A stretch of DNA of 64,000 bases from Epibacterium sp. Ofav1-8 (GTDB lineage Bacteria; Pseudomonadota; Alphaproteobacteria; Rhodobacterales; Rhodobacteraceae). Both the position numbers and the translations under genes were made by a program. This document shows, piece after piece, positions 1 through 64,000 of this stretch (position 1 is its first letter; every line of letters starts with the position of its first letter). The stretch is from assembly GCF_022348185.1 (NCBI RefSeq), contig NZ_JAKRFD010000001.1, positions 248,001 to 312,000 of the forward strand, written 5' to 3'. The notes below the pieces were generated by a model that was not told the origin of the DNA, ran no database searches, and saw nothing but the letters and a program-made list of their open reading frames with translations.

Positions 1-114
1 ACCAACGCCGAAGCCGACCCGGAACGTATCCGCCGCAAGCTGGAAGTTGGCCTGGATGTGGTTCTGGCCGAAGAAGGCGCGGCCCCCTTGCAGGTGGCCA
101 ATGACGACAGCTGA
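1..114 (+). CDS. C-terminal end of an upstream gene (possibly TPR protein)
   Basis: An open frame runs from the first base to a TGA at 112-114 and gives 37 residues ending in VANDDS. The fragment is mostly charged and helical. It overlaps the ispE start by 14 bases, which suggests translational coupling. In Rhodobacteraceae a tetratricopeptide-repeat protein often precedes ispE, so that is my guess, made from memory of neighbourhoods and not from a motif. The rest of the gene lies outside the window. Confidence 0.55.
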   Translation, partial: TNAEADPERIRRKLEVGLDVVLAEEGAAPLQVANDDS

Positions 115-925
115 GGTCTTTGCCCCGGCCAAGGTCAACCTCACCCTGCATGTCACCGGCCGTCGCGGCGATGGCTATCATCTGCTCGACAGTCTGGTGG
201 CGTTTGCGGACGTGGGGGACCACCTGCGTCTGACCCCCGGTCCAGAGCTGTCGTTGGCGGTGTCGGGGCTGTTTGCCCCCGGCGTGCCGGAGGATGCGCG
301 CAACCTCGTGTGGCGCGCGGCAGAGGGCGCCGGGTGGACCGGGCGGATCGCGCTGGAGAAATCCCTGCCGCATGGGGCCGGTATCGGGGGCGGGTCTTCG
401 GATGCGGCGGCCCTGCTAAAGGCCCTGACAGAGCAGGGGGGGACGTTTCCCGACGCTCTGCCGCTCTCGCTGGGGGCGGATGTCCCGGTCTGCATGGCCG
501 CTGCGGCGGCGCGGATGCAGGGCATCGGAGAGGAGATCACGGCCGTCGCCTTGCCACGCCTGCCGGCGTTGCTGGTCAATCCCGGCGTCGAAGTGCCCAC
601 GGGGGCCGTGTTCTCGGCGCTTGCGTCACGCGACAATCCCCCGATGCCCGCAGAGGTGCCGCTGTTTGACGGCAGCGGAGACTGCGCCGCCTGGCTGGAG
701 GCGCAGCGCAACGATCTGGAGCCGGCGGCGATCCAGGTCGCGCCGCAGATCGACCGGGTATTGAGCGATCTGCGCGGCACCCGCGATGCGCTGATGGCGC
801 GGATGTCGGGGTCGGGGTCGACCTGTTTTGCGCTCTATCCCAGCATGAAGGCCGCGCATTTCGCCGCCTATGAGATCGGCGCAGAACATCCCGAGTGGTG
901 GTGCGTGGCGACCGAACTGACCTGA
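101..925 (+). CDS. ispE: 4-diphosphocytidyl-2-C-methyl-D-erythritol kinase
   Basis: IspE phosphorylates the 2-hydroxyl of 4-diphosphocytidyl-methylerythritol with ATP in the cytoplasmic MEP pathway to isoprenoids. The 274-residue protein has the GHMP-kinase features: Lys in AKVNL near residue 11, the ATP loop PHGAGIGGGSSDAA at about 90-103, and the C-terminal glycine motif MSGSGSTC. I start at the ATG at 101 because the family begins with this AKVNL region; the frame stays open further upstream but reads through the preceding gene. It lies back to back with a polyprenyl synthase gene on the other strand, a consumer of the same isoprenoid units. Confidence 0.95.
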   Translation: MTTAEVFAPAKVNLTLHVTGRRGDGYHLLDSLVAFADVGDHLRLTPGPELSLAVSGLFAPGVPEDARNLVWRAAEGAGWTGRIALEKSLPHGAGIGGGSSDAAALLKALTEQGGTFPDALPLSLGADVPVCMAAAAARMQGIGEEITAVALPRLPALLVNPGVEVPTGAVFSALASRDNPPMPAEVPLFDGSGDCAAWLEAQRNDLEPAAIQVAPQIDRVLSDLRGTRDALMARMSGSGSTCFALYPSMKAAHFAAYEIGAEHPEWWCVATELT

Positions 926-970
926 ACCGCCCCGGCCCGGCGAGCCCGGCAGCCCGCCTGACCCGTGCGG

Positions 971-1969
971 TCAGTTCAGACGCGACACCACGTAATCGGC
1001 CAGATCGATCAGCATGCTGCGAATGGGGTGCTCCGGCAGGACCGCAAGCGCGGATTTTGCCTTTTCCGCCCAGCCAAAGGCATCCGCGCGTGTTGCTTCC
1101 AGCGTGGCGTATTTTGCCATCAGTTCCAGCGCATGCTCCAGATCACCGTCCTGCTGCCGGCCCTTGGCGATGGTGCGCTGCCAGAAGGCGCGCTCCTCAT
1201 CGGTGGCCTCGGCAATCGCCTTGATCACCGGCAGCGTCAGTTTGCGTTCGCGGAAATCGTCGCCGATGTTCTTGCCGGTCTTTGTGGTGTCGCCCTGATA
1301 ATCCAGCAGGTCATCGGCGATCTGGAACGCAATTCCAAGCGCGTCACCATAGTCAAACAGCGCCTGCACCTGCGCTTCGGGCGCGTCCGCGATGACGCCG
1401 CCCACTTCGGTGGCGGCCGAGAACAGCGCTGCCGTCTTGCCGCGCACCACCTGGAGGTAGATCTCTTCGGTGGTGGCCAGATCGGTCGCTGCCGTCATCT
1501 GCAGCACTTCGCCCTCGGCAATGGTCGCCGAGGCATTGGCGAGGATGTCCAGCACCCGCAGCGATCCGGTATCCACCATCAGCTGGAAGCTGCGCGCAAA
1601 GAGGTAGTCGCCCACCAGAACCGAGCTTTTGTTGTCCCACAGCAGGTTGGCGGTGGGGCGGCCGCGACGCTGGGCGCTTTCGTCGACCACATCGTCATGC
1701 AGCAGCGTAGCGGTATGGATGAATTCGACCGTCGCCGCCAGCTTCAGGTGGTGGTCGCCGGTGTAGCCGCACATCCGTGCCGCTGCGAGCGTCAGCATCG
1801 GGCGCAGCCGCTTGCCGCCGGCCTCGACCAGATGCGCGGTCACTTCGGGGATGCGGGGGGCATGTTCCGAGGCCATCCGCTCGCGGATCAGCCGGTTCAC
1901 GGCCTCCAGTTCCTCCGCAAGGGTGGCGGCCAGCAATTCATGGGGCTTCTGCGTCATCACCTGGTTCAT
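971..1969 (-). CDS. ddsA: Long-chain polyprenyl diphosphate synthase (decaprenyl type)
   Basis: A trans-isoprenyl diphosphate synthase that extends farnesyl or geranylgeranyl diphosphate with isopentenyl diphosphate, probably to the decaprenyl tail of ubiquinone-10. The 332-residue protein shows both aspartate-rich motifs, DDVVD at about 92-96 and DDLLD at about 219-223, and the GGKRLRP substrate motif near 51. Its length fits the IspB/DdsA class. The ATG at 1969 is preceded by GGGA at good spacing; an ATG at 1957 is the alternative. Chain length cannot be read from sequence alone, so the gene symbol is an inference from the ubiquinone-10 of this group. It is divergent from the DUF2007 gene across about 57 bases. 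Confidence 0.88.
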   Translation of the reverse strand: MNQVMTQKPHELLAATLAEELEAVNRLIRERMASEHAPRIPEVTAHLVEAGGKRLRPMLTLAAARMCGYTGDHHLKLAATVEFIHTATLLHDDVVDESAQRRGRPTANLLWDNKSSVLVGDYLFARSFQLMVDTGSLRVLDILANASATIAEGEVLQMTAATDLATTEEIYLQVVRGKTAALFSAATEVGGVIADAPEAQVQALFDYGDALGIAFQIADDLLDYQGDTTKTGKNIGDDFRERKLTLPVIKAIAEATDEERAFWQRTIAKGRQQDGDLEHALELMAKYATLEATRADAFGWAEKAKSALAVLPEHPIRSMLIDLADYVVSRLN

Positions 1970-1993
1970 CACATTCCCGACTGATAGGCTCGA

Positions 1994-2009
1994 CAAGACC
2001 CCGGTCTTG
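1994..2009. promoter_or_regulatory. Palindrome between ddsA and the DUF2007 gene
   Basis: CAAGACC-CC-GGTCTTG, 7-bp perfect arms, lies in the short gap between two divergent starts. Either gene could be controlled from it. No regulator is suggested by the sequence, and an RNA hairpin near the 5' end of either transcript is equally possible. Confidence 0.3.
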
Positions 2010-2026
2010 CCCTTAGATCCATGGAT

Positions 2027-2248
2027 ATGAAGGAAGTTCTGCGCAGCACCGATCCGACGATCATGGCCTTTGCCACCGCCCTTCTTAACGGGGAGGGTAT
2101 AGACTGCTTTGAAATGGACGTAAATATGAGCGTTCTTGAAGGGGGCATCGGGATTTTTCCGCGTCGCCTGCTGGTGCATCCCGATGATCTGGCAGAGGCG
2201 CGCGTGGTGATGCGCGACAACGATCTGCCGGTGTCGGACCGTGACTGA
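2027..2248 (+). CDS. DUF2007 family small protein (putative signal-transducing protein)
   Basis: About 73 residues. The sequence MKEVLRSTDP at the start and NMSVLEGGIGIFPRRLLV in the middle match the DUF2007 family, a small PII-like ferredoxin-fold domain of unknown role. An ATG two codons upstream (2021) is also possible. I prefer 2027 because family members begin with MKE; no ribosome binding site decides it. The stop overlaps the GTG start of the downstream methyltransferase gene by 8 bases, so the two are probably translated together. Family assignment is firm, function unknown. Confidence 0.85.
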   Translation: MKEVLRSTDPTIMAFATALLNGEGIDCFEMDVNMSVLEGGIGIFPRRLLVHPDDLAEARVVMRDNDLPVSDRD

Positions 2249-3020
2249 CCCGGCGGTGTTTTCCGACACCGACCTCAGCCATGATGGCTTCCTCGGGGGG
2301 CGCCTCACCCTTGCCCAGCCCCGGACAGGCTATCGTGCCGGGGTGGATCCGGTGCTGCTGGCGGCCAGTGTTGCCGCGCGTCCGGGACAATCGGTGCTGG
2401 AGCTGGGCTGCGGCGCGGGGCAGGCGTTTCTCTGCCTTGGGGCGCGGGTGGAGGCGCTGACCCTCACCGGGGTCGAGCTGCAACCCCCCTATGCGGAACT
2501 GGCGCGCCAAAATGCCGCTGCCAATGGTATCGCGGCGGAGGTCGTCTGTGCGGATCTCGAACAGCTGCCGGATAGGCTGCGCCAGCAGAGCTTTGACCAC
2601 GTGATCGCCAACCCGCCCTATTACCGTGCCGGCGCCCATAGCCCGGCGCAGGACGCCGGGCGGCGGACGGCCCTGGGCGAGGCAACCCCGCTGGCGGTCT
2701 GGATCGACACTGCCGCTCGGCGGCTGACGCCCAAAGGGTATCTGCATATGATCCAGCGCGCGGATCGTCTGCCCGACATGCTGGCCGCCGCTGCCGGGCG
2801 ACTGGGCGCGCTGGAGGTGCTGCCGCTGGCGCCCAGGGTGGGGCGCGGGGCGGAGCTGGTGATCCTGCGCGCACGAAAAGGCGGGCGGGCCGCCTTTCGC
2901 CTGCATGCACCGCTGGTGTTGCATGCCGGCGCGCGGCACGAACGCGACGGCGCCGACTACAGCGCGGAGGTCACTGCCGTCTTGCGCGACGGAGCCGCCT
3001 TGCCCTGGCCGCAACGCTGA
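2241..3020 (+). CDS. tRNA1(Val) (adenine37-N6)-methyltransferase-like protein
   Basis: A class I SAM-dependent methyltransferase of COG4123, the family of E. coli TrmN6/YfiC, which modifies adenine 37 of tRNA1(Val). The 259-residue protein starts at a GTG overlapping the previous gene. It has the SAM motif I VLELGCGAGQ near residue 52 and the catalytic NPPY motif typical of N6-adenine methyltransferases near 125. The exact tRNA substrate is not proven by sequence; 23S rRNA enzymes share the motif. It probably forms a two-gene unit with the DUF2007 gene. Confidence 0.82.
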   Translation: MTDPAVFSDTDLSHDGFLGGRLTLAQPRTGYRAGVDPVLLAASVAARPGQSVLELGCGAGQAFLCLGARVEALTLTGVELQPPYAELARQNAAANGIAAEVVCADLEQLPDRLRQQSFDHVIANPPYYRAGAHSPAQDAGRRTALGEATPLAVWIDTAARRLTPKGYLHMIQRADRLPDMLAAAAGRLGALEVLPLAPRVGRGAELVILRARKGGRAAFRLHAPLVLHAGARHERDGADYSAEVTAVLRDGAALPWPQR

Positions 3021-3145
3021 ATCACCGATCGCTCCGCAGCGGGTCGAAGATTTGCGCTATCTTTGTGCTTTTGAATAGGCAAAGCCGAATGTGGCTGCCC
3101 GCAGGTGGGGCTGGATGAGCGGGTTTTAGCCAAAAGTTGCAATTT

Positions 3146-3172
3146 GCACAAAAGAACCGTTCTGAATTGTGC
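3146..3172 (+). promoter_or_regulatory. Nested dyad upstream of ydcH
   Basis: Outer arms GCACAA / TTGTGC enclose inner arms AGAAC / GTTCT around one central base. The element lies about 80 bases before the ydcH start, in the 231-base gap after the methyltransferase gene. It could be an operator or an RNA hairpin. No matching element was noticed elsewhere in the window. Confidence 0.3.
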
Positions 3173-3251
3173 GTCTGCGGCGTGACAGGTTGAAAGATCC
3201 ATGCTCCAATCCCCATGTTGTTGGCATCAAGCTTTGAAAAGGAGGAATGAC

Positions 3252-3419
3252 ATGAGCCTCAGCTCGCATCTCACCGAACTGAAGAAGAAGCACGAGCATC
3301 TGAGCTTTGAAGTGGAACGAGCGGAGAAATCCCCGGCCACAGACCGCCTCCAAGTCAAATCCATGAAAAAAGAGAAACTGCGCCTGAAGGACGAGATCGA
3401 GCGTCTCTCCCACGCATAG
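3252..3419 (+). CDS. YdcH family protein (DUF465)
   Basis: A 55-residue, highly charged, helical protein of the YdcH/DUF465 family, whose function is unknown. The frame is open from 3201, but a strong AAGGAGG at 3239-3245 placed 6 bases before the ATG at 3252 settles the start. The lysine- and glutamate-rich heptad pattern (KKKHEHLSFEVERAE, KKEKLRLKDEIERL) predicts a short antiparallel coiled coil. It is a single gene followed by an intrinsic terminator, with its own long upstream region. Confidence 0.88.
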   Translation: MSLSSHLTELKKKHEHLSFEVERAEKSPATDRLQVKSMKKEKLRLKDEIERLSHA

Positions 3420-3528
3420 CGGCGCGGCAGATCGGTTCTCTGCACCTGCATAAGACCGATCCACAGTATCCGATGACGGGCCGCCTAGGGGCTGTATCCC
3501 AACCGGTCCCGGTCAGTGACAGGATGAA

Positions 3529-3555
3529 GGGCCTCGCCAAGCGCGAGGTCCTTTT
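3529..3555 (+). terminator. Intrinsic terminator after ydcH
   Basis: The arms 3529-3537 and 3543-3551 pair as GGGCCTCGC with GCGAGGTCC (one G-T wobble), with loop CAAGC, followed by TTTT. This fits termination of ydcH transcription and lies between two convergent genes. Confidence 0.6.
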
Positions 3556-3615
3556 CTATTTGAGAAAGGCAAATATGCCGGTCTGCGCCTCCGGCGCGTA
3601 GGATGTGCCGCCCGC

Positions 3616-4479
3616 TCAGGCGGTGACGGAGGCCCGCGCGGCCAGAAGGGCTCCGCCGGTGATCAGCAGCGCCGCCAGTGCCAGGCCCCAGGAGGGCGCG
3701 GCGATCCCCGCTGCCACCAGAATCAGTGTCGACAGCAGCGGCGCGGCATAGGAACTGGTGCCCAGCATCTGAATGTCGCCCTGTTTGACGCCGATGTCCC
3801 AGACGTAGAACGCCAGCCCCACGGGACCGAGACCCAGGAGCAGGGTCGAGCTCCAGCCCAACAGGCCGAGGGGCCAGACGGTCTCTTCCACCAGCAGATG
3901 CAGCACGCCGGATGCAATGGCACTGAGCAGGCAGAACACCGCAACCGATGCCGTGGGCGCATGCCCCATCAGGCGAGAGCCGACCGAATAGCTGGACCAG
4001 AACAGCGCACACAGAAAGGCAAGGCCGTAGCCGGGCAGATATTGCGCCTGAAACCCGTCACCGCCTCCGGTGATGATGCAGGCCGCCCCGGCAAACCCCA
4101 AGAGCGCCCCGAGGAAATGCCCCCCGCGCAGCCGCTCGCCGGGCAGCAGGCCGGAAAACAGCACGATCAGCAGCGGCCAGAGGTACGCGATCAGCCCGGC
4201 CTCGGCCGCCGGCGCCGCCCGCAGCGCCGAAAAATAAAGCGCGTGATAGCCGAACACCCCGATCGAGCCAAAGGCATAGACCCGCAGCGGCACCCGGCGC
4301 AGCTGGGCCCAACTGTCGGTCATCTGAACCCAGATCAGCCCGATCACCCCACCAATGGTAAAGCAGATCGCATTCAGCATCAGCGGTGGCGTCGGGCTGG
4401 AGCCAACCGTCAGCAGCGCCAGAAGCGCCCAGAGGAGAACAGCGACAAATCCAATGGCGGTGGCGCGGGTGCGGGGCAT
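3616..4479 (-). CDS. EamA/DMT superfamily exporter (YddG-like)
   Basis: A 287-residue inner-membrane protein with ten hydrophobic segments and the two-repeat layout of the drug/metabolite transporter superfamily. Residues such as FGYHALYFSALRAAPAAEAGLIAYLWPLL fit the first EamA repeat and WDIGVKQGDIQMLGTSSYAAPL the end of the second. The overall pattern recalls the aromatic amino acid exporter YddG, but the substrate is an inference. It follows the LysR gene with a 6-base gap, so the regulator and exporter are probably one transcript, possibly with self-regulation. Confidence 0.82.
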   Translation of the reverse strand: MPRTRATAIGFVAVLLWALLALLTVGSSPTPPLMLNAICFTIGGVIGLIWVQMTDSWAQLRRVPLRVYAFGSIGVFGYHALYFSALRAAPAAEAGLIAYLWPLLIVLFSGLLPGERLRGGHFLGALLGFAGAACIITGGGDGFQAQYLPGYGLAFLCALFWSSYSVGSRLMGHAPTASVAVFCLLSAIASGVLHLLVEETVWPLGLLGWSSTLLLGLGPVGLAFYVWDIGVKQGDIQMLGTSSYAAPLLSTLILVAAGIAAPSWGLALAALLITGGALLAARASVTA

Positions 4480-4485
4480 GGGGCG

Positions 4486-5424
4486 TCAGAGATCCTTGAT
4501 CGGGATGATTTGAAAATCGTCCCACATATGTGCAGTTTTCTCGATCTCTGCAAAGAACCATTCGCGAAATGCCCGGATCTGCGGGCGATCCTGGGTGCTG
4601 GGCAGGCACAGGAACCGAAACCGGGCCTCGGTCTCGATCGCGATCTTGAACGGCGCCACAAGGCGGCCTTCCTGCACATCCTTGATAATCATCGGGCGCC
4701 GTCCCAGCGCGACGCCCAGCCCGGCGCAGGCGGCATCAATGGCGTGATCCGCGTGCGAGAAATGGGTGCCATGGCCCGGCGTGAACGCCAGCCCCAAGGC
4801 GCGAAACCATGCAGGCCAGTCGCAAGCGGGGCTGAGAAAGCTGATGCTGTCATCATAGATCAGCGGCGCTTCACGCAGGCTTTCGGGGGTGGGAAACCGC
4901 TCATAGAGCTCCGGCGTCATCACCGGGGTCAGCCACTCCGGGCGCGCGGGTTGCGATACGAGATCCTCGTCAACGCCATAGCCGAATCGGATCGCCACAT
5001 CGACGCTGTCGCGGCGCAGGTCCACCACCCGCAACCCCGCCGACAGGCGCAGATCGATGTCGGGATGGCTGCGGGCAAAATCATAGAGCCGCGGCGCCAG
5101 CCATTTTGCCGTCAGCGCCGGCCCCGCCGTCACCGTCAGCGAGGTGGTGTCCAGCACCCGCTGCGCCTGTCGCCAGGCCGCGCTCAGGGCCTGAAACCCC
5201 GCGTCCGCGCCCGATGCCAGCGCCGCCCCGGCCTCGGTCAATTCCACCGCACGATTGAGGCGGTGAAACAGCGGCGCGCCCAGATGCGCCTCCAGCGATT
5301 TGATCTGAAACGACAAGGCGGCCGGAGTCACATTCAACTCCTCCGCCGCCTTGGCAAAGGACATATGTCGGGCAGCTGCGTCAAAGGCGCGCAAAGCGGT
5401 GAGCGGGGGCAGGCGGTCGGTCAC
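4486..5424 (-). CDS. LysR family transcriptional regulator, GcvA-like
   Basis: A 312-residue LysR-type regulator. The N-terminal helix-turn-helix is clear (LTALRAFDAAARHMSFAKAA, then LNVTPAALSFQIKSLE) and is followed by a periplasmic-binding-like effector domain from about residue 90. The PPLTALRAFDAAARH start is typical of the GcvA-like subgroup, but this carries no information on the effector. It is divergent from a 54-codon gene, with a TTTGT-N10-ACAAA dyad in the gap, and co-directional with a DMT exporter 6 bases downstream. Likely control: that exporter, the small gene, and itself. Confidence 0.9.
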   Translation of the reverse strand: MTDRLPPLTALRAFDAAARHMSFAKAAEELNVTPAALSFQIKSLEAHLGAPLFHRLNRAVELTEAGAALASGADAGFQALSAAWRQAQRVLDTTSLTVTAGPALTAKWLAPRLYDFARSHPDIDLRLSAGLRVVDLRRDSVDVAIRFGYGVDEDLVSQPARPEWLTPVMTPELYERFPTPESLREAPLIYDDSISFLSPACDWPAWFRALGLAFTPGHGTHFSHADHAIDAACAGLGVALGRRPMIIKDVQEGRLVAPFKIAIETEARFRFLCLPSTQDRPQIRAFREWFFAEIEKTAHMWDDFQIIPIKDL

Positions 5425-5467
5425 GGTTCACCCAAGAATAACTTAACCGAAGCTCGCAAAACTCTCG

Positions 5468-5497
5468 TTTGTCGTCAATCCAACAAATGCGCATATT
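5468..5497 (+). promoter_or_regulatory. Promoter with overlapping LysR-type dyad
   Basis: A TTTGT-N10-ACAAA dyad (5468-5487) overlaps a promoter-like pair on the plus strand: -35 TTGTCG (5469-5474), 17-base spacer, -10 CATATT (5492-5497). The promoter would drive the 54-codon gene at 5537, and the dyad is placed for the divergent LysR protein to act on both directions. Confidence 0.5.
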
Positions 5498-5536
5498 GAG
5501 GACACAACAGAGACGCTAAACCGAAAGGTGGCCAGG

Positions 5537-5701
5537 ATGATTGAATATACTGCAACAGCCGAAGTGAAACAGGGCATGGCCCAGGCCCACGACGCGCGTG
5601 CGCAGGTCCTGCGCGATGCGCTCTCATGGATCTTTGCCCGCCGCCGTGCACCGGCTTCGGGGTATCGGGTTTCCCGCTGGACCTCAGCGCGCGCGAGCTG
5701 A
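5537..5701 (+). CDS. Small hypothetical protein (54 aa)
   Basis: An unrecognised 54-residue protein starting MIEYTATAEVKQ and ending WTSARAS. I call it a gene for four reasons: it begins at an ATG with an AGG ribosome site just upstream, a promoter-like pair sits 40 bases before it, it is divergent from a LysR gene with an operator-like dyad between them, and a strong hairpin follows its stop. The C-terminal half is arginine-rich (WIFARRRAP), with no signal peptide or membrane segment. It may be a small LysR-controlled protein of unknown role. Confidence 0.6.
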   Translation: MIEYTATAEVKQGMAQAHDARAQVLRDALSWIFARRRAPASGYRVSRWTSARAS

Positions 5702-5726
5702 CCAACAGGCCCTTACGGGATGAGAG

Positions 5727-5755
5727 AAGGGCCGGTTCATCACGAACCGGCCCTT
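5727..5755. terminator. Bidirectional hairpin terminator
   Basis: Perfect 12-bp arms AAGGGCCGGTTC / GAACCGGCCCTT with loop ATCAC separate the convergent 54-codon gene and phaB. The AA/TT ends give short U runs in both directions, so it can end both transcripts. Confidence 0.7.
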
Positions 5756-5787
5756 GCTCTGTTCATAGCGTTGCGAAACCCAGATGA

Positions 5788-6510
5788 TCAGACGAAGAAC
5801 TGGCCACCGTTTGCGGAAATCGTGGAGCCGTTGATAAACGAGGCCTCGTCCGAGGCGAGGAACCCGACGCAGCGGGCGATTTCTTCGGGTTCGCCCAGAC
5901 GCCCGGTGGGGATCTGTCCGATGATCGCATCGCGCACTTTCTCGGGCACCGCCATCACCATTTCCGTCGCGATATAGCCGGGGCAGACCGCGTTGGCGGT
6001 GATGCCCTTGGCCGCACCTTCCTGGGCCAGCGATTTCACGATGCCGAGGTCGCCGGCCTTGGTGGCGGCATAGTTGACCTGTGCAAACTGCCCCTTTTGG
6101 CCATTGATCGACGAGATCACCACAACGCGGCCAAAACCCCGCTCGCGCATGCCGGGCCAGACCGGATGTACCGTGTTGAACACGCCGGTCAGGTTGGTGT
6201 CGATCACCTGCTGCCATTGTTCGGGCTGCATCTTGTGAAACGGCGCATCGCGGGTGATGCCGGCGTTGGCGACAACGATGTCGATGGGGCCAAGCTCCGC
6301 CTCGACCTGTTTGATCCCGGCCTTGCTTTCCTCATAGCTGGCCACGTTCCACTTGTAGGTCTTGATCCCGGTTTCCTCGGTGAACTGTGCAGCTGCGGCA
6401 TCGTTGCCGGCATAGGTTGCGGCGACCTGACAGCCTTGCGCCTGAAGAGTCTTGGAAATAGCGGCGCCGATACCGCGCGATCCGCCGGTAACAAGGGCAA
6501 TACGAGCCAT
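5788..6510 (-). CDS. phaB: Acetoacetyl-CoA reductase (NADPH)
   Basis: PhaB reduces acetoacetyl-CoA to (R)-3-hydroxybutyryl-CoA with NADPH, the second step of polyhydroxybutyrate synthesis and an entry into the ethylmalonyl-CoA pathway. The 240-residue protein is an SDR with the nucleotide motif TGGSRGIG near residue 8 and the catalytic Ser-Tyr-Lys in VISSINGQKGQ...NYAATKAG. The open frame extends 36 codons upstream; the ATG at 6510 is chosen from GGAGG 8 bases before it and the standard family length. It lies downstream of phaA, but an intrinsic terminator and 220 bases separate them, so it may have its own promoter. Confidence 0.95.
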   Translation of the reverse strand: MARIALVTGGSRGIGAAISKTLQAQGCQVAATYAGNDAAAAQFTEETGIKTYKWNVASYEESKAGIKQVEAELGPIDIVVANAGITRDAPFHKMQPEQWQQVIDTNLTGVFNTVHPVWPGMRERGFGRVVVISSINGQKGQFAQVNYAATKAGDLGIVKSLAQEGAAKGITANAVCPGYIATEMVMAVPEKVRDAIIGQIPTGRLGEPEEIARCVGFLASDEASFINGSTISANGGQFFV

Positions 6511-6595
6511 GTGAGGGTCCTCCAACTTCTTTACTTCACTTTGTAATCTTATTGCATGGCGCTGCGCCAAGTGGCAATAAAATTTCGTAACCATT

Positions 6596-6616
6596 TTGCG
6601 CTTGCAGAATTGCGCC
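6596..6616 (-). promoter_or_regulatory. Candidate PhaR-type operator upstream of phaB
   Basis: On the plus strand TTGC-GCTT-GCAG (6596-6607) forms a TGC-N4-GCA dyad resembling the CTGC-N3/4-GCAG motif described for PhaR in Paracoccus and Rhodobacter. It overlaps a GGCGCAATTC 10-mer (minus strand, 6607-6616) that also occurs upstream of mcl2. The site lies about 90 bases before the phaB start. The match is short, so this is a hypothesis. Confidence 0.35.
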
Positions 6617-6676
6617 ACGCCTCAGGCCGTGCCCCCACACTAAACCGGAGATTGTAACGGGGGAACGAAAAACAAA

Positions 6677-6696
6677 GGGGCGTCCGAAGACGCCCC
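6677..6696 (-). terminator. Intrinsic terminator between phaA and phaB
   Basis: Reading the minus strand, GGGGCGTC, a TTCG tetraloop and GACGCCCC are followed by TTTGTTTTT. This is one of the best intrinsic terminators in the window. It should end most phaA transcripts before phaB. Confidence 0.8.
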
Positions 6697-6731
6697 CAAA
6701 ATTGCCGATATTCCAATCAGGACTGAGCTTT

Positions 6732-7907
6732 TTACGGGCGCTCCACGCACATGGCGACGCCCATGCCGCCCCCGATGCAGAGCGTCGCGAGGCCTTTTTT
6801 CGCGCCGCGGCGTTTCATTTCAAACAGCAGCGTGTTCAGGACGCGGCAGCCCGATGCGCCGATCGGGTGGCCGATGGCGATGGCGCCGCCGTTGACGTTC
6901 ACGATCTCCGGGTTCCAGCCCATGTCCTTGTTCACGGCGCAGGCCTGGGCGGCAAAGGCTTCGTTGGCTTCGACCAGATCGAGGTCGTCCACAGTCCAGC
7001 CGGCCTTGTCCAGCGCCTTGCGCGACGCATAGATCGGGCCGACGCCCATCACGGAGGGGTCGAGGCCGGCCGTCGCATAGGACGCAATGCGCGCCAGCGG
7101 TTCGATGCCGCGCTTCTCGGCCTCATCGGCGCTCATCAGAAGGGTGGCGGCGGCGCCGTCGTTCAGACCGGAGGCATTGGCCGCGGTCACCGAGCCGTCC
7201 TTGGCAAAGGCGGGGCGCAGTTTCTGCATCGCCTCGATGGTGGCGCCGTGGCGGATGTATTCGTCCTGATCCACGGTGATGTCGCCCTTGCGGTGCTTGA
7301 CGACAAAGGCGGCGATCTCATCGGCGAATTTGCCCGCCTTCTGTGCCGCTTCGGCCTTGTTCTGCGAGGCCACGGCGAATTCATCCTGCATGTCGCGGGA
7401 GATTTGCCATTTTGCGGCGACGTTTTCGGCGGTCTGGCCCATGTGATAGCCGTTGAAAGCGTCCCACAGCCCGTCGCGGATCATCGTGTCGATATATTGC
7501 ATGTCGCCCATCTTGTGCCCCGCGCGCAGGTTGGCGGCATGGGGGGAGAGCGTCATGTTTTCCTGACCGCCTGCGGCGACGATGGACGCATCTCCCAGCT
7601 GAATGTGCTGGGCGCCCAGTGCAACAGCACGCAGACCCGAACCGCAGACCTGGTTGATGCCCCAGGCAGCGCTTTCCTGCGGCAGGCCCGCGTTGATATG
7701 GGCCTGACGGGCGGGGTTCTGGCCCTGGGCTGCGGTCAGAACCTGGCCGAGGATGGTTTCCGAGACCTCGGATTTGTCGATGCCGGCGCGGGCCACGACG
7801 GCCTCCAGCACGGCGGCGCCCAGATCATGGGCGGGCGTATTGGCGAACGCGCCGCCAAAGCTGCCGACGGCGGTACGCGCGGCGGATGCGATTACTACGT
7901 TGGTCAT
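6732..7907 (-). CDS. phaA: Acetyl-CoA C-acetyltransferase (beta-ketothiolase)
   Basis: PhaA condenses two acetyl-CoA to acetoacetyl-CoA, the first step to polyhydroxybutyrate and to ethylmalonyl-CoA. The 391-residue protein has the nucleophile Cys in [11 protein letters not shown] (near residue 88), the catalytic His in GHPIGASG and the second Cys in CIGGGMG near the C-terminus. The ATG at 7907, preceded by GAGG, gives [15 protein letters not shown], the usual family start. The degradative FadA thiolases differ in length and in these motifs, so the biosynthetic assignment is good. Confidence 0.95.
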
Positions 7908-8203
7908 TCGGTCAGTCCTCTGCACTAAATGCGGAAATGCCGACGCGCCGGGGTGTGTAAAGCGTCACCCGGATCGTGCGACGTCTCCTCCCTTTCTCTC
8001 ACTGGATAGCCCAACCGTGCACGTGCAGCAATGGTTTCGGCGCAGCGGAGCCGGGTTCGGCGCAAAAAGGACGTTCCGGGACTGGAGGGACCGGCACAGG
8101 GGTACAGCGGGCAAACGCGCCCTTGCGCCCGTGCTATACCGAGACAGGACAGAGGTGATCGCCGTCCCGGGGCAGGGGAGGTTGCAGTGGTCAGGGCAGC
8201 GGA
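7908..8203. other. Intergenic stretch, no recognisable element
   Basis: About 296 bases between the phaA start and the end of the EAL gene. It must hold the phaA promoter, but I see no convincing -35/-10 pair, hairpin or coding frame. The open frames here are short, arginine- and proline-rich and have no ribosome sites. Confidence 0.5.
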
Positions 8204-9058
8204 TCAGGCGCGGGCGCGGGTCTCGCCCTTTTCGTGCCAGGGGGGCGTGATCGTCGGCGCACCGTAGAGGAACCCTTGCAGGCAATCGACCCCGGCATCC
8301 ACCAGGAAATCGGCATCCTCTTGCCGTTCCACGGATTCGGCGACGATGAACATGTCGAACTGCTTGGCGATCGCCACCAGAGCCCGGATCACCGCCTGAT
8401 TGTCGTGATTGCCACTGACGCCGCGGACAAACTGCCCGTCGATCTTCACCGCGTCGAAGAAGAAATCGCGGAAATGTCCGATCGCGGTGGTGCCAGCGCC
8501 AAAGTTATCCAGCGCAAAGGCGATGCCGTGCTGCTGCATCTGGTCCATGAAGTCGATCACCAGCTCCGGCGCCGCCATGGCGGAGGCTTCGGAGATTTCC
8601 AGCACCAGCCGTTCGCCGAGGAATTCGTCCCGTTCCAAGAACCGCTCAAGCACCTTGTTCCACTGGCTGTAGCCGATGGAGCGGGCGGACATGTTGATCG
8701 ACAGGCGCACGTTGGGATTGCGTTGCAGCACCCGCAGGCCCTGTTCCAGCGCGAGGCAGTCGAGCTTGCGCCCCAACTCGCGCTCTTCGATCACGCTCAT
8801 GAACTCGCGGGCGGGAATGATGCGACCAGTGGCGTCCATGACCCGGATGTAGCCCTCGTAAAAGGCGATCGTGTCCTGGGCCTGGCTTTGCACGATGGGC
8901 TGATAGGCCAGCAGGGTTTGGTCGTGCTTGACCGCCTCCGCCACCATATCGACCACGCTGCGATCCCGGGCGACGATGGCCGCCGAGAGTGGGTTTTCCG
9001 CCCCTTCCGGGATGTCGGTTTTCCAGAAATGCCGTTTCTTCACCTTCGCACGCCCCAT
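8204..9058 (-). CDS. Degenerate EAL domain protein
   Basis: A 284-residue cytoplasmic protein that is essentially one EAL (c-di-GMP phosphodiesterase) domain with a short polar N-terminus. Conserved parts are NMSA (Asn122), EISE (Glu154/Glu157), VKID (Lys205), AESVE (Glu241/Glu244) and QGFLYG (Gln261). Two signature parts are altered: the EAL motif reads EGY (68-70), and the metal-binding DDFGTG loop reads DNFGAG (184-189). The second Asp of that loop is normally needed for metal binding, so hydrolysis is doubtful and a binding or docking role is more likely. It has no sensory or GGDEF domain. The start has no strong ribosome site. Confidence 0.85.
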   Translation of the reverse strand: MGRAKVKKRHFWKTDIPEGAENPLSAAIVARDRSVVDMVAEAVKHDQTLLAYQPIVQSQAQDTIAFYEGYIRVMDATGRIIPAREFMSVIEERELGRKLDCLALEQGLRVLQRNPNVRLSINMSARSIGYSQWNKVLERFLERDEFLGERLVLEISEASAMAAPELVIDFMDQMQQHGIAFALDNFGAGTTAIGHFRDFFFDAVKIDGQFVRGVSGNHDNQAVIRALVAIAKQFDMFIVAESVERQEDADFLVDAGVDCLQGFLYGAPTITPPWHEKGETRARA

Positions 9059-9165
9059 CGGTCTGCGGTGACCGGCGCAGCGCCGCCACCGTCCGAGTTG
9101 TCCATTGAACTCTAACTTCTCTCAAAAGAGTTGCGTGGAGATTAAGAGGCGCATTTTAGTCAATA

Positions 9166-9200
9166 CCCGGTTCGCAGCCGAAAGACGCTGCAAAACCGGG
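9166..9200 (-). terminator. Stem-loop downstream of the TlpA-like gene
   Basis: Outer arms CCCGGTT / AACCGGG and inner arms GCAGC / GCTGC form a long interrupted stem 26 bases past the TlpA-like stop. On the minus strand it is followed by TATTGACT, not a clean U run, so termination may be partial or Rho-assisted. Confidence 0.45.
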
Positions 9201-9225
9201 CGATGCGACAGGTCCAGAACGTGCG

Positions 9226-9789
9226 TCAGGACCCCGCCACAAGGGCGCCGATCACGGCCTTGGCGCTCTCGGAGCTCCAGTCGGCCTCGCCACGTAACCG
9301 TGCGATTTCATTGCCTTCCGGGTCCAGAATCACGGTGATCGGCAGGCCCAGAACGGTCATGTCGCGGGCCACGGCACTCTTGGGGTCCTGATGGCGCGGC
9401 AGGTTGGTGACGCCGATTTCTTCAAAGAACTTCTTGATCCCGGCCGGGTTGTTGCGTCCCGTTGCCAGCGTCAAAACTTCGAAATTCTCGCCACCGAACT
9501 CGTCTTGCAGGGCCGAGAGCATCGGCATTTCCTTGCGGCAGGGCGGGCACCATGTGGCCCAGAAGTTCAGCAACACATATTTGCCCTCATAGTCCGACAG
9601 CTGCGCCTCACCCGCGCCATCGGCCAGCTCAAAGCTGGCATTTGACGCCGGTTTGGCCTCGGTGTGAAAGACCAGTTTCTTCATGTCGCCCTCGCGCAGC
9701 GCTTCTACCGCGCTGAGATCGGCGCCAAAGGCGGCATTTGCACCGAGGGCAAGGGCCATATAAAGGGAAAGCTGACGAACTAGACGCAT
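9226..9789 (-). CDS. TlpA-family thiol:disulfide oxidoreductase
   Basis: A 187-residue periplasmic thioredoxin-fold protein. An N-terminal signal sequence ([20 protein letters not shown]) is followed by a TlpA/AhpC-type domain with the redox motif WCPPC at about 80-84, in the context [17 protein letters not shown]. Such proteins reduce disulfides in periplasmic partners, for example in cytochrome or oxidase assembly, but nothing here names the partner. The ATG at 9789 has GGAG 7 bases upstream; the longer upstream frame runs into argH. It is divergent from argH across 19 bases, so the two promoters must overlap the coding ends or lie inside them. Confidence 0.88.
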
Positions 9790-9808
9790 AGTATCTCCAG
9801 GGTTGGCC

Positions 9809-11200
9809 ATGACAGACAAGACCTCGAACCAGATGTGGGGCGGCCGCTTTGCCGCCGGACCGGACGCGATCATGGAGGCCATCAATGCCTCGATCGGGTT
9901 CGACCAGCGCATGGCAGCGCAGGATATTGCCGGTTCACGGGCGCATGCTGCGATGCTCGCCGCCACCGGTGTGATTACGGATAATGATGCCGAGGCGATC
10001 CGTGAAGGGCTGCTCACCGTTTTGTCAGAGATCGAAAGCGGCGAGTTCCAGTTTTCCACAGCACTGGAAGACATCCACATGAATGTCGAGGCGCGCCTGA
10101 AGGAAATCATCGGCGAACCGGCAGGCCGTCTGCACACCGGCCGGTCGCGCAACGATCAGGTCGCGACCGACTTTAAACTCTGGGTGCGCGATCAGTTCGA
10201 TGCCGCAGAAAAAGGCCTGCTGGCGCTGATTGGCGCGCTGGTGGATCAGGCCGAGGCTGGCGCGGAATGGGTGATGCCGGGCTTTACCCACCTGCAAACC
10301 GCGCAGCCGGTCACATGGGGGCATCACATGATGGCCTATGTGGAGATGTTTGGCCGCGATCTCAGCCGCGTCCGCGATGCCCGCAAACGGATGAACGAAT
10401 CGCCCCTTGGCTCTGCCGCGCTGGCGGGGACGTCGTTCCCGATTGATCGCGAGATGACCGCCGAGGCGCTGGGGTTCGACCGCCCGACCGCGAACTCGCT
10501 TGATGCGGTCTCGGACCGTGATTTCGCGCTGGAGTTTCTGTCGACCGCCTCCATCTGCGCCATGCATCTGTCGCGCTTTGCCGAAGAGCTGGTGATCTGG
10601 TCCTCGGCGCAGTTCCGCTTTGTGACGCTTTCGGATCGGTTCTCCACCGGCTCCTCGATCATGCCGCAAAAGAAAAACCCAGACGCCGCCGAGCTGATCC
10701 GCGCCAAGGTGGGCCGGATCTTTGGCGCCAACACGGCGCTGATGATGGTGATGAAGGGGCTGCCGCTGGCCTATTCCAAGGACATGCAGGAAGACAAGGA
10801 ACAGGTCTTTGATGCCGCCGACAACTGGATGCTGGCGCTTGCGGCGATGGAAGGCATGGTGAAGGACATGACCGGCAACCGCGACAGCCTCGCGGCCGCG
10901 GCGGGGTCCGGCTTCTCCACCGCCACCGATCTGGCGGACTGGATGGTGCGGGTTCTCAAGGTGCCGTTCCGCGATGCCCACCATGTGACCGGCGCTTTGG
11001 TTGCGATGGCCGAAGGGCGCGGCGTTGATCTGCCGGATCTGACCCTTGAGGACATGAAATCCGTGCACGCGGGCATCACCGAGGATATATTCTCGGTACT
11101 GGGCGTGGAAAACTCGGTGAATTCCCGCACATCCTATGGCGGCACCGCCCCCGCGCAGGTGCGCGCGCAGGTGGCGCGCTGGAAACAGATCCTGGGCTGA
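9809..11200 (+). CDS. argH: Argininosuccinate lyase
   Basis: ArgH splits argininosuccinate into arginine and fumarate, the last step of arginine synthesis; the active enzyme is a cytoplasmic homotetramer. The 463-residue protein has the fumarase/aspartase superfamily signature [12 protein letters not shown] near residues 280-291 and the catalytic loops [10 protein letters not shown] and [11 protein letters not shown] take the ATG at 9809 ([14 protein letters not shown]) instead of the in-frame TTG two codons earlier. Two small lipoprotein genes follow on the same strand. Confidence 0.96.
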
Positions 11201-11222
11201 GCCCGACGCAAGGAGAACGACC

Positions 11223-11399
11223 ATGACCCGTGTTCTGATGGTGCTAGGTGTGGCGGCGTTCCTCGGCGCCTGCGGCGTCGACGGCGAACCGGTGCGCCCG
11301 AGCCTGAACGCGGGTCTCGGGATCTCCAACAGCGGTATCCACCTCGGTGGCGCAGTAGGGGTCAGCAAGGGCCCCGTCACCGTCAGCGTCGGCCTGTGA
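11223..11399 (+). CDS. Small lipoprotein downstream of argH
   Basis: A 58-residue protein with a short signal peptide ending in the lipobox LGAC, so Cys17 would be lipidated. The mature part is glycine-rich and ends SGIHLGGAVGVSKGPVTVSVGL. A clear AAGGAG lies 8 bases before the ATG, 22 bases after the argH stop, so it is in the argH transcript. Rhodobacteraceae often carry a tiny lipoprotein gene at this place; its function is unknown. Confidence 0.8.
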   Translation: MTRVLMVLGVAAFLGACGVDGEPVRPSLNAGLGISNSGIHLGGAVGVSKGPVTVSVGL

Positions 11400-11412
11400 G
11401 GGCGCCCGCGTG

Positions 11413-11610
11413 ATGTCCGAGCTTGCAATGCGATGCGCGCAGCGTGGGCCGGGGGCGCTTTGCCGTCGGGTCGGCCTGATCTGCATTACGCTGGGGCTGG
11501 CCGCCTGCGATGTCGGCGGCCCACCCCGGGCACCAGCCCCCACACCGCCGTCAGAGCCGGGCATTCACATCTCCGGTGAGGCCCGCGTGGGCGTCGTCTG
11601 GAGCGATTGA
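11413..11610 (+). CDS. Second small lipoprotein
   Basis: A 65-residue protein with a positively charged N-terminus, a hydrophobic segment (LICITLGLAAC) ending in a lipobox, then a proline-rich linker and the tail PGIHISGEARVGVVWSD. The tail resembles the end of the preceding lipoprotein (SGIHLGGAVGVS), so the two are probably diverged tandem paralogues. A GTG one codon earlier (11410) is an alternative start. It starts 13 bases after the previous stop. Confidence 0.65.
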   Translation: MSELAMRCAQRGPGALCRRVGLICITLGLAACDVGGPPRAPAPTPPSEPGIHISGEARVGVVWSD

Positions 11611-11631
11611 GGCCGGATCGTCCGGCGCCTC
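11609..11631. terminator. Weak hairpin between convergent genes
   Basis: GAGGCCGGA and the downstream TCCGG...CCTC can pair around TCG with a small internal loop, right at the second lipoprotein stop. There is no U run on either side. It may separate this gene from the convergent PNPOx-like gene. Confidence 0.3.
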
Positions 11632-11694
11632 TGCACTCTGCGCGTCCGACCTTTCTCCGGTCCTGACACGCCCCCGAAACCGAGCCTCCCCGGA

Positions 11695-12300
11695 TTACCA
11701 CATGGTCTTGGCCGCACGCGGGGCCCAGGCGGCGTCATAGGCGGGGCCGCCTTCCTCGCCTGCGGTTTGTTCGGCCAGGATGTCGCCCATCGACGGCAGA
11801 TCCGCGCTTTCATCCCCGCAGGTCCAGATCCGGGCGCGCATCAGGGCGCGGGCGCATTGGCTGTAGATTTCGTTGATCTTGATCACGATGACCGTGCGCG
11901 GCAGTTTGCCCGCTTTGTCAAACCGCCGCAGCAGGTCAGGGTCGGCGGTCACTTTGGCGGTGCCATTGACGCGCACCACGTTGTTTGATCCCGGCACCAG
12001 GAACATCAGTGACACCCGCCCGTCGCGCACGATATTGCGCAATGAATCGATGCGGTTGTTGCCGTGCCAGTCCGGCAGCGCCAGCGTGCCTGGATCCAGT
12101 TCCTGCACCACCGGACCGTCATCGCCGCGGGGGCTGTCGTCGGTGCCCTCCGGCCCGACCGTGGCCAGCATGCACAGGCGCGATGCCATGATCCATTTGC
12201 GATAGAGCGGCGTCATCTGCCGCGCCACTTTACGTAACGAAGGCGCTCCCGGTGTCCCGTAAAGCGCCTCCAGATCTTCAACCGTGTTGACGAAGTCCAT
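11695..12300 (-). CDS. Pyridoxamine 5'-phosphate oxidase-like FMN-binding protein (MSMEG_1061 type)
   Basis: A 201-residue protein with the split-barrel flavin-binding fold. Recognisable parts are SRLCMLATVGPEGTDDSPRGD near residues 45-65, LPDWHGNNRIDSLRNI and VSLMFLVPGSNNVVRVNGTA. They fit the MSMEG_1061 family of PNPOx-like proteins, whose substrate is unknown; it is unlikely to be the true PdxH. The frame opens at a TTG, but the ATG at 12300 with GGGG upstream is the better start. It overlaps the end of plsC by 23 bases, so the genes are probably co-transcribed. Confidence 0.82.
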   Translation of the reverse strand: MDFVNTVEDLEALYGTPGAPSLRKVARQMTPLYRKWIMASRLCMLATVGPEGTDDSPRGDDGPVVQELDPGTLALPDWHGNNRIDSLRNIVRDGRVSLMFLVPGSNNVVRVNGTAKVTADPDLLRRFDKAGKLPRTVIVIKINEIYSQCARALMRARIWTCGDESADLPSMGDILAEQTAGEEGGPAYDAAWAPRAAKTMW

Positions 12301-13027
12301 CGTGTTCAAACCCCAATTCTGACATCAGTGCATCCGACCGGGTCTCGATGCGGCGCTCCAGCTCGGCCATGAACAGGTCCCGCTCCTGTCCCGGCGGGAT
12401 CGGGTCGAGGAACTCGACGACCCCGAGGCCGGGTTTGCGCAGTATGCCGGTGCGCGGCCACAACAGGCCCACGTTGGTGGCGACCGGAACGCAGGGCTGC
12501 TGCAACTCCGCATAGAGCACGCCGCTGCCCACCTTGTAGGACTTCTGCGCGCCCGGCGCGACGCGGGTGCCCTGCGGGTAGATCACCAGCTGCCCCGGTT
12601 CGGTGAACTCCTTGGCCACATCCTGCACCATCCGGGCGATCGCGGCCCCGCGGCGGCCCCGGTTGACGGGGATGCATCCCAGGCGCTTGGCATAAACGCC
12701 GATGATCGGGGTCCACATCAGCTCTCGCTTCATGATGAACTTGGCCTGCGGCAGCGCGTTGAAGATGACGAGAATATCAAGGAAACTCTGATGCTTGGCC
12801 GCGACGATGACCTCGCCGATGGGCACCGTGCCGCGCACCTCGGTGCGAATGCCGACCATCCAGCGCGCGCTCCACAGCGCCCAGCGGGCATAGGTCTTGC
12901 AGGCTTGCCGCGCGCCGTTCTTCGACAAGAGCGCATAAGGGGCGAAGACGATGCCCAGCAGCAGCATGGCGGCATAGATCTGGATCACGTAGATCAGCGA
13001 GCGAAGATATTGAAAGGCAAGGGTCAC
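12278..13027 (-). CDS. plsC: 1-acyl-sn-glycerol-3-phosphate acyltransferase
   Basis: PlsC acylates lysophosphatidic acid to phosphatidic acid at the inner membrane. The 249-residue protein has an N-terminal hydrophobic anchor (IYAAMLLLGIVFAPYALL) and the acyltransferase motifs KHQSFLD (HX4D), NRGRRG and YPQGTR, a mild variant of the usual FPEGTR. It overlaps ftsX by 4 bases (ATGA) and the following PNPOx-like gene by 23, forming the tail of an ftsE-ftsX-plsC unit. A related acyltransferase acting elsewhere, such as on ornithine lipids (OlsA), cannot be excluded. Confidence 0.87.
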   Translation of the reverse strand: MTLAFQYLRSLIYVIQIYAAMLLLGIVFAPYALLSKNGARQACKTYARWALWSARWMVGIRTEVRGTVPIGEVIVAAKHQSFLDILVIFNALPQAKFIMKRELMWTPIIGVYAKRLGCIPVNRGRRGAAIARMVQDVAKEFTEPGQLVIYPQGTRVAPGAQKSYKVGSGVLYAELQQPCVPVATNVGLLWPRTGILRKPGLGVVEFLDPIPPGQERDLFMAELERRIETRSDALMSELGFEHDGLRQHG

Positions 13028-13917
13028 GCAAGTTCTCCGAGACGTTTGCGCGCCGCGCGGGTGGTGGCCGCAAAGGCCACGGTCGCCGCGACAGGCGGGA
13101 TGAGGAGCGGCAGCAGCCAGCGCCAGCTCTGGAAGCCAAGCCCGGTGAGAAAGCCCCCTTCCTCCGAGGCCGCCGGCATCAGCCAGACGCCGATCATGCC
13201 CAGCCCGACGCCGACAGCGGCCCCGGTCAGCGCCCGCAGGGTGAAACGGCGCACAAAGGCCTGCGCGATATAGCTGTCCTGCGCCCCCACCAGCCGCAGC
13301 ACCTCGATCACCTGCGCGTTGGCAGCAAGGGCGGCATTGGCCGCCAGCGTAATCATCGCGGCCATGGCGCCGCCAATGAGCAGGATCGACACCACACCAA
13401 GGCGACGCAGGGCGATCGCCGCCTCCACCAGCGGGCGCCGCCAGCGGGCATGGTCGTCAAGCACCGCACCGGGCACCTCCGCCTGCAGCCGCAGCCGCAG
13501 CCCCTGGGCGTCATAGCCGGGATCGTCCTCGGTCACCTCGATCAGCTGCGGCACCGGCAGCGTGTCCAGCGGGATGCCAGCGCCGAACCAGGGCGCCAGC
13601 AGCGCCGCCTGTTCCTCTTGGGTCAACGCCCGGGCCTTGGCGACGCCGGGGGTCTGACGCAGGATTTCCAGTGCCGCCTGGGTCTGGGCATCGCGCTGTT
13701 CGGCGGGCGCATTGATGCGCAGGGTCGCGGCGCGCGCCAGCTCATCCGACCAGCGCGTGGCCACCCGACCCGAGGCCAGCGACAGCGCCAGCGCAAAGAC
13801 ACAGAGAAACGCCATCGCGCCGGAGACGAACAGCGTCAGCTGCGCGGTAAAGCCGGAGGGCGGCACCACCCGGTCGGCCTGGGCGTCACCGATGATGAGC
13901 TTGCGCAGCGCGTTCAT
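13024..13917 (-). CDS. ftsX: Cell division protein FtsX
   Basis: FtsX is the membrane half of the FtsEX complex that couples the divisome to peptidoglycan hydrolases. The 297-residue protein has the expected layout: an N-terminal cytoplasmic stretch, a first transmembrane helix (LTLFVSGAMAFLCVFALALSL), a periplasmic domain with a TPGVAKARALT stretch, and three further helices to the C-terminus. It overlaps ftsE by 4 bases and plsC by 4 bases, so all are translationally coupled. Confidence 0.9.
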   Translation of the reverse strand: MNALRKLIIGDAQADRVVPPSGFTAQLTLFVSGAMAFLCVFALALSLASGRVATRWSDELARAATLRINAPAEQRDAQTQAALEILRQTPGVAKARALTQEEQAALLAPWFGAGIPLDTLPVPQLIEVTEDDPGYDAQGLRLRLQAEVPGAVLDDHARWRRPLVEAAIALRRLGVVSILLIGGAMAAMITLAANAALAANAQVIEVLRLVGAQDSYIAQAFVRRFTLRALTGAAVGVGLGMIGVWLMPAASEEGGFLTGLGFQSWRWLLPLLIPPVAATVAFAATTRAARKRLGELA

Positions 13918-14591
13918 AGGTCTGCCCCCGCCGAGACGATCTGCCGGTTCGACAGCCGCAGCACCCGCGCCTGCACCTGGTTCTTGGCGGCGCGGATCAG
14001 CGGCAGGTCATGGGTCGCCACCAGGATCGTCTTGCCCATGTGGTTCAACTCCACCAGCAGCCGCAGCAGGCGCTGCGACATTTCCCAGTCGACGTTGCCG
14101 GTGGGTTCGTCCGCGATGATCACATCAGGGCTGAGGATGACCGCACGGGCCAGGGCTGCGCGCTGGCGCTCGCCGCCCGACAGTTCCGGCGGCAGGGCGT
14201 CCATCCGCTCGGACAGGCCGACCCAGTTCATCAGTTCCTGCAGGTTCGCCTGTTCTTCCATCAGGCCGCGACCCGACACCGTCAGGGGCAGGGCGATGTT
14301 TTCCACCACCGGCAGGTGGTCGAGAAAGCGGCAGTCCTGATGCACCACGCCGACGCGACGGCGCAGATAGGCCATCTGGTCCCGGTCCAGCCCCTTCACG
14401 TCCATGTTGAAGGCGCGCACATGGCCCGAGGTCGGCGTCAGGGCCCCGTAGCACAGCTTGAGCAGCGTGGTCTTGCCCGCACCGGACGGGCCGGTCAGAA
14501 AGTGGAAGGAGCCGGGCGCCAGCTGCACGGAAAGGTTGCTGAACAGCTCTCCTCCGCCGTAGTTGTAGCCCACATCTTCGAGTTCGATCAC
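13914..14591 (-). CDS. ftsE: Cell division ATP-binding protein FtsE
   Basis: FtsE is the cytoplasmic ATPase of the FtsEX complex. The 225-residue protein has Walker A GPSGAGKTT near residues 36-44, the signature LSGGERQR, Walker B VIIADEPTG and the switch histidine in VATHD. The N-terminus MIELEDVGYNYGGGE is normal for FtsE. It is the first gene of the ftsE-ftsX-plsC run. The 223 bases before it, shared with a divergent zinc-finger gene, should hold the promoter, but I cannot pick one with confidence. Confidence 0.93.
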   Translation of the reverse strand: MIELEDVGYNYGGGELFSNLSVQLAPGSFHFLTGPSGAGKTTLLKLCYGALTPTSGHVRAFNMDVKGLDRDQMAYLRRRVGVVHQDCRFLDHLPVVENIALPLTVSGRGLMEEQANLQELMNWVGLSERMDALPPELSGGERQRAALARAVILSPDVIIADEPTGNVDWEMSQRLLRLLVELNHMGKTILVATHDLPLIRAAKNQVQARVLRLSNRQIVSAGADL

Positions 14592-14814
14592 GATTGCATC
14601 CCAGCCCGAGGTTTCTGCCAGCGCGCGGCCATTCCGCGTTGCGTCGCGGTGTTTTGCACGAGCAAGGCGGCAGTTTCAATGGTGCGCGCAACCGGGTGCG
14701 GCGCGCAATCTGGAGGCCCGGCGGGGATTGGCTCTTTCTTGCCTTTCAGGAAGTTACTATGATTAGAGGGAAATTCACCCTTTTCGGGGTCACAGGGCCC
14801 GCCAAGGAGACCGG

Positions 14815-15915
14815 ATGAGACTGATTTGCCCCAATTGCGGCGCACAATACGAGGTGCCCGAGGACGTGATCCCGGACGACGGGCGCGATGTGCAATGCTC
14901 CAATTGCGGTGATACCTGGTTTCAACCCTCCGCCCGCATGCTGGCTGAAACCGCGGCACAGCCCGCGGCGTCGACGGCTATGGCGCCTGACGAACCGGCA
15001 CCGGAACCCGAGCCAGCACCCGCGCCGGACCCGGAGCCGACACCGACGCCAGCGCCCGAACCGTCTCCAGAACCCAGCCCGACGCCGCCCTCCGACCCGG
15101 CTCCCGCTGATCCGGCATCGGAGCCCGCACCGCAGGAAATCCCCGAGCCTCCCGCCGAGGAGGTCTGGCCGCCTGCGCCCGAGCCCGAGGTCCCCGCCGC
15201 CGCGGCCGATGCCACCTGGCAGGAGGACCCGGAGGCGCCCGAGAGCGCAGCGGAACGGGACGCCGCGGCCGGGGACGAGGAGGACGACATCGACGATGAG
15301 GCGGCGACTGCGCCGCCGCGCCCCGTGGATGCACCGCCCAAGCGTCGTCTGGATCCCGAAGTGTCCCGCGTGCTGCGTGAGGAAGCTCTGCGCGAAAGCG
15401 CCCTCAGATCCGGGCAGGACGGGTTGGAAACCCAGGCCGAACTGGGCCTGTCCGATCCGGCCGAGGATGAGGCGAGCCGCCGTGCGCGACAGGCGCAGGA
15501 CCGTGTGGCGCGGATGCGGGGCGAGCCCCCCGCGCCCGATCCGGCACCGGCAGAGCCGGCGGCACGCCCCCGGGAGGATGCCGGGGCGTCCGAACGCGTG
15601 ATGCCGGAGACCACCTCCCGCCGCGACCTGCTGCCGGACATCGAGGAGATCAACAGTGGCTTTGCCTCCGGCGGCGGCTCTGCGACGCCGCCCCCGGAAC
15701 AGGATCTGCCGCGTGCCCGGCAACGCAGCGGCTTTTCACGCGGCTTTGTCCTGATGATCCTGCTGATGGTGGCGGCGATCCTAGTCTACGCCAATGCCCC
15801 CGCCATTGCCGAGCGCCTGCCGCAGGCCGATCCTTACATCAGCGCCTATGTGGCCTGGGTCGACCAGCTGCGTCTGTGGCTTGATGCCAAGGCCAGCGCG
15901 CTGGCGGCGGACTGA
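14815..15915 (+). CDS. MJ0042-type zinc-finger membrane protein
   Basis: A 366-residue protein. It starts with an MJ0042 zinc-ribbon (Cys5, Cys8, Cys28, Cys31 in CPNC and CSNC), continues with a long proline/alanine/glutamate-rich linker (about 40-150) and a charged middle part, and has a single transmembrane helix near 305-325 (FVLMILLMVAAILVYANA). Only a short tail follows on the other side of the membrane. The family is common in alphaproteobacteria beside ftsE, with no proven role. GGAGACCGG gives a ribosome site before the ATG. The proline-rich repeat is GC-biased, which also creates long open frames on the other strand. Confidence 0.85.
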   Translation: MRLICPNCGAQYEVPEDVIPDDGRDVQCSNCGDTWFQPSARMLAETAAQPAASTAMAPDEPAPEPEPAPAPDPEPTPTPAPEPSPEPSPTPPSDPAPADPASEPAPQEIPEPPAEEVWPPAPEPEVPAAAADATWQEDPEAPESAAERDAAAGDEEDDIDDEAATAPPRPVDAPPKRRLDPEVSRVLREEALRESALRSGQDGLETQAELGLSDPAEDEASRRARQAQDRVARMRGEPPAPDPAPAEPAARPREDAGASERVMPETTSRRDLLPDIEEINSGFASGGGSATPPPEQDLPRARQRSGFSRGFVLMILLMVAAILVYANAPAIAERLPQADPYISAYVAWVDQLRLWLDAKASALAAD

Positions 15916-15945
15916 GCCAACACCGTTATTCGACACTGACAGCAC

Positions 15946-15979
15946 AACGCCGCGTTCGCCAAAGGCCGAACGCGGCGTT
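15946..15979. terminator. Strong bidirectional terminator
   Basis: Perfect 13-bp arms (AACGCCGCGTTCG / CGAACGCGGCGTT) flank an 8-base loop and sit between the convergent zinc-finger gene and the DUF4175 gene. The AA/TT edges plus TTGTGTTTC downstream suit termination in both directions. Confidence 0.8.
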
Positions 15980-16011
15980 TGTGTTTCTGTCCCGCTGCGG
16001 GGCCGTGAGGG

Positions 16012-18675
16012 TCAGAATTTATCCAGCAGGCGTTGCAGGTAATTGCGTTCGCTTTCGCTGCGCTCCCGCTCGCCGGCACGGCGGCGGATTTCCTCGAGCA
16101 GATCCCAGGCGCGGCGATAGGCCTGGCCGTCGCTGATGCTGTCGCGGCTGAACATGTCGCCACCCTGGCCGCTGCGGTCGCGGCCCAGAGGATCGAGCGC
16201 GTTGCCCTGGCGGTTGCCGAGGCCCTGCTGGTTGCCCGGCTGCTGGCCCTGTTGTTGCTGTTCCGCCATGGCCTCGCCCAGGGCGCGCATGCCTTCGCGC
16301 AGCGCTTCCATCGCTTCGGACTGGCGGTCGATGGCTTCGGCATAATCGCCACCGCGCAGGGCCTCTTCGGCGCCCTCCATGGCGCGCCCGGCCTGATCGA
16401 GGGAGTCGCGCGCCGCGTCGCCCTCGGGACCGCCCAGAGGCAGACCGTCGCGCTGGCGCTGCAACTCGTTGCGCAGGGCCTGTTGCCGCTGCGCCAGATC
16501 TTCGGGGCTGCCGGGGGTGGCGCCGGGGGCCGAACTGCCGCCCTGACCCTGACCGCCCTCGCTCTGGTCGCGCTCACCGGGAGACTGGCCGTCACTGCCG
16601 CCCTGCCCCCCCTGGCCGCCCTCGTGGGACTGGCCGCGCCCAAGCCCGCCATTGCGCCCTTCGTTGCCCTGGCTTTCCCCGCGGCGGGCATCGGGATTGA
16701 ACTGTTCCTGCAAGTCGCGGAAAGCCTGATCGGACAGGCCCTGCTGATCGCGCAGGGTTTCGGCGAGCCCTTCCATCGCCTCCTGGCCCGGGCTGCCGCC
16801 TTCACCACCTTCGCCTTGTGTGACGCGCATGTTCTCCATCATCTGCTGGAACTCGCGCAGGGCCTGTTCGGCCTCGGCCATGCGGCCCTGTTCCATCAGC
16901 TCCTGGATGCGGTCCATCATCGCCTGCAGGTCGGACTGGCTCAGCTGCATGCTGTTCTGCTGCCCCTCCTCGCCGCCGTCCTGCGAGTCGCCCTGTTCCT
17001 GCGCCTGCCGCGACAGCTGGCGCATGTAATCCTCGGTCGCCTCGCGCAGTTCCTGCATCAGGCGGGCGATTTCCTCGTCGCTGGCCCCGTCCCGCATTGC
17101 CTGGCTCAGCCGTTCCTGGGCCTGGCGCATACGCTCCAGCGCATCGCCGACATCGCCCTCTTCCAGCTGCAAGGCCAGATCCCACAGCGCGGTGGCGATC
17201 TCCTCCTGCTGTGCCACGCTGATCGGACCCTGCGCGCCAAAGCTTTCGAGCCGCTTCAGGATCGTGCGCAGTTGCAGATAGTTGCCCATATCGGGGAACA
17301 CATCCTCGGGGCGGTGGCTGAGGGTGCGCAGGATCTGCGCCACCCTTGGGCCATTTGCCCGCGCCCACAAAAGATCGCGACGCTGTTCGATCAGGGCCGC
17401 CGCCATCGGGTCAAAGAACCGGCGCGCGGTCAGCGGCGCGGAGAGGGTCGCGGCGCGGCTTTGCTGTCCCGGCGCATCCTCTGAGCGAAAACTGTAGACC
17501 ACCGGCAGATTGGCCCATGGATGGGCGGAGAAATCCTCGACCAGCGCCTCGCTGAACATGCGGCGGTCGCCGGTCAGGGACAGGGGTAGCGGCACGGTGA
17601 TCGGGTCGCGCGCATCCGGTGGCGTCGCCAGCCCATGCGTGCGCGGCAATGCAGTGTCGTCCAGCGTGATGGTCACCTGACCGCCAATCACGCCATAATC
17701 ATCGGCGGCGTCGAACGGCAGCGTCATGGTCCCGTCCGCGGCCAGGTCCGGCGTCCCGGTGATGGCCACATCCGGCGGCGCGTCGGCGATCACCGAGACC
17801 TGCCAGCTGTCGCCGCCCGGCCCGTCGATCGTCAGATCACCGCTGCGGGTGACGGCAAAGCTCTGTTCCGGATCGGTGGCCGAGGGCAGCTCTCCGGTGC
17901 GCCCGGAGACGGTCTCGGCCAGAGCCAGATCGCCGACCTCGCCGTAAAAGCGCAGGGTGATCTGGCTGTTTTCGGGAATGCGCAACTCCGTCCCGGTCAT
18001 GTCGCCCAGATAGAGCGTCGGCAGGCCGGTATAGCGCGGCGGTTCGATCCAGCCCTCCCAGGTGGGGCCCGACAGGCCCGCAGTGCCCGTGCCCGGCAAC
18101 AGCTCGGCCACGCTGCCGGCGCGCCAGGCGGTGCCGAACAGGACCCCGGTGACCAGCACCAGCAGCGCCACATAGCGCAGCGCATAAGGGTCGCGGTCAT
18201 GCAGCCGCAGGTTTGGCGCCGGGGCTTCGGCGCGGGCGGCGCGGGCGGCCATACGGTCCTGATGCGCCTGCCACAGGGCAATCGAGGCCGGGTCGGTCGC
18301 CCCGGAGGCCTGGGTATCCAGAAGCGCGGCAATGGGCCGGCCCGGCAGGGTCTGGTCGAGGCGGATCAGCGCGTCCTCGTCGCGGGGCCAGCGAAAGCGC
18401 AAAGCCCCCCAGACCAACGCCGCCGCGCTGCCCAAGAGGGTGATGACAACCAGCGCCCAGACCGCTTCGACCGCCAGCCAGTCGAAGCCGCCCAGCAATA
18501 CGATGCCGGTGGCCAGGAACAGGATCGTCACCAAGGGCCAGAACGCCCGCCACAGGCGTTCCGCAACAAGGCCAAGCCGGGTCATCACGATCGCCCGGCG
18601 CAGCGGTGCCAGCGCCGGTGGGCGGGGGGACGATCCGACCTCGACGGACGGGTCAGGGGTGTGCTGCTCGGTCAT
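16012..18675 (-). CDS. TIGR02302 family protein (DUF4175)
   Basis: An 887-residue membrane protein of the alphaproteobacterial TIGR02302/DUF4175 family, function unknown. The N-terminus has two close hydrophobic segments and another near 180 (YVALLVLVTGVLFGTAW). A beta-rich middle domain follows. The last 350 residues are glutamine-, glycine- and glutamate-rich with long helical stretches (repeats like EGGQGQGGS, QQQQGQQPGNQQGLGN) and probably form a flexible coiled-coil tail. The ATG at 18675 with GGAGG upstream is preferred to the longer frame. It lies 122 bases downstream of lysA in the same direction. Confidence 0.85.
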   Translation of the reverse strand: MTEQHTPDPSVEVGSSPRPPALAPLRRAIVMTRLGLVAERLWRAFWPLVTILFLATGIVLLGGFDWLAVEAVWALVVITLLGSAAALVWGALRFRWPRDEDALIRLDQTLPGRPIAALLDTQASGATDPASIALWQAHQDRMAARAARAEAPAPNLRLHDRDPYALRYVALLVLVTGVLFGTAWRAGSVAELLPGTGTAGLSGPTWEGWIEPPRYTGLPTLYLGDMTGTELRIPENSQITLRFYGEVGDLALAETVSGRTGELPSATDPEQSFAVTRSGDLTIDGPGGDSWQVSVIADAPPDVAITGTPDLAADGTMTLPFDAADDYGVIGGQVTITLDDTALPRTHGLATPPDARDPITVPLPLSLTGDRRMFSEALVEDFSAHPWANLPVVYSFRSEDAPGQQSRAATLSAPLTARRFFDPMAAALIEQRRDLLWARANGPRVAQILRTLSHRPEDVFPDMGNYLQLRTILKRLESFGAQGPISVAQQEEIATALWDLALQLEEGDVGDALERMRQAQERLSQAMRDGASDEEIARLMQELREATEDYMRQLSRQAQEQGDSQDGGEEGQQNSMQLSQSDLQAMMDRIQELMEQGRMAEAEQALREFQQMMENMRVTQGEGGEGGSPGQEAMEGLAETLRDQQGLSDQAFRDLQEQFNPDARRGESQGNEGRNGGLGRGQSHEGGQGGQGGSDGQSPGERDQSEGGQGQGGSSAPGATPGSPEDLAQRQQALRNELQRQRDGLPLGGPEGDAARDSLDQAGRAMEGAEEALRGGDYAEAIDRQSEAMEALREGMRALGEAMAEQQQQGQQPGNQQGLGNRQGNALDPLGRDRSGQGGDMFSRDSISDGQAYRRAWDLLEEIRRRAGERERSESERNYLQRLLDKF

Positions 18676-18797
18676 GCCGCTGTGCCTCCGCGCGGGTCCC
18701 GACAGGGGAGAGACCACCTGTCGTCGGGCTGCTGACCCGCCACCGCCGGTCTCGACCGGACGGGATCAGGTCCCGGACCGGCGCAGGGCGGAGCGTG

Positions 18798-20063
18798 TTA
18801 CAGCCACTCCGGGATGGTATCGCGATTTATCATCTCGTCAAAGGTCGGGCGGTGCCGGATGACCGCAAATTGATCGCCATGCACCAGAACCTCGGGGATC
18901 AGCGGGCGCGAGTTGTACTCGCTCGACATCACCGCGCCGTAAGCGCCCGCACTGCGGAAGGCGACCAGATCGCCCGCCCCCAGCGGCGGCATCTGGCGCT
19001 GCTTGGCAAAGGTGTCGCCGCTTTCGCAGACCGGACCGACGATATCATAAGGCTTGGGTTCCAGTCCCGGAGTGGGTTCCACCACCGGAATGATATCGTG
19101 ATAGGCCTCATACATGGCGGGGCGGATGAGGTCGTTCATCGCGCCATCCAGAATCAGGAAATCGCGCCCTTCGCCCTCTTTGACGTAGATCACCTTGGAG
19201 ACCATGATGCCTGCGTTGCCCGCCACCAGTCGGCCCGGCTCGATCTCGATCTCGCAGCCCAGATGGCCGAGTTCTTCCTTGATCATCTGGCCGTATTCCA
19301 CCGGCAGCGGCGGTGCCTCGTTGGAGCGGGTGTACGGGATGCCCAGCCCGCCGCCCAGATCGAGGCGGCGAATGTCGTGACCATCGTCGCGCAGGGTCTG
19401 CGTCAGCTCCGCAACCTTTTGATACGCAAGGCGGAACGGGTCGAGATCCGTGAGCTGGGAGCCGATGTGAACGTCGATCCCGATGACCTCAAGCCCCGGC
19501 AGGCTGGCGGCATGGGCATAGACCTCGCGGGCGCGCGCGATCGGGATGCCGAATTTGTTCTCGGATTTGCCGGTGGCGATCTTGGCGTGGGTCTTGGCAT
19601 CCACATCCGGATTCACCCGCACGGTGATCGGCGCGGTGGTGCCGAGTTCCAGCGCGACGGTGTTGATGACGTCCATTTCCGGCTCGGATTCGACGTTGAA
19701 CTGGCGAATGCCGCCGCTTAGCGCGGTCCGGATCTCGTCTGCGGTCTTGCCAACGCCGGAAAAGACGATCTTGTCCCCCGGCACACCTGCGGCCCTGGCG
19801 CGGCGGTATTCGCCCTCGCTGACCACATCCATGCCCGCACCCGCCGCGGCCAGCGTTTTCAGGATCGCCTGATTGGAGGCGGCCTTCATCGCGTAGCACA
19901 CCAGATGGTCGGTGCCTTCCAATGCCTCGTCAAACAGGCGGAAGTGGCGCAGGAGCGTCGCGGTCGAATAGACGTAGAACGGCGTGCCCACCGCAGCGGC
20001 AATCTCGGCTACGGGGACGTCTTCGGCGAACAAGGCGCCATCGCGGTAGAGAAAATGATCCAT
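18798..20063 (-). CDS. lysA: Diaminopimelate decarboxylase
   Basis: LysA decarboxylates meso-diaminopimelate to lysine using PLP, the last step of lysine synthesis. The 421-residue fold-type III enzyme shows the PLP lysine in CYAMKAASN (Lys60), HIGSQ, the glycine loop GGGLGIPY, EPGRLVAGNAG, and the second-subunit active-site motif CESGDTFA. Length and motifs separate it clearly from the related decarboxylase gene at 47.6 kb. It is first in a short run with the DUF4175 gene. The 186 bases upstream hold no clear element. Confidence 0.95.
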   Translation of the reverse strand: MDHFLYRDGALFAEDVPVAEIAAAVGTPFYVYSTATLLRHFRLFDEALEGTDHLVCYAMKAASNQAILKTLAAAGAGMDVVSEGEYRRARAAGVPGDKIVFSGVGKTADEIRTALSGGIRQFNVESEPEMDVINTVALELGTTAPITVRVNPDVDAKTHAKIATGKSENKFGIPIARAREVYAHAASLPGLEVIGIDVHIGSQLTDLDPFRLAYQKVAELTQTLRDDGHDIRRLDLGGGLGIPYTRSNEAPPLPVEYGQMIKEELGHLGCEIEIEPGRLVAGNAGIMVSKVIYVKEGEGRDFLILDGAMNDLIRPAMYEAYHDIIPVVEPTPGLEPKPYDIVGPVCESGDTFAKQRQMPPLGAGDLVAFRSAGAYGAVMSSEYNSRPLIPEVLVHGDQFAVIRHRPTFDEMINRDTIPEWL

Positions 20064-20249
20064 GGCCCGCGTTTAGGGCAAAACCGGCCCCTGGGGCAAA
20101 TGATTCCGATCATGCCGGGGCCGCTGATCCGGATGGTTTTGGCATCGCGGGGGATGACCTGGCGCCAGCCCGCGCAGGTGGGGGAATGACGCCGCGACCA
20201 ATTGCCGGTTCCACTGCGGTCCCACCGCGCCGGTCGGGCGCCTGCGAGG

Positions 20250-20564
20250 TCAGCTCATCAGCAGTTCGCCGACCAGGATCTGTGGACGGATATTGGTGAA
20301 ATTCGCCACATCGTCGATGATGACACCGCCTTTATCCCCCATGGCGGTATCGAGGGCCTCCATATCCGGGAAGGTGATCGTGGCAATCAGCAGGTAGGGC
20401 GGCGGCACATCCGGGCCGCCCGCCAGCCCGCGCGTTGCCTCGACCGTTTCGATCAGATCGCCCCAGTGCTCCTCGATCAGGGGCAGGTGGGTCTCGACGT
20501 AGTAGTCATAATCGAACTGCGCCTCCTCGGGCGCGGGATAGAGCACTTGCAGGCTGACGGTCAT
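20250..20564 (-). CDS. EthD-domain dimeric alpha/beta barrel protein
   Basis: A 104-residue protein of the EthD family, small ferredoxin-like dimers first seen in ether-degradation clusters and otherwise of unknown role. The start MTVSLQVLYPAPEEAQFDYDYYVETHLPLI has the usual pattern in which a strand is followed by an YYxxxHxPL helix. It lies downstream of lpd in the same direction, but a hairpin separates them, so it is likely transcribed separately. Confidence 0.75.
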   Translation of the reverse strand: MTVSLQVLYPAPEEAQFDYDYYVETHLPLIEEHWGDLIETVEATRGLAGGPDVPPPYLLIATITFPDMEALDTAMGDKGGVIIDDVANFTNIRPQILVGELLMS

Positions 20565-20590
20565 GGTTGCGTTCCTTTGCAGACGGAAAC

Positions 20591-20611
20591 GGCCCGCCGA
20601 TGTGGCGGGCC
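20591..20611 (-). terminator. Hairpin after lpd
   Basis: GGCCCGCC / GGCGGGCC arms with loop GATGT, 44 bases past the lpd stop. On the minus strand it is followed by GTTTCC, a weak U run. It probably ends the lpd transcript before the EthD gene. Confidence 0.55.
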
Positions 20612-20654
20612 GATGAGATATGCGGCGGGATTGCTCCGCCGGGCCCGGTTGGGC

Positions 20655-22052
20655 TTAACTGTGGATGGCGCCGTCGCCGCAGGCAAGGGCGGCTTCGCGC
20701 ACGGCCTCGGAATAGGTCGGGTGCGCGTGGCAGGTCAGCGCCAGATCCTCGGCAGAGGCGCCGAATTCCATCGCCACGCAGATCTCGTGGATCAGATCGC
20801 CTGCGCCGGGGCCGATGATGGCCGCGCCGAGGATGCGGTCGGTTTCCTTGTCGGCGATCAGTTTGACAAAACCACCCTCGGCCTGATGCACAGCCTTGGC
20901 GCGCGCATTGCCCATGAACATGAACTTGCCGGTCTTGATCTTGCGGCCCTCGGCCTTGAGCGCGTCCTCGGTGGCACCGACGGTCGCAACCTCGGGTGTG
21001 GTGTAGACCACACCGGGAATGACGCCGTAGTTCACATGGCCATGTTTGCCCGCGATCACCTCGGCGACGGCCATGCCCTCGTCCTCGGCCTTATGCGCGA
21101 GCATCGGACCCTCGATGACGTCGCCGATGGCGTAGATGCCTTTGACATTGGTGGCCCATTGCGCGTCGGTGGCGATCTGGCCGCGTTCGGTCATCTTGAC
21201 ACCCAGCGCATCCAGCCCAAGGCCCTCGGCATAGGGTTTACGCCCTGTTGCAACCAGCACCACATCGGCCTCGATGACCTCGGCGTCGCCGCCCTTTTTC
21301 GGCTCATAAGAGATTTTGGCCTTGGACTTGGTGGTTTCCACCCCCTTGACGGCGGCCCCCATGATGAAGCTGAGGCCCTGCTTTTCAAGGATGCGCTTGA
21401 AGCCGCGCTGGACGTCCTTGTCCATGCCGGGGCAGACCGCGTCCATATATTCGACCACGGTGACCTCCGCGCCGAGGCGCGCGTAGACCGAGCCCAGCTC
21501 CAGACCGATGACGCCTGCGCCGATCACGACCATTTTCTTTGGCACCTTGGGCAGTTCCAGCGCGCCGGTGCTGTCGACCACGATCCCCTTGTCGTTGTCG
21601 ACCTCGACGCCCGGCAGGGAAGAGGGCACGGAGCCGGAGGCAATCACGATGTTCTTGGCCTCATGAGTGTCGTCACCCACTTTGACCTTGCCGGCCTCGG
21701 GGATCGACGCCCAGCCCTTGAGCCAGTCGATCTTGTTCTTCTTCATGAGGAACTCAACACCGCCGGTGTTCTGGCCGATGACTTCATCCTTGTAGGATTT
21801 CATCTGGTTCCAGTCGACCGAGGGGCTTTTGCCCTTGAGACCCATAGCGCCGAAGTTGTGCTCCGCCTCATGCAGCATATGGGTCGCGTGCAACAGCGCC
21901 TTGGAGGGGATGCAGCCCACGTTGAGGCAGGTGCCGCCGAGGGTCTCGCGGCCTTCGACGATGGCGGTCTTCAGGCCCAGCTGGGCGCAGCGGATGGCGC
22001 TGACATAGCCGCCGGGGCCGGCGCCGATGATGATGACGTCATAGGATGCCAT
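20655..22052 (-). CDS. lpd: Dihydrolipoyl dehydrogenase (E3)
   Basis: The E3 flavoprotein re-oxidises dihydrolipoyl groups with NAD+, here most likely for the 2-oxoglutarate dehydrogenase encoded just upstream. The 465-residue protein has the FAD motif [10 protein letters not shown], the redox disulfide [13 protein letters not shown] near residue 40, the NAD motif [13 protein letters not shown], and the C-terminal HAHPTYSEA with the catalytic His-Glu pair. It is separated from sucB by an L,D-transpeptidase and a MAPEG gene, both in the same direction. Confidence 0.95.
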
Positions 22053-22079
22053 GGGTCATGTGCTCCTTTGGAGTTGAGC

Positions 22080-22118
22080 GGGGAGGGGGCGCTGCCCCCG
22101 GCCCATGCGGGCCTCCCC
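22080..22118. repeat. Branched palindromic intergenic element
   Basis: Outer arms GGGGAGG (22080-22086) and CCTCCCC (22112-22118) enclose two smaller hairpins, GGGGC/GCCCC and a GCCCATGCGGGC-type stem, giving a cloverleaf-like fold. The flank GAGGTATT and the following AAAGATGAAGATG are, to my memory, common around such palindromes in roseobacter genomes. It sits between the L,D-transpeptidase gene and lpd. Confidence 0.5.
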
Positions 22119-22189
22119 CGAGGTATTGGTGAAAAGATGAAGATGCGCCCGATAATGTCCAGAGCGAATATGTTCGATCTGAAGGATCA

Positions 22190-22750
22190 TCAGAGCGCCT
22201 CCGCGATGGTGATCGGGGTTCCGTCTGGAACAAGCGACCAGATCTCGCGCATCTCGGCGTTGGTCACCGCGATGCAGCCGTCGGTCCAGTCCCGCATCAG
22301 GTGCAATGCACCCAAGGCCCCCCACCCGTTGGGCAGGCCGTGGATCATGATATTGCCGCCGGGATCGCGCGCCGCGGCTTTGGCTGCGGCCTGATCTGCG
22401 GCATTGGGGTAGGAGATATGCAGGCTCAGATGCGCGATGGAGTTTGGATTGCGCCAGTCGATTTCATAGCGCCCTTCGGGGGTGCGCTCGTCGCCCTCGG
22501 CCAGTTTGTGGCCTTCGGGTGCGGCCCCAAGCGAGATGTCGTAGCGGCGGATGGTTTCGCCTTGGCGCAGCAGATGCAGCGCGCGGGTGGATTTGATCAC
22601 GAGGATCTCATCCGCTTGTGCGTGGACTTCGGCCATTGGCGGCGGTGTGCCGGACCCCGTGCGCGCCATCACCTTGGTATAGGAGAAAATGGCGACGCCG
22701 AGCCCCAGCCCAAGTAGCCCCAGGCGCAGGATATGCCTGGTGATGCTCAT
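22190..22750 (-). CDS. L,D-transpeptidase family protein (YafK-like)
   Basis: A 186-residue protein with an N-terminal membrane anchor (LRLGLLGLGLGVAIFSY) and an extracytoplasmic YkuD-type domain. The core has MIHGLPNGWGALG and the catalytic cysteine in DWTDGCIAVTN; the Asp before GC is usual in the YafK-type subgroup. Such enzymes cross-link peptidoglycan or attach proteins to it. The ATG at 22750 overlaps the MAPEG stop by 4 bases. Its place between sucB and lpd breaks the metabolic theme of the cluster. Confidence 0.85.
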   Translation of the reverse strand: MSITRHILRLGLLGLGLGVAIFSYTKVMARTGSGTPPPMAEVHAQADEILVIKSTRALHLLRQGETIRRYDISLGAAPEGHKLAEGDERTPEGRYEIDWRNPNSIAHLSLHISYPNAADQAAAKAAARDPGGNIMIHGLPNGWGALGALHLMRDWTDGCIAVTNAEMREIWSLVPDGTPITIAEAL

Positions 22751-23157
22751 ATCAGGGCGGCCACCAGCATCGCCGCGGTCGCGAGATAGCCCACGGCCCA
22801 GATCAGGCTGCGCCACGGCACCCAGCCAAAGGCATAGGCCGGGATATAAAGCACCCGCGCGCCGAGGTAGGCAAAGGCGCAGACGGTGGTGAACAGCGAG
22901 GATTGCCCCGCGAGCGTGACCACGACGCAGGCGATCGAAAAGAGGATCAGCCCCTCAAAGTGGTTGTTCATCGCACGAAACAGCCGCGCGGTGCGTTTGG
23001 AGACCTGATCTTGCAGGTCCCCGCCCATGCGGTCCCGGTCGCGCGGACTGACCGTCTGGCCCGGTTTCAGCTCCAGGTTCGCCGGCACCGCCATCAGGGC
23101 GATCTGAAAGACCTGAAGCAGGGCGGCAAGGGTGAGGGCGGTGAGTTCGGGGGTCAT
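22747..23157 (-). CDS. MAPEG family membrane protein
   Basis: A 136-residue protein with four hydrophobic segments and the MAPEG (membrane-associated eicosanoid/glutathione metabolism) motif, seen as RLFRAMNNHFEGLILFS and YLGARVLYIPAYAFG. Bacterial members are poorly understood, and some have glutathione transferase activity. The gene lies 150 bases downstream of sucB and overlaps the L,D-transpeptidase gene by 4 bases. A large palindromic repeat separates it from sucB, so independent transcription is possible. Confidence 0.82.
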   Translation of the reverse strand: MTPELTALTLAALLQVFQIALMAVPANLELKPGQTVSPRDRDRMGGDLQDQVSKRTARLFRAMNNHFEGLILFSIACVVVTLAGQSSLFTTVCAFAYLGARVLYIPAYAFGWVPWRSLIWAVGYLATAAMLVAALI

Positions 23158-23235
23158 TTTACCTCGACATATCGCGAAATAGCTCTGCCAATTCTTGCGC
23201 AGTCATTTGCTGCTTCCCTCTTGCCCGGCATCGCC

Positions 23236-23299
23236 GGGCAGCGCCCGACCCTCCCCACGGGAGGGCGCTTTCGCACCCACCCAGGGTCGGGCGCTGCCC
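23236..23299. repeat. Long palindromic repeat, copy 1
   Basis: Arms GGGCAGCGCCCGACCCT (23236-23252) and its exact complement (23283-23299) flank a 30-base loop that itself contains CTCCC/GGGAG pairing. In the opposite orientation the core closely matches an element at 45017-45069, including CCTGGGTGGG and GGGAGGGTCGGG. It is a dispersed intergenic repeat that could also stop sucB transcription or protect the 3' end. Confidence 0.7.
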
Positions 23300-23308
23300 T
23301 GATGGTGC

Positions 23309-24817
23309 TTACAGATCCATCAGCAGGCGGCGGGGATCTTCCAGCGCTTCCTTGACGCGCACGAGGAAGGTCACAGCGCCTTTGCCGTCGACGATGCGGT
23401 GGTCATAGGACAGCGCCAGATACATCATCGGGCGGATCTCAACCTTGCCGTTGATCGCCATCGGGCGGTCCTGGATCTTGTGCATGCCCAGGATACCGGA
23501 CTGCGGCGGGTTCAGGATCGGCGAGGACATCAGCGAGCCATAGACACCGCCGTTGGAGATGGTGAAGGTGCCGCCCTGCATTTCCGCCATCGACAGCTTG
23601 CCGTCACGGGCGCGCGCGCCTTTCTCGGCAATCGCCTTCTCAATATCGGCAAAGGACATCGCATCGGCGTCGCGGATGACCGGAACCACCAGACCCGTGG
23701 GCGTGCCAGCGGCGATGCCCATGTGGACGAAGTTCTTGTAGACGATGTCGGTGCCGTCGATCTCGGCGTTGACCTCGGGGACCTCTTTCAGCGCGTGGCA
23801 GCAGGCCTTGGTGAAGAAGGACATAAAGCCCAGTTTCACGCCGTGTTTCTTCAGGAACAGGTCTTTGTATTCGTTGCGCAGCGCCATCACCTCGGTCATG
23901 TCGACCTCATTGTAGGTGGTGAGCATGGCAGCGGTGTTCTGGCTGTCTTTCAGGCGTTTGGCGATGGTCTGGCGCAGACGGGTCATCTTCACCCGCTCTT
24001 CACGCGAGGCATCATCGGCAGACACCGGCGCACGCGGGGCGGCGGCGGGCGCCGCAGCAGAGGGGGCGGATTGGGCCGCAGCGATTGCGCTTGCGACATC
24101 TTCCTTCATGATGCGACCATCGCGGCCGCTGCCCTTGACGTCGGAGGCGGAGAGACCGGCCTCGGCCATCGCCTTTTCCGCCGATGGCGCATTGGCGACG
24201 TCCTTGGACGCGGCGGCAGGCGCGTCACTTGCCGCAGGCGCATCAGCCGGGGCCGCCGCTACCGCTGCGCCGTCGCCGTAGAGGACGCCCAGTTTCGCGG
24301 AGGCATCGACCGTGGTGCCTTCCGGCGCTGTGATCTCGGCCAGAACGCCGGCGGCAGGCGCGGGCACCTCGACGGAAACCTTGTCGGTTTCCAGCTCGCA
24401 GAGCATTTCGTCCTGTGCGACGCTGTCGCCGACTTTCTTGAACCAGGTGGAGACGGTCGCCTCGGAAACACTTTCGCCCAGGGTCGGCACCATCACATCG
24501 ACGGATCCCGCGCCTGCGGCCGGGGCCAGGCCTGCGCTGTTGTCGGCTTTCGGCTCCGGGGTTTCCGGGCCCGCTTCGCCAGCCTCGGCGATATTGGCCA
24601 GCAGCGCATCGACGCCGACGGTCTCGCCTTCCTTGGCGACGATCTCGGCCAGGGTGCCTGCGGCGGGCGCCGGCACCTCGACGGTCACCTTGTCAGTCTC
24701 CAGCTCGCAGAGCATCTCGTCCTGCGCCACGCTGTCACCCGGTTTCTTGAACCAGGTGGCGACGGTGGCTTCGGTCACGGATTCGCCCAGGGTGGGCACG
24801 CGCACTTCGGTGGTCAT
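23309..24817 (-). CDS. sucB: 2-oxoglutarate dehydrogenase E2, dihydrolipoyl succinyltransferase
   Basis: SucB is the core of the 2-oxoglutarate dehydrogenase complex and transfers the succinyl group to CoA. The 502-residue protein has two tandem lipoyl domains with lipoylated lysines in ETDKVTVEV (Lys43) and ETDKVSVEV (Lys146), joined by alanine/proline-rich linkers. An E3-binding domain follows near 212-241, then the catalytic domain with SYDHRIVDG near the C-terminus. Classical E2o proteins have a single lipoyl domain. It starts 14 bases after sucA, in the same operon. Confidence 0.95.
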
Positions 24818-24831
24818 GATCTCAATCTTCC

Positions 24832-27786
24832 TCAGATGCTCAGCGCTTCGTCAACGAGCGCCGCTTGTTGGGCTTTGTGTTCGCTGGCCAGGCCGGTTGC
24901 AGGCGAGGCCGAGGTGGCGCGTCCGACGTAAACCGGACGGGTGTGTTTTGCTTTGATGCGGGTGAGGACCCATTCGATGTTGGGCTCGATAAAGGTCCAG
25001 GCGCCCTGGTTCTTGGGCTCTTCCTGACACCAGACCATCTCCGCATCCTTGAACCGCTCCAGCTCCTTCACCAGGCTGATCGCCGGGAAGGGGTAATACT
25101 GCTCGATCCGCATGATGTAGACATCGTCGATGCCCCGGGCGTCGCGCTCTTCCAGCAGATCGAAGTAGACCTTGCCGGAGCACAGCACCACGCGCTTGAT
25201 CTTCTTGTCTTCGACCAGCTTGGTCTCCGACGCGCCGGTTTCCGCGTCATCCCACAGAACCCGGTGGAACGACGATCCGGAGGTGAACTCATGCGCCTTG
25301 CTGACCGCAAGCTTGTGACGCAGCAGCGATTTCGGCGTCATCAGGATCAGCGGCTTGCGGAAGGTCCGGTGCAGCTGACGGCGCAGGATGTGGAAGTAGT
25401 TCGCCGGCGTCGTACAGTTCGCCACGATCCAGTTGTCCTGACCGCACATCTGCAAAAACCGCTCCAGACGCGCGGAGGAGTGCTCCGGCCCCTGGCCTTC
25501 GAACCCGTGCGGCAGCAGGCACACAAGGCCCGACATCCTGAGCCATTTCGATTCACCCGAGGACACGAACTGGTCGAACATGATCTGCGCGCCATTGGCA
25601 AAATCGCCGAACTGCGCTTCCCACAACGTCAGCGCGTTGGGCTCGGCCAGCGAGTAGCCATATTCAAACCCCAGCACCGCATATTCCGACAGCGCCGAGT
25701 CGATGACCTCGTAAGAGGCCTGACCCTTGCGGATGTTGTTGAGCGGGTAATAGCGCTCTTCGGTGTCCTGATTGACGATGCCCGAATGCCGCTGCGAGAA
25801 GGTGCCGCGTGTGGAATCCTGACCGGCCAGACGCACCGGGTAGCCCTCGGTGAGCAGCGAGCCAAACGCCAGCGCCTCGCCGGTGGCCCAGTCAAAGCCC
25901 TCGCCGCTGTCGAACATCTTTTTGCGCGCATCGAGGAAACGCCCGATGGTCTTATGCACCGGATAGCCCTCGGGCAGGGTGGTCAGACCCTTGCCGACCT
26001 CTTCAAGCGTCTCGGGCTTGATGGCGGTCTCGCCGCGCTGGTAATCTTCGTCCTTGCTGTCGAGGTGCGACCAGCGCCCGTCCAGCCAGTCGGCCTTGTT
26101 GGGCTTGAAGTTCTTGCCGGCCTCGAACTCCTCGTTCAGATGCGCCTGAAACGCGGCCTTCATGTCCTCGATCTCGCCCTCGGGGATCAGGCCGTCCTTG
26201 ACCAGACGTTCCGTATAGAGGCTCAGGGTGGTCTTGTGGCCCTTGATCTTCTTGTACATCAGCGGGTTGGTGAACATCGGCTCATCGCCTTCGTTGTGAC
26301 CAAACCGGCGGTAGCAGAAGATGTCGATCACCACGTCCTTGTGGAACTTCTGGCGAAACTCGGTTGCGACCTTGGCTGCATGCACCACGGCCTCCGGATC
26401 GTCACCGTTGACGTGGAAGATCGGCGCCTCGACCACCAGCGCATTGTCGGTGGGGTAGGGCGAGGAACGCGAGAAATGCGGCGCCGTGGTGAAGCCGATC
26501 TGGTTGTTCACAACGATATGCATGGTGCCGCCGGTGCGGTGGCCGCGCAGACCGGAGAGCGCAAAACACTCCGCCACAACGCCCTGACCCGCAAAGGCCG
26601 CGTCGCCGTGCAGCAGGATCGGCAGCACCGCGGTGCGATCCGCGCGGTCATTGAGCTGGTCCTGCTTGGCGCGGACCTTGCCCAGCACCACCGGGTTCAC
26701 CGCCTCAAGGTGCGAGGGGTTCGCGGTCAGCGACAGGTGGACCTTGTTGCCGTCAAACTCGCGGTCCGAGGACGCGCCGAGGTGATATTTCACATCGCCC
26801 GAGCCATCCACATCTTCGGGCTTGAACGACCCGCCCTGAAATTCGTTGAAAATCGCGCGGTAGGGCTTTTGCATCACATTGGCCAGAACCGACAGACGGC
26901 CCCGGTGCGGCATGCCGATGACGATATCCTTGACGCCCAGATTGCCGCCGCGCTTGATGATCTGCTCCATCGCCGGAATCAGGCTCTCGCCGCCGTCGAG
27001 ACCAAACCGCTTGGTGCCCATGTATTTGACGTGCAGGAATTTTTCGAACCCTTCGGCCTCGACCATCTTGTTGAGGATCGCCTTGCGGCCCTCGCGGGTG
27101 AAGCGGATTTCCTTGTCGTAGCCCTCGATACGCTCCTTCAGCCATGCCGATTGCTCCGGGTCGGAGATATGCATGTACTGCAGCGCAAAGGTGCCGCAAT
27201 AGGTCCGCTTCACGATGTCGACGATCTGGCGCATCGGTGCGACCTGAAGCCCGAGCACATTGTCGATGAAGATCGGCCGATCCATGTCGGAATCGTTGAA
27301 ACCGTAGGTTTTGGGGTCCAGCTCCGGGTGGGGCGTGTTGGCGCGCATGCCCAGCGGGTCCAGGTCTGCGGCCAGATGGCCCCGAATCCGGTAGGCCCGG
27401 ATCAGCATGATGGCGCGGATCGAGTCGAGCACCGCGCGTTTGATGGCGTCATCGGACACCGCAACGCCATGCTCCTTGGCCTTGTCCGCGATCTTCTTGC
27501 CGGCGGCCTTGGCTTCGGCCGGGGCGGGCCACTCGCCGGTCAGCGCGCCGGTCAGGTCATCGTTGGGGGTCGGCGGCCAGTCGCTGCGTGCCCAGCTCGG
27601 CCCGGCGGCCTCTTTCTTGATGTCCATGTCGCCGTCGCCCATGGCGCGGAAGAACTCTGCCCAGGCGGCGTCCACCGCACCCGGATCATTGGCGTATTGG
27701 GCATAGAGCTGCTCCAGATACTCCGCATTGTGCCCCTGCATGAAAGAGGACGCATGAAAGATGTCGTTGGGGCTTTGGTCGGTCAT
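24832..27786 (-). CDS. sucA: 2-oxoglutarate dehydrogenase E1
   Basis: SucA decarboxylates 2-oxoglutarate with thiamine diphosphate and passes the succinyl group to SucB. The 984-residue protein has the E1o N-terminal segment ([27 protein letters not shown]), the central thiamine-binding region [13 protein letters not shown] near 390 and the C-terminal transketolase-like part with [20 protein letters not shown]. Length is normal. It follows sucD after a 240-base gap containing a hairpin, so a separate promoter for sucAB is likely. Confidence 0.96.
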
Positions 27787-27956
27787 TGTTGTGCCTCATA
27801 TGGGTTTGGACCGTAAGCAATCAGCCTGTTGTCCGGGGCTGAAAGCCCGAAAGGGCGTAAATTCCGTATCAGGGGGCTGGCGGATCTTGTGGCGAAGGCG
27901 GCCAGAGCGCCGCATCAGCAACAGGGTCCGTGGATCTGCGCAGGACAGGCAGAACC

Positions 27957-27981
27957 GGGGCGGGCGCAAAACGCCCACCCC
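27957..27981 (-). terminator. Hairpin downstream of sucD
   Basis: On the minus strand GGGGTGGGCG, loop TTTTG and CGCCCGCCCC form a 10-bp stem with one U-G wobble that pairs only in this orientation. It is 46 bases past the sucD stop. There is no U run. A second small dyad, AGATCAT-CAG-ATGATCT (27984-28000), lies between it and sucD. Confidence 0.45.
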
Positions 27982-28026
27982 GCAGATCATCAGATGATCT
28001 CTCGCTATATGTCGGATGCGGTTGCA

Positions 28027-28914
28027 TCAGCCGTTTGCGATCGCTTTCTGAACCGCTTCGCCCAGGGTGGCCGGGCTGTCGGCAACCACGATGCCTGCGG
28101 ATTTCATCGCTTCGATCTTGTCTTCGGCGCCGCCCTTGCCGCCGGCAACGATCGCGCCCGCGTGGCCCATGCGGCGGCCCGGAGGGGCGGTGCGGCCTGC
28201 GATGAAGCCCGCGATCGGCTTCCAGCGGCCTTTTTTCTTCTGCTCGGCGATGAATTCCGCCGCTTCTTCCTCGGCAGAGCCACCGATCTCACCGATCATG
28301 ATGATCGACTGGGTTTCCGGATCGTCGAGGAACATGTCCAGCACGTCGATATGCTCTGTGCCCTTGATCGGGTCGCCGCCGATACCCACGGCAGAGGACT
28401 GGCCCAGACCGATGTCGGAGGTCTGCTTCACCGCCTCATAGGTCAGGGTACCGGACCGGGACACAACACCAACCGAGCCACGCTTGTGGATGTGGCCGGG
28501 CATGATGCCGATCTTGCACGCGTCGGGGGTGATCACGCCGGGGCAGTTGGGGCCGATCAGGCGCGATTTGGAGCCTTCGAGAGCGCGCTGCACCTTCATC
28601 ATGTCCAGAACCGGGATGCCCTCGGTGATGCAGACGATCAGTTCCATCTCGGCGTCGATCGCCTCCATGATGGAATCGGCGGCAAACGGCGGCGGCACGT
28701 AGATCACCGAAGCGTTGGCCTCGGTCACATGCTTGGCTTCATGCACGGAGTTGAACACCGGCAGGTCGAGGTGGGTCTGACCGCCCTTGCCGGGGGTCAC
28801 GCCGCCGACCATCTTGGTGCCATAGGCGATGGCCTGTTCGGTGTGGAAGGTGCCCTGAGAGCCGGTGAGACCCTGACAGATGACTTTGGTGTTTTCGTCG
28901 ATGAGGACTGCCAT
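28027..28914 (-). CDS. sucD: Succinyl-CoA synthetase alpha subunit
   Basis: SucD carries the phosphohistidine and binds CoA in the ADP/GDP-forming succinyl-CoA synthetase. The 295-residue protein has the Rossmann start ([15 protein letters not shown]), [10 protein letters not shown], and the phosphorylated histidine in [13 protein letters not shown] near residue 250. In most bacteria sucD follows sucC directly. Here a GT25 glycosyltransferase gene lies between, with only 18 bases from its stop to sucD, so the three genes still look like one transcript. Confidence 0.96.
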
Positions 28915-28932
28915 GATGTCCTTTCCTTTCGA

Positions 28933-29772
28933 TTATGCGGTTTGTGCCTCGGCGGCACGTGCCGCGCTGTCGTCGGTGAGCGCCCGATCCGCATAGGTGA
29001 CCCGCACAAGCCGTGCGCGCCCCGAGATCAGGCGAAGGAGATGCAGGGGCAGAGCGCGCAGCTCGGCCATGCCCCGCAGGCGTTTTTGTTTGCGGTAGAG
29101 CGCACCTCGGGGCTTGCGTTGCGCATGGCCCAGAAAGGTGCCCTCGTCAGGAGGGGTGTTGCCCTGTGTGACCAGGGCAGGGGTGATCTGATGCGGGGTC
29201 AGGCTCCGCGCGGGCCCGGACACCATCGGGTTGAACAAAAGCGAGTCCACGGTCTGGTCGAACGGCGCCTGCGCCAGCAGCACCTCGGCCCCGCGCCGGG
29301 TCAGCATGTAGCCCGCCGCGCCGGGATAGCGCGACAGCATCGGCGCCACGTCGCGGCCCAGATGCCTGTAGGGTTTGGTGCCCAGCATGACTTTCATGGT
29401 CTCGCTGCGCCAGAACTCCAGACTGAGCAGATCGCAGCCCTGCGGCCACCAGCTCAGATCCGCGGTCCATTGGCGCAACTCCGACGAGATGAAGACGTCA
29501 TCCTCAAAAATGAGGGCAACATCCGCATCCGACGCCAGAAACTGCTCCCAAACCTTGGCGTGGCTCAGGGTGCAGGCCATGTTGCCATGGGCAAACACCC
29601 CCCAGGGGCCAAAGCTCTTGCATTGCTGCAACAGCTCCGCTTCCGGAGTGGTTTCCAGATCCACGGCGGACACGAACTCAGCCTCCAGACCGGCATCGGA
29701 CAGGGCGGCCTGCATCGCGGCATGCCGACCCGTCGCCCGGTCGAGAGAGATCATGTATGTCGCCAGCTTCAT
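28933..29772 (-). CDS. Glycosyltransferase family 25 protein
   Basis: A 279-residue LOS/LPS-type glycosyltransferase (GT25). It starts [20 protein letters not shown], the family's usual first strand and helix, and has the acidic metal/nucleotide-sugar motif FEDDVFIS near residue 90, followed by LSLEFWR and [15 protein letters not shown]. Members add galactose or other hexoses to lipooligosaccharide at the cytoplasmic face; the acceptor here is unknown. It sits between sucC (57 bases upstream) and sucD (18 bases downstream) in the same direction, an unexpected place for a surface-glycan gene. Confidence 0.85.
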
Positions 29773-29829
29773 GCCCGGAAACCATTCAGATCCTGCGCTC
29801 CCCGAACCGGTTGGCTCGGGGAAGGCGGG

Positions 29830-31023
29830 TCAGCCCTTCACCGCTTTCACGATCTTCTCGGCCCCATCGGACAGATCATCCGCGGCAATCACGTTCAGGC
29901 CGGAGGTCGCGATGATCTCTTTGCCCTTCTCGACGTTGGTGCCTTCGAGACGCACAACCAGCGGAACCTCAAGACCGACTTCCTTCACGGCCGCGATCAC
30001 GCCTTCTGCGATCACGTCGCAGCGCATGATGCCGCCAAAGATGTTCACCAGGATGCCTTTGACGTTCTTGTCGGAGGTGATGATCTTGAACGCTTCGGTC
30101 ACTTTCTCCTTGGTGGCGCCGCCGCCCACATCGAGGAAGTTCGCAGGCTCCGCGCCATACAGCTTGATGATGTCCATGGTGGCCATCGCCAGACCTGCGC
30201 CGTTCACCATGCAGCCGATCTCGCCATCCAGCGCGATGTAGTTCAGGTCGTATTTCGACGCTTCCAGCTCCTTGGGGTCTTCCTCGGTGGTGTCGCGCAG
30301 CTCGGCGATGTCGGCGTGGCGATAGATCGCGTTGCCGTCAAACCCGACCTTGGCGTCCAGCACCTTGAGGTCGCCGCTGTCGGTCACGATCAGCGGGTTG
30401 ATCTCCAGCATCTCCATGTCCTTGTCGATGAAGGCCTGGTAGAGCTGACCCATCAGCTTGACGCACTGCTTCACCTGCGCGCCTTCAAGGCCGAGGGAGA
30501 AGGCGATGCGACGGCCGTGGTAGGGCTGGTAGCCGGTGGCCGGATCGACGGAGAAGGACAGGATCTTTTCCGGGGTCTCTGCGGCGACCTCTTCGATGTC
30601 CATGCCGCCCTCGGTGGAGCATACAAACGACACGCGCGAGGTCACGCGGTCCACCAGCAGCGCCAGATAGAGCTCGGTCTGGATGCCGGAGCCAGCTTCG
30701 ATGTAGATCCGGTTGACCTGCTTGCCCGCCGGGCCGGTCTGATGGGTCACAAGGGTGCGGCCCAGCATCTTCTTGGCTTCTTCTGCGGCTTCTTCCACCG
30801 ATTTGGTCAGGCGCACGCCGCCTTTTTCGCCCGCATCGGCCTCCTTGAAGGAGCCCTTGCCGCGGCCACCCGCGTGGATCTGGGCCTTCACCACCCAGAG
30901 CGGCCCGTCCAGCTCACCGGCTGCGGTCTTGGCTTCGTCGGCTTTCTTCACCACGCGCCCGTCGGAAACCGGAGCGCCGTAGCTGCGGAGGAGGGCCTTG
31001 GCCTGATATTCGTGGATGTTCAT
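29830..31023 (-). CDS. sucC: Succinyl-CoA synthetase beta subunit
   Basis: SucC is the ATP-grasp, nucleotide- and succinate-binding subunit of succinyl-CoA synthetase. The 397-residue protein starts [16 protein letters not shown], has [12 protein letters not shown] in the ATP-grasp domain, NPLIVTDSG, and the C-terminal [10 protein letters not shown]. Length is standard. It probably leads the sucC-GT25-sucD transcript. Upstream, two perfect TGTGATCACA palindromes begin 112 bases before its start codon. Confidence 0.96.
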
Positions 31024-31135
31024 GAGAAACTGTCCCGTCTGGCTGCAATTGTCCCTTGCTAGTACGCCGTCTTCAAACAGGAGGTTAAAGGGTTTTCTGC
31101 CCGGTGAGCGCTAAATGATGAAGTTTTTTCGGATT

Positions 31136-31166
31136 TGTGATCACAGGTTTGCGGGGTGTGATCACA
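31136..31166 (-). promoter_or_regulatory. Paired TGTGATCACA operator upstream of sucC
   Basis: Two exact 10-bp palindromes, TGTGATCACA at 31136-31145 and 31157-31166, are separated by 11 bases (21 bp centre to centre, about two helical turns). The nearer one ends 112 bases before the sucC start. The same pair with the same spacing lies before sdhC. The half-site TGTGA is also used by CRP/FNR proteins, but those need a 4-6-base centre, so the binder is unknown. Confidence 0.75.
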
Positions 31167-31392
31167 TAACTGAAACGCTAAAAAACAGCCGATTCGTGCA
31201 GGCATTCCCCGAAGGCGGATGAAGGATGTGCCCGGCGTCAAGAGGCTTCCAGCAACTGGAGGTCACTGTTTGCAGCGGCTGTCGGGGCGGTTTCCAGTGA
31301 CCAGTATCCGGGCGCTTCGTCGCCCTCGGGCGACGTTGGGGGCGGGCGTTTCAAGTGACCACATTGATTCTGTGGGGGCTGTCCCCTGGCCG
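31167..31392. other. Intergenic stretch with AGTGACC repeats and a hairpin
   Basis: Between the sucC operator pair and the GNAT stop. It holds two 13-bp near-repeats, TTTCCAGTGACCA (31291-31303) and TTTCAAGTGACCA (31349-31361), an inverted GGTCACTG at 31261, and between them a perfect hairpin CGTCGCCC-TC-GGGCGACG (31318-31335). The hairpin may act as the GNAT terminator. No coding frame is convincing. Confidence 0.4.
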
Positions 31393-31932
31393 TCACGGTC
31401 TGGGCAGGCGATAGACCTCGACCGCGCGCCCGCAGCTCGGGTCCAGGGTGCGCCGGTCAAATACCAGCCCGAGCTTTTGCATGATGCGCCCGGAGGCGGC
31501 GTTTTTGGGTTGGTAGATGCTGACGATCTCCGTCAGGCCGCGCGTCCCGACGCCAAACTCCAGCGCCGCCCTTGCCGCTTCGCTGGCGTAGCCGTGCCCC
31601 CAGTGTGCCTTGGCAAACCGCCAGCCGATCTCGACCGCGGGGAGGACCTCCGGCAGGAACCCGGGCCAGGACAACCCGGCAAAGCCGATCAGGTCGCCGG
31701 TGGCCTTCGATTGCACCGCGAACAGACCATATCCGCGCTCCGCCCAATGCGCCTCGAAGGATGCGATGCGTCGCGCGGTCTCCTCGGTCGTCAGGGTCGC
31801 GCCAGTGCCGATGTAGCGCATGACATCCGGGTCAGCGCAGATCGCGGCAAAGGGGGTCAAATCAACCGGTTTCCAGCCGCGCAGGAGCAGGCGTTGGGTC
31901 TCGATCTCCGGCGGTGTCTTGTGCGGGGGCAT
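31393..31932 (-). CDS. GNAT family N-acetyltransferase (RimJ/RimL type)
   Basis: A 179-residue GNAT acetyltransferase. The start IETQRLLLRGWKPVD is typical of the RimJ/RimL subgroup (Acetyltransf_3). The acetyl-CoA loop region is AKAHWGHGYASEAARAAL, followed by IYQPKNAASGRIMQKLGL. The acceptor could be a protein N-terminus, an amino acid or a small molecule. I start at the ATG at 31932 with GGAG upstream; the frame also opens at an earlier GTG. It lies between mdh and sucC in the same direction, with terminator-like hairpins on both sides, so it is probably its own unit. Confidence 0.82.
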   Translation of the reverse strand: MPPHKTPPEIETQRLLLRGWKPVDLTPFAAICADPDVMRYIGTGATLTTEETARRIASFEAHWAERGYGLFAVQSKATGDLIGFAGLSWPGFLPEVLPAVEIGWRFAKAHWGHGYASEAARAALEFGVGTRGLTEIVSIYQPKNAASGRIMQKLGLVFDRRTLDPSCGRAVEVYRLPRP

Positions 31933-31983
31933 GTGCGGGGGCTCCACAATTGCGGTGCAGCGTGACACCGCAGGGACAAGAAA

Positions 31984-32008
31984 AAAGCGCCCCGGAACAG
32001 GGCGCTTT
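31984..32008 (-). terminator. Intrinsic terminator of mdh
   Basis: On the minus strand AAAGCGCCC / GGGCGCTTT arms with a 7-base loop are followed by a run of T (plus-strand A run 31979-31983). A textbook terminator, 23 bases after the mdh stop. Confidence 0.85.
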
Positions 32009-32031
32009 GATCTGTGCTATCGCGTCGTGGC

Positions 32032-33447
<1,416 letters not shown>

Positions 33448-33759
33448 TCAGGCGTCGGTGTCCATCGCCGGCAGCGCCTCGGCCAGGACCTCGTAGGACT
33501 GGCCCGAAGCCACCAGGCAGGTCATGCCGTTGGGAGTGGTGACGGTGATGGTCCAGGAGCCGGTCTCGTTGGAGGCAAATGTCTCCATCACCATGCCCTG
33601 CTGGCCCATGCCGATGCTCTGGCGGCTCTCGCCATATTTCTCGGCCAGCCGCTTCACGACCATTTCGCGCGGCGCGCAATTCTGGCTCTGGGCGGTGGCC
33701 ATCTGGGCGGTCAGGGCCAGGATCAGCCCTGCGGAGAATGTGAACAGCGTCTTCATCAT
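33448..33759 (-). CDS. Secreted hypothetical protein
   Basis: A 103-residue protein with a typical Sec signal peptide (MMKTLFTFSAGLILALTAQMATAQ), so it is probably periplasmic. The mature part has two cysteines (NCAPREMVV and MTCLVASGQ) that may form a disulfide, and GQQGMVMETFASNETGSWTITVT suggests a small beta domain. The start at 33759 follows AAGGGG at 8 bases; the frame extends upstream without support. It is a single gene, divergent from mcl2. I recognise the general type from roseobacters but no function. Confidence 0.72.
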   Translation of the reverse strand: MMKTLFTFSAGLILALTAQMATAQSQNCAPREMVVKRLAEKYGESRQSIGMGQQGMVMETFASNETGSWTITVTTPNGMTCLVASGQSYEVLAEALPAMDTDA

Positions 33760-34109
33760 AGGTTTTACCCCTTTCGGAACGGCTCCCCCGGCAGGGCGCC
33801 GAAGAGGCACCCCGGCGACCTGGGACGGACCGGTTTTCTGGTGACGTAATCATGACTGCGGACCCAAGGCCCACATGGCGCCAGAGCGGAACACCCGCCG
33901 GAGAAGAGCGCCGGTATGGTTCAGACTGACAGAGAGGTCCAAAGAACTGGTTAATGGGGCGTTCATGTTGTAATTCAAGCGTTTATCAGATTTCCGACAC
34001 GCGCCACCTGGATAATTTCTGCGATGCGGCGCAATTCGCCTTGAAATTATTCCGCGTCAAATGTAGCGATTTGGGTAATATTGTGACTTTGTCAGATCTG
34101 GAGAGCCCC
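33760..34109. promoter_or_regulatory. Divergent regulatory region upstream of mcl2
   Basis: 350 bases between the secreted protein and mcl2. The last 140 bases are AT-rich compared with the surroundings and should hold the mcl2 promoter. A GGCG-CAATT-CGCC palindrome lies at 34028-34040. Its GGCGCAATTC part also occurs upstream of phaB, and its CAATTCGCC part upstream of ecm. No clear -35/-10 pair could be chosen. Confidence 0.4.
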
Positions 34110-34964
34110 ATGGATCCGCGCGCCCGCCCTCATCGTTCCGTCCTCTATATTCCGGGATCAAAGCCCCGGGCGCTGGACAAGGCCCGCAGCCTGCCGGTGG
34201 ATGCGATCATCTTTGATCTGGAGGATGCGGTCTCGGTCGAGGAGAAGGACAACGCCCGCGCCACCCTGGCCGAGGCGCTGGCGGCAGGCGGCTATGGCAA
34301 CCGCGTGAAGATCGTGCGGATCAACGGGCTCGACACCGCATGGGGGCGTGCGGATGCAGAGGCGGCTGCCAACATGGGATGTGACGCCATCCTCCTGCCG
34401 AAGGTGTCTTCGCCCGCCGACCTCGACGCGCTGGCAAAGATCACCGGGGACCTGCCGCTGTGGGCGATGATGGAGACGCCGCAGGGCATGCTGAACGCCG
34501 CCCAGATCGCCGCACATCCACGGCTGCAGGGGCTTGTTATGGGCACCAATGATCTGGCCAAGGACATGCAGACCCGGTTCCGCGCCGATCGCCTGCCGTT
34601 GATGAGCGGTCTTGGATTGTGCCTGCTGGCGGCCAAGGCGGCGGGCAAGGTGATCGTCGACGGGGTCTACAACGCCTTCAAGGACGACGCGGGGCTGATG
34701 GCGGAATGCGAACAGGGTCGCGACATGGGGTTCGACGGCAAGACGCTGATCCACCCGGCGCAGGTGGAGATCGCCAACCGCGCCTTTGCGCCGTCGGAGG
34801 CCGAGGTCGATCTGGCGCGCCGCCAGATCGCCGCCTTTGACGCCGCCGCTGCCGCGGGGCAGGGGGTGGCCGTGGTCGATGGCCGCATTGTTGAAAACCT
34901 GCATGTTGTGACCGCGCGTGAAATCATCGCGAAAGCAGATGCAATTGCCTCTCTCAGCGGATAG
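34110..34964 (+). CDS. mcl2: (3S)-malyl-CoA thioesterase-like CitE-family protein
   Basis: A 284-residue HpcH/HpaI-CitE family protein. It starts RSVLYIPGSKPRALDKA and has FDLEDAV, RINGLD, LPKV and METPQGMLNA motifs for Mg2+ and CoA-ester binding. Its length and the C-terminal GQGVAVVDGRIVENLHV match, from memory, the Mcl2 protein of Rhodobacter sphaeroides, which hydrolyses (3S)-malyl-CoA to malate in the ethylmalonyl-CoA route, better than the longer Mcl1 malyl-CoA lyase. A GGAG lies before the ATG at 34110; the frame opens earlier without support. It leads a run with nnrU, DUF1737 and mch. Confidence 0.85.
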   Translation: MDPRARPHRSVLYIPGSKPRALDKARSLPVDAIIFDLEDAVSVEEKDNARATLAEALAAGGYGNRVKIVRINGLDTAWGRADAEAAANMGCDAILLPKVSSPADLDALAKITGDLPLWAMMETPQGMLNAAQIAAHPRLQGLVMGTNDLAKDMQTRFRADRLPLMSGLGLCLLAAKAAGKVIVDGVYNAFKDDAGLMAECEQGRDMGFDGKTLIHPAQVEIANRAFAPSEAEVDLARRQIAAFDAAAAAGQGVAVVDGRIVENLHVVTAREIIAKADAIASLSG

Positions 34965-35002
34965 GGCTGTATTCAGGCACCGGTCTGATGTTGGAGAAAG
35001 AC

Positions 35003-35551
35003 ATGGCACTTCTGATACTTGGCATAATCCTGTGGTGGGCCGCCCACCTGTTCAAACGCCTCGCCCCGGCGCAACGCGCTGCCCTGGGCGACAAGGGCAA
35101 GGGGCTGGTGGCGCTGGCGCTGCTGGCGAGCGTGGTGCTGATGGTCATCGGCTATCGCGGCATCGACTACATCCATGTCTGGGCGCCGCCGTCCTTCATG
35201 GTGCATATCAACAACTCGCTGATGGTGCTGGCGCTGTTCTTCACTAGCCCGGGCCCGCGCAAGGGGCGGCTGTTTCACAAGATGCGCCACCCGATGCTGC
35301 TGGGCTTCTCGCTCTGGGCGGTGGCGCATCTGCTGGTCAACGGTGATCTGGCCTCGGTGATCCTGTTCGGGTCGCTGCTGGTCTGGGCCGGGGTCGAGGT
35401 CATGGCGATCAACCGCGCCGAGCCGGAGTGGACCCCAGGCCCCAAGGGCACCACCGCCAAGGGGCTGATGTTCCTGGCGATTTCCTTCCTGCTGGTCGGT
35501 GTGATCGGCTATATCCACGGGCTCATCGGGCCCTCTCCATTTCCGGGATAA
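35003..35551 (+). CDS. NnrU family membrane protein
   Basis: A 182-residue integral membrane protein of the NnrU family, with about five hydrophobic helices from the N-terminus (MALLILGIILWWAAHLF). The central HKMRHPMLLGFSLWAVAHLLVNG carries histidines shared with the related isoprenylcysteine methyltransferase-like and MddA-type membrane proteins. NnrU was first linked to nitric-oxide metabolism, but here it lies between two ethylmalonyl-CoA pathway genes, and 15-cis-zeta-carotene isomerase is another known relative. The ATG at 35003 has GGAG upstream. Its role in this operon is unknown. Confidence 0.85.
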   Translation: MALLILGIILWWAAHLFKRLAPAQRAALGDKGKGLVALALLASVVLMVIGYRGIDYIHVWAPPSFMVHINNSLMVLALFFTSPGPRKGRLFHKMRHPMLLGFSLWAVAHLLVNGDLASVILFGSLLVWAGVEVMAINRAEPEWTPGPKGTTAKGLMFLAISFLLVGVIGYIHGLIGPSPFPG

Positions 35552-35554
35552 CAC

Positions 35555-35758
35555 ATGAAACTCTATCGATTCCTGAGCGAGGACGACACCTCTGCCTTCT
35601 GCCACAAGGTCACCGAGGCGCTGAACAAGGGCTGGGAGCTCTACGGCAGCCCGACCCAGACCTTTGACCCCGTGAAGGGCATCATGCGCTGCGGCCAGTC
35701 GGTGGTGAAGGAGGTGGACGGCACCTATACCCCCGACACCAAGCTGGGGGCGCACTGA
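35555..35758 (+). CDS. DUF1737 family protein
   Basis: A 67-residue protein starting MKLYRFLSEDDTSAFCHKVTEALNKGWEL; the pattern of a first strand, a helix and a GWELYGSPT turn defines DUF1737. Function unknown. It starts 3 bases after the nnrU stop and ends 1 base before mch, so it is tightly inside the mcl2-nnrU-DUF1737-mch operon. The small size and position suggest an accessory role to its neighbours, which is only an inference. Confidence 0.85.
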   Translation: MKLYRFLSEDDTSAFCHKVTEALNKGWELYGSPTQTFDPVKGIMRCGQSVVKEVDGTYTPDTKLGAH

Positions 35759-35759
35759 C

Positions 35760-36800
35760 ATGACCAAGACCAACCGCGGGCGTTTCTTCGAGGATTACCG
35801 GCTGGGCGAGGTGATCCGCCACGCGGTGCCACGCACGGTCTCGGGCGGCGAGCGGGCGCTCTATCATGCGCTCTACCCGGCGCGGCATGCGCTCTATTCC
35901 TCGGATGAATTTGCCCGCGCGGTTGGTCTTGGTCAGGACACAGGCGCGCCGCTGGATGATCTGGCGGCGTTCCACATCGTCTTTGGCAAGACGGTGCCGG
36001 ATATCTCGCTGAACGCAGTGGCCAATCTGGGCTATGCCGAGGGGCGCTGGCATCTGCCGGTCTACGCGGGCGATACGCTGCGAGCCGAGAGCGAGGTGAT
36101 CGGGCTCAAGCAGAATTCCAACGGCAAGACCGGGGTGGTCTGGGTGCGCACGCGCGGGCTCAACCAGCGCGACGACTGCGTGCTGGACTATGTGCGCTGG
36201 GTGATGGTGCGCAAGGGAAACCTCGACGCCGACGCACCGGAGACCCGGGTGCCGGAGCTGCAACCGGCCCTGACTGCGGCAGACCTGTCGCTGCCAGCGG
36301 GGCTTGATTTCACCTCCTATGATTTTGAACTGGCCGGAGAGCCGCATCGCTGGGGCGACTACGCCATCGGCGAGCAGATCGACCATGTGGATGGTGTCAC
36401 CGTGGAGGAGGCCGAGCATATGCTGGCCACCCGCCTGTGGCAGAACACCGCCAAGGTGCATTTCGACACCACCGCGCGCCCCGATGGCACCCGGCTGATC
36501 TATGGCGGTCACGTGATCTCCATGGCGCGGGCGCTGTCGTTCAACGGGCTGGCCAATGCGCAGATGATCGTGGGGCTCAATGGCGGCGCGCATGCAAACC
36601 CCTGCGTGTCCGGCACCACGATCCGCGCCTGGTCCGAGGTGCTCGACAAGGCAGAGACCGACAGGCCCGGCGTCGGAGCGATCCGCTTGCGGCTGGTTGC
36701 AACCTCCGGCGGCGCGCCGTTCCAGCTCAGGGGCGCGGATGGCAAATACCTGCCCGAGGTGCTGCTGGATCTCGACTACTGGGCGTTGATGCCTGTCTGA
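35760..36800 (+). CDS. mch: Mesaconyl-CoA hydratase (beta-methylmalyl-CoA dehydratase)
   Basis: Mch hydrates mesaconyl-C1-CoA to (2R,3S)-beta-methylmalyl-CoA in the ethylmalonyl-CoA pathway. The 346-residue protein has two MaoC-like hot-dog domains, about 1-160 and 185-346; parts such as GRFFEDYRLGEVIRHAVPRT and IYGGHVISMARALSFNGL fit the family. Full length and the adjacent mcl2-like gene support the assignment over other MaoC hydratases. It is the last gene of the tightly packed run starting at mcl2. Confidence 0.92.
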   Translation: MTKTNRGRFFEDYRLGEVIRHAVPRTVSGGERALYHALYPARHALYSSDEFARAVGLGQDTGAPLDDLAAFHIVFGKTVPDISLNAVANLGYAEGRWHLPVYAGDTLRAESEVIGLKQNSNGKTGVVWVRTRGLNQRDDCVLDYVRWVMVRKGNLDADAPETRVPELQPALTAADLSLPAGLDFTSYDFELAGEPHRWGDYAIGEQIDHVDGVTVEEAEHMLATRLWQNTAKVHFDTTARPDGTRLIYGGHVISMARALSFNGLANAQMIVGLNGGAHANPCVSGTTIRAWSEVLDKAETDRPGVGAIRLRLVATSGGAPFQLRGADGKYLPEVLLDLDYWALMPV

Positions 36801-36950
36801 GCTGCCTGTCTGACCCGCGCGTCTGGTCCAGCGGCTGCCATTCAGGCGATGCGCCGGTGCCGCGGCCCGGCAATGACATATGCGCGAGGTCGCGGCTGTG
36901 GTCGCGCTTTGATCTTGCCCCCACGGGCCTGTGGCCGCAGTCTCGATCCC

Positions 36951-37625
36951 ATGCGCGATGTGATCCTCTTGGCTGTGAGTGCGGTCGCTGCCCTGTTGCC
37001 GGGGAGCGCGCGCGCCTGCGACCTTGCGCTGGTGCTGGCGGTGGATGTCTCCGGCTCTGTCGATCCGCGCGAGTATGACCTGCAGATGCAGGGGCTGGCC
37101 TTTGCTCTGCGCGACCCGCTGGTCAGCGAGGCCCTGGTGCGGGCAGAGGCGCAGGTGGCGCTGGTGCAATGGAGCGGCATGTCCCGTCAGGCCCTGACGG
37201 TGCCCTGGACCGCGGTGCCGGATTTTGTCGCGCTGGAGGGGTTCGCCGATGCGGTGGAACAGAGTTCCCGCAAGTGGCGCAACTACTCCACCGCCATCGG
37301 CGAGCTGCTGACCTTTGCCTTGCCGATGTTCGACGCGGTTCCGCAGTGCCGCCGCCGGGTGGTGGATGTGTCGGGCGACGGGCCGTCGAACGAGGGCATC
37401 GCCCCCGAGGCGCTGCGGGCCCGGCTGACGGCGGCGCGGGTCACCGTCAACGCCATTGCGATCGAGGCCAGCGAGGACGACCTCGCCGCCTATTTCTTCG
37501 AACATGTCATCCACGGCCCCGGCGCCTTTGTGGTCTATGCGGACAGTTATGAGGACTACCCGCGCGAAATCCGCAAGAAGCTGCTGCGCGAGGTGGTGAA
37601 GCAGACCGCCGGGCTTGCCCGCTGA
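36951..37625 (+). CDS. DUF1194 von Willebrand factor A-like protein
   Basis: A 224-residue protein with a signal peptide (MRDVILLAVSAVAALLPGSARA) and then a VWA-like domain carrying the metal-site motif DVSGSVD near residue 34 and VSGDGPSNEG later. It belongs to DUF1194, exported VWA proteins of unknown role common in Rhodobacteraceae. Two cysteines (ACDLAL, PQCRRR) may form a disulfide. It starts 150 bases after mch; I see no terminator between, but also no ribosome site strong enough to prove co-transcription. Confidence 0.82.
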   Translation: MRDVILLAVSAVAALLPGSARACDLALVLAVDVSGSVDPREYDLQMQGLAFALRDPLVSEALVRAEAQVALVQWSGMSRQALTVPWTAVPDFVALEGFADAVEQSSRKWRNYSTAIGELLTFALPMFDAVPQCRRRVVDVSGDGPSNEGIAPEALRARLTAARVTVNAIAIEASEDDLAAYFFEHVIHGPGAFVVYADSYEDYPREIRKKLLREVVKQTAGLAR

Positions 37626-37651
37626 TCCGACCTGACCTGATCCGACCTAAC
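37622..37651. repeat. Short tandem repeat after DUF1194
   Basis: Two 15-base units, CTGATCCGACCTGAC and CTGATCCGACCTAAC, overlap the DUF1194 stop, and a third diverged CTGACCTGAC follows. Probably replication slippage; no function suggested. Confidence 0.5.
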
Positions 37652-37695
37652 TCGAGCTGACCTGACACGACCGGCGCGGGTCGGCGCGGCGGCGC

Positions 37696-38301
37696 TCAGG
37701 ACAGCAGCAGGGCCACCCGCTCCGGCACGTCCTTCAGCATCTGCGCGCGGGTCCATCCGGCCCGGCCGCGGAACATGTAGCCCTGGCGGATGTCGAACAG
37801 CAGCGCCGCCCGTTCCCGCGCCGGAAAATCGGGCGGCAGGGTGCCCTTGTCGATCTCGCGCTGAAAGCGGGCCGTCAGCCGCGCCTCGGCCTCGCAGATC
37901 GTCTCCTCGACGCGCGCGGCCACGCCCTCCACCTGACCAACCGAGGCCACGACGCTGGAGCTGATAAAGCAGCCCTTGGCGCCGCTGTCATGCTCTGTGG
38001 CCGACGTGATGACCGCGACCAGAAAGCCGCGCAGCGCGGTTTCGATGTCCTCTTCGCCCTCCAGCACGACCAGCGGCGTGCAGGCATCCGAGGCGCGGTA
38101 GTGGTCGATGGTCTTGAGGTAGAGATCACGCTTGTCGCCGAACGCCGCATAGAGGCTTGGCCCGGTGATCCCCATGGCCCCGGTGAGATCGCGCATCGAG
38201 GCGCCATCATAGCCCTTCTCCCAGAACACGGCCATCGCCTTCAGCAACGCCTGATCGTAGTCGAAAGTCCGGGGGCGGCCTAATTTTTTTGTAACGCTCA
38301 A
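37696..38301 (-). CDS. TetR/AcrR family repressor
   Basis: A 201-residue TetR-family regulator. The N-terminal DNA-binding domain is clear: GRPRTFDYDQALLKAMAVFWEKGYDGASM, then ITGPSLYAAFGDKRDLY. The ligand domain has a C-terminal TetR_C-type part with CFISSS. It is divergent from a peroxiredoxin-like gene; the 70-base gap holds a palindrome overlapping that gene's promoter. It probably represses itself and the two genes on the other side. A single cysteine in the ligand domain could sense oxidants or electrophiles, but this is speculation. Confidence 0.9.
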   Translation of the reverse strand: MSVTKKLGRPRTFDYDQALLKAMAVFWEKGYDGASMRDLTGAMGITGPSLYAAFGDKRDLYLKTIDHYRASDACTPLVVLEGEEDIETALRGFLVAVITSATEHDSGAKGCFISSSVVASVGQVEGVAARVEETICEAEARLTARFQREIDKGTLPPDFPARERAALLFDIRQGYMFRGRAGWTRAQMLKDVPERVALLLS

Positions 38302-38311
38302 TATAGAATCC

Positions 38312-38355
38312 TTGACGCCCTGTGTGTTCGCTACTTATGTATCAATCAATACATA
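38312..38355 (+). promoter_or_regulatory. Promoter and TetR operator
   Basis: A TATGTAT-N6-ATACATA perfect palindrome (38336-38355) overlaps the -10 region (TATGTA, 38336-38341) of a plus-strand promoter with -35 TTGACG (38312-38317), 18-base spacer. It is ideally placed for the divergent TetR protein to block the peroxiredoxin-SnoaL genes. Confidence 0.65.
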
Positions 38356-38371
38356 TAAGGAGTCCCCGAAA

Positions 38372-38908
38372 TTGACCAGTCCCAAACTTGCCGCCGGAAC
38401 GGTGTTTCCGGCGATCACCCTTCCTGTGCTTGATGGCGGCACGCGCGACATTTCAACGCCCGCTGCGGGCTTTGACTGGATGCTTGTCGTTGTCTATCGC
38501 GGCAAACATTGCCCGCTGTGCACCCAATACCTGCGCCAGCTGAACGACACCCTCGACGATCTGCATGCGCTGGGCGTCGATGTGGTGGCGGTGTCTGCCG
38601 ACAGTGCCGTCCGTGCCGCCGCCCAGATGGCGGAGGTGAGCCCTCGTTACGAGGTGGCCTACGGGCTGTCCGTGGACCAGATGCAGGCGCTTGGCCTCTA
38701 TGTTTCCGATCCCCGGAACGGGCAGGACGTGTCAGAGCCCTTCGCGGAGCCGGGCCTGTTTGTGCTGAACCAGGATCGGGTGCTGCAAATCATCGACATC
38801 TCGAACGTGCCCTTTGCCCGCCCGGATCTGGCCTGGATCGCCAAGGGCATCGGGTTTCGTCGCGGCCCCATGAAGGCCGCGCCTGTCAACGGCACCTATG
38901 CCGCCTAA
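38372..38908 (+). CDS. Peroxiredoxin-like (AhpC/TSA) protein, TTG start
   Basis: A 178-residue redoxin-domain protein. The core VVYRGKHCPLCTQYLRQL has a CPLC pair in place of the usual single peroxidatic cysteine context, seen in the peroxiredoxin-like family. It may reduce peroxides or act on disulfides. The start is TTG at 38372: AAGGAG lies 9 bases upstream, no ATG or GTG exists nearby, and the upstream open frame covers the promoter and operator. It is followed 13 bases later by the SnoaL-like gene, and both are likely under the divergent TetR repressor. Confidence 0.82.
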   Translation: MTSPKLAAGTVFPAITLPVLDGGTRDISTPAAGFDWMLVVVYRGKHCPLCTQYLRQLNDTLDDLHALGVDVVAVSADSAVRAAAQMAEVSPRYEVAYGLSVDQMQALGLYVSDPRNGQDVSEPFAEPGLFVLNQDRVLQIIDISNVPFARPDLAWIAKGIGFRRGPMKAAPVNGTYAA

Positions 38909-38921
38909 AACGGAGACCCCC

Positions 38922-39320
38922 ATGACACAGACCCCCGAGCAAGCCCTGCAGGACAAGGTGCAGGACCTGATGACCTTCGGCACCAGCGCCAATATGGCAG
39001 AGCTGGACAGGATCTATCACGACGACATCGTGGTCATGGATCTGAGCATCGACGGCCGTCTCGTCACCCTGGACAAGCAGGGTTTCATGGCGCTGATCGG
39101 CGAGTCCTTCAAGGACAAGATCCCCGAAGAGCACATGTGGTCGAAGATCCACAGCCTGACGGTGAGCGGTGATCGCGGCCATGTGCTGATCTCCCGCAAG
39201 ATCCCGGTGGGCGGGCCCAGGATGCATATTGATCTCAGCATCGACTTTGTGTTCGAGGAAGGACGCTGGCAGGTGACGCGAGAGGTCAACTTCAGCCGCC
39301 CGGATGCCGACGCAACCTGA
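38922..39320 (+). CDS. SnoaL/NTF2-like protein
   Basis: A 132-residue cone-shaped NTF2/SnoaL-fold protein. The helical first part (EQALQDKVQDLMTFGTSANMAELDRIYHDDIVVMDL) and the later strand-rich FVFEEGRWQVTREVNF are typical. Members are small hydrolases, isomerases or binding proteins; no catalytic set can be named here. The ATG at 38922 has GGAG upstream. It is co-transcribed with the peroxiredoxin-like gene and ended by a hairpin. Confidence 0.78.
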   Translation: MTQTPEQALQDKVQDLMTFGTSANMAELDRIYHDDIVVMDLSIDGRLVTLDKQGFMALIGESFKDKIPEEHMWSKIHSLTVSGDRGHVLISRKIPVGGPRMHIDLSIDFVFEEGRWQVTREVNFSRPDADAT

Positions 39321-39369
39321 CACCAAAGCCGCCTGACCGCGCGCGGATCAGCGCGCGGATCAGATACCG

Positions 39370-39398
39370 AGGCCGGCAGCATGTGACCCTGCCGGCCT
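39370..39398 (+). terminator. Hairpin terminator after the SnoaL-like gene
   Basis: Perfect 10-bp arms AGGCCGGCAG / CTGCCGGCCT with a 9-base loop, followed by TTGCGC. The U run is short. It insulates the sdh promoter region from the upstream operon. Confidence 0.6.
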
Positions 39399-39708
39399 TT
39401 GCGCGCGGGCGCCGGGCTTGCGATCGCAAGCCGCTCTGGCAGCGCTGCGTGGCCCGGGTCAGCACCGGATCTGTGGCAGATGGTCCGGTCCCGGGGGGAT
39501 CGGGAATGCCTCTGCCTTGCATGGGCGGTGCTGATTCTGACTGTTCTACTTGGGATCGGAGTTTGTGATCACAGCAATCTGGCTTGTGATCACAACGTGG
39601 AGAAATTGCCACAAACGGCAGCGTTAACAGGCGATTTTTACCACTCGTTTGCGTGACAGTGCGCAAAAATAGGCTAAAACGTCGTCAGCTAACCGGAAAG
39701 GAGCCAAC
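39399..39708 (+). promoter_or_regulatory. sdh promoter region with paired TGTGATCACA operators
   Basis: Palindromes TGTGATCACA at 39564-39573 and 39585-39594 are 11 bases apart (21 bp centre to centre), the nearer one ending 114 bases before the sdhC start, almost exactly as at sucC. A possible promoter, TTGCGT then TAGGCT with a short 15-base spacer, lies near 39650-39675. GGAAAGGAG gives the sdhC ribosome site. The first half of the region (39399-39560) shows nothing else. Confidence 0.7.
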
Positions 39709-40098
39709 ATGGCCGATGTCAATCGGGGCAACCGCCCGCTATCGCCCTTTATGATTGGGCCGTACTACCGGCCGCAGCTTACCTCCATCTCCTCCATCAT
39801 GGTCCGGATCACCGGCATTGCCTCGCTCGGGGCGGCGTTGCTGGTGGTGTGGTGGTTGCTGGCGGCTGCGACCTCCGCGTCGTCCTTTGCAGTGATCGAC
39901 GGGCTCTTGCGCAGCTTTGTCGGCGACATTGTGCTGCTGCTCGCAAGCTGGGCGATCTTCTACCACATGCTGGGCCGCCTACGGCACGTGATCTGGGACT
40001 TCGGCTACTGCCTTGAGGTCTCCACCTCCGAAAAGATGGCGCGCGGCATGTTCGTGGGCGCAACCGTGCTGGCTATCCTCGCCGCCATCGTGCTGTAA
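39709..40098 (+). CDS. sdhC: Succinate dehydrogenase cytochrome b556 subunit
   Basis: SdhC is one of the two membrane anchors of complex II and shares heme b and the ubiquinone site with SdhD. The 129-residue protein has the SdhC signature RPLSPFMIGPYYRPQLTSISS at the start, three transmembrane helices, and the heme-ligand region FYHMLGRLRHVIWD with candidate histidines. AAGGAG lies 6 bases before the ATG. First gene of sdhCDA-x-x-B. Confidence 0.94.
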   Translation: MADVNRGNRPLSPFMIGPYYRPQLTSISSIMVRITGIASLGAALLVVWWLLAAATSASSFAVIDGLLRSFVGDIVLLLASWAIFYHMLGRLRHVIWDFGYCLEVSTSEKMARGMFVGATVLAILAAIVL

Positions 40099-40109
40099 GG
40101 AGATCTGAC

Positions 40110-40481
40110 ATGCGATTTCTGACTGACCGTAAGCGCGCCGAAGGTCTGGGCGCAGGGGGCACCGGCACCCATCACCACTGGCAGATGATGGTCACCTCGA
40201 TCCTGCTGGTTGTTCTGGTTCCGGCCTTTGTGATCACCTTTGGTCTCGGCCTTGGCGGCACTTACGAAGAGGTTCTGGCCTATTACGCCCGGCCGCTTCC
40301 CGCCATCATCACCGGGCTGACCCTTGTGGTCGGCGTCATTCACCTGATGCGCGAAACGCAGGTCGCGGTGGAGGACTATGTGCACGGGCTGGTCGGTAAA
40401 CTGCTGCTGATCGCCGTGGCGGCGTTTTCCTACACCCTGATTGCCGCGGGCCTGTTCGCCCTCGTCAAGCTCGCCCTCTGA
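40110..40481 (+). CDS. sdhD: Succinate dehydrogenase membrane anchor subunit
   Basis: SdhD is the second membrane anchor of complex II. The 123-residue protein has three hydrophobic helices and an N-terminal HHWQMMVTS segment; the long cytoplasmic start ([22 protein letters not shown]) is usual for alphaproteobacteria. [13 protein letters not shown] in the loop fits the quinone/heme neighbourhood. It begins 11 bases after sdhC with AAGGAG before the ATG. Confidence 0.92.
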
Positions 40482-40504
40482 TCCGCGCGAAGGACACGAT
40501 ACAA

Positions 40505-42313
40505 ATGACAACAGCATATGAATATGAAACCCACGACTATGACGTGGTGGTTGTCGGTGCCGGTGGTGCGGGTCTGCGCGCCACCCTCGGCATGGCAGAG
40601 CAAGGCCTGCGCACCGCCTGTGTGACCAAGGTGTTCCCGACCCGCTCGCACACCGTGGCCGCACAGGGCGGCATTGCGGCCTCGCTGGGCAACATGGGCC
40701 CCGACAGCTGGCAGTGGCACATGTACGACACCGTCAAGGGCTCCGACTGGCTGGGTGACACGGATGCGATGGAATACCTCGCCCGCGAAGCACCCAAGGC
40801 GGTCTACGAGCTTGAACATTACGGCGTGCCGTTCTCGCGCACCGAGGAAGGCAAGATCTACCAGCGTCCCTTCGGCGGCCACACCACCGAGTTTGGCGAA
40901 GGCCCGCCGGTGCAGCGCACCTGTGCCGCCGCCGACCGCACCGGCCACGCGATCCTGCACACGCTCTATGGTCAGAGCCTCAAGCAGAAGGCGGAGTTCT
41001 ACATCGAGTATTTCGCCATCGACCTGATCATGTCCGACGACGGGCAGTGCCAGGGTGTGGTGTGCTGGAAGCTTGATGACGGCACCATGCATGTCTTCAA
41101 CGCCAAGATGGTGGTGCTGGCGACCGGCGGTTATGGCCGGGCCTATTTCTCCGCGACCTCGGCCCATACCTGCACCGGCGACGGTGGCGGCATGGTGGCG
41201 CGCGCAGGTCTGCCGCTTCAGGATATGGAGTTCGTGCAGTTCCACCCCACCGGCATCTACGGCTCCGGCTGTCTGATCACCGAGGGCGCGCGGGGCGAAG
41301 GCGGCTACCTGACCAACTCCGAAGGCGAGCGGTTCATGGAGCGTTATGCGCCCAACTACAAGGACCTCGCGCCACGCGACTATGTCTCGCGCTCCATGAC
41401 CATGGAGATCCGCGAGGGGCGCGGTGTCGGCGCCGAGGGCGATCATATTCACCTGAACCTCTCCCACTTGCCGGCCGAGGCTCTGGCGGAGCGTCTGCCG
41501 GGGATTTCCGAGTCTGCGAAGATCTTCGCAGGTGTCGACGTCACCAAAGAACCGATCCCGGTTCTGCCCACCGTTCACTACAACATGGGCGGTATCCCGA
41601 CGAACTATTGGGGTGAGGTGCTGAACCCGACCGAGGACAACCCGACCGGCGTCGTGCCGGGTCTGATGGCCGTGGGCGAGGCGGGCTGTGCCTCTGTGCA
41701 TGGTGCCAACCGTCTCGGCTCCAACTCGCTCATCGACCTCGTGGTCTTTGGTCGTGCGTCGGCCATTCGCGCCGGCAAGGTGGTGGACCCAGAGGCCCCC
41801 AATCCGGTGCTCAATCAGGCGTCGATCGACAAGGCGTTTGACCGCTTTGACACGCTGCGCAACGCCAAGGGTGGCACGCCCACCGCAGAGCTGCGTCTGG
41901 AAATGCAGCGCACCATGCAGGCGGATGCGGCGGTGTTCCGCACCGACAAGACCCTCAAGGAAGGCGTCGGCAAGATGGAGGCAATCGCCGCCAAGCTCGA
42001 CGATCTCCACGTCACCGATACCTCGCTGGTGTGGAACTCCGACCTGATGGAAACGCTGGAGCTCACCAACCTGATGCCCAACGCGCTGGCGACCATCGTC
42101 GGGGCCGAGGCGCGCAAGGAAAGCCGTGGGGCGCATGCGCATGAGGATTACGCCGAGCGTGACGATGACAACTGGCGCGTGCACACCGTGGCGCGGGTCG
42201 AGGGCAACAAGACCTCCCTCAGCTATCGTCCGGTGATTGTCGATCCGCTGACCGACGAGGACGCGGGCGGTATCAGCCTCCAGAAGATCGCGCCAAAGGC
42301 ACGGACCTTCTAA
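40505..42313 (+). CDS. sdhA: Succinate dehydrogenase flavoprotein subunit
   Basis: SdhA oxidises succinate to fumarate with covalently bound FAD. The 602-residue protein has the FAD motif [11 protein letters not shown], the flavinylated histidine in [10 protein letters not shown], and the active-site [10 protein letters not shown] and NMGGIPTN segments. The C-terminus ends normally. The TAA stop at 42311-42313 is followed at once by the ATG of a sulfotransferase-like gene, with no spacer. Confidence 0.97.
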
Positions 42314-43156
42314 ATGAGCGTTGCGCCTCCTCGACTGCTCTGCGTCGGCACGCATCACAAGACGGGTACCGTCTGGATGCGGCGTGTCTGGCGTTTGATC
42401 GGGGAGGCGCTCGATATTCCTTTTGTGCCTGTTCACAACCCGGCCAGATGGACAAAAATCCCGCAGACGGGGCGTGCGATTGTGGTGAACTGGGCCGGGG
42501 CCTTTGCGCCGGAGCTGTTCGACCACCCAGAAGCAAGGTTCCTGCACATCATCCGCGATCCGCGCGATGTTTTGCTGTCTGGCGCGCGCTATCATGAGAA
42601 CAGCCCCGGTCGGCAGGAACGGTTCCTGCATGGCCCGCGCGAGGATCTTGGCGGCAAGAGCTATCAGGAACACCTGCAGGCACTGCCTGATCCGGCGGCC
42701 AAGCTGGATTTCGAGATGCAGAATATGCATCTGAAAACACTGAATGAAATGCTCGCCTGGCCCTATGGGCATGACCGCGCGATGGATCTGCGCTATGAGG
42801 ATCTGATTGCGGATCAGGACTGCGCGATCTTTATCGGCGTGTTGCGTTTCTTTGGCTTCAGCGAGGCCGAGATCGAAACCGCGCGGCAGATCTACTATGA
42901 CAATTCGCTGTTTGGCGGCCTGAGTTCCGAGAGCGACGTCGGGCGCATGGCGACCCATGTCTCCTCGGGCAAGGCGCGCCAGTGGCCGTCCAAGCTGCCA
43001 CGCGCCACTGCCGCGCGCTATCTGGAGTGTCACGGCGACGATCTGATCACGCTGGGCTATGAGCGCGACAAGGACTGGCTGTCGCGGCTGGAAACCGACC
43101 AACAGGCAGAGGTGGCAAGCCCCCCTTTTGCACAGGCGGCAGGGGGGATGGCATGA
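42314..43156 (+). CDS. Sulfotransferase family protein inside the sdh operon
   Basis: A 280-residue PAPS-dependent sulfotransferase. The 5'-phosphosulfate loop is THHKTGTVWM near residue 13 and the 3'-phosphate motif HIIRDPRDVLLSGARYH near 78; RYEDLIADQD is the third conserved block. It would move a sulfate group to a carbohydrate, lipid or small molecule; the acceptor is unknown. It begins immediately after the sdhA stop and overlaps the next gene by 4 bases, so it is co-transcribed with sdh. Such a gene is not part of complex II. Confidence 0.88.
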   Translation: MSVAPPRLLCVGTHHKTGTVWMRRVWRLIGEALDIPFVPVHNPARWTKIPQTGRAIVVNWAGAFAPELFDHPEARFLHIIRDPRDVLLSGARYHENSPGRQERFLHGPREDLGGKSYQEHLQALPDPAAKLDFEMQNMHLKTLNEMLAWPYGHDRAMDLRYEDLIADQDCAIFIGVLRFFGFSEAEIETARQIYYDNSLFGGLSSESDVGRMATHVSSGKARQWPSKLPRATAARYLECHGDDLITLGYERDKDWLSRLETDQQAEVASPPFAQAAGGMA

Positions 43157-44019
43157 CCTCTGTCGCAGCCCTCGCCACTGTCGAAAATGTCTGGAGCGCC
43201 CTTGGCATTGCGCCGGGATCGGCGTTGCGGATGACCGGCATGCGCCGATCCGGCAACCACGCGATTGCCAATTGGCTGCAACGCAACGCGGATCATGCGT
43301 TGTTCTTGAACAATTGCCGCCCCGGTCATGACCCGCTGCGCAGCCACAATGGCATCGAGGTCTCGGGCCAGCGCTATGATGGCAGTGTGCAGGATGCCGC
43401 GGCAGAGGCAGGTGACGGGGTGTTGTTGCTGCTCTCTTACGAGGACACGCTGCATCTGCGCTTTGACAGCAGGGACAACCTGTCTGGCCCCTATGGCAGC
43501 GACAGTTTTGACGGCGATCTGCTGATCTACCGCAGTTTCCTCAATTGGAGCGCGTCACTGTTGAAAAAGCTGCAACGCAATGAAACCTACCGGTCTGCGG
43601 ACCGCATGGCGGTGATGGCGCGGGCGCTGGCGACCTATGGCGATCTGCTGGCCGAAGTGCTGGAGGCCGACAGCGCCGCACGCTGCGCGATCTGCTATGA
43701 CGACTGGGCGACGGATGCGGACTATCGGGCGCGGGTGCTGACCGATCTGGGCCTGCCGGTGCGGGACAACACCCTCGGCGCGGTGCAGGGCTATGGCGGT
43801 GGATCCAGCTTTGACGCGGGCAGCCCGGAGGCCGGAGACCTGCGCGTCACGGCACGCTGGCAGGCGATGGCGCCGGATCCGGAGTATCGCGCGCTGCTGC
43901 GCGTGGCGGCATTGGACCGCAGTTTCATGGACCGGCTTGCGGCCCTCTGTCCTGCGGATGCGGCGCGGATGACGCGTGTCGCAGCGCAGCCCGATTTTGA
44001 CCCGGAGGTGCTGACGTGA
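43153..44019 (+). CDS. Sulfotransferase-like P-loop protein inside the sdh operon
   Basis: A 288-residue protein with a nucleotide-loop GMRRSGNHAIANWL near residue 28, matching the 5' PAPS loop of divergent sulfotransferases, and LIYRSFLNWSASLLKKL in place of the usual RDPRD block. YDDWATDADYR corresponds to the third block. The loop has Arg-Ser-Gly-Asn-His where classical enzymes have Lys-Ser/Thr-Gly. It overlaps the previous sulfotransferase gene by 4 bases and ends 129 bases before sdhB. Activity and acceptor cannot be stated. Confidence 0.72.
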   Translation: MTSVAALATVENVWSALGIAPGSALRMTGMRRSGNHAIANWLQRNADHALFLNNCRPGHDPLRSHNGIEVSGQRYDGSVQDAAAEAGDGVLLLLSYEDTLHLRFDSRDNLSGPYGSDSFDGDLLIYRSFLNWSASLLKKLQRNETYRSADRMAVMARALATYGDLLAEVLEADSAARCAICYDDWATDADYRARVLTDLGLPVRDNTLGAVQGYGGGSSFDAGSPEAGDLRVTARWQAMAPDPEYRALLRVAALDRSFMDRLAALCPADAARMTRVAAQPDFDPEVLT

Positions 44020-44148
44020 GCCTCCGCCCCGACACATCGCGCAGATCCTGCGCCCCGCATGACGCCCGGATCGCTCCGGGCCCAGCCCTCTCCCCGTGCG
44101 CGCTGCCCCTTGCAGCCGTGGCGGGCAGCTAAGCAAGGAGACACGATC

Positions 44149-44928
44149 ATGGTCGAATTCGCACTTCCGAAAAACTCCAAGATCACCACAGGCAAGACCT
44201 GGCCCAAGCCAGAAGGCGCAACCAACGTCCGCAAGTTCCAGATCTATCGCTGGAACCCGGATGACGGCAAGAACCCGTCGGTGGATACCTATTTCCTCGA
44301 CATGGACAAATGCGGCCCGATGGTTCTGGACGCGCTGATCAAGATCAAGAACGAGATCGACCCGACGCTGACCTTCCGCCGCTCCTGCCGCGAGGGGATC
44401 TGTGGCTCCTGTGCGATGAACATCGACGGGATCAACACGCTGGCCTGTATCTATGGTCTCGACGAGGTGAAGGGCGACGTGAAGATCTACCCGCTGCCGC
44501 ATATGCCGGTGGTGAAGGACCTCATTCCCGACCTGACGCATTTCTATGCCCAGCATGCCTCGATCATGCCCTGGCTGGAAACCAAGACCAACCGCCCCGC
44601 CAAAGAGTGGAAACAGTCGATCGAGGACCGCAAGAAGCTCGACGGTCTCTATGAATGCGTGATGTGCGCGTCCTGTTCCACCTCCTGCCCGAGCTACTGG
44701 TGGAACGGTGATCGCTACCTCGGCCCCGCCGCGCTGCTGCACGCCTATCGCTGGATCATCGACAGCCGCGATGAGGCCACCGGAGAGCGCCTGAACGAGC
44801 TGGAAGACCCCTTCAAGCTCTACCGCTGCCACACCATCATGAACTGCGCCAAAACCTGCCCCAAGGGTCTCAACCCCGCCAAGGCGATCGCGCATATCAA
44901 GAAGATGATGGTCGAACGCACCGTTTGA
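44149..44928 (+). CDS. sdhB: Succinate dehydrogenase iron-sulfur subunit
   Basis: SdhB carries electrons from FAD to quinone through three iron-sulfur clusters. The 259-residue protein has the [2Fe-2S] set [12 protein letters not shown], the [4Fe-4S] motif [12 protein letters not shown] and the [3Fe-4S]-type [12 protein letters not shown]. The ATG at 44149 follows AAGGAG; the frame opens earlier but without support. It is separated from sdhA by two sulfotransferase-like genes (1.8 kb), yet shares strand and direction, and a terminator follows. Confidence 0.97.
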
Positions 44929-44955
44929 TCCGGGACCGGTAGGTTGCATGAATTG

Positions 44956-44986
44956 CCCCGTAGCCCAGAGCGGCTGCGGGGTTTTT
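44956..44986 (+). terminator. Intrinsic terminator of the sdh operon
   Basis: CCCCGTAGCC / GGCTGCGGGG arms (one T-G wobble) with loop CAGAGC and TTTTT, 27 bases after the sdhB stop. Confidence 0.88.
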
Positions 44987-45477
44987 GTTTGCCTGACCTC
45001 ACGGGATCAGAGAACGGCCCCCGAGCCTGGGTGGGGGTGAAGCCCCCTCCCGGGGGGAGGGTCGGGGGCTGTTCGGCCTATCGGCCAAACGGGTCCTCCC
45101 GTGAAGGAAGAATAGGCGGCCGCCCATCAAGGCGGAGGATCGGATGGGGTGGAAAGCCCCATGTCCGAAAGTGAGCTCGGATCGGACCCTGCCTGCACCC
45201 AATGAGGGGGTGGTCTCTGGCGGGCCGGTCTCCTGGTCTTTGAGTGTGTCGCGACCCGCCCAGTGTGCCACAGAGATCTGAAGCCCGGGACAATGCCGCG
45301 TGCGCTTCCCCCGCAACAGGGCAGGGGCGCCGGCGCGCGGCAGACCATGCGACCCGGCGCCACATCTGCACGGGATGCATGGCGTGCTTGCAAAACAAGG
45401 GGATGCGGCACCGCGGCGGGGCGCCTAGATTGACGGTCGAGGGAGACGCAGACACCGACAACCCGAGAGGTTCCCCA
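44987..45477. other. Intergenic stretch containing a dispersed repeat
   Basis: About 490 bases after the sdh terminator. Copy 2 of the palindromic repeat occupies 45017-45069. The rest has no recognisable gene; several overlapping open frames on both strands lack ribosome sites and look like GC-driven chance. A GAGAGG site near the end belongs to the 58-residue protein at 45478. Confidence 0.5.
45017..45069. repeat. Palindromic repeat, copy 2
   Basis: Arms GCCCCCGAGCCT (45017-45028) and AGGGTCGGGGGC (45058-45069) pair with one mismatch and enclose a CCCCTCCC / GGGAGGG hairpin. The sequence matches copy 1 at 23236-23299 read on the other strand, and the right half (GGGAGGG, CGGGGGCTG, TTCGGCCT) matches the terminator-like copy 3 at 61594-61635. 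Confidence 0.65.
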
Positions 45478-45654
45478 ATGACATCCCCCCTGTCCGCCCC
45501 GCAGATCCTTGCCGATGCCACCGTTGCTGGGGCGACCGACGCCCTGGGCGTGCTGGAAGACAGCTGGGCCTACTACAGCCCGGAGCCGCCGGTGACCCTG
45601 CACGAGGTGGAGGCACCGCAGGACGGCGTCGTCGCCTATTACGAGGCCGCCTGA
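45478..45654 (+). CDS. Small hypothetical protein (58 aa)
   Basis: A 58-residue acidic protein starting MTSPLSAPQILADATVAG with an aromatic tail (YYSPEPP, VVAYYEAA). GAGAGG lies 7 bases before the ATG at 45478. It has no signal peptide or membrane segment and I do not recognise a family. Codon choice resembles real genes of this genome, but the short length leaves doubt. It stands alone between the sdh operon and another small gene. Confidence 0.5.
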   Translation: MTSPLSAPQILADATVAGATDALGVLEDSWAYYSPEPPVTLHEVEAPQDGVVAYYEAA

Positions 45655-45796
45655 CGCGCCAGTCCGCGCGCCCCGACTGCCGTGGTGCGACCAACGGTCT
45701 GGCCCGGCTGGTGCGCTGCGGGTCGCAGGGTCCGATGCGCGTCGCGGTTCAAAACACCGGCGCCATGGCTTGCGTCCCCCGGGGCGCTGCCTCTAG

Positions 45797-46003
45797 ATGC
45801 GGCATATGCCTGTTCTTCTGATCCTCCTCCTGCTGGGCACGCTGACCTATCTCTACTGGCGGCGTCGCACCACCACGCTGACGCGCAACTGCCGCTGGCG
45901 ACAGGACCGCCGCGCCGGCGGCTGGCGCTGTGCCTTCTGCGGAGCGGTCGAGGGCGGTGCCGGCGCTCCGCTGCACTGCCGCCGCGGCCAGGACCGGGGC
46001 TGA
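45797..46003 (+). CDS. Small membrane protein with a zinc-ribbon-like tail
   Basis: A 68-residue protein: an N-terminal transmembrane helix (MPVLLILLLLGTLTYLYW), then a basic stretch and a cysteine set C-(x14)-C-(x2)-C-(x13)-C, read from NCRWRQ, WRCAFCGA and LHCRRG. The cysteines could bind zinc as a short ribbon. I recall similar short proteins with RWRxxR and WRCxxCGA in other Rhodobacteraceae, none characterised. The start may be 45797 or the ATG three codons later (45806). It is a single gene. Confidence 0.62.
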   Translation: MRHMPVLLILLLLGTLTYLYWRRRTTTLTRNCRWRQDRRAGGWRCAFCGAVEGGAGAPLHCRRGQDRG

Positions 46004-46288
46004 CCCCGGGCGCTTGGCTGCGGCGGTTGACACGCCGCCCCGTCAGGGGCGGCGCCGGGCCCAACGCTTTGCCCGGCATCTGTGATGCAGGGTCAAAGGG
46101 GCGGGAGCGCCCCCGGCGAATGCGACGACCATATCCGGAGACCCCGTCGTTTGTTCTCGGTGAGGCGAAGTTCCGCGCAGCGCCCAAGGTGTCGAATGCT
46201 ACGCTTTGTGCGAATGGCGGCTCACTTACTGGTTTGGCCGAGAACTGATCTCTTGCCTTGAGACATCAAGCGCGGTTACGCAAAACCA
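46004..46288. other. Intergenic stretch before the LRR gene
   Basis: 285 bases. A GCCGCCCC / GGGGCGGC hairpin lies near 46035-46053. From about 46190 the base composition drops, which marks the edge of the low-GC segment carrying the LRR gene. I see no gene here. Confidence 0.4.
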
Positions 46289-47128
46289 ATGACCAAAGAT
46301 AACGAGCAAAACGACCTTTCGCTTTCGGGGAGACTTACGCCCAGCAAAATGCGGGCGATGACCCCAAGCAGCGAAATCAAAACGCTTACCGTATCTCGCG
46401 ACACGTTTTTCCACCAAAAGCTTGCGGATGAACTTGCACAATGGCCTAGTATCAAAGCGGTCATGCTTTGGGGCACGGTCAGCAAAGCGGCATTGCGGCG
46501 ACTTTTGTCATTGGCGGAAATCCACGAAATCTACGTTATGGAGCTGCACCAGCACGGCAACCTCCACGACATTGATCAGTCAAGTTCTTTGCAGGTTTTC
46601 AGAGGTGGTTGGCTTTCCGCGCGCGATGTGAGAGCACTTGCGCAGCTCCAGCATTTGAGAACGTTGAGCGCACAAAACTCCTTCGTAAATCAACAGACTA
46701 TAGAAATGTTCGTCAACAGCAACTCGTTGACAAATCTAGACCTTGAGGCGTCCAACTTTGACGATGACATGGCAAAAGAGTTGGCCAAATCATCAAAGAT
46801 TGTGCAACTGGATGTTGGAGCAACTCGATTGGGGCCATCTGGTTTGCAGGAAATTTGTAAGATGACGCAGTTGCGTGAACTGGATATTTGGGCACTGGAC
46901 TTGGACGAACACGATCTAGACTGTTTGGAAGGGCTTCAGCATCTCGAATACTTGTCGGTTGGAGGTTACGACGGTCAAGAGCGGCTTACGTCAAAGAATG
47001 TGTTGCCACAATTGGCAAAACTACCATCGTTGCGACGAGTTTGGCTGGATGGAATACAGGTTACCGAAAACGAGGCTGCGGAACTAAGAGCACGCTACGA
47101 ATACGCCCAAATCACATTTGTGACGTAG
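46289..47128 (+). CDS. Leucine-rich-repeat-like protein, low GC
   Basis: A 279-residue protein with irregular leucine-rich repeats of the RNI type, about 23-25 residues each, from about residue 70 to the end: examples are LQHLRTLSAQNSFVNQQ, NSLTNLDLEASNF, SKIVQLDVGATRLG, TQLRELDIWALDLDEHD and LQHLEYLSVGG. It has no signal peptide, and I see no catalytic domain; it is probably a cytoplasmic binding protein. Two sampled 60-base lines have 37% and 47% GC, against about 67% in a sampled line of the next gene, so recent horizontal acquisition is likely. Family and partner unknown. Confidence 0.75.
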   Translation: MTKDNEQNDLSLSGRLTPSKMRAMTPSSEIKTLTVSRDTFFHQKLADELAQWPSIKAVMLWGTVSKAALRRLLSLAEIHEIYVMELHQHGNLHDIDQSSSLQVFRGGWLSARDVRALAQLQHLRTLSAQNSFVNQQTIEMFVNSNSLTNLDLEASNFDDDMAKELAKSSKIVQLDVGATRLGPSGLQEICKMTQLRELDIWALDLDEHDLDCLEGLQHLEYLSVGGYDGQERLTSKNVLPQLAKLPSLRRVWLDGIQVTENEAAELRARYEYAQITFVT

Positions 47129-47556
47129 CGCTTCAGCAGCCATTGATGCAAGCGCAGCGAATGTCTCAAAAGTCCCGCATCCTCCCAGTTCATGCGCGCT
47201 CCCGCGCAGGCGGCTGTTGTGCCAACGTGAAGGCGCCCCTCGGGGGTGCGATGTGGTAGGCCGCGTGGGTCTTGCGGCTGTCTGAAGGCTGCAAAGTCGC
47301 AGATGGCAATGAGGGATGCGTCACCCTGGCCGGCTCCCTGTGGCGTGCGCCCGCAGACGGAGCCATGCAGAAAAGAAATATCTTCCTTGCAGAAATTGGT
47401 GCTTGATCGACTCGAGGTTTTGCCTGATACGCGCGCTCAAGACGCCAACGCACGCGCCTCTGTCGAAAGGGTTCACAGCCCTAGGGTTACGTAGCGACGG
47501 TAACGTCTCTGATGGAACTGAGCGGTCATATATGGCCGGGTCTTTTGGAGATGACC
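47129..47556. other. Long leader/intergenic region before the decarboxylase gene
   Basis: 428 bases. A possible promoter is TTGATC with TGATAC 16 bases later (near 47403-47430). A GTTAC-N9-GTAAC dyad lies near 47485-47503. GGAG at 47547-47550 serves the start at 47557. Polyamine genes often have regulated leaders, but I cannot identify a riboswitch. Open frames here are not convincing. Confidence 0.4.
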
Positions 47557-48729
47557 ATGAATGTAAATGTGACCGGGCCTGCTGCCCGCGACGACGCACA
47601 CCCTGTCCCCCGCCACCTGCACTATATCGCCAACACCCGGTTCGAACGCCCGACGCTGGTGATCGACAGCGAGACCGTGGCGCGTCAGTACGTGGGTCTT
47701 GCCCGTGGTCTGGGGCGGGCGCGTATCCACTACGCCGTCAAGGCCAACCCGGCGCCGGAAATCCTGCGCCGTCTCTGCGCGCTGGGGTCGAATTTCGATG
47801 CCGCCAGCCGTGCCGAGATCGAGATGTGCCGCGCTGCCGGTGCCTCTGCTGCGCGCATCACCTTTGGCAACACCATCAAGAAACCCGCAGACATCGCATT
47901 CGCGCATGCGCTGGGGATCACCCATTATGCGGCGGACGCGGTGGAAGAGCTGGAAAAGCTCGCCGAGCATGCGCCGGGGGCACGTATCTGCATTCGTATC
48001 CTGGTCGATGCCACCTCGGCCGATTGGCCGCTGAGCCGCAAATTCGGCTGCGCGCCGGATATGGCGGTGGGGTTGATGGATCGCTGTGTTGCGCTTGGTC
48101 TGGTGCCACATGGGCTGTCGTTCCATGTCGGCTCGCAGACCCGCGAACCTCAGATGTGGGAGCCGATCCTCGATCAGGTTGCCGACGTCTGGCAAGCGGC
48201 CCGGGCGGCAGGCCATGACCTGAAACTTCTGAACATCGGGGGTGGTTTTCCCGCAGGCTATCGCAATGCGGTGATGGCGCCGCAGGATTATGCCGCTGCG
48301 GTCATGAAACGGGTGAATGCCTGCTTCCCCGACGCGGCCGAAGTGATGGCGGAGCCGGGTCGCGGACTGGTGGCCGAAGCCGGTGCCATCGCTGCCGAGG
48401 TGATGCTGGTGTCGCGCAAGCACGACAGTGACCTGCACCGCTGGGTTTACCTCGACATCGGCAAGTTCTCCGGTCTTGCGGAAACCATGGATGAGGCGAT
48501 CCGCTACAAGATCACCACCGACCGCGACCATGAGACCATGGGCGCCTGCGTGCTGGCGGGGCCGTCCTGTGACAGTGCCGATGTGCTTTATGAAAAGCAG
48601 CCCGTTCAGCTGCCGCTGGGGCTGAAATCCGGCGACCGCGTGGTGATCCACTCTTGTGGGGCCTATACCACCACCTATGCGTCGATCGGCTTCAACGGCT
48701 TCCCGCCGCTGGATGTTGTGGTGCTCTGA
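47557..48729 (+). CDS. Ornithine/lysine decarboxylase, PLP fold type III
   Basis: A 390-residue decarboxylase of the alanine-racemase fold (eukaryotic-type ODC). The PLP lysine is in HYAVKANPAP, followed by SFHVGSQ, NIGGGFP, EPGRGLVAEAG and the cysteine of the second-subunit active site in GPSCDSADVLYE. It makes putrescine from ornithine, possibly also cadaverine from lysine; the preference cannot be read. GGAG sits 6 bases before the ATG at 47557, while the in-frame ATG at 47551 would leave no spacing. It is clearly different from lysA. A DUF1989 gene follows after 112 bases. Confidence 0.88.
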   Translation: MNVNVTGPAARDDAHPVPRHLHYIANTRFERPTLVIDSETVARQYVGLARGLGRARIHYAVKANPAPEILRRLCALGSNFDAASRAEIEMCRAAGASAARITFGNTIKKPADIAFAHALGITHYAADAVEELEKLAEHAPGARICIRILVDATSADWPLSRKFGCAPDMAVGLMDRCVALGLVPHGLSFHVGSQTREPQMWEPILDQVADVWQAARAAGHDLKLLNIGGGFPAGYRNAVMAPQDYAAAVMKRVNACFPDAAEVMAEPGRGLVAEAGAIAAEVMLVSRKHDSDLHRWVYLDIGKFSGLAETMDEAIRYKITTDRDHETMGACVLAGPSCDSADVLYEKQPVQLPLGLKSGDRVVIHSCGAYTTTYASIGFNGFPPLDVVVL

Positions 48730-48841
48730 GGTCATCAGGACGCTGTGACGCCGCAAGGCCCGCGAACCGTCGTCCGAGTGCTGTCCTTGTTCTGTTAAGC
48801 CATGTATCAGGTAGAAAACAGAACAGGGAGACCCGCGCAGA

Positions 48842-49699
48842 ATGTCCGACACCCAATTCCCCATTCCCGCCGACGCAGACACCCGCCGCGCGGTGCCGCC
48901 GGTGATCTGCTATCCGAACGAGACCTTGCCAAAGCCCGATCTGGCGCTCTATCGCGCGGCACGGGACGGCGCGGAAAAGGTCGCAGAGGTCACCGTGCCG
49001 CCGCGCGAAGCAGCCACCTTCGAGGTCGCCGCCGGGCAGTTTTTCCGTATCTCCTCCATTGAGGGGCCGCAGGTCGGGGACCTGAACCTGTGGAACCGCA
49101 ATGACATCAGCGAGCGGTTCTTTTCCGGCAAGACCCGCGCCCTGCATGGCACCCATGTCACCACGGGCGAGCGGCTGTGGTCGAACCTGCCTTATATGCG
49201 CCCGATGGCGACGATCATTGCCGATACGCTGGAATGGTACGGCATCGACGCCTATGGCGGCTCCGTGCATGATGTGATTGGCACGCGATGTGATCCCTAC
49301 ACCGGCAATCTGCTGCAAGGCAGCCAGTATCACCATTGCTGCCATTCAAACCTGACCCGGGCGCTGGCCGATCACCTTGGCCTGTCGCTGGCGGAGGCGG
49401 AACCGCATGTGCATGACGTGCTGAACGTCTTTATGTGCACTGGTTTTACCCGCGACACCGGCCAGTATTTCATGAAAGCGAGCCCGGTGCGTCCGGGCGA
49501 TTACCTGGAGTTCTTTGCCGAAATCGACCTCCTTGGCGCCATGAGCGCCTGCCCGGGGGGCGATTGCTCGGCCGAGCATTCCAGCGATACGGCGGCCTGC
49601 CATCCAATGCTGGTGGAGGTCTTTGCCCCCAAAGAGGGCAGCCTTGCCGGCTGGCAAAGCCCCGCACTCAACGGCTATGACCGCAGCCACGGACGCTGA
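48842..49699 (+). CDS. DUF1989 (urea carboxylase-associated) family protein
   Basis: A 285-residue protein of DUF1989, the family found beside urea carboxylase and some amine-degradation genes. Typical parts are GPQVGDLNLWN, ALHGTHVTTGERLWS and the cysteine motif MSACPGGDCSAEHS near 240, which may bind metal. Some members are thought to act on urea or amine derivatives; none is proven here. No urea carboxylase or allophanate genes lie in the window. It follows the ornithine decarboxylase in the same direction, so a link with nitrogen compounds is plausible. Confidence 0.85.
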   Translation: MSDTQFPIPADADTRRAVPPVICYPNETLPKPDLALYRAARDGAEKVAEVTVPPREAATFEVAAGQFFRISSIEGPQVGDLNLWNRNDISERFFSGKTRALHGTHVTTGERLWSNLPYMRPMATIIADTLEWYGIDAYGGSVHDVIGTRCDPYTGNLLQGSQYHHCCHSNLTRALADHLGLSLAEAEPHVHDVLNVFMCTGFTRDTGQYFMKASPVRPGDYLEFFAEIDLLGAMSACPGGDCSAEHSSDTAACHPMLVEVFAPKEGSLAGWQSPALNGYDRSHGR

Positions 49700-49708
49700 G
49701 CGCGCCCG

Positions 49709-49748
49709 GCTGCCAATAGACAGGCTGCCAACAATCAGACTGCCAATA
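49709..49748. repeat. Three CTGCCAA direct repeats
   Basis: CTGCCAA occurs three times at about 15-base period (near 49710, 49725 and 49740), directly before the terminator. Function unknown; possibly slippage. Confidence 0.45.
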
Positions 49749-49750
49749 AA

Positions 49751-49776
49751 AAGGGCCGCCAGCGCTGGCGGCCCTT
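49751..49776. terminator. Strong palindromic terminator
   Basis: A perfect 26-base palindrome (AAGGGCCGCCAGC and its complement) followed on the plus strand by CGTTTGTTTT, and preceded by an A run that serves the minus strand. It separates the DUF1989 gene from convergent deoD. Confidence 0.85.
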
Positions 49777-49842
49777 CGTTTGTTTTCTGCGCGGGGCCGG
49801 GGCTGGTGAGTGGTACAGCCCCGATCCCGCTGTGGCGTCACC

Positions 49843-50547
49843 TCAGGTGAAGGCAGCGGCGAGGGCGATTTCGACCATCTCGCCAAAGCTGCGCTCGCGC
49901 TCCTCGGACGGGAGGGCCTCGCCGGTTTGCAGGTGGTCCGACACGGTCAATACCGCCAATGCGCGGCGACCGTGGCGGGCGGCCAGCGTATAAAGCTCCG
50001 CCGCTTCCATCTCCACGCCCAGCACACCATGGCGGACCATCTGTTCGTTCAGGTCCGGGCGCTCGTCATAGAAGGTGTCAGAGGAATAAATACCCCCGAC
50101 ATGCGGGGTCAGCCCCTGCGCCTCGGCGGCCTGTACTGCGTTGCGCAGCAGCGACCAATCGGCCGTTGGCGCAAAGTTCACGTCCTTGAAAATGCTAGAG
50201 GAGGGCGTGTTGACGCTGGTTGCGGTCATCGCAACGATGACATCGCGCACCTTGACGTGGGGTTGCATGCCGCCACAGGATCCGATCCGGATCAGCGTCT
50301 TGGCATCGAAGTCCCGGATCAGCTCGTTGGCATAGATCGACAGCGATGGCATGCCCATGCCGCTGCCCTGGATCGAGACCCGATGCCCCTTCCACGTGCC
50401 GGTGAACCCGAGCATGCCGCGGACCTCGTTGACGAGGCGCACATCACTCAGAAAGGTCTCCGCTGCCCATTTCGCACGATAGGGATCGCCCGGCATGAGC
50501 ACGGTTTCGGCGAAATCGCCTTTTTCTGCTCCAATATGAACTGTCAC
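49843..50547 (-). CDS. deoD: Purine-nucleoside phosphorylase, DeoD type
   Basis: DeoD cleaves purine nucleosides with phosphate to free base and ribose-1-phosphate in salvage. The 234-residue hexameric-type enzyme has [41 protein letters not shown] and the substrate loop [11 protein letters not shown] with the catalytic Asp in [10 protein letters not shown]. It ends a two-gene minus-strand run with the H-NS-like gene 16 bases upstream. A nucleoside-type ABC transporter lies at the far end of the window. Confidence 0.94.
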
Positions 50548-50563
50548 TTATTGCGATCCCGGT

Positions 50564-50884
50564 TCAGATTTCGAGTTCAGAAATATCAACGCCTTTGCTC
50601 AGGGCGGCATGCACCCAATGCGGTTTGCGGCCACGGCCTGTCCACGTTTCGTCCGGATTTTCCGGATTGCGGTATTTCGGCGTCGCCTTTGATTTCCGCG
50701 CCGCCCCCTTGTTGGGCGATGTCAGGACTTCATCCAGCGAAAAACCATATTCCGCCGCAGCCTTTTCAACGGCCTTCAGGGCCTCGGTGCGCTCGCGTTG
50801 CTCGGCATCTTTCAGTGCTTTTTCAACGTCCTTCTGGAGCTGAAGCAGCTCCTTGCGGGACATCTCGGTCAGGTCAAGAGACAT
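50564..50884 (-). CDS. H-NS family histone-like protein (HvrA-like)
   Basis: A 106-residue nucleoid protein. An N-terminal coiled-coil oligomerisation region (about 1-60; SRKELLQLQKDVEKALKDAEQRERTEA) is joined to the C-terminal DNA-binding motif YRNPENPDETWTGRGRKPHWV, the H-NS hook consensus. In Rhodobacter, HvrA controls photosynthesis and nitrogen genes; here only the family is clear. The ATG at 50884 with GGAG upstream is chosen. It could bind AT-rich DNA such as the LRR segment at 46-47 kb. Confidence 0.9.
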   Translation of the reverse strand: MSLDLTEMSRKELLQLQKDVEKALKDAEQRERTEALKAVEKAAAEYGFSLDEVLTSPNKGAARKSKATPKYRNPENPDETWTGRGRKPHWVHAALSKGVDISELEI

Positions 50885-51014
50885 TGTTTTACTCCGTAGA
50901 TTAGTGGCCACGGATCAAAATCCGGGCTAACGCTCTTATTGCCCGAATTCTGGATGCTATTCAGCATCTAATTTTCATTTTTTTGTTTTTTGGCGAAATT
51001 CAGCGGAGCGTGAA

Positions 51015-53000
51015 TTAAACCGAAGAGTTTGCACCTGCCAGTTCCACGATATCCATCATGATCGAATTCAACTCGAAATTCTTCGGGGTGTAGACCCGCG
51101 CCACCCCCATGTTCAGCAGTTTCTTTGCATCTTCGTCGGGAATAATCCCGCCAACAACAACCGGAACATGAGTAAGCCCGGCGTCGCGCAATTGCGTCAG
51201 GGTGTCTTCAACCAGCGGCAAATGGCTGCCCGACAGTATCGAAAGGCCAACAACGTGGGCGCCGTCCTGACGCGCAGTGGCGACAAGTTCCTGCGGCGTG
51301 AGGCGAATACCGTCATATGTGATGTCCATTCCGCAATCACGGGCGCGAAAGGCGATCTGCTCGGCACCGTTGGAATGACCGTCCAGACCGGGCTTGCCGA
51401 CGACGAATTTCAGCCGCCGTCCCAGCTGGTCGGAGACCGCATTCACCGCGTCCCGCAGGTCGTCCAGCCCTTCGGTCTTGTTGGAGACAGAGGCCGAGAC
51501 CCCGGTGGGGCCGCGATAGGTGCCATAGGCCTTGCGCATCTCTTCGGCCCATTCTCCGGTGGTGACACCGGCCTTGGCGGCGCGAATCGATGCGGGCATG
51601 ATGTTGGCGCCGGTGCTGGCCGCCTCGCGGAGCCCGGCAAGCGCGGCGGTGACCTCGGCCGTGTCGCGGTTCCTGCGCCAGTCCTCAAGGCGCGCGATCT
51701 GGTCGGCCTCCACCGCCGGATCGACGGTCATGATGCCGCCATCCTCGGTCTGCAGCGGCGAGGGTTCGCCCTCGGTCCATTTGTTGACGCCGACCACCAC
51801 GGTTTCGCCGGCCTCGATGCGGTTCAGGCGTTCGGCGTTGGCGTCCACGAGGCGGGATTTCATGTACTCGATGGAGGCAACCGCGCCGCCCATACCCTCC
51901 AGCGTGGCAAGCTCGGCGCGCGCGCCGTCCTTCAGCGCCTCGACCTTGGCGTCCACCACCGGGTTGCCATCAAAGAGGTCGCCGTATTCCAACAGGTCGG
52001 TCTCATAGGCCAGGATCTGCTGCATCCGCATCGACCATTGCTGATCCCAGGGGCGCGGCAGACCCAGCGCCTCGTTCCAGGCCGGAAGCTGCACCGCGCG
52101 GGCACGGGCCTTTTTTGAGAGCGTCACGGCGAGCATTTCGATCAGGATGCGGTAGACGTTGTTCTCCGGTTGCTGCTCGGTCAGCCCGAGAGAGTTCACC
52201 TGCACGCCATAGCGGAAGCGGCGGAACTTGGGGTCCTCGACCCCGTAGCGGGTCAGGCAGATCTCGTCCCAGAGGTCGACAAAGGCACGCATCTTGCACA
52301 TCTCCGTCACGAAGCGAATGCCTGCGTTTACAAAGAACGAGATACGCCCGACCAGCGCCGGGAAGTCCTCGGCGGGCACGCGGGGTTTCAGCTCGTCGAG
52401 CACCGCCTGCGCGGTGGCCAGCGCAAAGGCCAGTTCCTGTTCCGGCGTCGCACCGGCCTCTTGCAGGTGGTAGGAACAGACGTTCATCGGGTTCCACTTG
52501 GGCACGTTCTCGTAGCAGTACTCCGCCACATCCGCGATCATCTTGAGGCTGGGGGCCGGGGGGCAGATGTAGGTGCCGCGGCTGAGGTATTCCTTGATCA
52601 GGTCGTTCTGCACCGTGCCCTGAAGTTTGGAGACGTCCGCGCCCTGTTCTTCGGCCACCGCGATATAAAGGCTAAGGAGCCAAGGGGCGGTGGCGTTGAT
52701 GGTCATCGAGGTGTTCATCTGCTCCAGCGGGATCTGATCGAACAGCGCCCGCATGTCGCCGAGATGCCCCACCGGCACGCCGACCTTGCCCACCTCGCCC
52801 CGCGCCAGCACGTGATCGCTGTCATAGCCGGTCTGGGTGGGCAGGTCGAAGGCCACGGACAGGCCGGTCTGCCCTTTGGCGAGGTTGGCGCGGTAAAGCG
52901 CGTTAGAGGCGGAGGCGGTGGAATGGCCCGCATAGGTGCGGATCAGCCAGGGCCGGTCCCGGCTGGGGGCTTCGGGGCGGTCTTTCTGCGCGAGCGACAT
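51015..53000 (-). CDS. ecm: (2R)-ethylmalonyl-CoA mutase
   Basis: Ecm is the coenzyme-B12 mutase that converts (2R)-ethylmalonyl-CoA to methylsuccinyl-CoA. The 661-residue protein has the substrate barrel (AFDLPTQTGYDSDH, TINATAPWLL, QNDLIKEYLSRGTYICPP) and a C-terminal B12 domain with DGHSNG, matching DxHxxG, and LSILSGSH. The length and the ccr gene nearby favour Ecm over methylmalonyl-CoA mutase, which has an extra subunit or a longer chain. It is divergent from the acyltransferase-ccr pair across 177 bases that hold a strong dyad. Confidence 0.93.
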   Translation of the reverse strand: MSLAQKDRPEAPSRDRPWLIRTYAGHSTASASNALYRANLAKGQTGLSVAFDLPTQTGYDSDHVLARGEVGKVGVPVGHLGDMRALFDQIPLEQMNTSMTINATAPWLLSLYIAVAEEQGADVSKLQGTVQNDLIKEYLSRGTYICPPAPSLKMIADVAEYCYENVPKWNPMNVCSYHLQEAGATPEQELAFALATAQAVLDELKPRVPAEDFPALVGRISFFVNAGIRFVTEMCKMRAFVDLWDEICLTRYGVEDPKFRRFRYGVQVNSLGLTEQQPENNVYRILIEMLAVTLSKKARARAVQLPAWNEALGLPRPWDQQWSMRMQQILAYETDLLEYGDLFDGNPVVDAKVEALKDGARAELATLEGMGGAVASIEYMKSRLVDANAERLNRIEAGETVVVGVNKWTEGEPSPLQTEDGGIMTVDPAVEADQIARLEDWRRNRDTAEVTAALAGLREAASTGANIMPASIRAAKAGVTTGEWAEEMRKAYGTYRGPTGVSASVSNKTEGLDDLRDAVNAVSDQLGRRLKFVVGKPGLDGHSNGAEQIAFRARDCGMDITYDGIRLTPQELVATARQDGAHVVGLSILSGSHLPLVEDTLTQLRDAGLTHVPVVVGGIIPDEDAKKLLNMGVARVYTPKNFELNSIMMDIVELAGANSSV

Positions 53001-53075
53001 GGCGGGCCTCGTGAATCATCGAGTGAGCAATAAAGTTACGTTGGGGTGATCTAAACTGGAATTATGCTACCTTGT

Positions 53076-53099
53076 CAATTCGCCGCGTTGCGGCAATTG
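53076..53099. promoter_or_regulatory. Dyad between ecm and the acyltransferase gene
   Basis: Arms CAATT-c-GCCGC and GCGGC-AATTG surround a central GTT. It lies 76 bases from the ecm start and 79 from the acyltransferase start, so it could serve both. The centre GTT flanked by GC-dyads resembles the TTCTGC-gtt-GCAGAA element before ccr, and CAATTCGCC recurs upstream of mcl2. Confidence 0.45.
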
Positions 53100-53177
53100 C
53101 TGCACTGCGACTTTTGCGACCGCAGAAGATGCGCGGTTGCAGTTGTGCCGAGAGGCGGGCGCAGTAAGAGTGCGGGT

Positions 53178-54608
53178 ATGACGCAGACTGTTGAACTTCC
53201 TCTTTGGGCTTTTGTGCTGATCCTGCTGTTTGCGGCGGTGACATTTGCGTCGCATTTCCTGTTTCCCTCGGTACGCTGGTTCTTTCGCCGTCGGCTGGAG
53301 CGGGCGGTGGCGCGGCTCAACCAGCGGCTGGAGCGTCCGATCGAACCGTTCAAGCTGGCGCGGCGCTACGACATGATCCAGCGGCTGATCTATGACCCGC
53401 AGGTGGCGCAGGCGGTCTCGGACCATGCGGCGGCAAAGGGCATCCCGGAAAACGTCGCCTTTGAGGAGGCGCGGCGCTATGCGCGCGAGATCGTGCCGTC
53501 GTTTTCGGCGTTCACCTATTTCAGCTTTGCGATCCGGGCGGCGCGGCTGCTGTCAAATGCGATCTACCGGGTGCGGTTGGGCAGTTACGACGAGGGGCTT
53601 TTGAAGGCCATCGACCGTGACGCCACTGTGGTTTTTGTGATGAACCACCGCTCCAACATGGATTACGTGCTGGTGACCTATCTGGTCGCCAAACGCTCGG
53701 CCCTGTCCTACGCGGTGGGTGAATGGGCGCGGGTCTGGCCGCTGAGCCGGCTGATCCGGGCGATGGGGGCCTATTTCATTCGACGCAAATCACAAAACGC
53801 GCTCTATCGGGCGGTGCTGGCGGCTTATGTGCGGCTGGCCACGCGGGCAGGGGTGACGCAGGCGATGTTTCCCGAAGGGGGCCTCAGCCTGACGGGGGCG
53901 ATGGCCCCGCCCAAGCATGGCTTGCTCAAATACATCGTGGACGGCAGCGCCGAGGTGGGCAAGGACGTGGTCTTTGTGCCGGTGGCGCTGAATTATGATC
54001 GGGTGCTGGAAGACAAGATCCTGATCCGGGCGGCGCAGACCGGCGACCGGCGGTTCCGGGCGCGGATCGGCGCGGTGATGCTGCGCTTGCTGCGGCAATT
54101 CTGGCTCTGGCTGACCGGGCGGTATCAGCATGCAGGGCAGGCGGCGGTGAGCTTTGGCCGCCCGCTCAGCGTTAGCGAGCTGCCGCAGACCTCTCGTGAA
54201 GATCGTGCGCGGATGCTGTCGACCGAGCTGATGCGCCGGATCGGGGAGGTGGTGCCGGTGCTGCCGGTGCCGATGGTCAGCTATCTCTTGTTGCAACGTG
54301 GCGCGATGAGTGAGGCGGCATTGCTGCAGGCGTTGCGCGACACCGTGGCGCGCATGCCGTTGGCCAGCATCCATTTGCCAGAACACGCCCATGATGTGGC
54401 GATCCAGAGCGCGGTGCTGCAGATGCGCAGACGCGGGCTGATCCGCACATCTGGCGGGCTGGTCACCCCGGAGCGGGCCCAGATCGACATGCTGCGCTAC
54501 TATGCCAATTCCATTGCCCATCTGGTGCCCGCTGCCCTGGAGCCGCCTCCCGAAACGGAGGCTGTTTCTGCAGGTGCAAAAGGAAATTCCGCATCCGCTG
54601 GGTCATAA
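53178..54608 (+). CDS. Glycerol-3-phosphate 1-O-acyltransferase-like protein
   Basis: A 476-residue PlsB/PlsC-superfamily acyltransferase. It has an N-terminal membrane helix (LPLWAFVLILLFAAVTFASHFLF), the HX4D motif VMNHRSNMDYVL near residue 155, the region MFPEGGLSLTG near 240, and a helical C-terminal part. It likely starts phospholipid synthesis by acylating glycerol-3-phosphate, being shorter than E. coli PlsB. The ATG at 53178 follows a weak GGG site. It lies directly upstream of ccr (126 bases), an arrangement I recall from other Rhodobacteraceae, and is divergent from ecm. Confidence 0.8.
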   Translation: MTQTVELPLWAFVLILLFAAVTFASHFLFPSVRWFFRRRLERAVARLNQRLERPIEPFKLARRYDMIQRLIYDPQVAQAVSDHAAAKGIPENVAFEEARRYAREIVPSFSAFTYFSFAIRAARLLSNAIYRVRLGSYDEGLLKAIDRDATVVFVMNHRSNMDYVLVTYLVAKRSALSYAVGEWARVWPLSRLIRAMGAYFIRRKSQNALYRAVLAAYVRLATRAGVTQAMFPEGGLSLTGAMAPPKHGLLKYIVDGSAEVGKDVVFVPVALNYDRVLEDKILIRAAQTGDRRFRARIGAVMLRLLRQFWLWLTGRYQHAGQAAVSFGRPLSVSELPQTSREDRARMLSTELMRRIGEVVPVLPVPMVSYLLLQRGAMSEAALLQALRDTVARMPLASIHLPEHAHDVAIQSAVLQMRRRGLIRTSGGLVTPERAQIDMLRYYANSIAHLVPAALEPPPETEAVSAGAKGNSASAGS

Positions 54609-54680
54609 AATTACAAACAAGCAATGACAGGGGTTGCTTTATTACCTGTCCGTTCGTACTCCTTGGGGGAGACGGCGCGA

Positions 54681-54695
54681 TTCTGCGTTGCAGAA
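54681..54695. promoter_or_regulatory. TTCTGC-GTT-GCAGAA dyad upstream of ccr (PhaR-like)
   Basis: A perfect 6-bp dyad with centre GTT, 39 bases before the ccr start. Its core CTGC-N3-GCAG equals the motif reported for PhaR of Paracoccus. Weaker GGCGC / GCGCC arms (54674-54678, 54701-54705) flank it, so an RNA hairpin near the leader is also possible. Confidence 0.45.
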
Positions 54696-54734
54696 CCACT
54701 GCGCCGAGAGAGATCGAGACCAAGGGAGGCCGGC

Positions 54735-56015
54735 ATGGCTCTGGACACGCAGGACGGCATGATGACCTACGACGCACCGCAAAAAGACCTCTATGAAATG
54801 GGGGAAATCCCCCCGATGGGCTATGTGCCCAAGAAGATGTACGCCTGGGCGATCCGCAAGGAACGCCATGGCGAGCCGGATACTGCGATGCAGCAGGAAG
54901 TGGTCGATGTGCCCACCCTCGACAGCAACGAAGTGCTGGTTCTGGTGATGGCGGCGGGCGTGAACTACAACGGCGTCTGGGCGGCGCTGGGCCAGCCGAT
55001 CAGCCCCTTTGACGGTCACAAGGCCCCCTATCATATCGCCGGTTCCGATGCCTCGGGCATTGTCTGGGCCGTGGGGGACAAGGTGAAGCGCTGGAAGGTC
55101 GGCGACGAGGTGGTGATCCACTGCAATCAGGACGACGGCGATGACGAGGAGTGCAACGGCGGCGATCCGATGTATTCCACCAGCCAGCGGATCTGGGGCT
55201 ATGAAACCCCCGATGGCTCCTTTGCCCAGTTCACCAATGTGCAGGCCCAGCAGTTGATGCCGCGGCCCAAGCATCTGACCTGGGAGGAAAGCGCCTGCTA
55301 CACGCTGACGCTGGCCACCGCCTATCGGATGTTGTTCGGCCATGAGCCGCACGACCTGAAGCCGGGCCAGAACGTGCTGGTCTGGGGCGCCTCGGGCGGG
55401 CTGGGGTCCTATGCGATCCAGCTCATCAATACCGCCGGGGCCAATGCGATCGGCGTGATCTCGGACGAGAGCAAGCGCGAGTTCGTCATGAGCCTGGGCG
55501 CAAAAGGCGTGCTCAACCGCAAGGATTTCAACTGCTGGGGACAGCTGCCCACCGTCAATACGCCGGAATATGCGGAGTGGTTCGGCGAGGCCCGCAAGTT
55601 CGGCAAGGCGATCTGGGAGATCACCGGCAAGGGCAATAATGTCGACATGGTGTTCGAACACCCCGGCCAGGCGACCTTTCCGGTGTCGACCTTCGTGGTG
55701 AAGAAGGGCGGTATGGTGGTGATCTGCGCGGGCACCTCCGGCTTCAACTGCACCTTCGACGTGCGCTACATGTGGATGCACCAGAAACGCTTGCAAGGCA
55801 GCCATTTTGCGCATCTCAAGCAGGCGTCGGCGGCGAACAAGCTGATGATCGAGCGCCGTCTGGACCCCTGCATGTCCGAGGTCTTTACCTGGGCGGATCT
55901 GCCGGCGGCGCATATGAAAATGCTGCGCAACGAGCACAAGCCCGGCAATATGTCGGTGCTGGTGCAGGCGCCGAGGACCGGGCTGCGCACCCTCGAAGAG
56001 GTTCTGCACGGCTAA
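54735..56015 (+). CDS. ccr: Crotonyl-CoA carboxylase/reductase
   Basis: Ccr reductively carboxylates crotonyl-CoA to (2S)-ethylmalonyl-CoA with NADPH and CO2, the key step of the ethylmalonyl-CoA pathway. The 426-residue zinc-free MDR enzyme has the NADPH motif VWGASGGLGSYAIQ near 220, the CO2/active-site region FEHPGQATFPVS, and the family-typical insertion GDDEECNGGDPMYS. AAGGGAGG before the ATG at 54735 fixes the start. It is followed by a good terminator. Confidence 0.96.
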   Translation: MALDTQDGMMTYDAPQKDLYEMGEIPPMGYVPKKMYAWAIRKERHGEPDTAMQQEVVDVPTLDSNEVLVLVMAAGVNYNGVWAALGQPISPFDGHKAPYHIAGSDASGIVWAVGDKVKRWKVGDEVVIHCNQDDGDDEECNGGDPMYSTSQRIWGYETPDGSFAQFTNVQAQQLMPRPKHLTWEESACYTLTLATAYRMLFGHEPHDLKPGQNVLVWGASGGLGSYAIQLINTAGANAIGVISDESKREFVMSLGAKGVLNRKDFNCWGQLPTVNTPEYAEWFGEARKFGKAIWEITGKGNNVDMVFEHPGQATFPVSTFVVKKGGMVVICAGTSGFNCTFDVRYMWMHQKRLQGSHFAHLKQASAANKLMIERRLDPCMSEVFTWADLPAAHMKMLRNEHKPGNMSVLVQAPRTGLRTLEEVLHG

Positions 56016-56064
56016 GCACCTCGCCCGTCCCGGAGCACGGGGCCGGAGACTGCAGCAAAACGTG

Positions 56065-56089
56065 ACCCGGTCGCCACGCGCGGCCGGGT
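56065..56089 (+). terminator. Intrinsic terminator of ccr
   Basis: ACCCGGTCGC / GCGGCCGGGT arms (one T-G wobble) with loop CACGC, followed by TTTATCATTTT, 50 bases after the ccr stop. Confidence 0.78.
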
Positions 56090-56407
56090 TTTATCATTTT
56101 GATAGGTTTTCGTCGTCGAACTAGAGAGGATTGTTCTGATACAACTGACGGACGAGGATAGGGATCAGTGAGATTTCTCACGGGCCGGAGTGGGCCGGGC
56201 CGGAGGGTGCACTATCATTACGCCAAGTTTGAACTGTGCGCAGATCCCGTGTTCGGCAGGACTGTGTTCTGAAGGACATGGCGCGCACGTGGAGCGGCGC
56301 AGACCGGCGTCCAATGCCCGGCGCCGCGGGGCACGCCGTGCCACGCGTCGGGTTCCGGATTGGACGGCTGCGGCGGTGCAATGCGTCGGGAGTAGGTACG
56401 AAAGAGA
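56090..56407 (+). other. Upstream region of the LuxR gene with a palindrome
   Basis: 318 bases. GTGAGA-TT-TCTCAC, a perfect 14-base palindrome, lies at 56168-56181, about 227 bases before the LuxR gene. Otherwise GC-rich sequence with no gene. It is unlike the classical 20-bp lux box in spacing, so its binder is uncertain. Confidence 0.45.
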
Positions 56408-57127
56408 ATGGTGAGACGTCAGACCCTGAACACAACTCTCGAATTGATCGAGAGCGCAGCCAACCTCGAAGAGATCGGCGAGGTGATGGATCGGTTCCGC
56501 TCTCAGATCGACGTGGATCATGTCTTTTATCGCTGGGTGGACCGCTGTGGCAGCATCTATGGCTGTTCCACCCTGCCGACCGCCTGGCAGGACCGCTATT
56601 CCGCGATGGCATACCACCGGATCGATCCGGTGGCGGTGGGCTGCTATACTGCGGTTCATCCCGTCGATTGGCGGGATCTGGATTGGTCGTCGCGACTGGC
56701 GGCGGCCTATCGCAAGGATTCCCTTGCCTTTGGGATGGGCAGCCAGGGCTATAGCGTGCCGGTGCGCGGACCGGCGGGGCAATATGCCATTTTCAGTGTC
56801 AGCAAGACCTGCGATGGCGATGTCTGGGACAAGTTCACCCGCAAACATGGCCGTGATCTGATCCTGGTGGCGCATTACGTGAACCGGCGGGCGCTGGATT
56901 TCGAAATGGCCTATTATCCGCTGCCCGAACAGCCCCTGTCGCTGCGCGAGATCGAGGCGCTGAGCCTGCTGGCCGAGGGGCGCAGCCGGGCGCGTGTGGC
57001 GGAGGCGCTGGAGATCTCGGAACATACGCTGCGGGTCTATATCGAAGGGGCGCGCGGTAAGTTGCAGGCCCAGAACACCACGCATGCGGTGGCCCGGGCG
57101 ATCACCATGGGGCTGATCGCGGTGTGA
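56408..57127 (+). CDS. LuxR family transcriptional regulator (solo)
   Basis: A 239-residue regulator with an N-terminal autoinducer-binding domain (about 20-165) and a C-terminal LuxR helix-turn-helix (LSLREIEALSLLAEGRSRARVAEALEISEHTLRVYIEGARGKL). The ligand-pocket pattern MAYHRIDPVAV (Tyr, Asp, Pro of acyl-homoserine-lactone receptors) is present, followed by a tryptophan-rich DWRDLDW. No luxI-type synthase gene lies in the window, so it is a solo. It may read an external or plasmid-made signal. The upstream palindrome GTGAGA-TT-TCTCAC may be its target. Confidence 0.87.
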   Translation: MVRRQTLNTTLELIESAANLEEIGEVMDRFRSQIDVDHVFYRWVDRCGSIYGCSTLPTAWQDRYSAMAYHRIDPVAVGCYTAVHPVDWRDLDWSSRLAAAYRKDSLAFGMGSQGYSVPVRGPAGQYAIFSVSKTCDGDVWDKFTRKHGRDLILVAHYVNRRALDFEMAYYPLPEQPLSLREIEALSLLAEGRSRARVAEALEISEHTLRVYIEGARGKLQAQNTTHAVARAITMGLIAV

Positions 57128-57215
57128 TCCTGCCGGGGGCAGCGGGGTGGAACTTCTGACGTTGCGATGCGCCTTCCCACTGGTGCCCTCTGGCCTGCGG
57201 CTGTAGGGTCGCGCC

Positions 57216-58769
57216 ATGACACAGGCCCCGACGCCAGCGCCCGAGCTGCGCTTCTCCGATGACCAGGCGCAAGCCTTTGATGCCCTGACCGAACAGCTGC
57301 GCAAGGCGGGTGTCGATCTGGGCGAGGATCTGTTGCATCCACCGCGCGGCGAAACCGGCGTGGCAGCGGTGATCGGCAAGGCCGGATCGGGTAAGACGCT
57401 GCTTCTGGCCGAGTTCTACAAGGCCCTTGCCGCAGCCGGGGTCGAGGTGGTCTCGGGCGATTACGAGAGCCGCAAGAAAGCCGACAAACGCACCCTGGCC
57501 ATTCTGGCGCCCACCAACAAGGCGGCAAGCGTGCTGCGCCTGCGCGGTGTGCCCGCGACCACCATCCACCGCATTCTATATACCCCGGTTTATGATCCCG
57601 AATATGAGCGCATTGCCGAGTGGCTGGCGGGCGAGGGGGAGCGACCCGAAATTGAGGGGCTGAGCGAGGAGGCGCTGGCGCGCGCCGAAGCCTTTTATGC
57701 CACCAACAAATCCATGCCGGGTGCATTGGCGGCGGCAGGGCTGCGGGGTTCGGATTTCATCACCGGCTGGAAACGGCGCGAAGAGCCGCTGGACATCGGC
57801 TTTGTCGACGAGGCCTCGATGCTGGACAATCGCCAGTTCGAGGATCTGAAGGAGATTTTCCCGACGCTGGTGCTGTTTGGCGATCCCGCGCAGCTGGCAC
57901 CGGTGAACCAGTCGGGGTCAATGGTGTTTGAGGACCTGCCCGAAGAGCGCAAGCTGATCCTCAACCGCATTCACCGCCAAGAGGCCGACAACCCGATCCT
58001 CGATCTGGCCCATGCGCTGGCGGACCCGCAACTGGGGTTTGAAGATTTCGAACGTATGGTGGAGGACAAGGCCCGTCAGGACGAACGTGTGGTCTGGGGG
58101 CAGCGGGTCGAGGTCGATCTGATGGCACGCTCTCCGGTGCTGGTCTGGCGCAACAACACGCGCATCCGGCTGATCAACGCATTTCGCGCGGTACATGGCG
58201 CGCCCGAAGATCAGCTCCTTGAGGGTGAACCGCTGATCTGTGACGGGCTGGAGCTGCCGTTGAAGCACCGCAAGAAAAGATTGGATCTGGAGGCGCGTGG
58301 CCTGATCAAGGGCGCGCAGGTGATCTACCTCGGCCCCGGCCGCAAGCCCGGATTTTCGCGCCTGCATGTGATGGGGGCAGAAGACCCGCAGGTCTCTGCC
58401 GCCTCCATCGTGAAGATCGAAAAACCCGAGGAAGAAGAACCGTTTATTCCCTTTGCCGCGCGCATGGGGGCCACGTTCTTGCATGGCGCGGCGGTCACGA
58501 TCCACAAGGCGCAGGGCTCGCAATGGGATACGGCACAGGTCTTTGCCCCCGATATTTACGCAGCCGCCCGGATGGGGCGGGTGGAGGCGGGCCAGCCCCT
58601 CTGGAAGCGGCTGGCCTATGTGGCCATCACCCGCGCGCAGGAGCGGCTGATCTGGGTGGTGCGCAATCGGTTGGCGAAGCCCACAGGCCCGCTGCCGGTC
58701 GATGACTTGCGGCAGGTGGCGGCCCCGACATTGACGCTTGAGGCACAGGGTGAGGAGGCCCCGGTATGA
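57216..58769 (+). CDS. SF1 DNA helicase (RecD/UvrD-like)
   Basis: A 517-residue ATP-dependent helicase of superfamily 1. In order: Walker A GKAGSGKT near residue 54, LAPTNKAASVLR (motif Ia), Walker B FVDEASML, GDPAQLAPV (motif III), NRIHRQ, and the C-terminal TIHKAQGSQW and YVAITRAQERL motifs. There is no nuclease domain. It resembles the small RecD2/Pif1-like AAA_30 proteins of Rhodobacteraceae; a role in repair or recombination is likely. It overlaps the downstream SDR gene by 4 bases, giving a tight pair of unrelated function. Confidence 0.87.
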   Translation: MTQAPTPAPELRFSDDQAQAFDALTEQLRKAGVDLGEDLLHPPRGETGVAAVIGKAGSGKTLLLAEFYKALAAAGVEVVSGDYESRKKADKRTLAILAPTNKAASVLRLRGVPATTIHRILYTPVYDPEYERIAEWLAGEGERPEIEGLSEEALARAEAFYATNKSMPGALAAAGLRGSDFITGWKRREEPLDIGFVDEASMLDNRQFEDLKEIFPTLVLFGDPAQLAPVNQSGSMVFEDLPEERKLILNRIHRQEADNPILDLAHALADPQLGFEDFERMVEDKARQDERVVWGQRVEVDLMARSPVLVWRNNTRIRLINAFRAVHGAPEDQLLEGEPLICDGLELPLKHRKKRLDLEARGLIKGAQVIYLGPGRKPGFSRLHVMGAEDPQVSAASIVKIEKPEEEEPFIPFAARMGATFLHGAAVTIHKAQGSQWDTAQVFAPDIYAAARMGRVEAGQPLWKRLAYVAITRAQERLIWVVRNRLAKPTGPLPVDDLRQVAAPTLTLEAQGEEAPV

Positions 58770-59503
58770 CACACTCCATTCTGGTGACAGGCGCCAGTTC
58801 CGGGATCGGCCGCGCGGTGGCGGAGCTGTTCCTCGGGCGCGGCTGGACGGTTGGTCTGCTGGCACGGCGGGCGGAGAAACTGGTGGAGATCGCCGCGGGT
58901 CAGCGCCGTGCCGTGGTGCTGCCTGCGGATGTGACCGACCCTGCGGCAGTGGACGCTGCGTTTGATCACTTCTGCACCGAGGCCGGGCGGATCGATGTGC
59001 TGTTCAACAACGCTGGCATTTTTACCCCGCCGGGTACCATTGACGAGATCGCGCTGGAGGATTGGTTTGCGGCAGTGAACGTCAACCTCAATGGCATGTT
59101 CTTGTGCGCGCGGGCGGGGTTTGCCCGGATGCGCCACCAGAACCCACGGGGCGGGCGGATCATCAACAATGGCTCCATCGCCGCACATGTGCCGCGCCCG
59201 AATAGTGTGCCCTATGCGGCGACCAAGGCGGCGATCACCGGGTTGACCAAATCGCTGTCGCTGGATGGGCGTGCCTATGACATCGCCTGTGGGCAGATCG
59301 ACATTGGCAATGCCCGCACGCCAATGGTGGCGGATCTGGCGCAGCGACAGGCCGAGGCACAGCCGGACGCGCCGCCGATGGACACCTTTGATGTGGCGGA
59401 TGCGGCGCGCTCGGTTCTGCATATGGCGGAGCTGCCGCTGGAGGCCAATGTTCAGTTCATGACCGTGATGGCAACAAAAATGCCCTACATCGGCCGCGGC
59501 TGA
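58766..59503 (+). CDS. Short-chain dehydrogenase/reductase
   Basis: A 245-residue classical SDR: NAD(P) motif VTGASSGIGRA near residue 7, NNAG at about 86, Ser in NGSIAAH and the YAATK active site. ARRAEKL after the second strand favours NADP. It is not PhaB or FabG by sequence context, and the substrate is unknown. It is coupled to the helicase gene through a 4-base overlap. In other roseobacters such pairs occur too, so the link may be only operon economy. Confidence 0.86.
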   Translation: MTHSILVTGASSGIGRAVAELFLGRGWTVGLLARRAEKLVEIAAGQRRAVVLPADVTDPAAVDAAFDHFCTEAGRIDVLFNNAGIFTPPGTIDEIALEDWFAAVNVNLNGMFLCARAGFARMRHQNPRGGRIINNGSIAAHVPRPNSVPYAATKAAITGLTKSLSLDGRAYDIACGQIDIGNARTPMVADLAQRQAEAQPDAPPMDTFDVADAARSVLHMAELPLEANVQFMTVMATKMPYIGRG

Positions 59504-59639
59504 GAGGCGCCGGCTGAGAGACACCGAAGGGGGCGAACCCGGGATGGGGGCGCTCCCGCCCATTTGCCCCGCGCCGTGCGGCACGTGGCCTCTGGTTGGG
59601 CCGGGCGCCGCGCTGACGCGCGGCGCGGGCGCGCCAGGT

Positions 59640-60422
59640 TCAGCGGTCGCGCAACATCTGGAACAGGGCGGCGGCGCCCCAGCCGGACAGCATGGCGATG
59701 ACCAGCGCCAGCACGCCATAGATCGCGGGCTGTTCGCGCGAGAGGTTGAACAGGAAGCGTTCCAGCCCGACCTTGTTCACCTCGATCACTGTTTCGTAGC
59801 GAGAGATCACCCGCCCGGCCCGGGTCAGGAAGATGCGCGTCTCATACTCGCCCTCGATGAGATCGGCGGGCATGCGCAGGGCGGTGCGGAACAGGGTCTG
59901 CTCATCCAGTGCGACGGCCTCTTCCTGAAGCGTGTAGAAGCCGCGGTCCTCGCGGATGCGCATCAGCGCCTCGGTAAAGGCCTGGGCCCCTTCGACCGTC
60001 GCCCCGACCGAGCGGATCGCCCGCTGGATCGACACCTTGTGGCGCAGGTCTTCGGTGTCGCTCAGCGCGTCGGAGAAGGGGGCGGAGGTGGCCACCGCGT
60101 AGAAGCTGGGCGCGGAATCCACCGCGACGCTGTCGGTGTTGACCCAGATGCCGAACTCGCGCTCCTTGCGGCGCACCATCACCGGCTCGCTGGGGCCGGA
60201 AACGGTGACGACCACTTCGAGCGGTGCGTCGGTCGCGATCGGGGCCTCGCGTTTGACGGCGCCGAAGATCAGGATCTCCGACCCGTCAAAGGTCGCGGTG
60301 ATGGCGACCCGGTCCTGGCTGAGACCCAGCACGACTTCTTCGGCCTGTGCCGGTGGCGTGATGAGGAGCGCGGGCAGCAGCGGGGCGGTGGCCAGCAGCA
60401 GGAGGGTCAGAAGCGCGCGCAT
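59640..60422 (-). CDS. TIGR02186 family protein (DUF, TauE-associated)
   Basis: A 260-residue exported membrane-anchored protein. It has a signal peptide (MRALLTLLLLATAPLLPALLITPPAQA), a beta-rich periplasmic domain with SQDRVAITATFDGSEILIFGAV, and a C-terminal transmembrane helix (GVLALVIAMLSGWGAAALF). TIGR02186 proteins occur beside TauE/TSUP transporters; their role is unknown, perhaps helping anion export. The frame runs far upstream only as a shadow of the TSUP gene. It overlaps that gene's stop (TGATG), so translation is coupled. Confidence 0.85.
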   Translation of the reverse strand: MRALLTLLLLATAPLLPALLITPPAQAEEVVLGLSQDRVAITATFDGSEILIFGAVKREAPIATDAPLEVVVTVSGPSEPVMVRRKEREFGIWVNTDSVAVDSAPSFYAVATSAPFSDALSDTEDLRHKVSIQRAIRSVGATVEGAQAFTEALMRIREDRGFYTLQEEAVALDEQTLFRTALRMPADLIEGEYETRIFLTRAGRVISRYETVIEVNKVGLERFLFNLSREQPAIYGVLALVIAMLSGWGAAALFQMLRDR

Positions 60423-61339
60423 CACCGGGCCTCCCGCAGCGGGTTCAGGGAGTAAAGCTCGCTTGGTTCCAGCAGCAGATCGAGCCCCAGCTTGGCACAG
60501 ACCAGAAGCACCAGAAGCGCCAGCAGGATGCGCAGTTGCTCTGCCTTCAGGAGCGTGCCGATGCGGGTGCCGAACTGGGCGCCGACAACCCCGCCGACCA
60601 GCAGCAGCACCGCCAGCACGATGTCCACCGTCTGGTTGGTGATCGCATGCATCATGGTGGTGGCGGCGGTGACCAGAATGATCTGGAACAGCGAGGTGCC
60701 GACCACGACCTTGGTGGGCATGCCCAGGAGGTAGATCATTGCGGGCACCATGATAAAGCCGCCGCCAACCCCCATGATCGCGGTCAGCATGCCGACAAAG
60801 ACCCCGACCGCCACCGGCGGCAGCACCGAGATATAGAGGCCCGAGGTGCGAAACCGCATCTTGAACGGCAGCGCGTGGACCCAGCCGCGCTGTTTGCGCT
60901 TGGGGGGGGCGCCGCGTTTGGATTTGCGCAGGGCGTTCAGGCTCTCGATGAACATGAGGCCGCCGACGATGCCGAGGAAGACCACGTAGCACAGGGTGAC
61001 GAAGAGATCGACCTGACCCAGCGATTTCAGATAGTTGAAGATCGCCACGCCCAGCGTCGCCCCGATCAGCCCGCCGCCCTGCAACACCGCGCCCATCTTC
61101 AGGTCCACCGTGCGTCGCCGCAGATGTGCCAGCACACCGGAGACGGAGGAGGCCACGATCTGATTGGCGCCGGTCGCCACCGCCACCGCAGGCGGGATGC
61201 CGATAAAGAACAGCAGCGGCGTCAGCAGGAAGCCGCCGCCGACGCCGAACATGCCGGAGAGCACGCCAACCAGACCGCCGAGTCCCAGGACAAGGAACGC
61301 GTTGACGGCAACTTCGGCGATGGGGAGGTAGATATTCAT
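60422..61339 (-). CDS. TSUP family transporter (sulfite exporter TauE/SafE-like)
   Basis: A 305-residue integral membrane protein with about eight helices and the TSUP/TauE double repeat: GGLVGVLSGMFGVGGGFLLTPLL at the start of repeat 1 and FVGMLTAIMGVGGGFIMVPAM for repeat 2. Members move sulfite, sulfoacetate or sulfonate-derived anions, which fits the marine sulfonate metabolism of this group, but the substrate here is an inference. It is the first gene of the pair with TIGR02186. Confidence 0.87.
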   Translation of the reverse strand: MNIYLPIAEVAVNAFLVLGLGGLVGVLSGMFGVGGGFLLTPLLFFIGIPPAVAVATGANQIVASSVSGVLAHLRRRTVDLKMGAVLQGGGLIGATLGVAIFNYLKSLGQVDLFVTLCYVVFLGIVGGLMFIESLNALRKSKRGAPPKRKQRGWVHALPFKMRFRTSGLYISVLPPVAVGVFVGMLTAIMGVGGGFIMVPAMIYLLGMPTKVVVGTSLFQIILVTAATTMMHAITNQTVDIVLAVLLLVGGVVGAQFGTRIGTLLKAEQLRILLALLVLLVCAKLGLDLLLEPSELYSLNPLREAR

Positions 61340-61593
61340 ATCCCTGACTAGTCTTTTATTGGCTGGTGAATCAATAAAAATGCTGCCGCGCAGCGTGACC
61401 CGGCTGAGGTTTTATAAAGCTTAGATCAGCCACTCCGGGAAAGCGACCGTGATGGGCAGAAAAACGCCCCGCGTGCGGCAAGTGAGGCGGAGGCGCTACA
61501 GACGCACTGCAGGGGGCGGGCGGCGCGCGGCGCTCGAATCGCCCCGGCGCACAGCGTCGAGGCGCACAGGGCCGGCGCGGTTGAACGCAAAAC

Positions 61594-61618
61594 CCCCGCC
61601 CTGCGGGAGGGCGGGGGC
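61594..61618 (-). terminator. Terminator of the ABC permease genes (repeat copy 3)
   Basis: On the minus strand CCCCCGCCCT, loop CCCGC and AGGGCGGGGG are followed by TTTT. It lies 38 bases after the permease stop. The flanking GGAGGGCGGGGGCTG and CGGCCTGTCGG resemble repeat copy 2 at 45 kb, so this terminator may derive from the same dispersed element. Confidence 0.75.
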
Positions 61619-61656
61619 TGATCGGCCTGTCGGTCGGAGCACGACGGTCCGGGGAC

Positions 61657-62664
61657 CTAGCGTTCCTTCACATAGGGTTGCCCACCGGCGCGCGGCGGGA
61701 TCGCCTTGCCGACAAAGCCTGCGAGGATCACCACGGTCAGGATATAGGGCAGGGCGTCCATCACCTGCACCGGGATCGACACACCGCCGAGCTGGATGCT
61801 CTGGAACCGCAGCGCCACCGCTTGCAACAGGCCAAACAGCAGACAGGCCCCAAGCGCGTGCCAGGGGCGCCATTTTGCAAAGATCAGGGCTGCCAGCGCG
61901 ATATAGCCGCGACCGGAGGTCATTTCCTTCACAAAACCCGCCTGCAGGCCGGTGGCGAGATAGGCCCCGGCGATGCCACAGAGCACGCCCGCAATGCCGA
62001 TCGCGGCAAAGCGCAGCCCGCGCACGGACACACCGGCGGTGTCCACGGCGGCCGGGTTTTCCCCCACGGCGCGCAGGCGCAGGCCAAAGCGGGTGCGAAA
62101 CAGCACCCACCATGTCAGCGGCACCATCAGGGCGGCGACATAGACCAGAATGGAATGGCCGGAGATCAGCTCGGACCAGATCTGCTGGATCACGTTGGCC
62201 TCGCCAATCAGCTCGTTCAGCGGGCGGTCGGCGGCTTCGGCCTCGGTCGGACCAATCGCAAAGGGCAGTTCAATCCCGTTGAAGCGGCCTTCGGTGAACA
62301 GCGACGGCGTGCGCCCGCCCTGGCGAAACCAGCTCTCGGCAATCAGGACCGTGAGACCGGAGGCCAGGAAGTTGAGCGCCACGCCGGAGATCAGCTGGTT
62401 GCCCCGGAAGGTGATCGACGCCAGACCGTGCAGGCCAGAGAGAAGCATGGATGCGCCGATCCCAGCCAGAAGGCCAAGCCAGACATTGCCGGTGACGGCG
62501 GCGACGGCGGCAGAGAAAAACGCGGCCATCAGCATTTTGCCCTCAAGGCCGATGTCGAAAATGCCCGCGCGTTCGGAAAAGAGACCGGCCAGACAGGCCA
62601 GCAGAAGCGGCGTCGCCATGCGCACGGTGCTGTCGAGCACCTGAATGAGTGTCAGGAAATCCAT
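61657..62664 (-). CDS. ABC transporter permease, nucleoside/BMP type
   Basis: A 335-residue inner-membrane permease of the branched-chain/LivH-like family (BPD_transp_2) with about nine hydrophobic segments. FSERAGIFDIGLEGKMLMAAFFSA and TFRGNQLISGVALNFLASGLT are typical of the NupQ/YufQ permease of nucleoside importers that work with BMP-family lipoproteins. It overlaps the first permease gene by one base. The ligand is inferred from family only; the binding protein is outside the window. Confidence 0.85.
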   Translation of the reverse strand: MDFLTLIQVLDSTVRMATPLLLACLAGLFSERAGIFDIGLEGKMLMAAFFSAAVAAVTGNVWLGLLAGIGASMLLSGLHGLASITFRGNQLISGVALNFLASGLTVLIAESWFRQGGRTPSLFTEGRFNGIELPFAIGPTEAEAADRPLNELIGEANVIQQIWSELISGHSILVYVAALMVPLTWWVLFRTRFGLRLRAVGENPAAVDTAGVSVRGLRFAAIGIAGVLCGIAGAYLATGLQAGFVKEMTSGRGYIALAALIFAKWRPWHALGACLLFGLLQAVALRFQSIQLGGVSIPVQVMDALPYILTVVILAGFVGKAIPPRAGGQPYVKER

Positions 62665-63758
62665 CAGGCGTTCTCCTTCCGGAAGGCGAGGAAGATCTTT
62701 TCAATCGGCATCCGCACCATATTGTCGAGCGCGCCGGTGAACAGGATCACGAGGGCCTGAATGACCACGATCAGCTCGGACGGGATATTGGTCCAGAGCG
62801 CCAGTTCCGCGCCGCCCTGATAGAGGAACCCAAAGAGGATCGCCGCGAGAAAGACCCCAAACGGGTGGTTGCGGCCCATCAGGGCCACCGCGATCCCGAT
62901 AAAGCCGGCGCCCTCGGTGGCGTTCAGCACCAGACGTTCGGCCTCGCCCATGACGTTGTTGGTGGCCATCAAACCGCAGAGCGCGCCGGAAATCAGCATG
63001 GTGATCATCACCGTGCGCACCGGCGAAATACCTGCGTAGACCGCGCCGCGCTCGGACTTGCCCAGAGCGCGGATCTCGTGGCCCAGCGGCGTGTGCCAGA
63101 TGAGGCCCCAGACCACGATACAGGCGGCGATGCCGACAAAGAGCGTGACATTGGCGGGCGCGGATTTGGAGAACTCGATGCCGATTGGCGCCAGGATTTC
63201 GTGCAGGGAGGGCAGCTGCGTGCTTTCGGGGAACTTGGCCGTGGCCGGGTCCATCGCGCCCTTGGGCTTCAGCACGCTCACCAGCATGTAGTTCAGCACC
63301 GCTGCCGCGATGAAGTTGAACATGATGGTGGTGATGACGATATGGCTGCCGCGTTTGGCTTGCAGATAGGCGGGGATCGCGGCCCAGGCTGCCCCAAAGA
63401 TCCCGGCGCCGAGGGCGGCAAAGACCAGCGCGATGGTCCAATGCGGGAAGGGGATATAGAGGCAGACCAGTGCCAGCCCCAGCCCGCCGATCATCGCCTG
63501 GCCTTCACCGCCGATATTGAACAGCCCGGCATGCGCCGCCACCGCCACCGCCAGCCCGGTAAATAGGAAGTTGGTGGCATAATAGAGCGTGTAGCCCCAG
63601 CCATAGGTGGACCCCAGCGCGCCGGTGACCATCAGGTCCAGCGCTTCCATCGGGCTTTCGCCGATCAGCAGGATCACGATTGCGGAGATAAGTGCGGCCA
63701 ACAGCAGGCTGATCACCGGGATCAGCACCACATCGGCCCATTTTGGCATCTTTTCCAT
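62664..63758 (-). CDS. ABC transporter permease, nucleoside/BMP type
   Basis: A 364-residue permease of the same family as its partner, with an N-terminal helix (VVLIPVISLLLAALISAIVILLI) and the usual NIGGEGQAMIGGLGLAL segment near residue 127. It is the NupP/YufP-like half of the heterodimer. It lies directly after the ATPase gene (the ATPase stop is 63759) and overlaps the second permease by one base, so all three form one operon. Confidence 0.86.
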   Translation of the reverse strand: MEKMPKWADVVLIPVISLLLAALISAIVILLIGESPMEALDLMVTGALGSTYGWGYTLYYATNFLFTGLAVAVAAHAGLFNIGGEGQAMIGGLGLALVCLYIPFPHWTIALVFAALGAGIFGAAWAAIPAYLQAKRGSHIVITTIMFNFIAAAVLNYMLVSVLKPKGAMDPATAKFPESTQLPSLHEILAPIGIEFSKSAPANVTLFVGIAACIVVWGLIWHTPLGHEIRALGKSERGAVYAGISPVRTVMITMLISGALCGLMATNNVMGEAERLVLNATEGAGFIGIAVALMGRNHPFGVFLAAILFGFLYQGGAELALWTNIPSELIVVIQALVILFTGALDNMVRMPIEKIFLAFRKENA

Positions 63759-64000
63759 TTACGCGGCCTCCCCCGCGACGCCGGCCATCAGGAGGCCGAG
63801 TTCTTTTTCATCGGTTTGATCTGCGGGGCGTTCGCCCATGATCTTGCCGTCAAACATCACCGCAACCCGGTCGCTGAGCGACAGGATCTCCTCAAGCTCC
63901 ACCGAGACCAGCAGGATCGCCTTGCCTTGGTCGCGCAGCTCCATGATCTGCTGGTGGATGAACTCGATGGCGCCGATATCGACACCGCGGGTGGGCTGGC
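63759..64000 (-). CDS. ABC transporter ATP-binding protein (partial)
   Basis: Only the last 80 residues are in the window. The fragment holds the D-loop PTRGVDIGA, then [28 protein letters not shown], where most ABC proteins have the switch histidine, and [15 protein letters not shown]. This pattern, with a serine in place of the switch histidine, is usual for the C-terminal half of the fused double-ATPase of sugar and nucleoside importers. Start and Walker motifs lie beyond base 64000. Confidence 0.88.

Follow-up and report, generated by a model that had tools for sequence, protein, structure and literature searches.

Paired AkgR-type operators upstream of two TCA operons in the Rhodobacteraceae and their helical phase with the sdhC promoter

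Two central operons of the TCA cycle carry the same pair of palindromes upstream of their first genes, and this raises the question of which regulator would read these pairs, and which part of their geometry is held constant. In the window (the whole stretch of DNA analysed, 64,000 nucleotides), the 10-base palindrome TGTGATCACA occurs in four exact copies that form two pairs, one upstream of the succinate dehydrogenase operon and one upstream of the suc operon.

The operator pairs and their surroundings

The succinate dehydrogenase operon begins with sdhC (39709..40098, + strand; Pfam Sdh_cyt, 2.2e-19) and continues on the same strand with sdhD (40110..40481; Sdh_cyt, 7.4e-9), sdhA (40505..42313; FAD_binding_2 and Succ_DH_flav_C) and sdhB (44059..44928; Fer2_3 and Fer4 models). 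Between sdhA and sdhB, two same-strand frames (42314-44019, +) form an insertion into the operon; one matches a sulfotransferase weakly, and the other has no Pfam match. The suc operon begins with sucC (29830..31023, - strand; ATP-grasp_2, 1.8e-73, and Ligase_CoA, 6.5e-35). The sdh pair consists of a distal copy at 39564..39573 and a proximal copy at 39585..39594, about -118 and -97 from the predicted transcription start; the suc pair has its proximal copy at 31136..31145 (about -88) and its distal copy at 31157..31166 (about -109), again relative to a predicted start. Within each pair the copies are separated by 11 nt, with their centres 21 bp apart, and from the end of the nearer copy to the ATG there are 114 nt at sdhC (39709, +) and 112 nt at sucC (31023, -). 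Spacing and distances had been described in a sequence-only reading, and they are correct to the base.

The predicted sdhC promoter (39653..39680, +) combines GTGACA (39653-39658) with TAAAAC (39675-39680) over 16 nt, and has no T at position -7. According to the available text of PMC8407463, most alphaproteobacterial sigma-70 promoters are without this T, a pattern that the predicted sdhC promoter fits. Less certain is the predicted sucC promoter (31059..31089, -), with TTTAAC/TTAACC at 31089-31083 and TACTAG at 31064-31059. Its -35 element (about +55/56) would lie about one helical turn nearer to the operator pair than the -35 element of sdhC (+67) in this genome. The stretch between the sucC pair and its predicted promoter also contains TTTAGCGCTC (31106-31115, -), which is partly conserved in the genus and which we take to resemble a half-palindrome of the LacI family, perhaps that of CceR.

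Chance is a poor explanation for the four copies. Markov-1 and Markov-2 models predict 0.046 and 0.068 exact copies per 64 kb, and for two exact copies of the 10-mer spaced at 21 bp the expectation is about 3e-8 per window. In a weaker control, where up to one mismatch was allowed, five matches were found against a mean of 1.55, a number reached in 2 of 100 shuffles. The whole 4.76 Mb genome holds nine exact copies, of which only the window's four stand in close pairs, and the reversed pattern had no match in the whole-genome scan. Of the other five copies, one (L008) stands 9 nt ahead of the start codon of a GntR-family gene, the candidate AkgR orthologue discussed below; two are inside coding frames (L006 and L007, genes assigned by eye), and one is at the beginning of a frame for a cobalamin-type phosphatase (L009, also by eye). 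The fifth (L005, C31:276424-276433) is found ~125 nt ahead of a family-5 solute-binding protein gene (Pfam), an ABC-transporter site. Of the 13 genomes of the genus that have this gene, 4 carry the 8-mer GTGATCAC there (L005, L426-L438), once as a 20-bp pair, and it is possible that this is a lineage-specific AkgR target.

When the 8-mer alone is considered, the genome contains two further close pairs, at 21 bp (L024) and at 36 bp (C34:76498). The first of these (G000:C7:88921-88949) is an exact pair within a folC-like frame (gene by eye), where it reads as repeated Val-Ile-Thr; despite the right spacing, it is probably coding. Several genomes, this one included, have such extra close pairs of GTGATCAC elsewhere, with other spacings too. 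A scan of this genome for a larger regulon gave 30 near matches, of which one was examined closely and the rest were judged by position; the former is a degenerate AkgR-like pair at exactly 21 bp, lying ~130-165 nt before a clpA-like gene (L381, G000:C31:62608-62642; gene by eye). Finally, a further GTGATCAC lies within sdhD (40230-40237), in frame as Val-Ile-Thr codons. Of 19 sdhC loci examined, 10 have it, at +514 to +522 counted from the sdhC ATG, and it is probably coding; 4 of the 19 have a copy at +1725 to +1729, and none was found downstream of sdhC in the three loci among them from other genera. We have thus dropped the idea of a conserved third site downstream of sdhC, the sdhD copy being in frame and present in only 10 of the 19.

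Conservation of the pair and its phase with the sdhC promoter

To follow the pairs across relatives, we used a main sample of 101 genomes from 55 genera of the same family, drawn by an SdhC profile (one match each) regardless of the site; the counts of sdhC and sucC pairs and of phase come from this sample. A second set of loci (L064-L152) was chosen for holding pairs, and the results on spacer diversity and, within the genus, on ATG distance, TTTAA and TTTAGCGCTC rest on these pair-selected loci.

At sdhC, the pair is exact in 94 of the 101 genomes, with centres 21 bp apart in 80 (four of which have a third site 57 bp further upstream) and 20 bp apart in 14. Three more genomes (G075, G121 and G127) have a pair with one mismatch at 21 bp, and one (G120) has a degenerate pair at 20 bp that was recognised by eye where the script found none, which brings the total to 98 of 101; no sdhC pair was seen in G048, G051 and G100 among the 101 upstream regions read, and all three have akgR. 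At sucC, the pair is present at 20 or 21 bp in all 95 genomes read (the other six of the 101 had no sucC upstream region in the DNA stretch examined); one is degenerate, at 21 bp, and of the 94 exact pairs, 92 are at 21 bp and two at 20 bp. In two of these 92, a third site was found 21 or 48 bp farther upstream. No spacing other than 20 or 21 bp was found for the promoter-adjacent pair in the 101 sdhC and 95 sucC upstream regions. In a looser scan, a close pair was found among the matches listed in 101 of 101 genomes, with only one pair in eight of them, and the reversed-pattern control gave one in 1 of 101 genomes, again among the matches listed.

The DNA between the sites is free to change: among pair-selected loci, the 13-nt spacers are distinct in 47 of 48 cases at sucC and 40 of 44 at sdhC, with mean pairwise identities of 0.44 and 0.32. 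Together with the differing flanks, this bears out the earlier view that the two loci are not the product of a recent duplication. That same reading would have been undermined by palindromes that vary among relatives as the promoters stay conserved, and the family sample shows the opposite.

Outside the main sample, 11 of 80 named loci chosen by AkgR have a close exact pair in reach, all at 21 bp, three of them with additional sites at 21 or 26 bp; a twelfth (L207) has one mismatch. In Pseudotabrizicola sediminis, a Gemmobacter nectariphilus MAG and a Rhodobacteraceae MAG (L224, L233 and L246), three or four operators stand in a row upstream of sucC in 21-bp steps, with a 26-bp step in two of them. 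A wider scan of the class found a close pair in 13 of 190 genomes, three of which belong to the window's own family; of the ten outside it, one has a spacing of 21 bp and none of 20 bp, and in one of these class genomes (G197) the reversed control also matched 42 times. A pair of GTGATCAC with 21-bp spacing from a different family of the class (L183, 992-1020; genome G270) is flanked by a TonB-receptor-like gene (by eye) and a divergent gene for a GntR/FCD regulator, and other members of this regulator group may share the paired site.

Downstream of the sdhC pair, GTGAC[A/T] is conserved and is followed, mostly 16 nt on (62 of 91 genomes), by a TA-rich, -10-like sequence. For the phase analysis, the seven genomes without an exact sdhC pair were excluded, as were three of the remaining 94 that lack the -35-like motif at sdhC (G077, G114 and G130, all of one genus), leaving 91. 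Motif matches at offsets of 50-100 were kept and, of two, the one nearer to 67; this dropped secondary matches at 45 (two genomes), 94 and 169 (one each). Counted from the proximal GTGATCAC, the -35-like element starts after 55-58 nt in 8 genomes, 65-68 in 67, 77-79 in 12 and 87-88 in 4. Each group is displaced from the next by roughly one helical turn, and none of the 91 genomes measured falls in between. Taking one value per genus and group, 14 deviates are in phase with the main group, and none of 200,000 random draws was as good (periods of 10.3, 10.5, 10.7 and 11.0; random offsets from 50-95 without 64-69), in a test that treats genera as independent, which related genera are not. On a quick tree of SucC, with 95 rows, 87 of them labelled, and many weak inner branches (33 of 90 open), the 87 labelled genomes require 13 changes of offset group, which indicates that whole-turn steps recur.

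In the rarer 20-bp pairs, the proximal site lies ~1 bp further from the -35 element and the distal site stays put, at 87.7 nt for 20-bp pairs (11 genomes) and 87.5 nt for 21-bp pairs (80 genomes). Distances to the start codon behave differently. The sequence-only reading had proposed that one regulator acts from the same face and the same position on both operons; the shared face is supported by the 20/21-bp spacing and, at sdhC, by the phasing, but the shared position relative to the ATG is not, as this distance is near-constant within the genus only and ranges over the sample from 114 to 204 nt at sdhC (91 genomes) and from 96 to 117 nt at sucC (94 genomes). Neither the operator-to-ATG distances at sdhC (R 0.05) nor the distances from the -35 element to the ATG (R 0.13) showed a 10.5-bp periodicity, and we therefore reject start-codon distance as a functional constraint. 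What is kept at sdhC is the distance to the promoter, in helical phase, and the pair and this alignment are retained in most of the related genomes examined. For sucC, TTTAA lies at +55 in the genus loci and T columns at +55/56 are conserved over 92 genomes; a clear promoter motif shared by all genera could not be established from this alignment of 92 genomes. Linkage or local looping between sdh and suc is not a requirement, since the two pairs are 75 kb apart in one genome (G097).

The candidate AkgR gene and its own operator

The gene behind the L008 copy encodes a protein with GntR and FCD domains (Pfam), and lies outside the window, on another contig than sdhC (G000:C34:149976-150635, equal to L008:1520-2179). 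From its domains, its gene neighbourhood and the literature, it is probably the orthologue of AkgR; we infer its match to RSP_0981, which we take to be AkgR, just as we take RSP_1663 to be CceR. Among the matches listed, 100 of the 101 order genomes have an orthologue of at least 66% identity, and at E<=1e-45, the candidate was found in three of 190 genomes of the class, all three from the window's own family. The one genome without a clear orthologue (G063) has both operator pairs and a best akgR match of only 2.3e-13 among the matches listed; a genome of the same genus (G060) has akgR, and the missing gene could reflect either an assembly gap or a loss. Two of the genomes without an sdhC pair, G048 and G051, have the two weakest-scoring of the 100 orthologues listed (66% and 71% identity).

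In 45 of the 100 genomes (26 genera), akgR lies within 30 kb of sdhC: 42 of these genes are on the suc side, 14-24 kb away, and three are beyond sdh, at 4.7, 12 and 14.6 kb. In the other 55, this genome included, it is farther off or on another contig. The orthologue at 4.7 kb beyond sdhC is that of G134, a position that the locus numbers RSP_0974-6 and RSP_0981 of R. sphaeroides would lead one to expect. The named relatives found with this G134 protein (77-94% identity) are from Rhodobacterales, the nearest of them from Cereibacter ovatus (94%), and on this ground the family is called Rhodobacteraceae.

Near the start of akgR, GTGATCAC is found in 40 of 110 loci with enough upstream DNA. The 110 comprise 31 from the order sample (30 of which are the best-scoring, closest relatives) and 79 named loci, and the site is present in 24 of the former vs 16 of the latter; this genome has it, and G134 does not. 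In all 40 cases, its first base comes 17-20 nt (in 34 of them exactly 18) after that of a TTGAC/T element, which would place it on the predicted -10 element. A single site in this position suggests that AkgR represses its own gene.

Proposed mechanism and comparison with known systems

The pairs are very probably AkgR binding sites. We propose that each palindrome would bind one AkgR dimer. The dimers of a pair would be neighbours on the same face of the helix, separated by two turns, and in this genome they would occupy the region ~88-120 bp ahead of the predicted start points of sdhC and sucC. Activation would then occur through a contact that must keep helical register with RNA polymerase, whereas a dimer on the single site over the predicted -10 of akgR should repress. 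Judged as a whole, this reading, with two dimers per pair activating sdh and suc in helical register and a single site mediating autorepression of akgR, appears to us likely. Its strictest form, in which the locked pair activates only in register, between about -88 and -141 by prediction, and the single -10 site represses akgR, we would give an even chance.

The main competing reading is repression of sdh and suc from the pairs, by AkgR or by another protein bound there, e.g. through looping to a further site; we consider this improbable, even though single sites on the -10 of akgR should repress and 10 of the 19 sdhC loci carry the additional copy in sdhD. The sdhD copy reads as Val-Ile-Thr codons in the window and is absent from the three loci of other genera, and the proximal operator begins 55-88 nt before the sdhC -35-like element, off the promoter. 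Helical phasing is what an upstream activator touching the polymerase would require; a repressor without a partner site is less likely at that distance, and the available text of PMC6365646 calls AkgR an activator.

Slightly less probable still is that AkgR-type sites are used here by a different regulator, be it another GntR/FCD paralogue, CceR or a protein of the CRP/FNR type. The genome has 28 GntR-domain matches, 26 of them above the curated cut-off, and the L183 pair, which comes from a different family of the class, adjoins a GntR/FCD gene. Against this stands the AkgR-orthologue gene itself, with one of the nine exact genomic copies of TGTGATCACA 9 nt before its ATG. CRP/FNR-type sites read TGTGA-N6-TCACA or TTGAT-N4-ATCAA; no such site is present by eye in TGTGATCACA, where the half sites abut without the gap. 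RSP_1663 is predicted in the available text of PMC4344238 to control sdh in R. sphaeroides too, but its predicted motif there, [AGT]GTT-N6-8-AAC[ACT], differs and is not contained, by eye, within the palindrome TGTGATCACA. A non-regulatory origin of the repeats, as a sequence curiosity, restriction or methylation site or structural element, deserves next to no credence: GTGATCAC does contain GATC and the core of a common restriction site, and single copies and some pairs do lie in coding frames, but near-invariant sites with free spacers stand at two orthologous places with 20/21-bp spacing in the sample of 101 genomes from 55 genera, and pairs of the reversed pattern were found, among the matches listed, in one genome vs all 101.

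If the proposed activation by phased AkgR dimers is true, the sdhC pair has moved in whole-turn steps (-1, 0, +1 and +2), and the family has performed a natural helical-phase experiment; natural variation by itself, in the form of these shifts, suggests that a GntR-family activator acting from upstream must face RNA polymerase, and offsets near 56, 67, 78 and 88 provide ready-made test promoters. A simple rule would follow: a lone site in the core promoter means repression, and a phased pair upstream means activation. One regulator would link two central TCA operons in a large bacterial family, through a pair rule so strict that additional targets could be predicted from sequence.

Among solved structures, McbR (4p9f) is nearest by sequence to the candidate AkgR (phmmer E 5.9e-19, best of six at E<=1e-5); it is likewise a GntR protein of the FCD type but a different regulator, and none of the six matches is named AkgR. 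In the class I promoters of Escherichia coli CRP, upstream activator sites work only at positions that differ by one helical turn; these positions are nearer to the promoter, from -61.5 to about -92.5, and one dimer suffices. The likeness to CRP lies in the helical phasing, protein and site being unrelated. A gntR-like regulator of the deoxyribonate cluster in Pseudomonas simiae, PS417_07240, has the palindrome GTGATCAC near its own start and is 32% identical to AkgR (available text of PMC6365646), but there a single palindrome lies at -47 to -40 from the start codon, and the targets are others. The closest likeness is to the AkgR regulon of Rhodobacter sphaeroides, the source for the motif, the predicted targets and the activator role. 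In the available text, GTGATCAC was identified among the binding sites of the activator AkgR (PMC6365646), and RSP_0981, of the GntR family, is a predicted regulator of sucCD, sdh and 2-oxoglutarate dehydrogenase (PMC4344238). The same traits recur here: GTGATCAC is exact at all four window sites, pairs lie upstream of Pfam-confirmed sucC (95/95, one degenerate) and sdhC (94/101 exact), and a probable GntR-family orthologue is encoded. The strict 20/21-bp pair, its phase-locking with the promoter and the single autoregulatory site are details absent from the available text of these two sources, to which the comparison extends. Regulator, motif and targets are thus already known in kind, and what is added here is the geometry.
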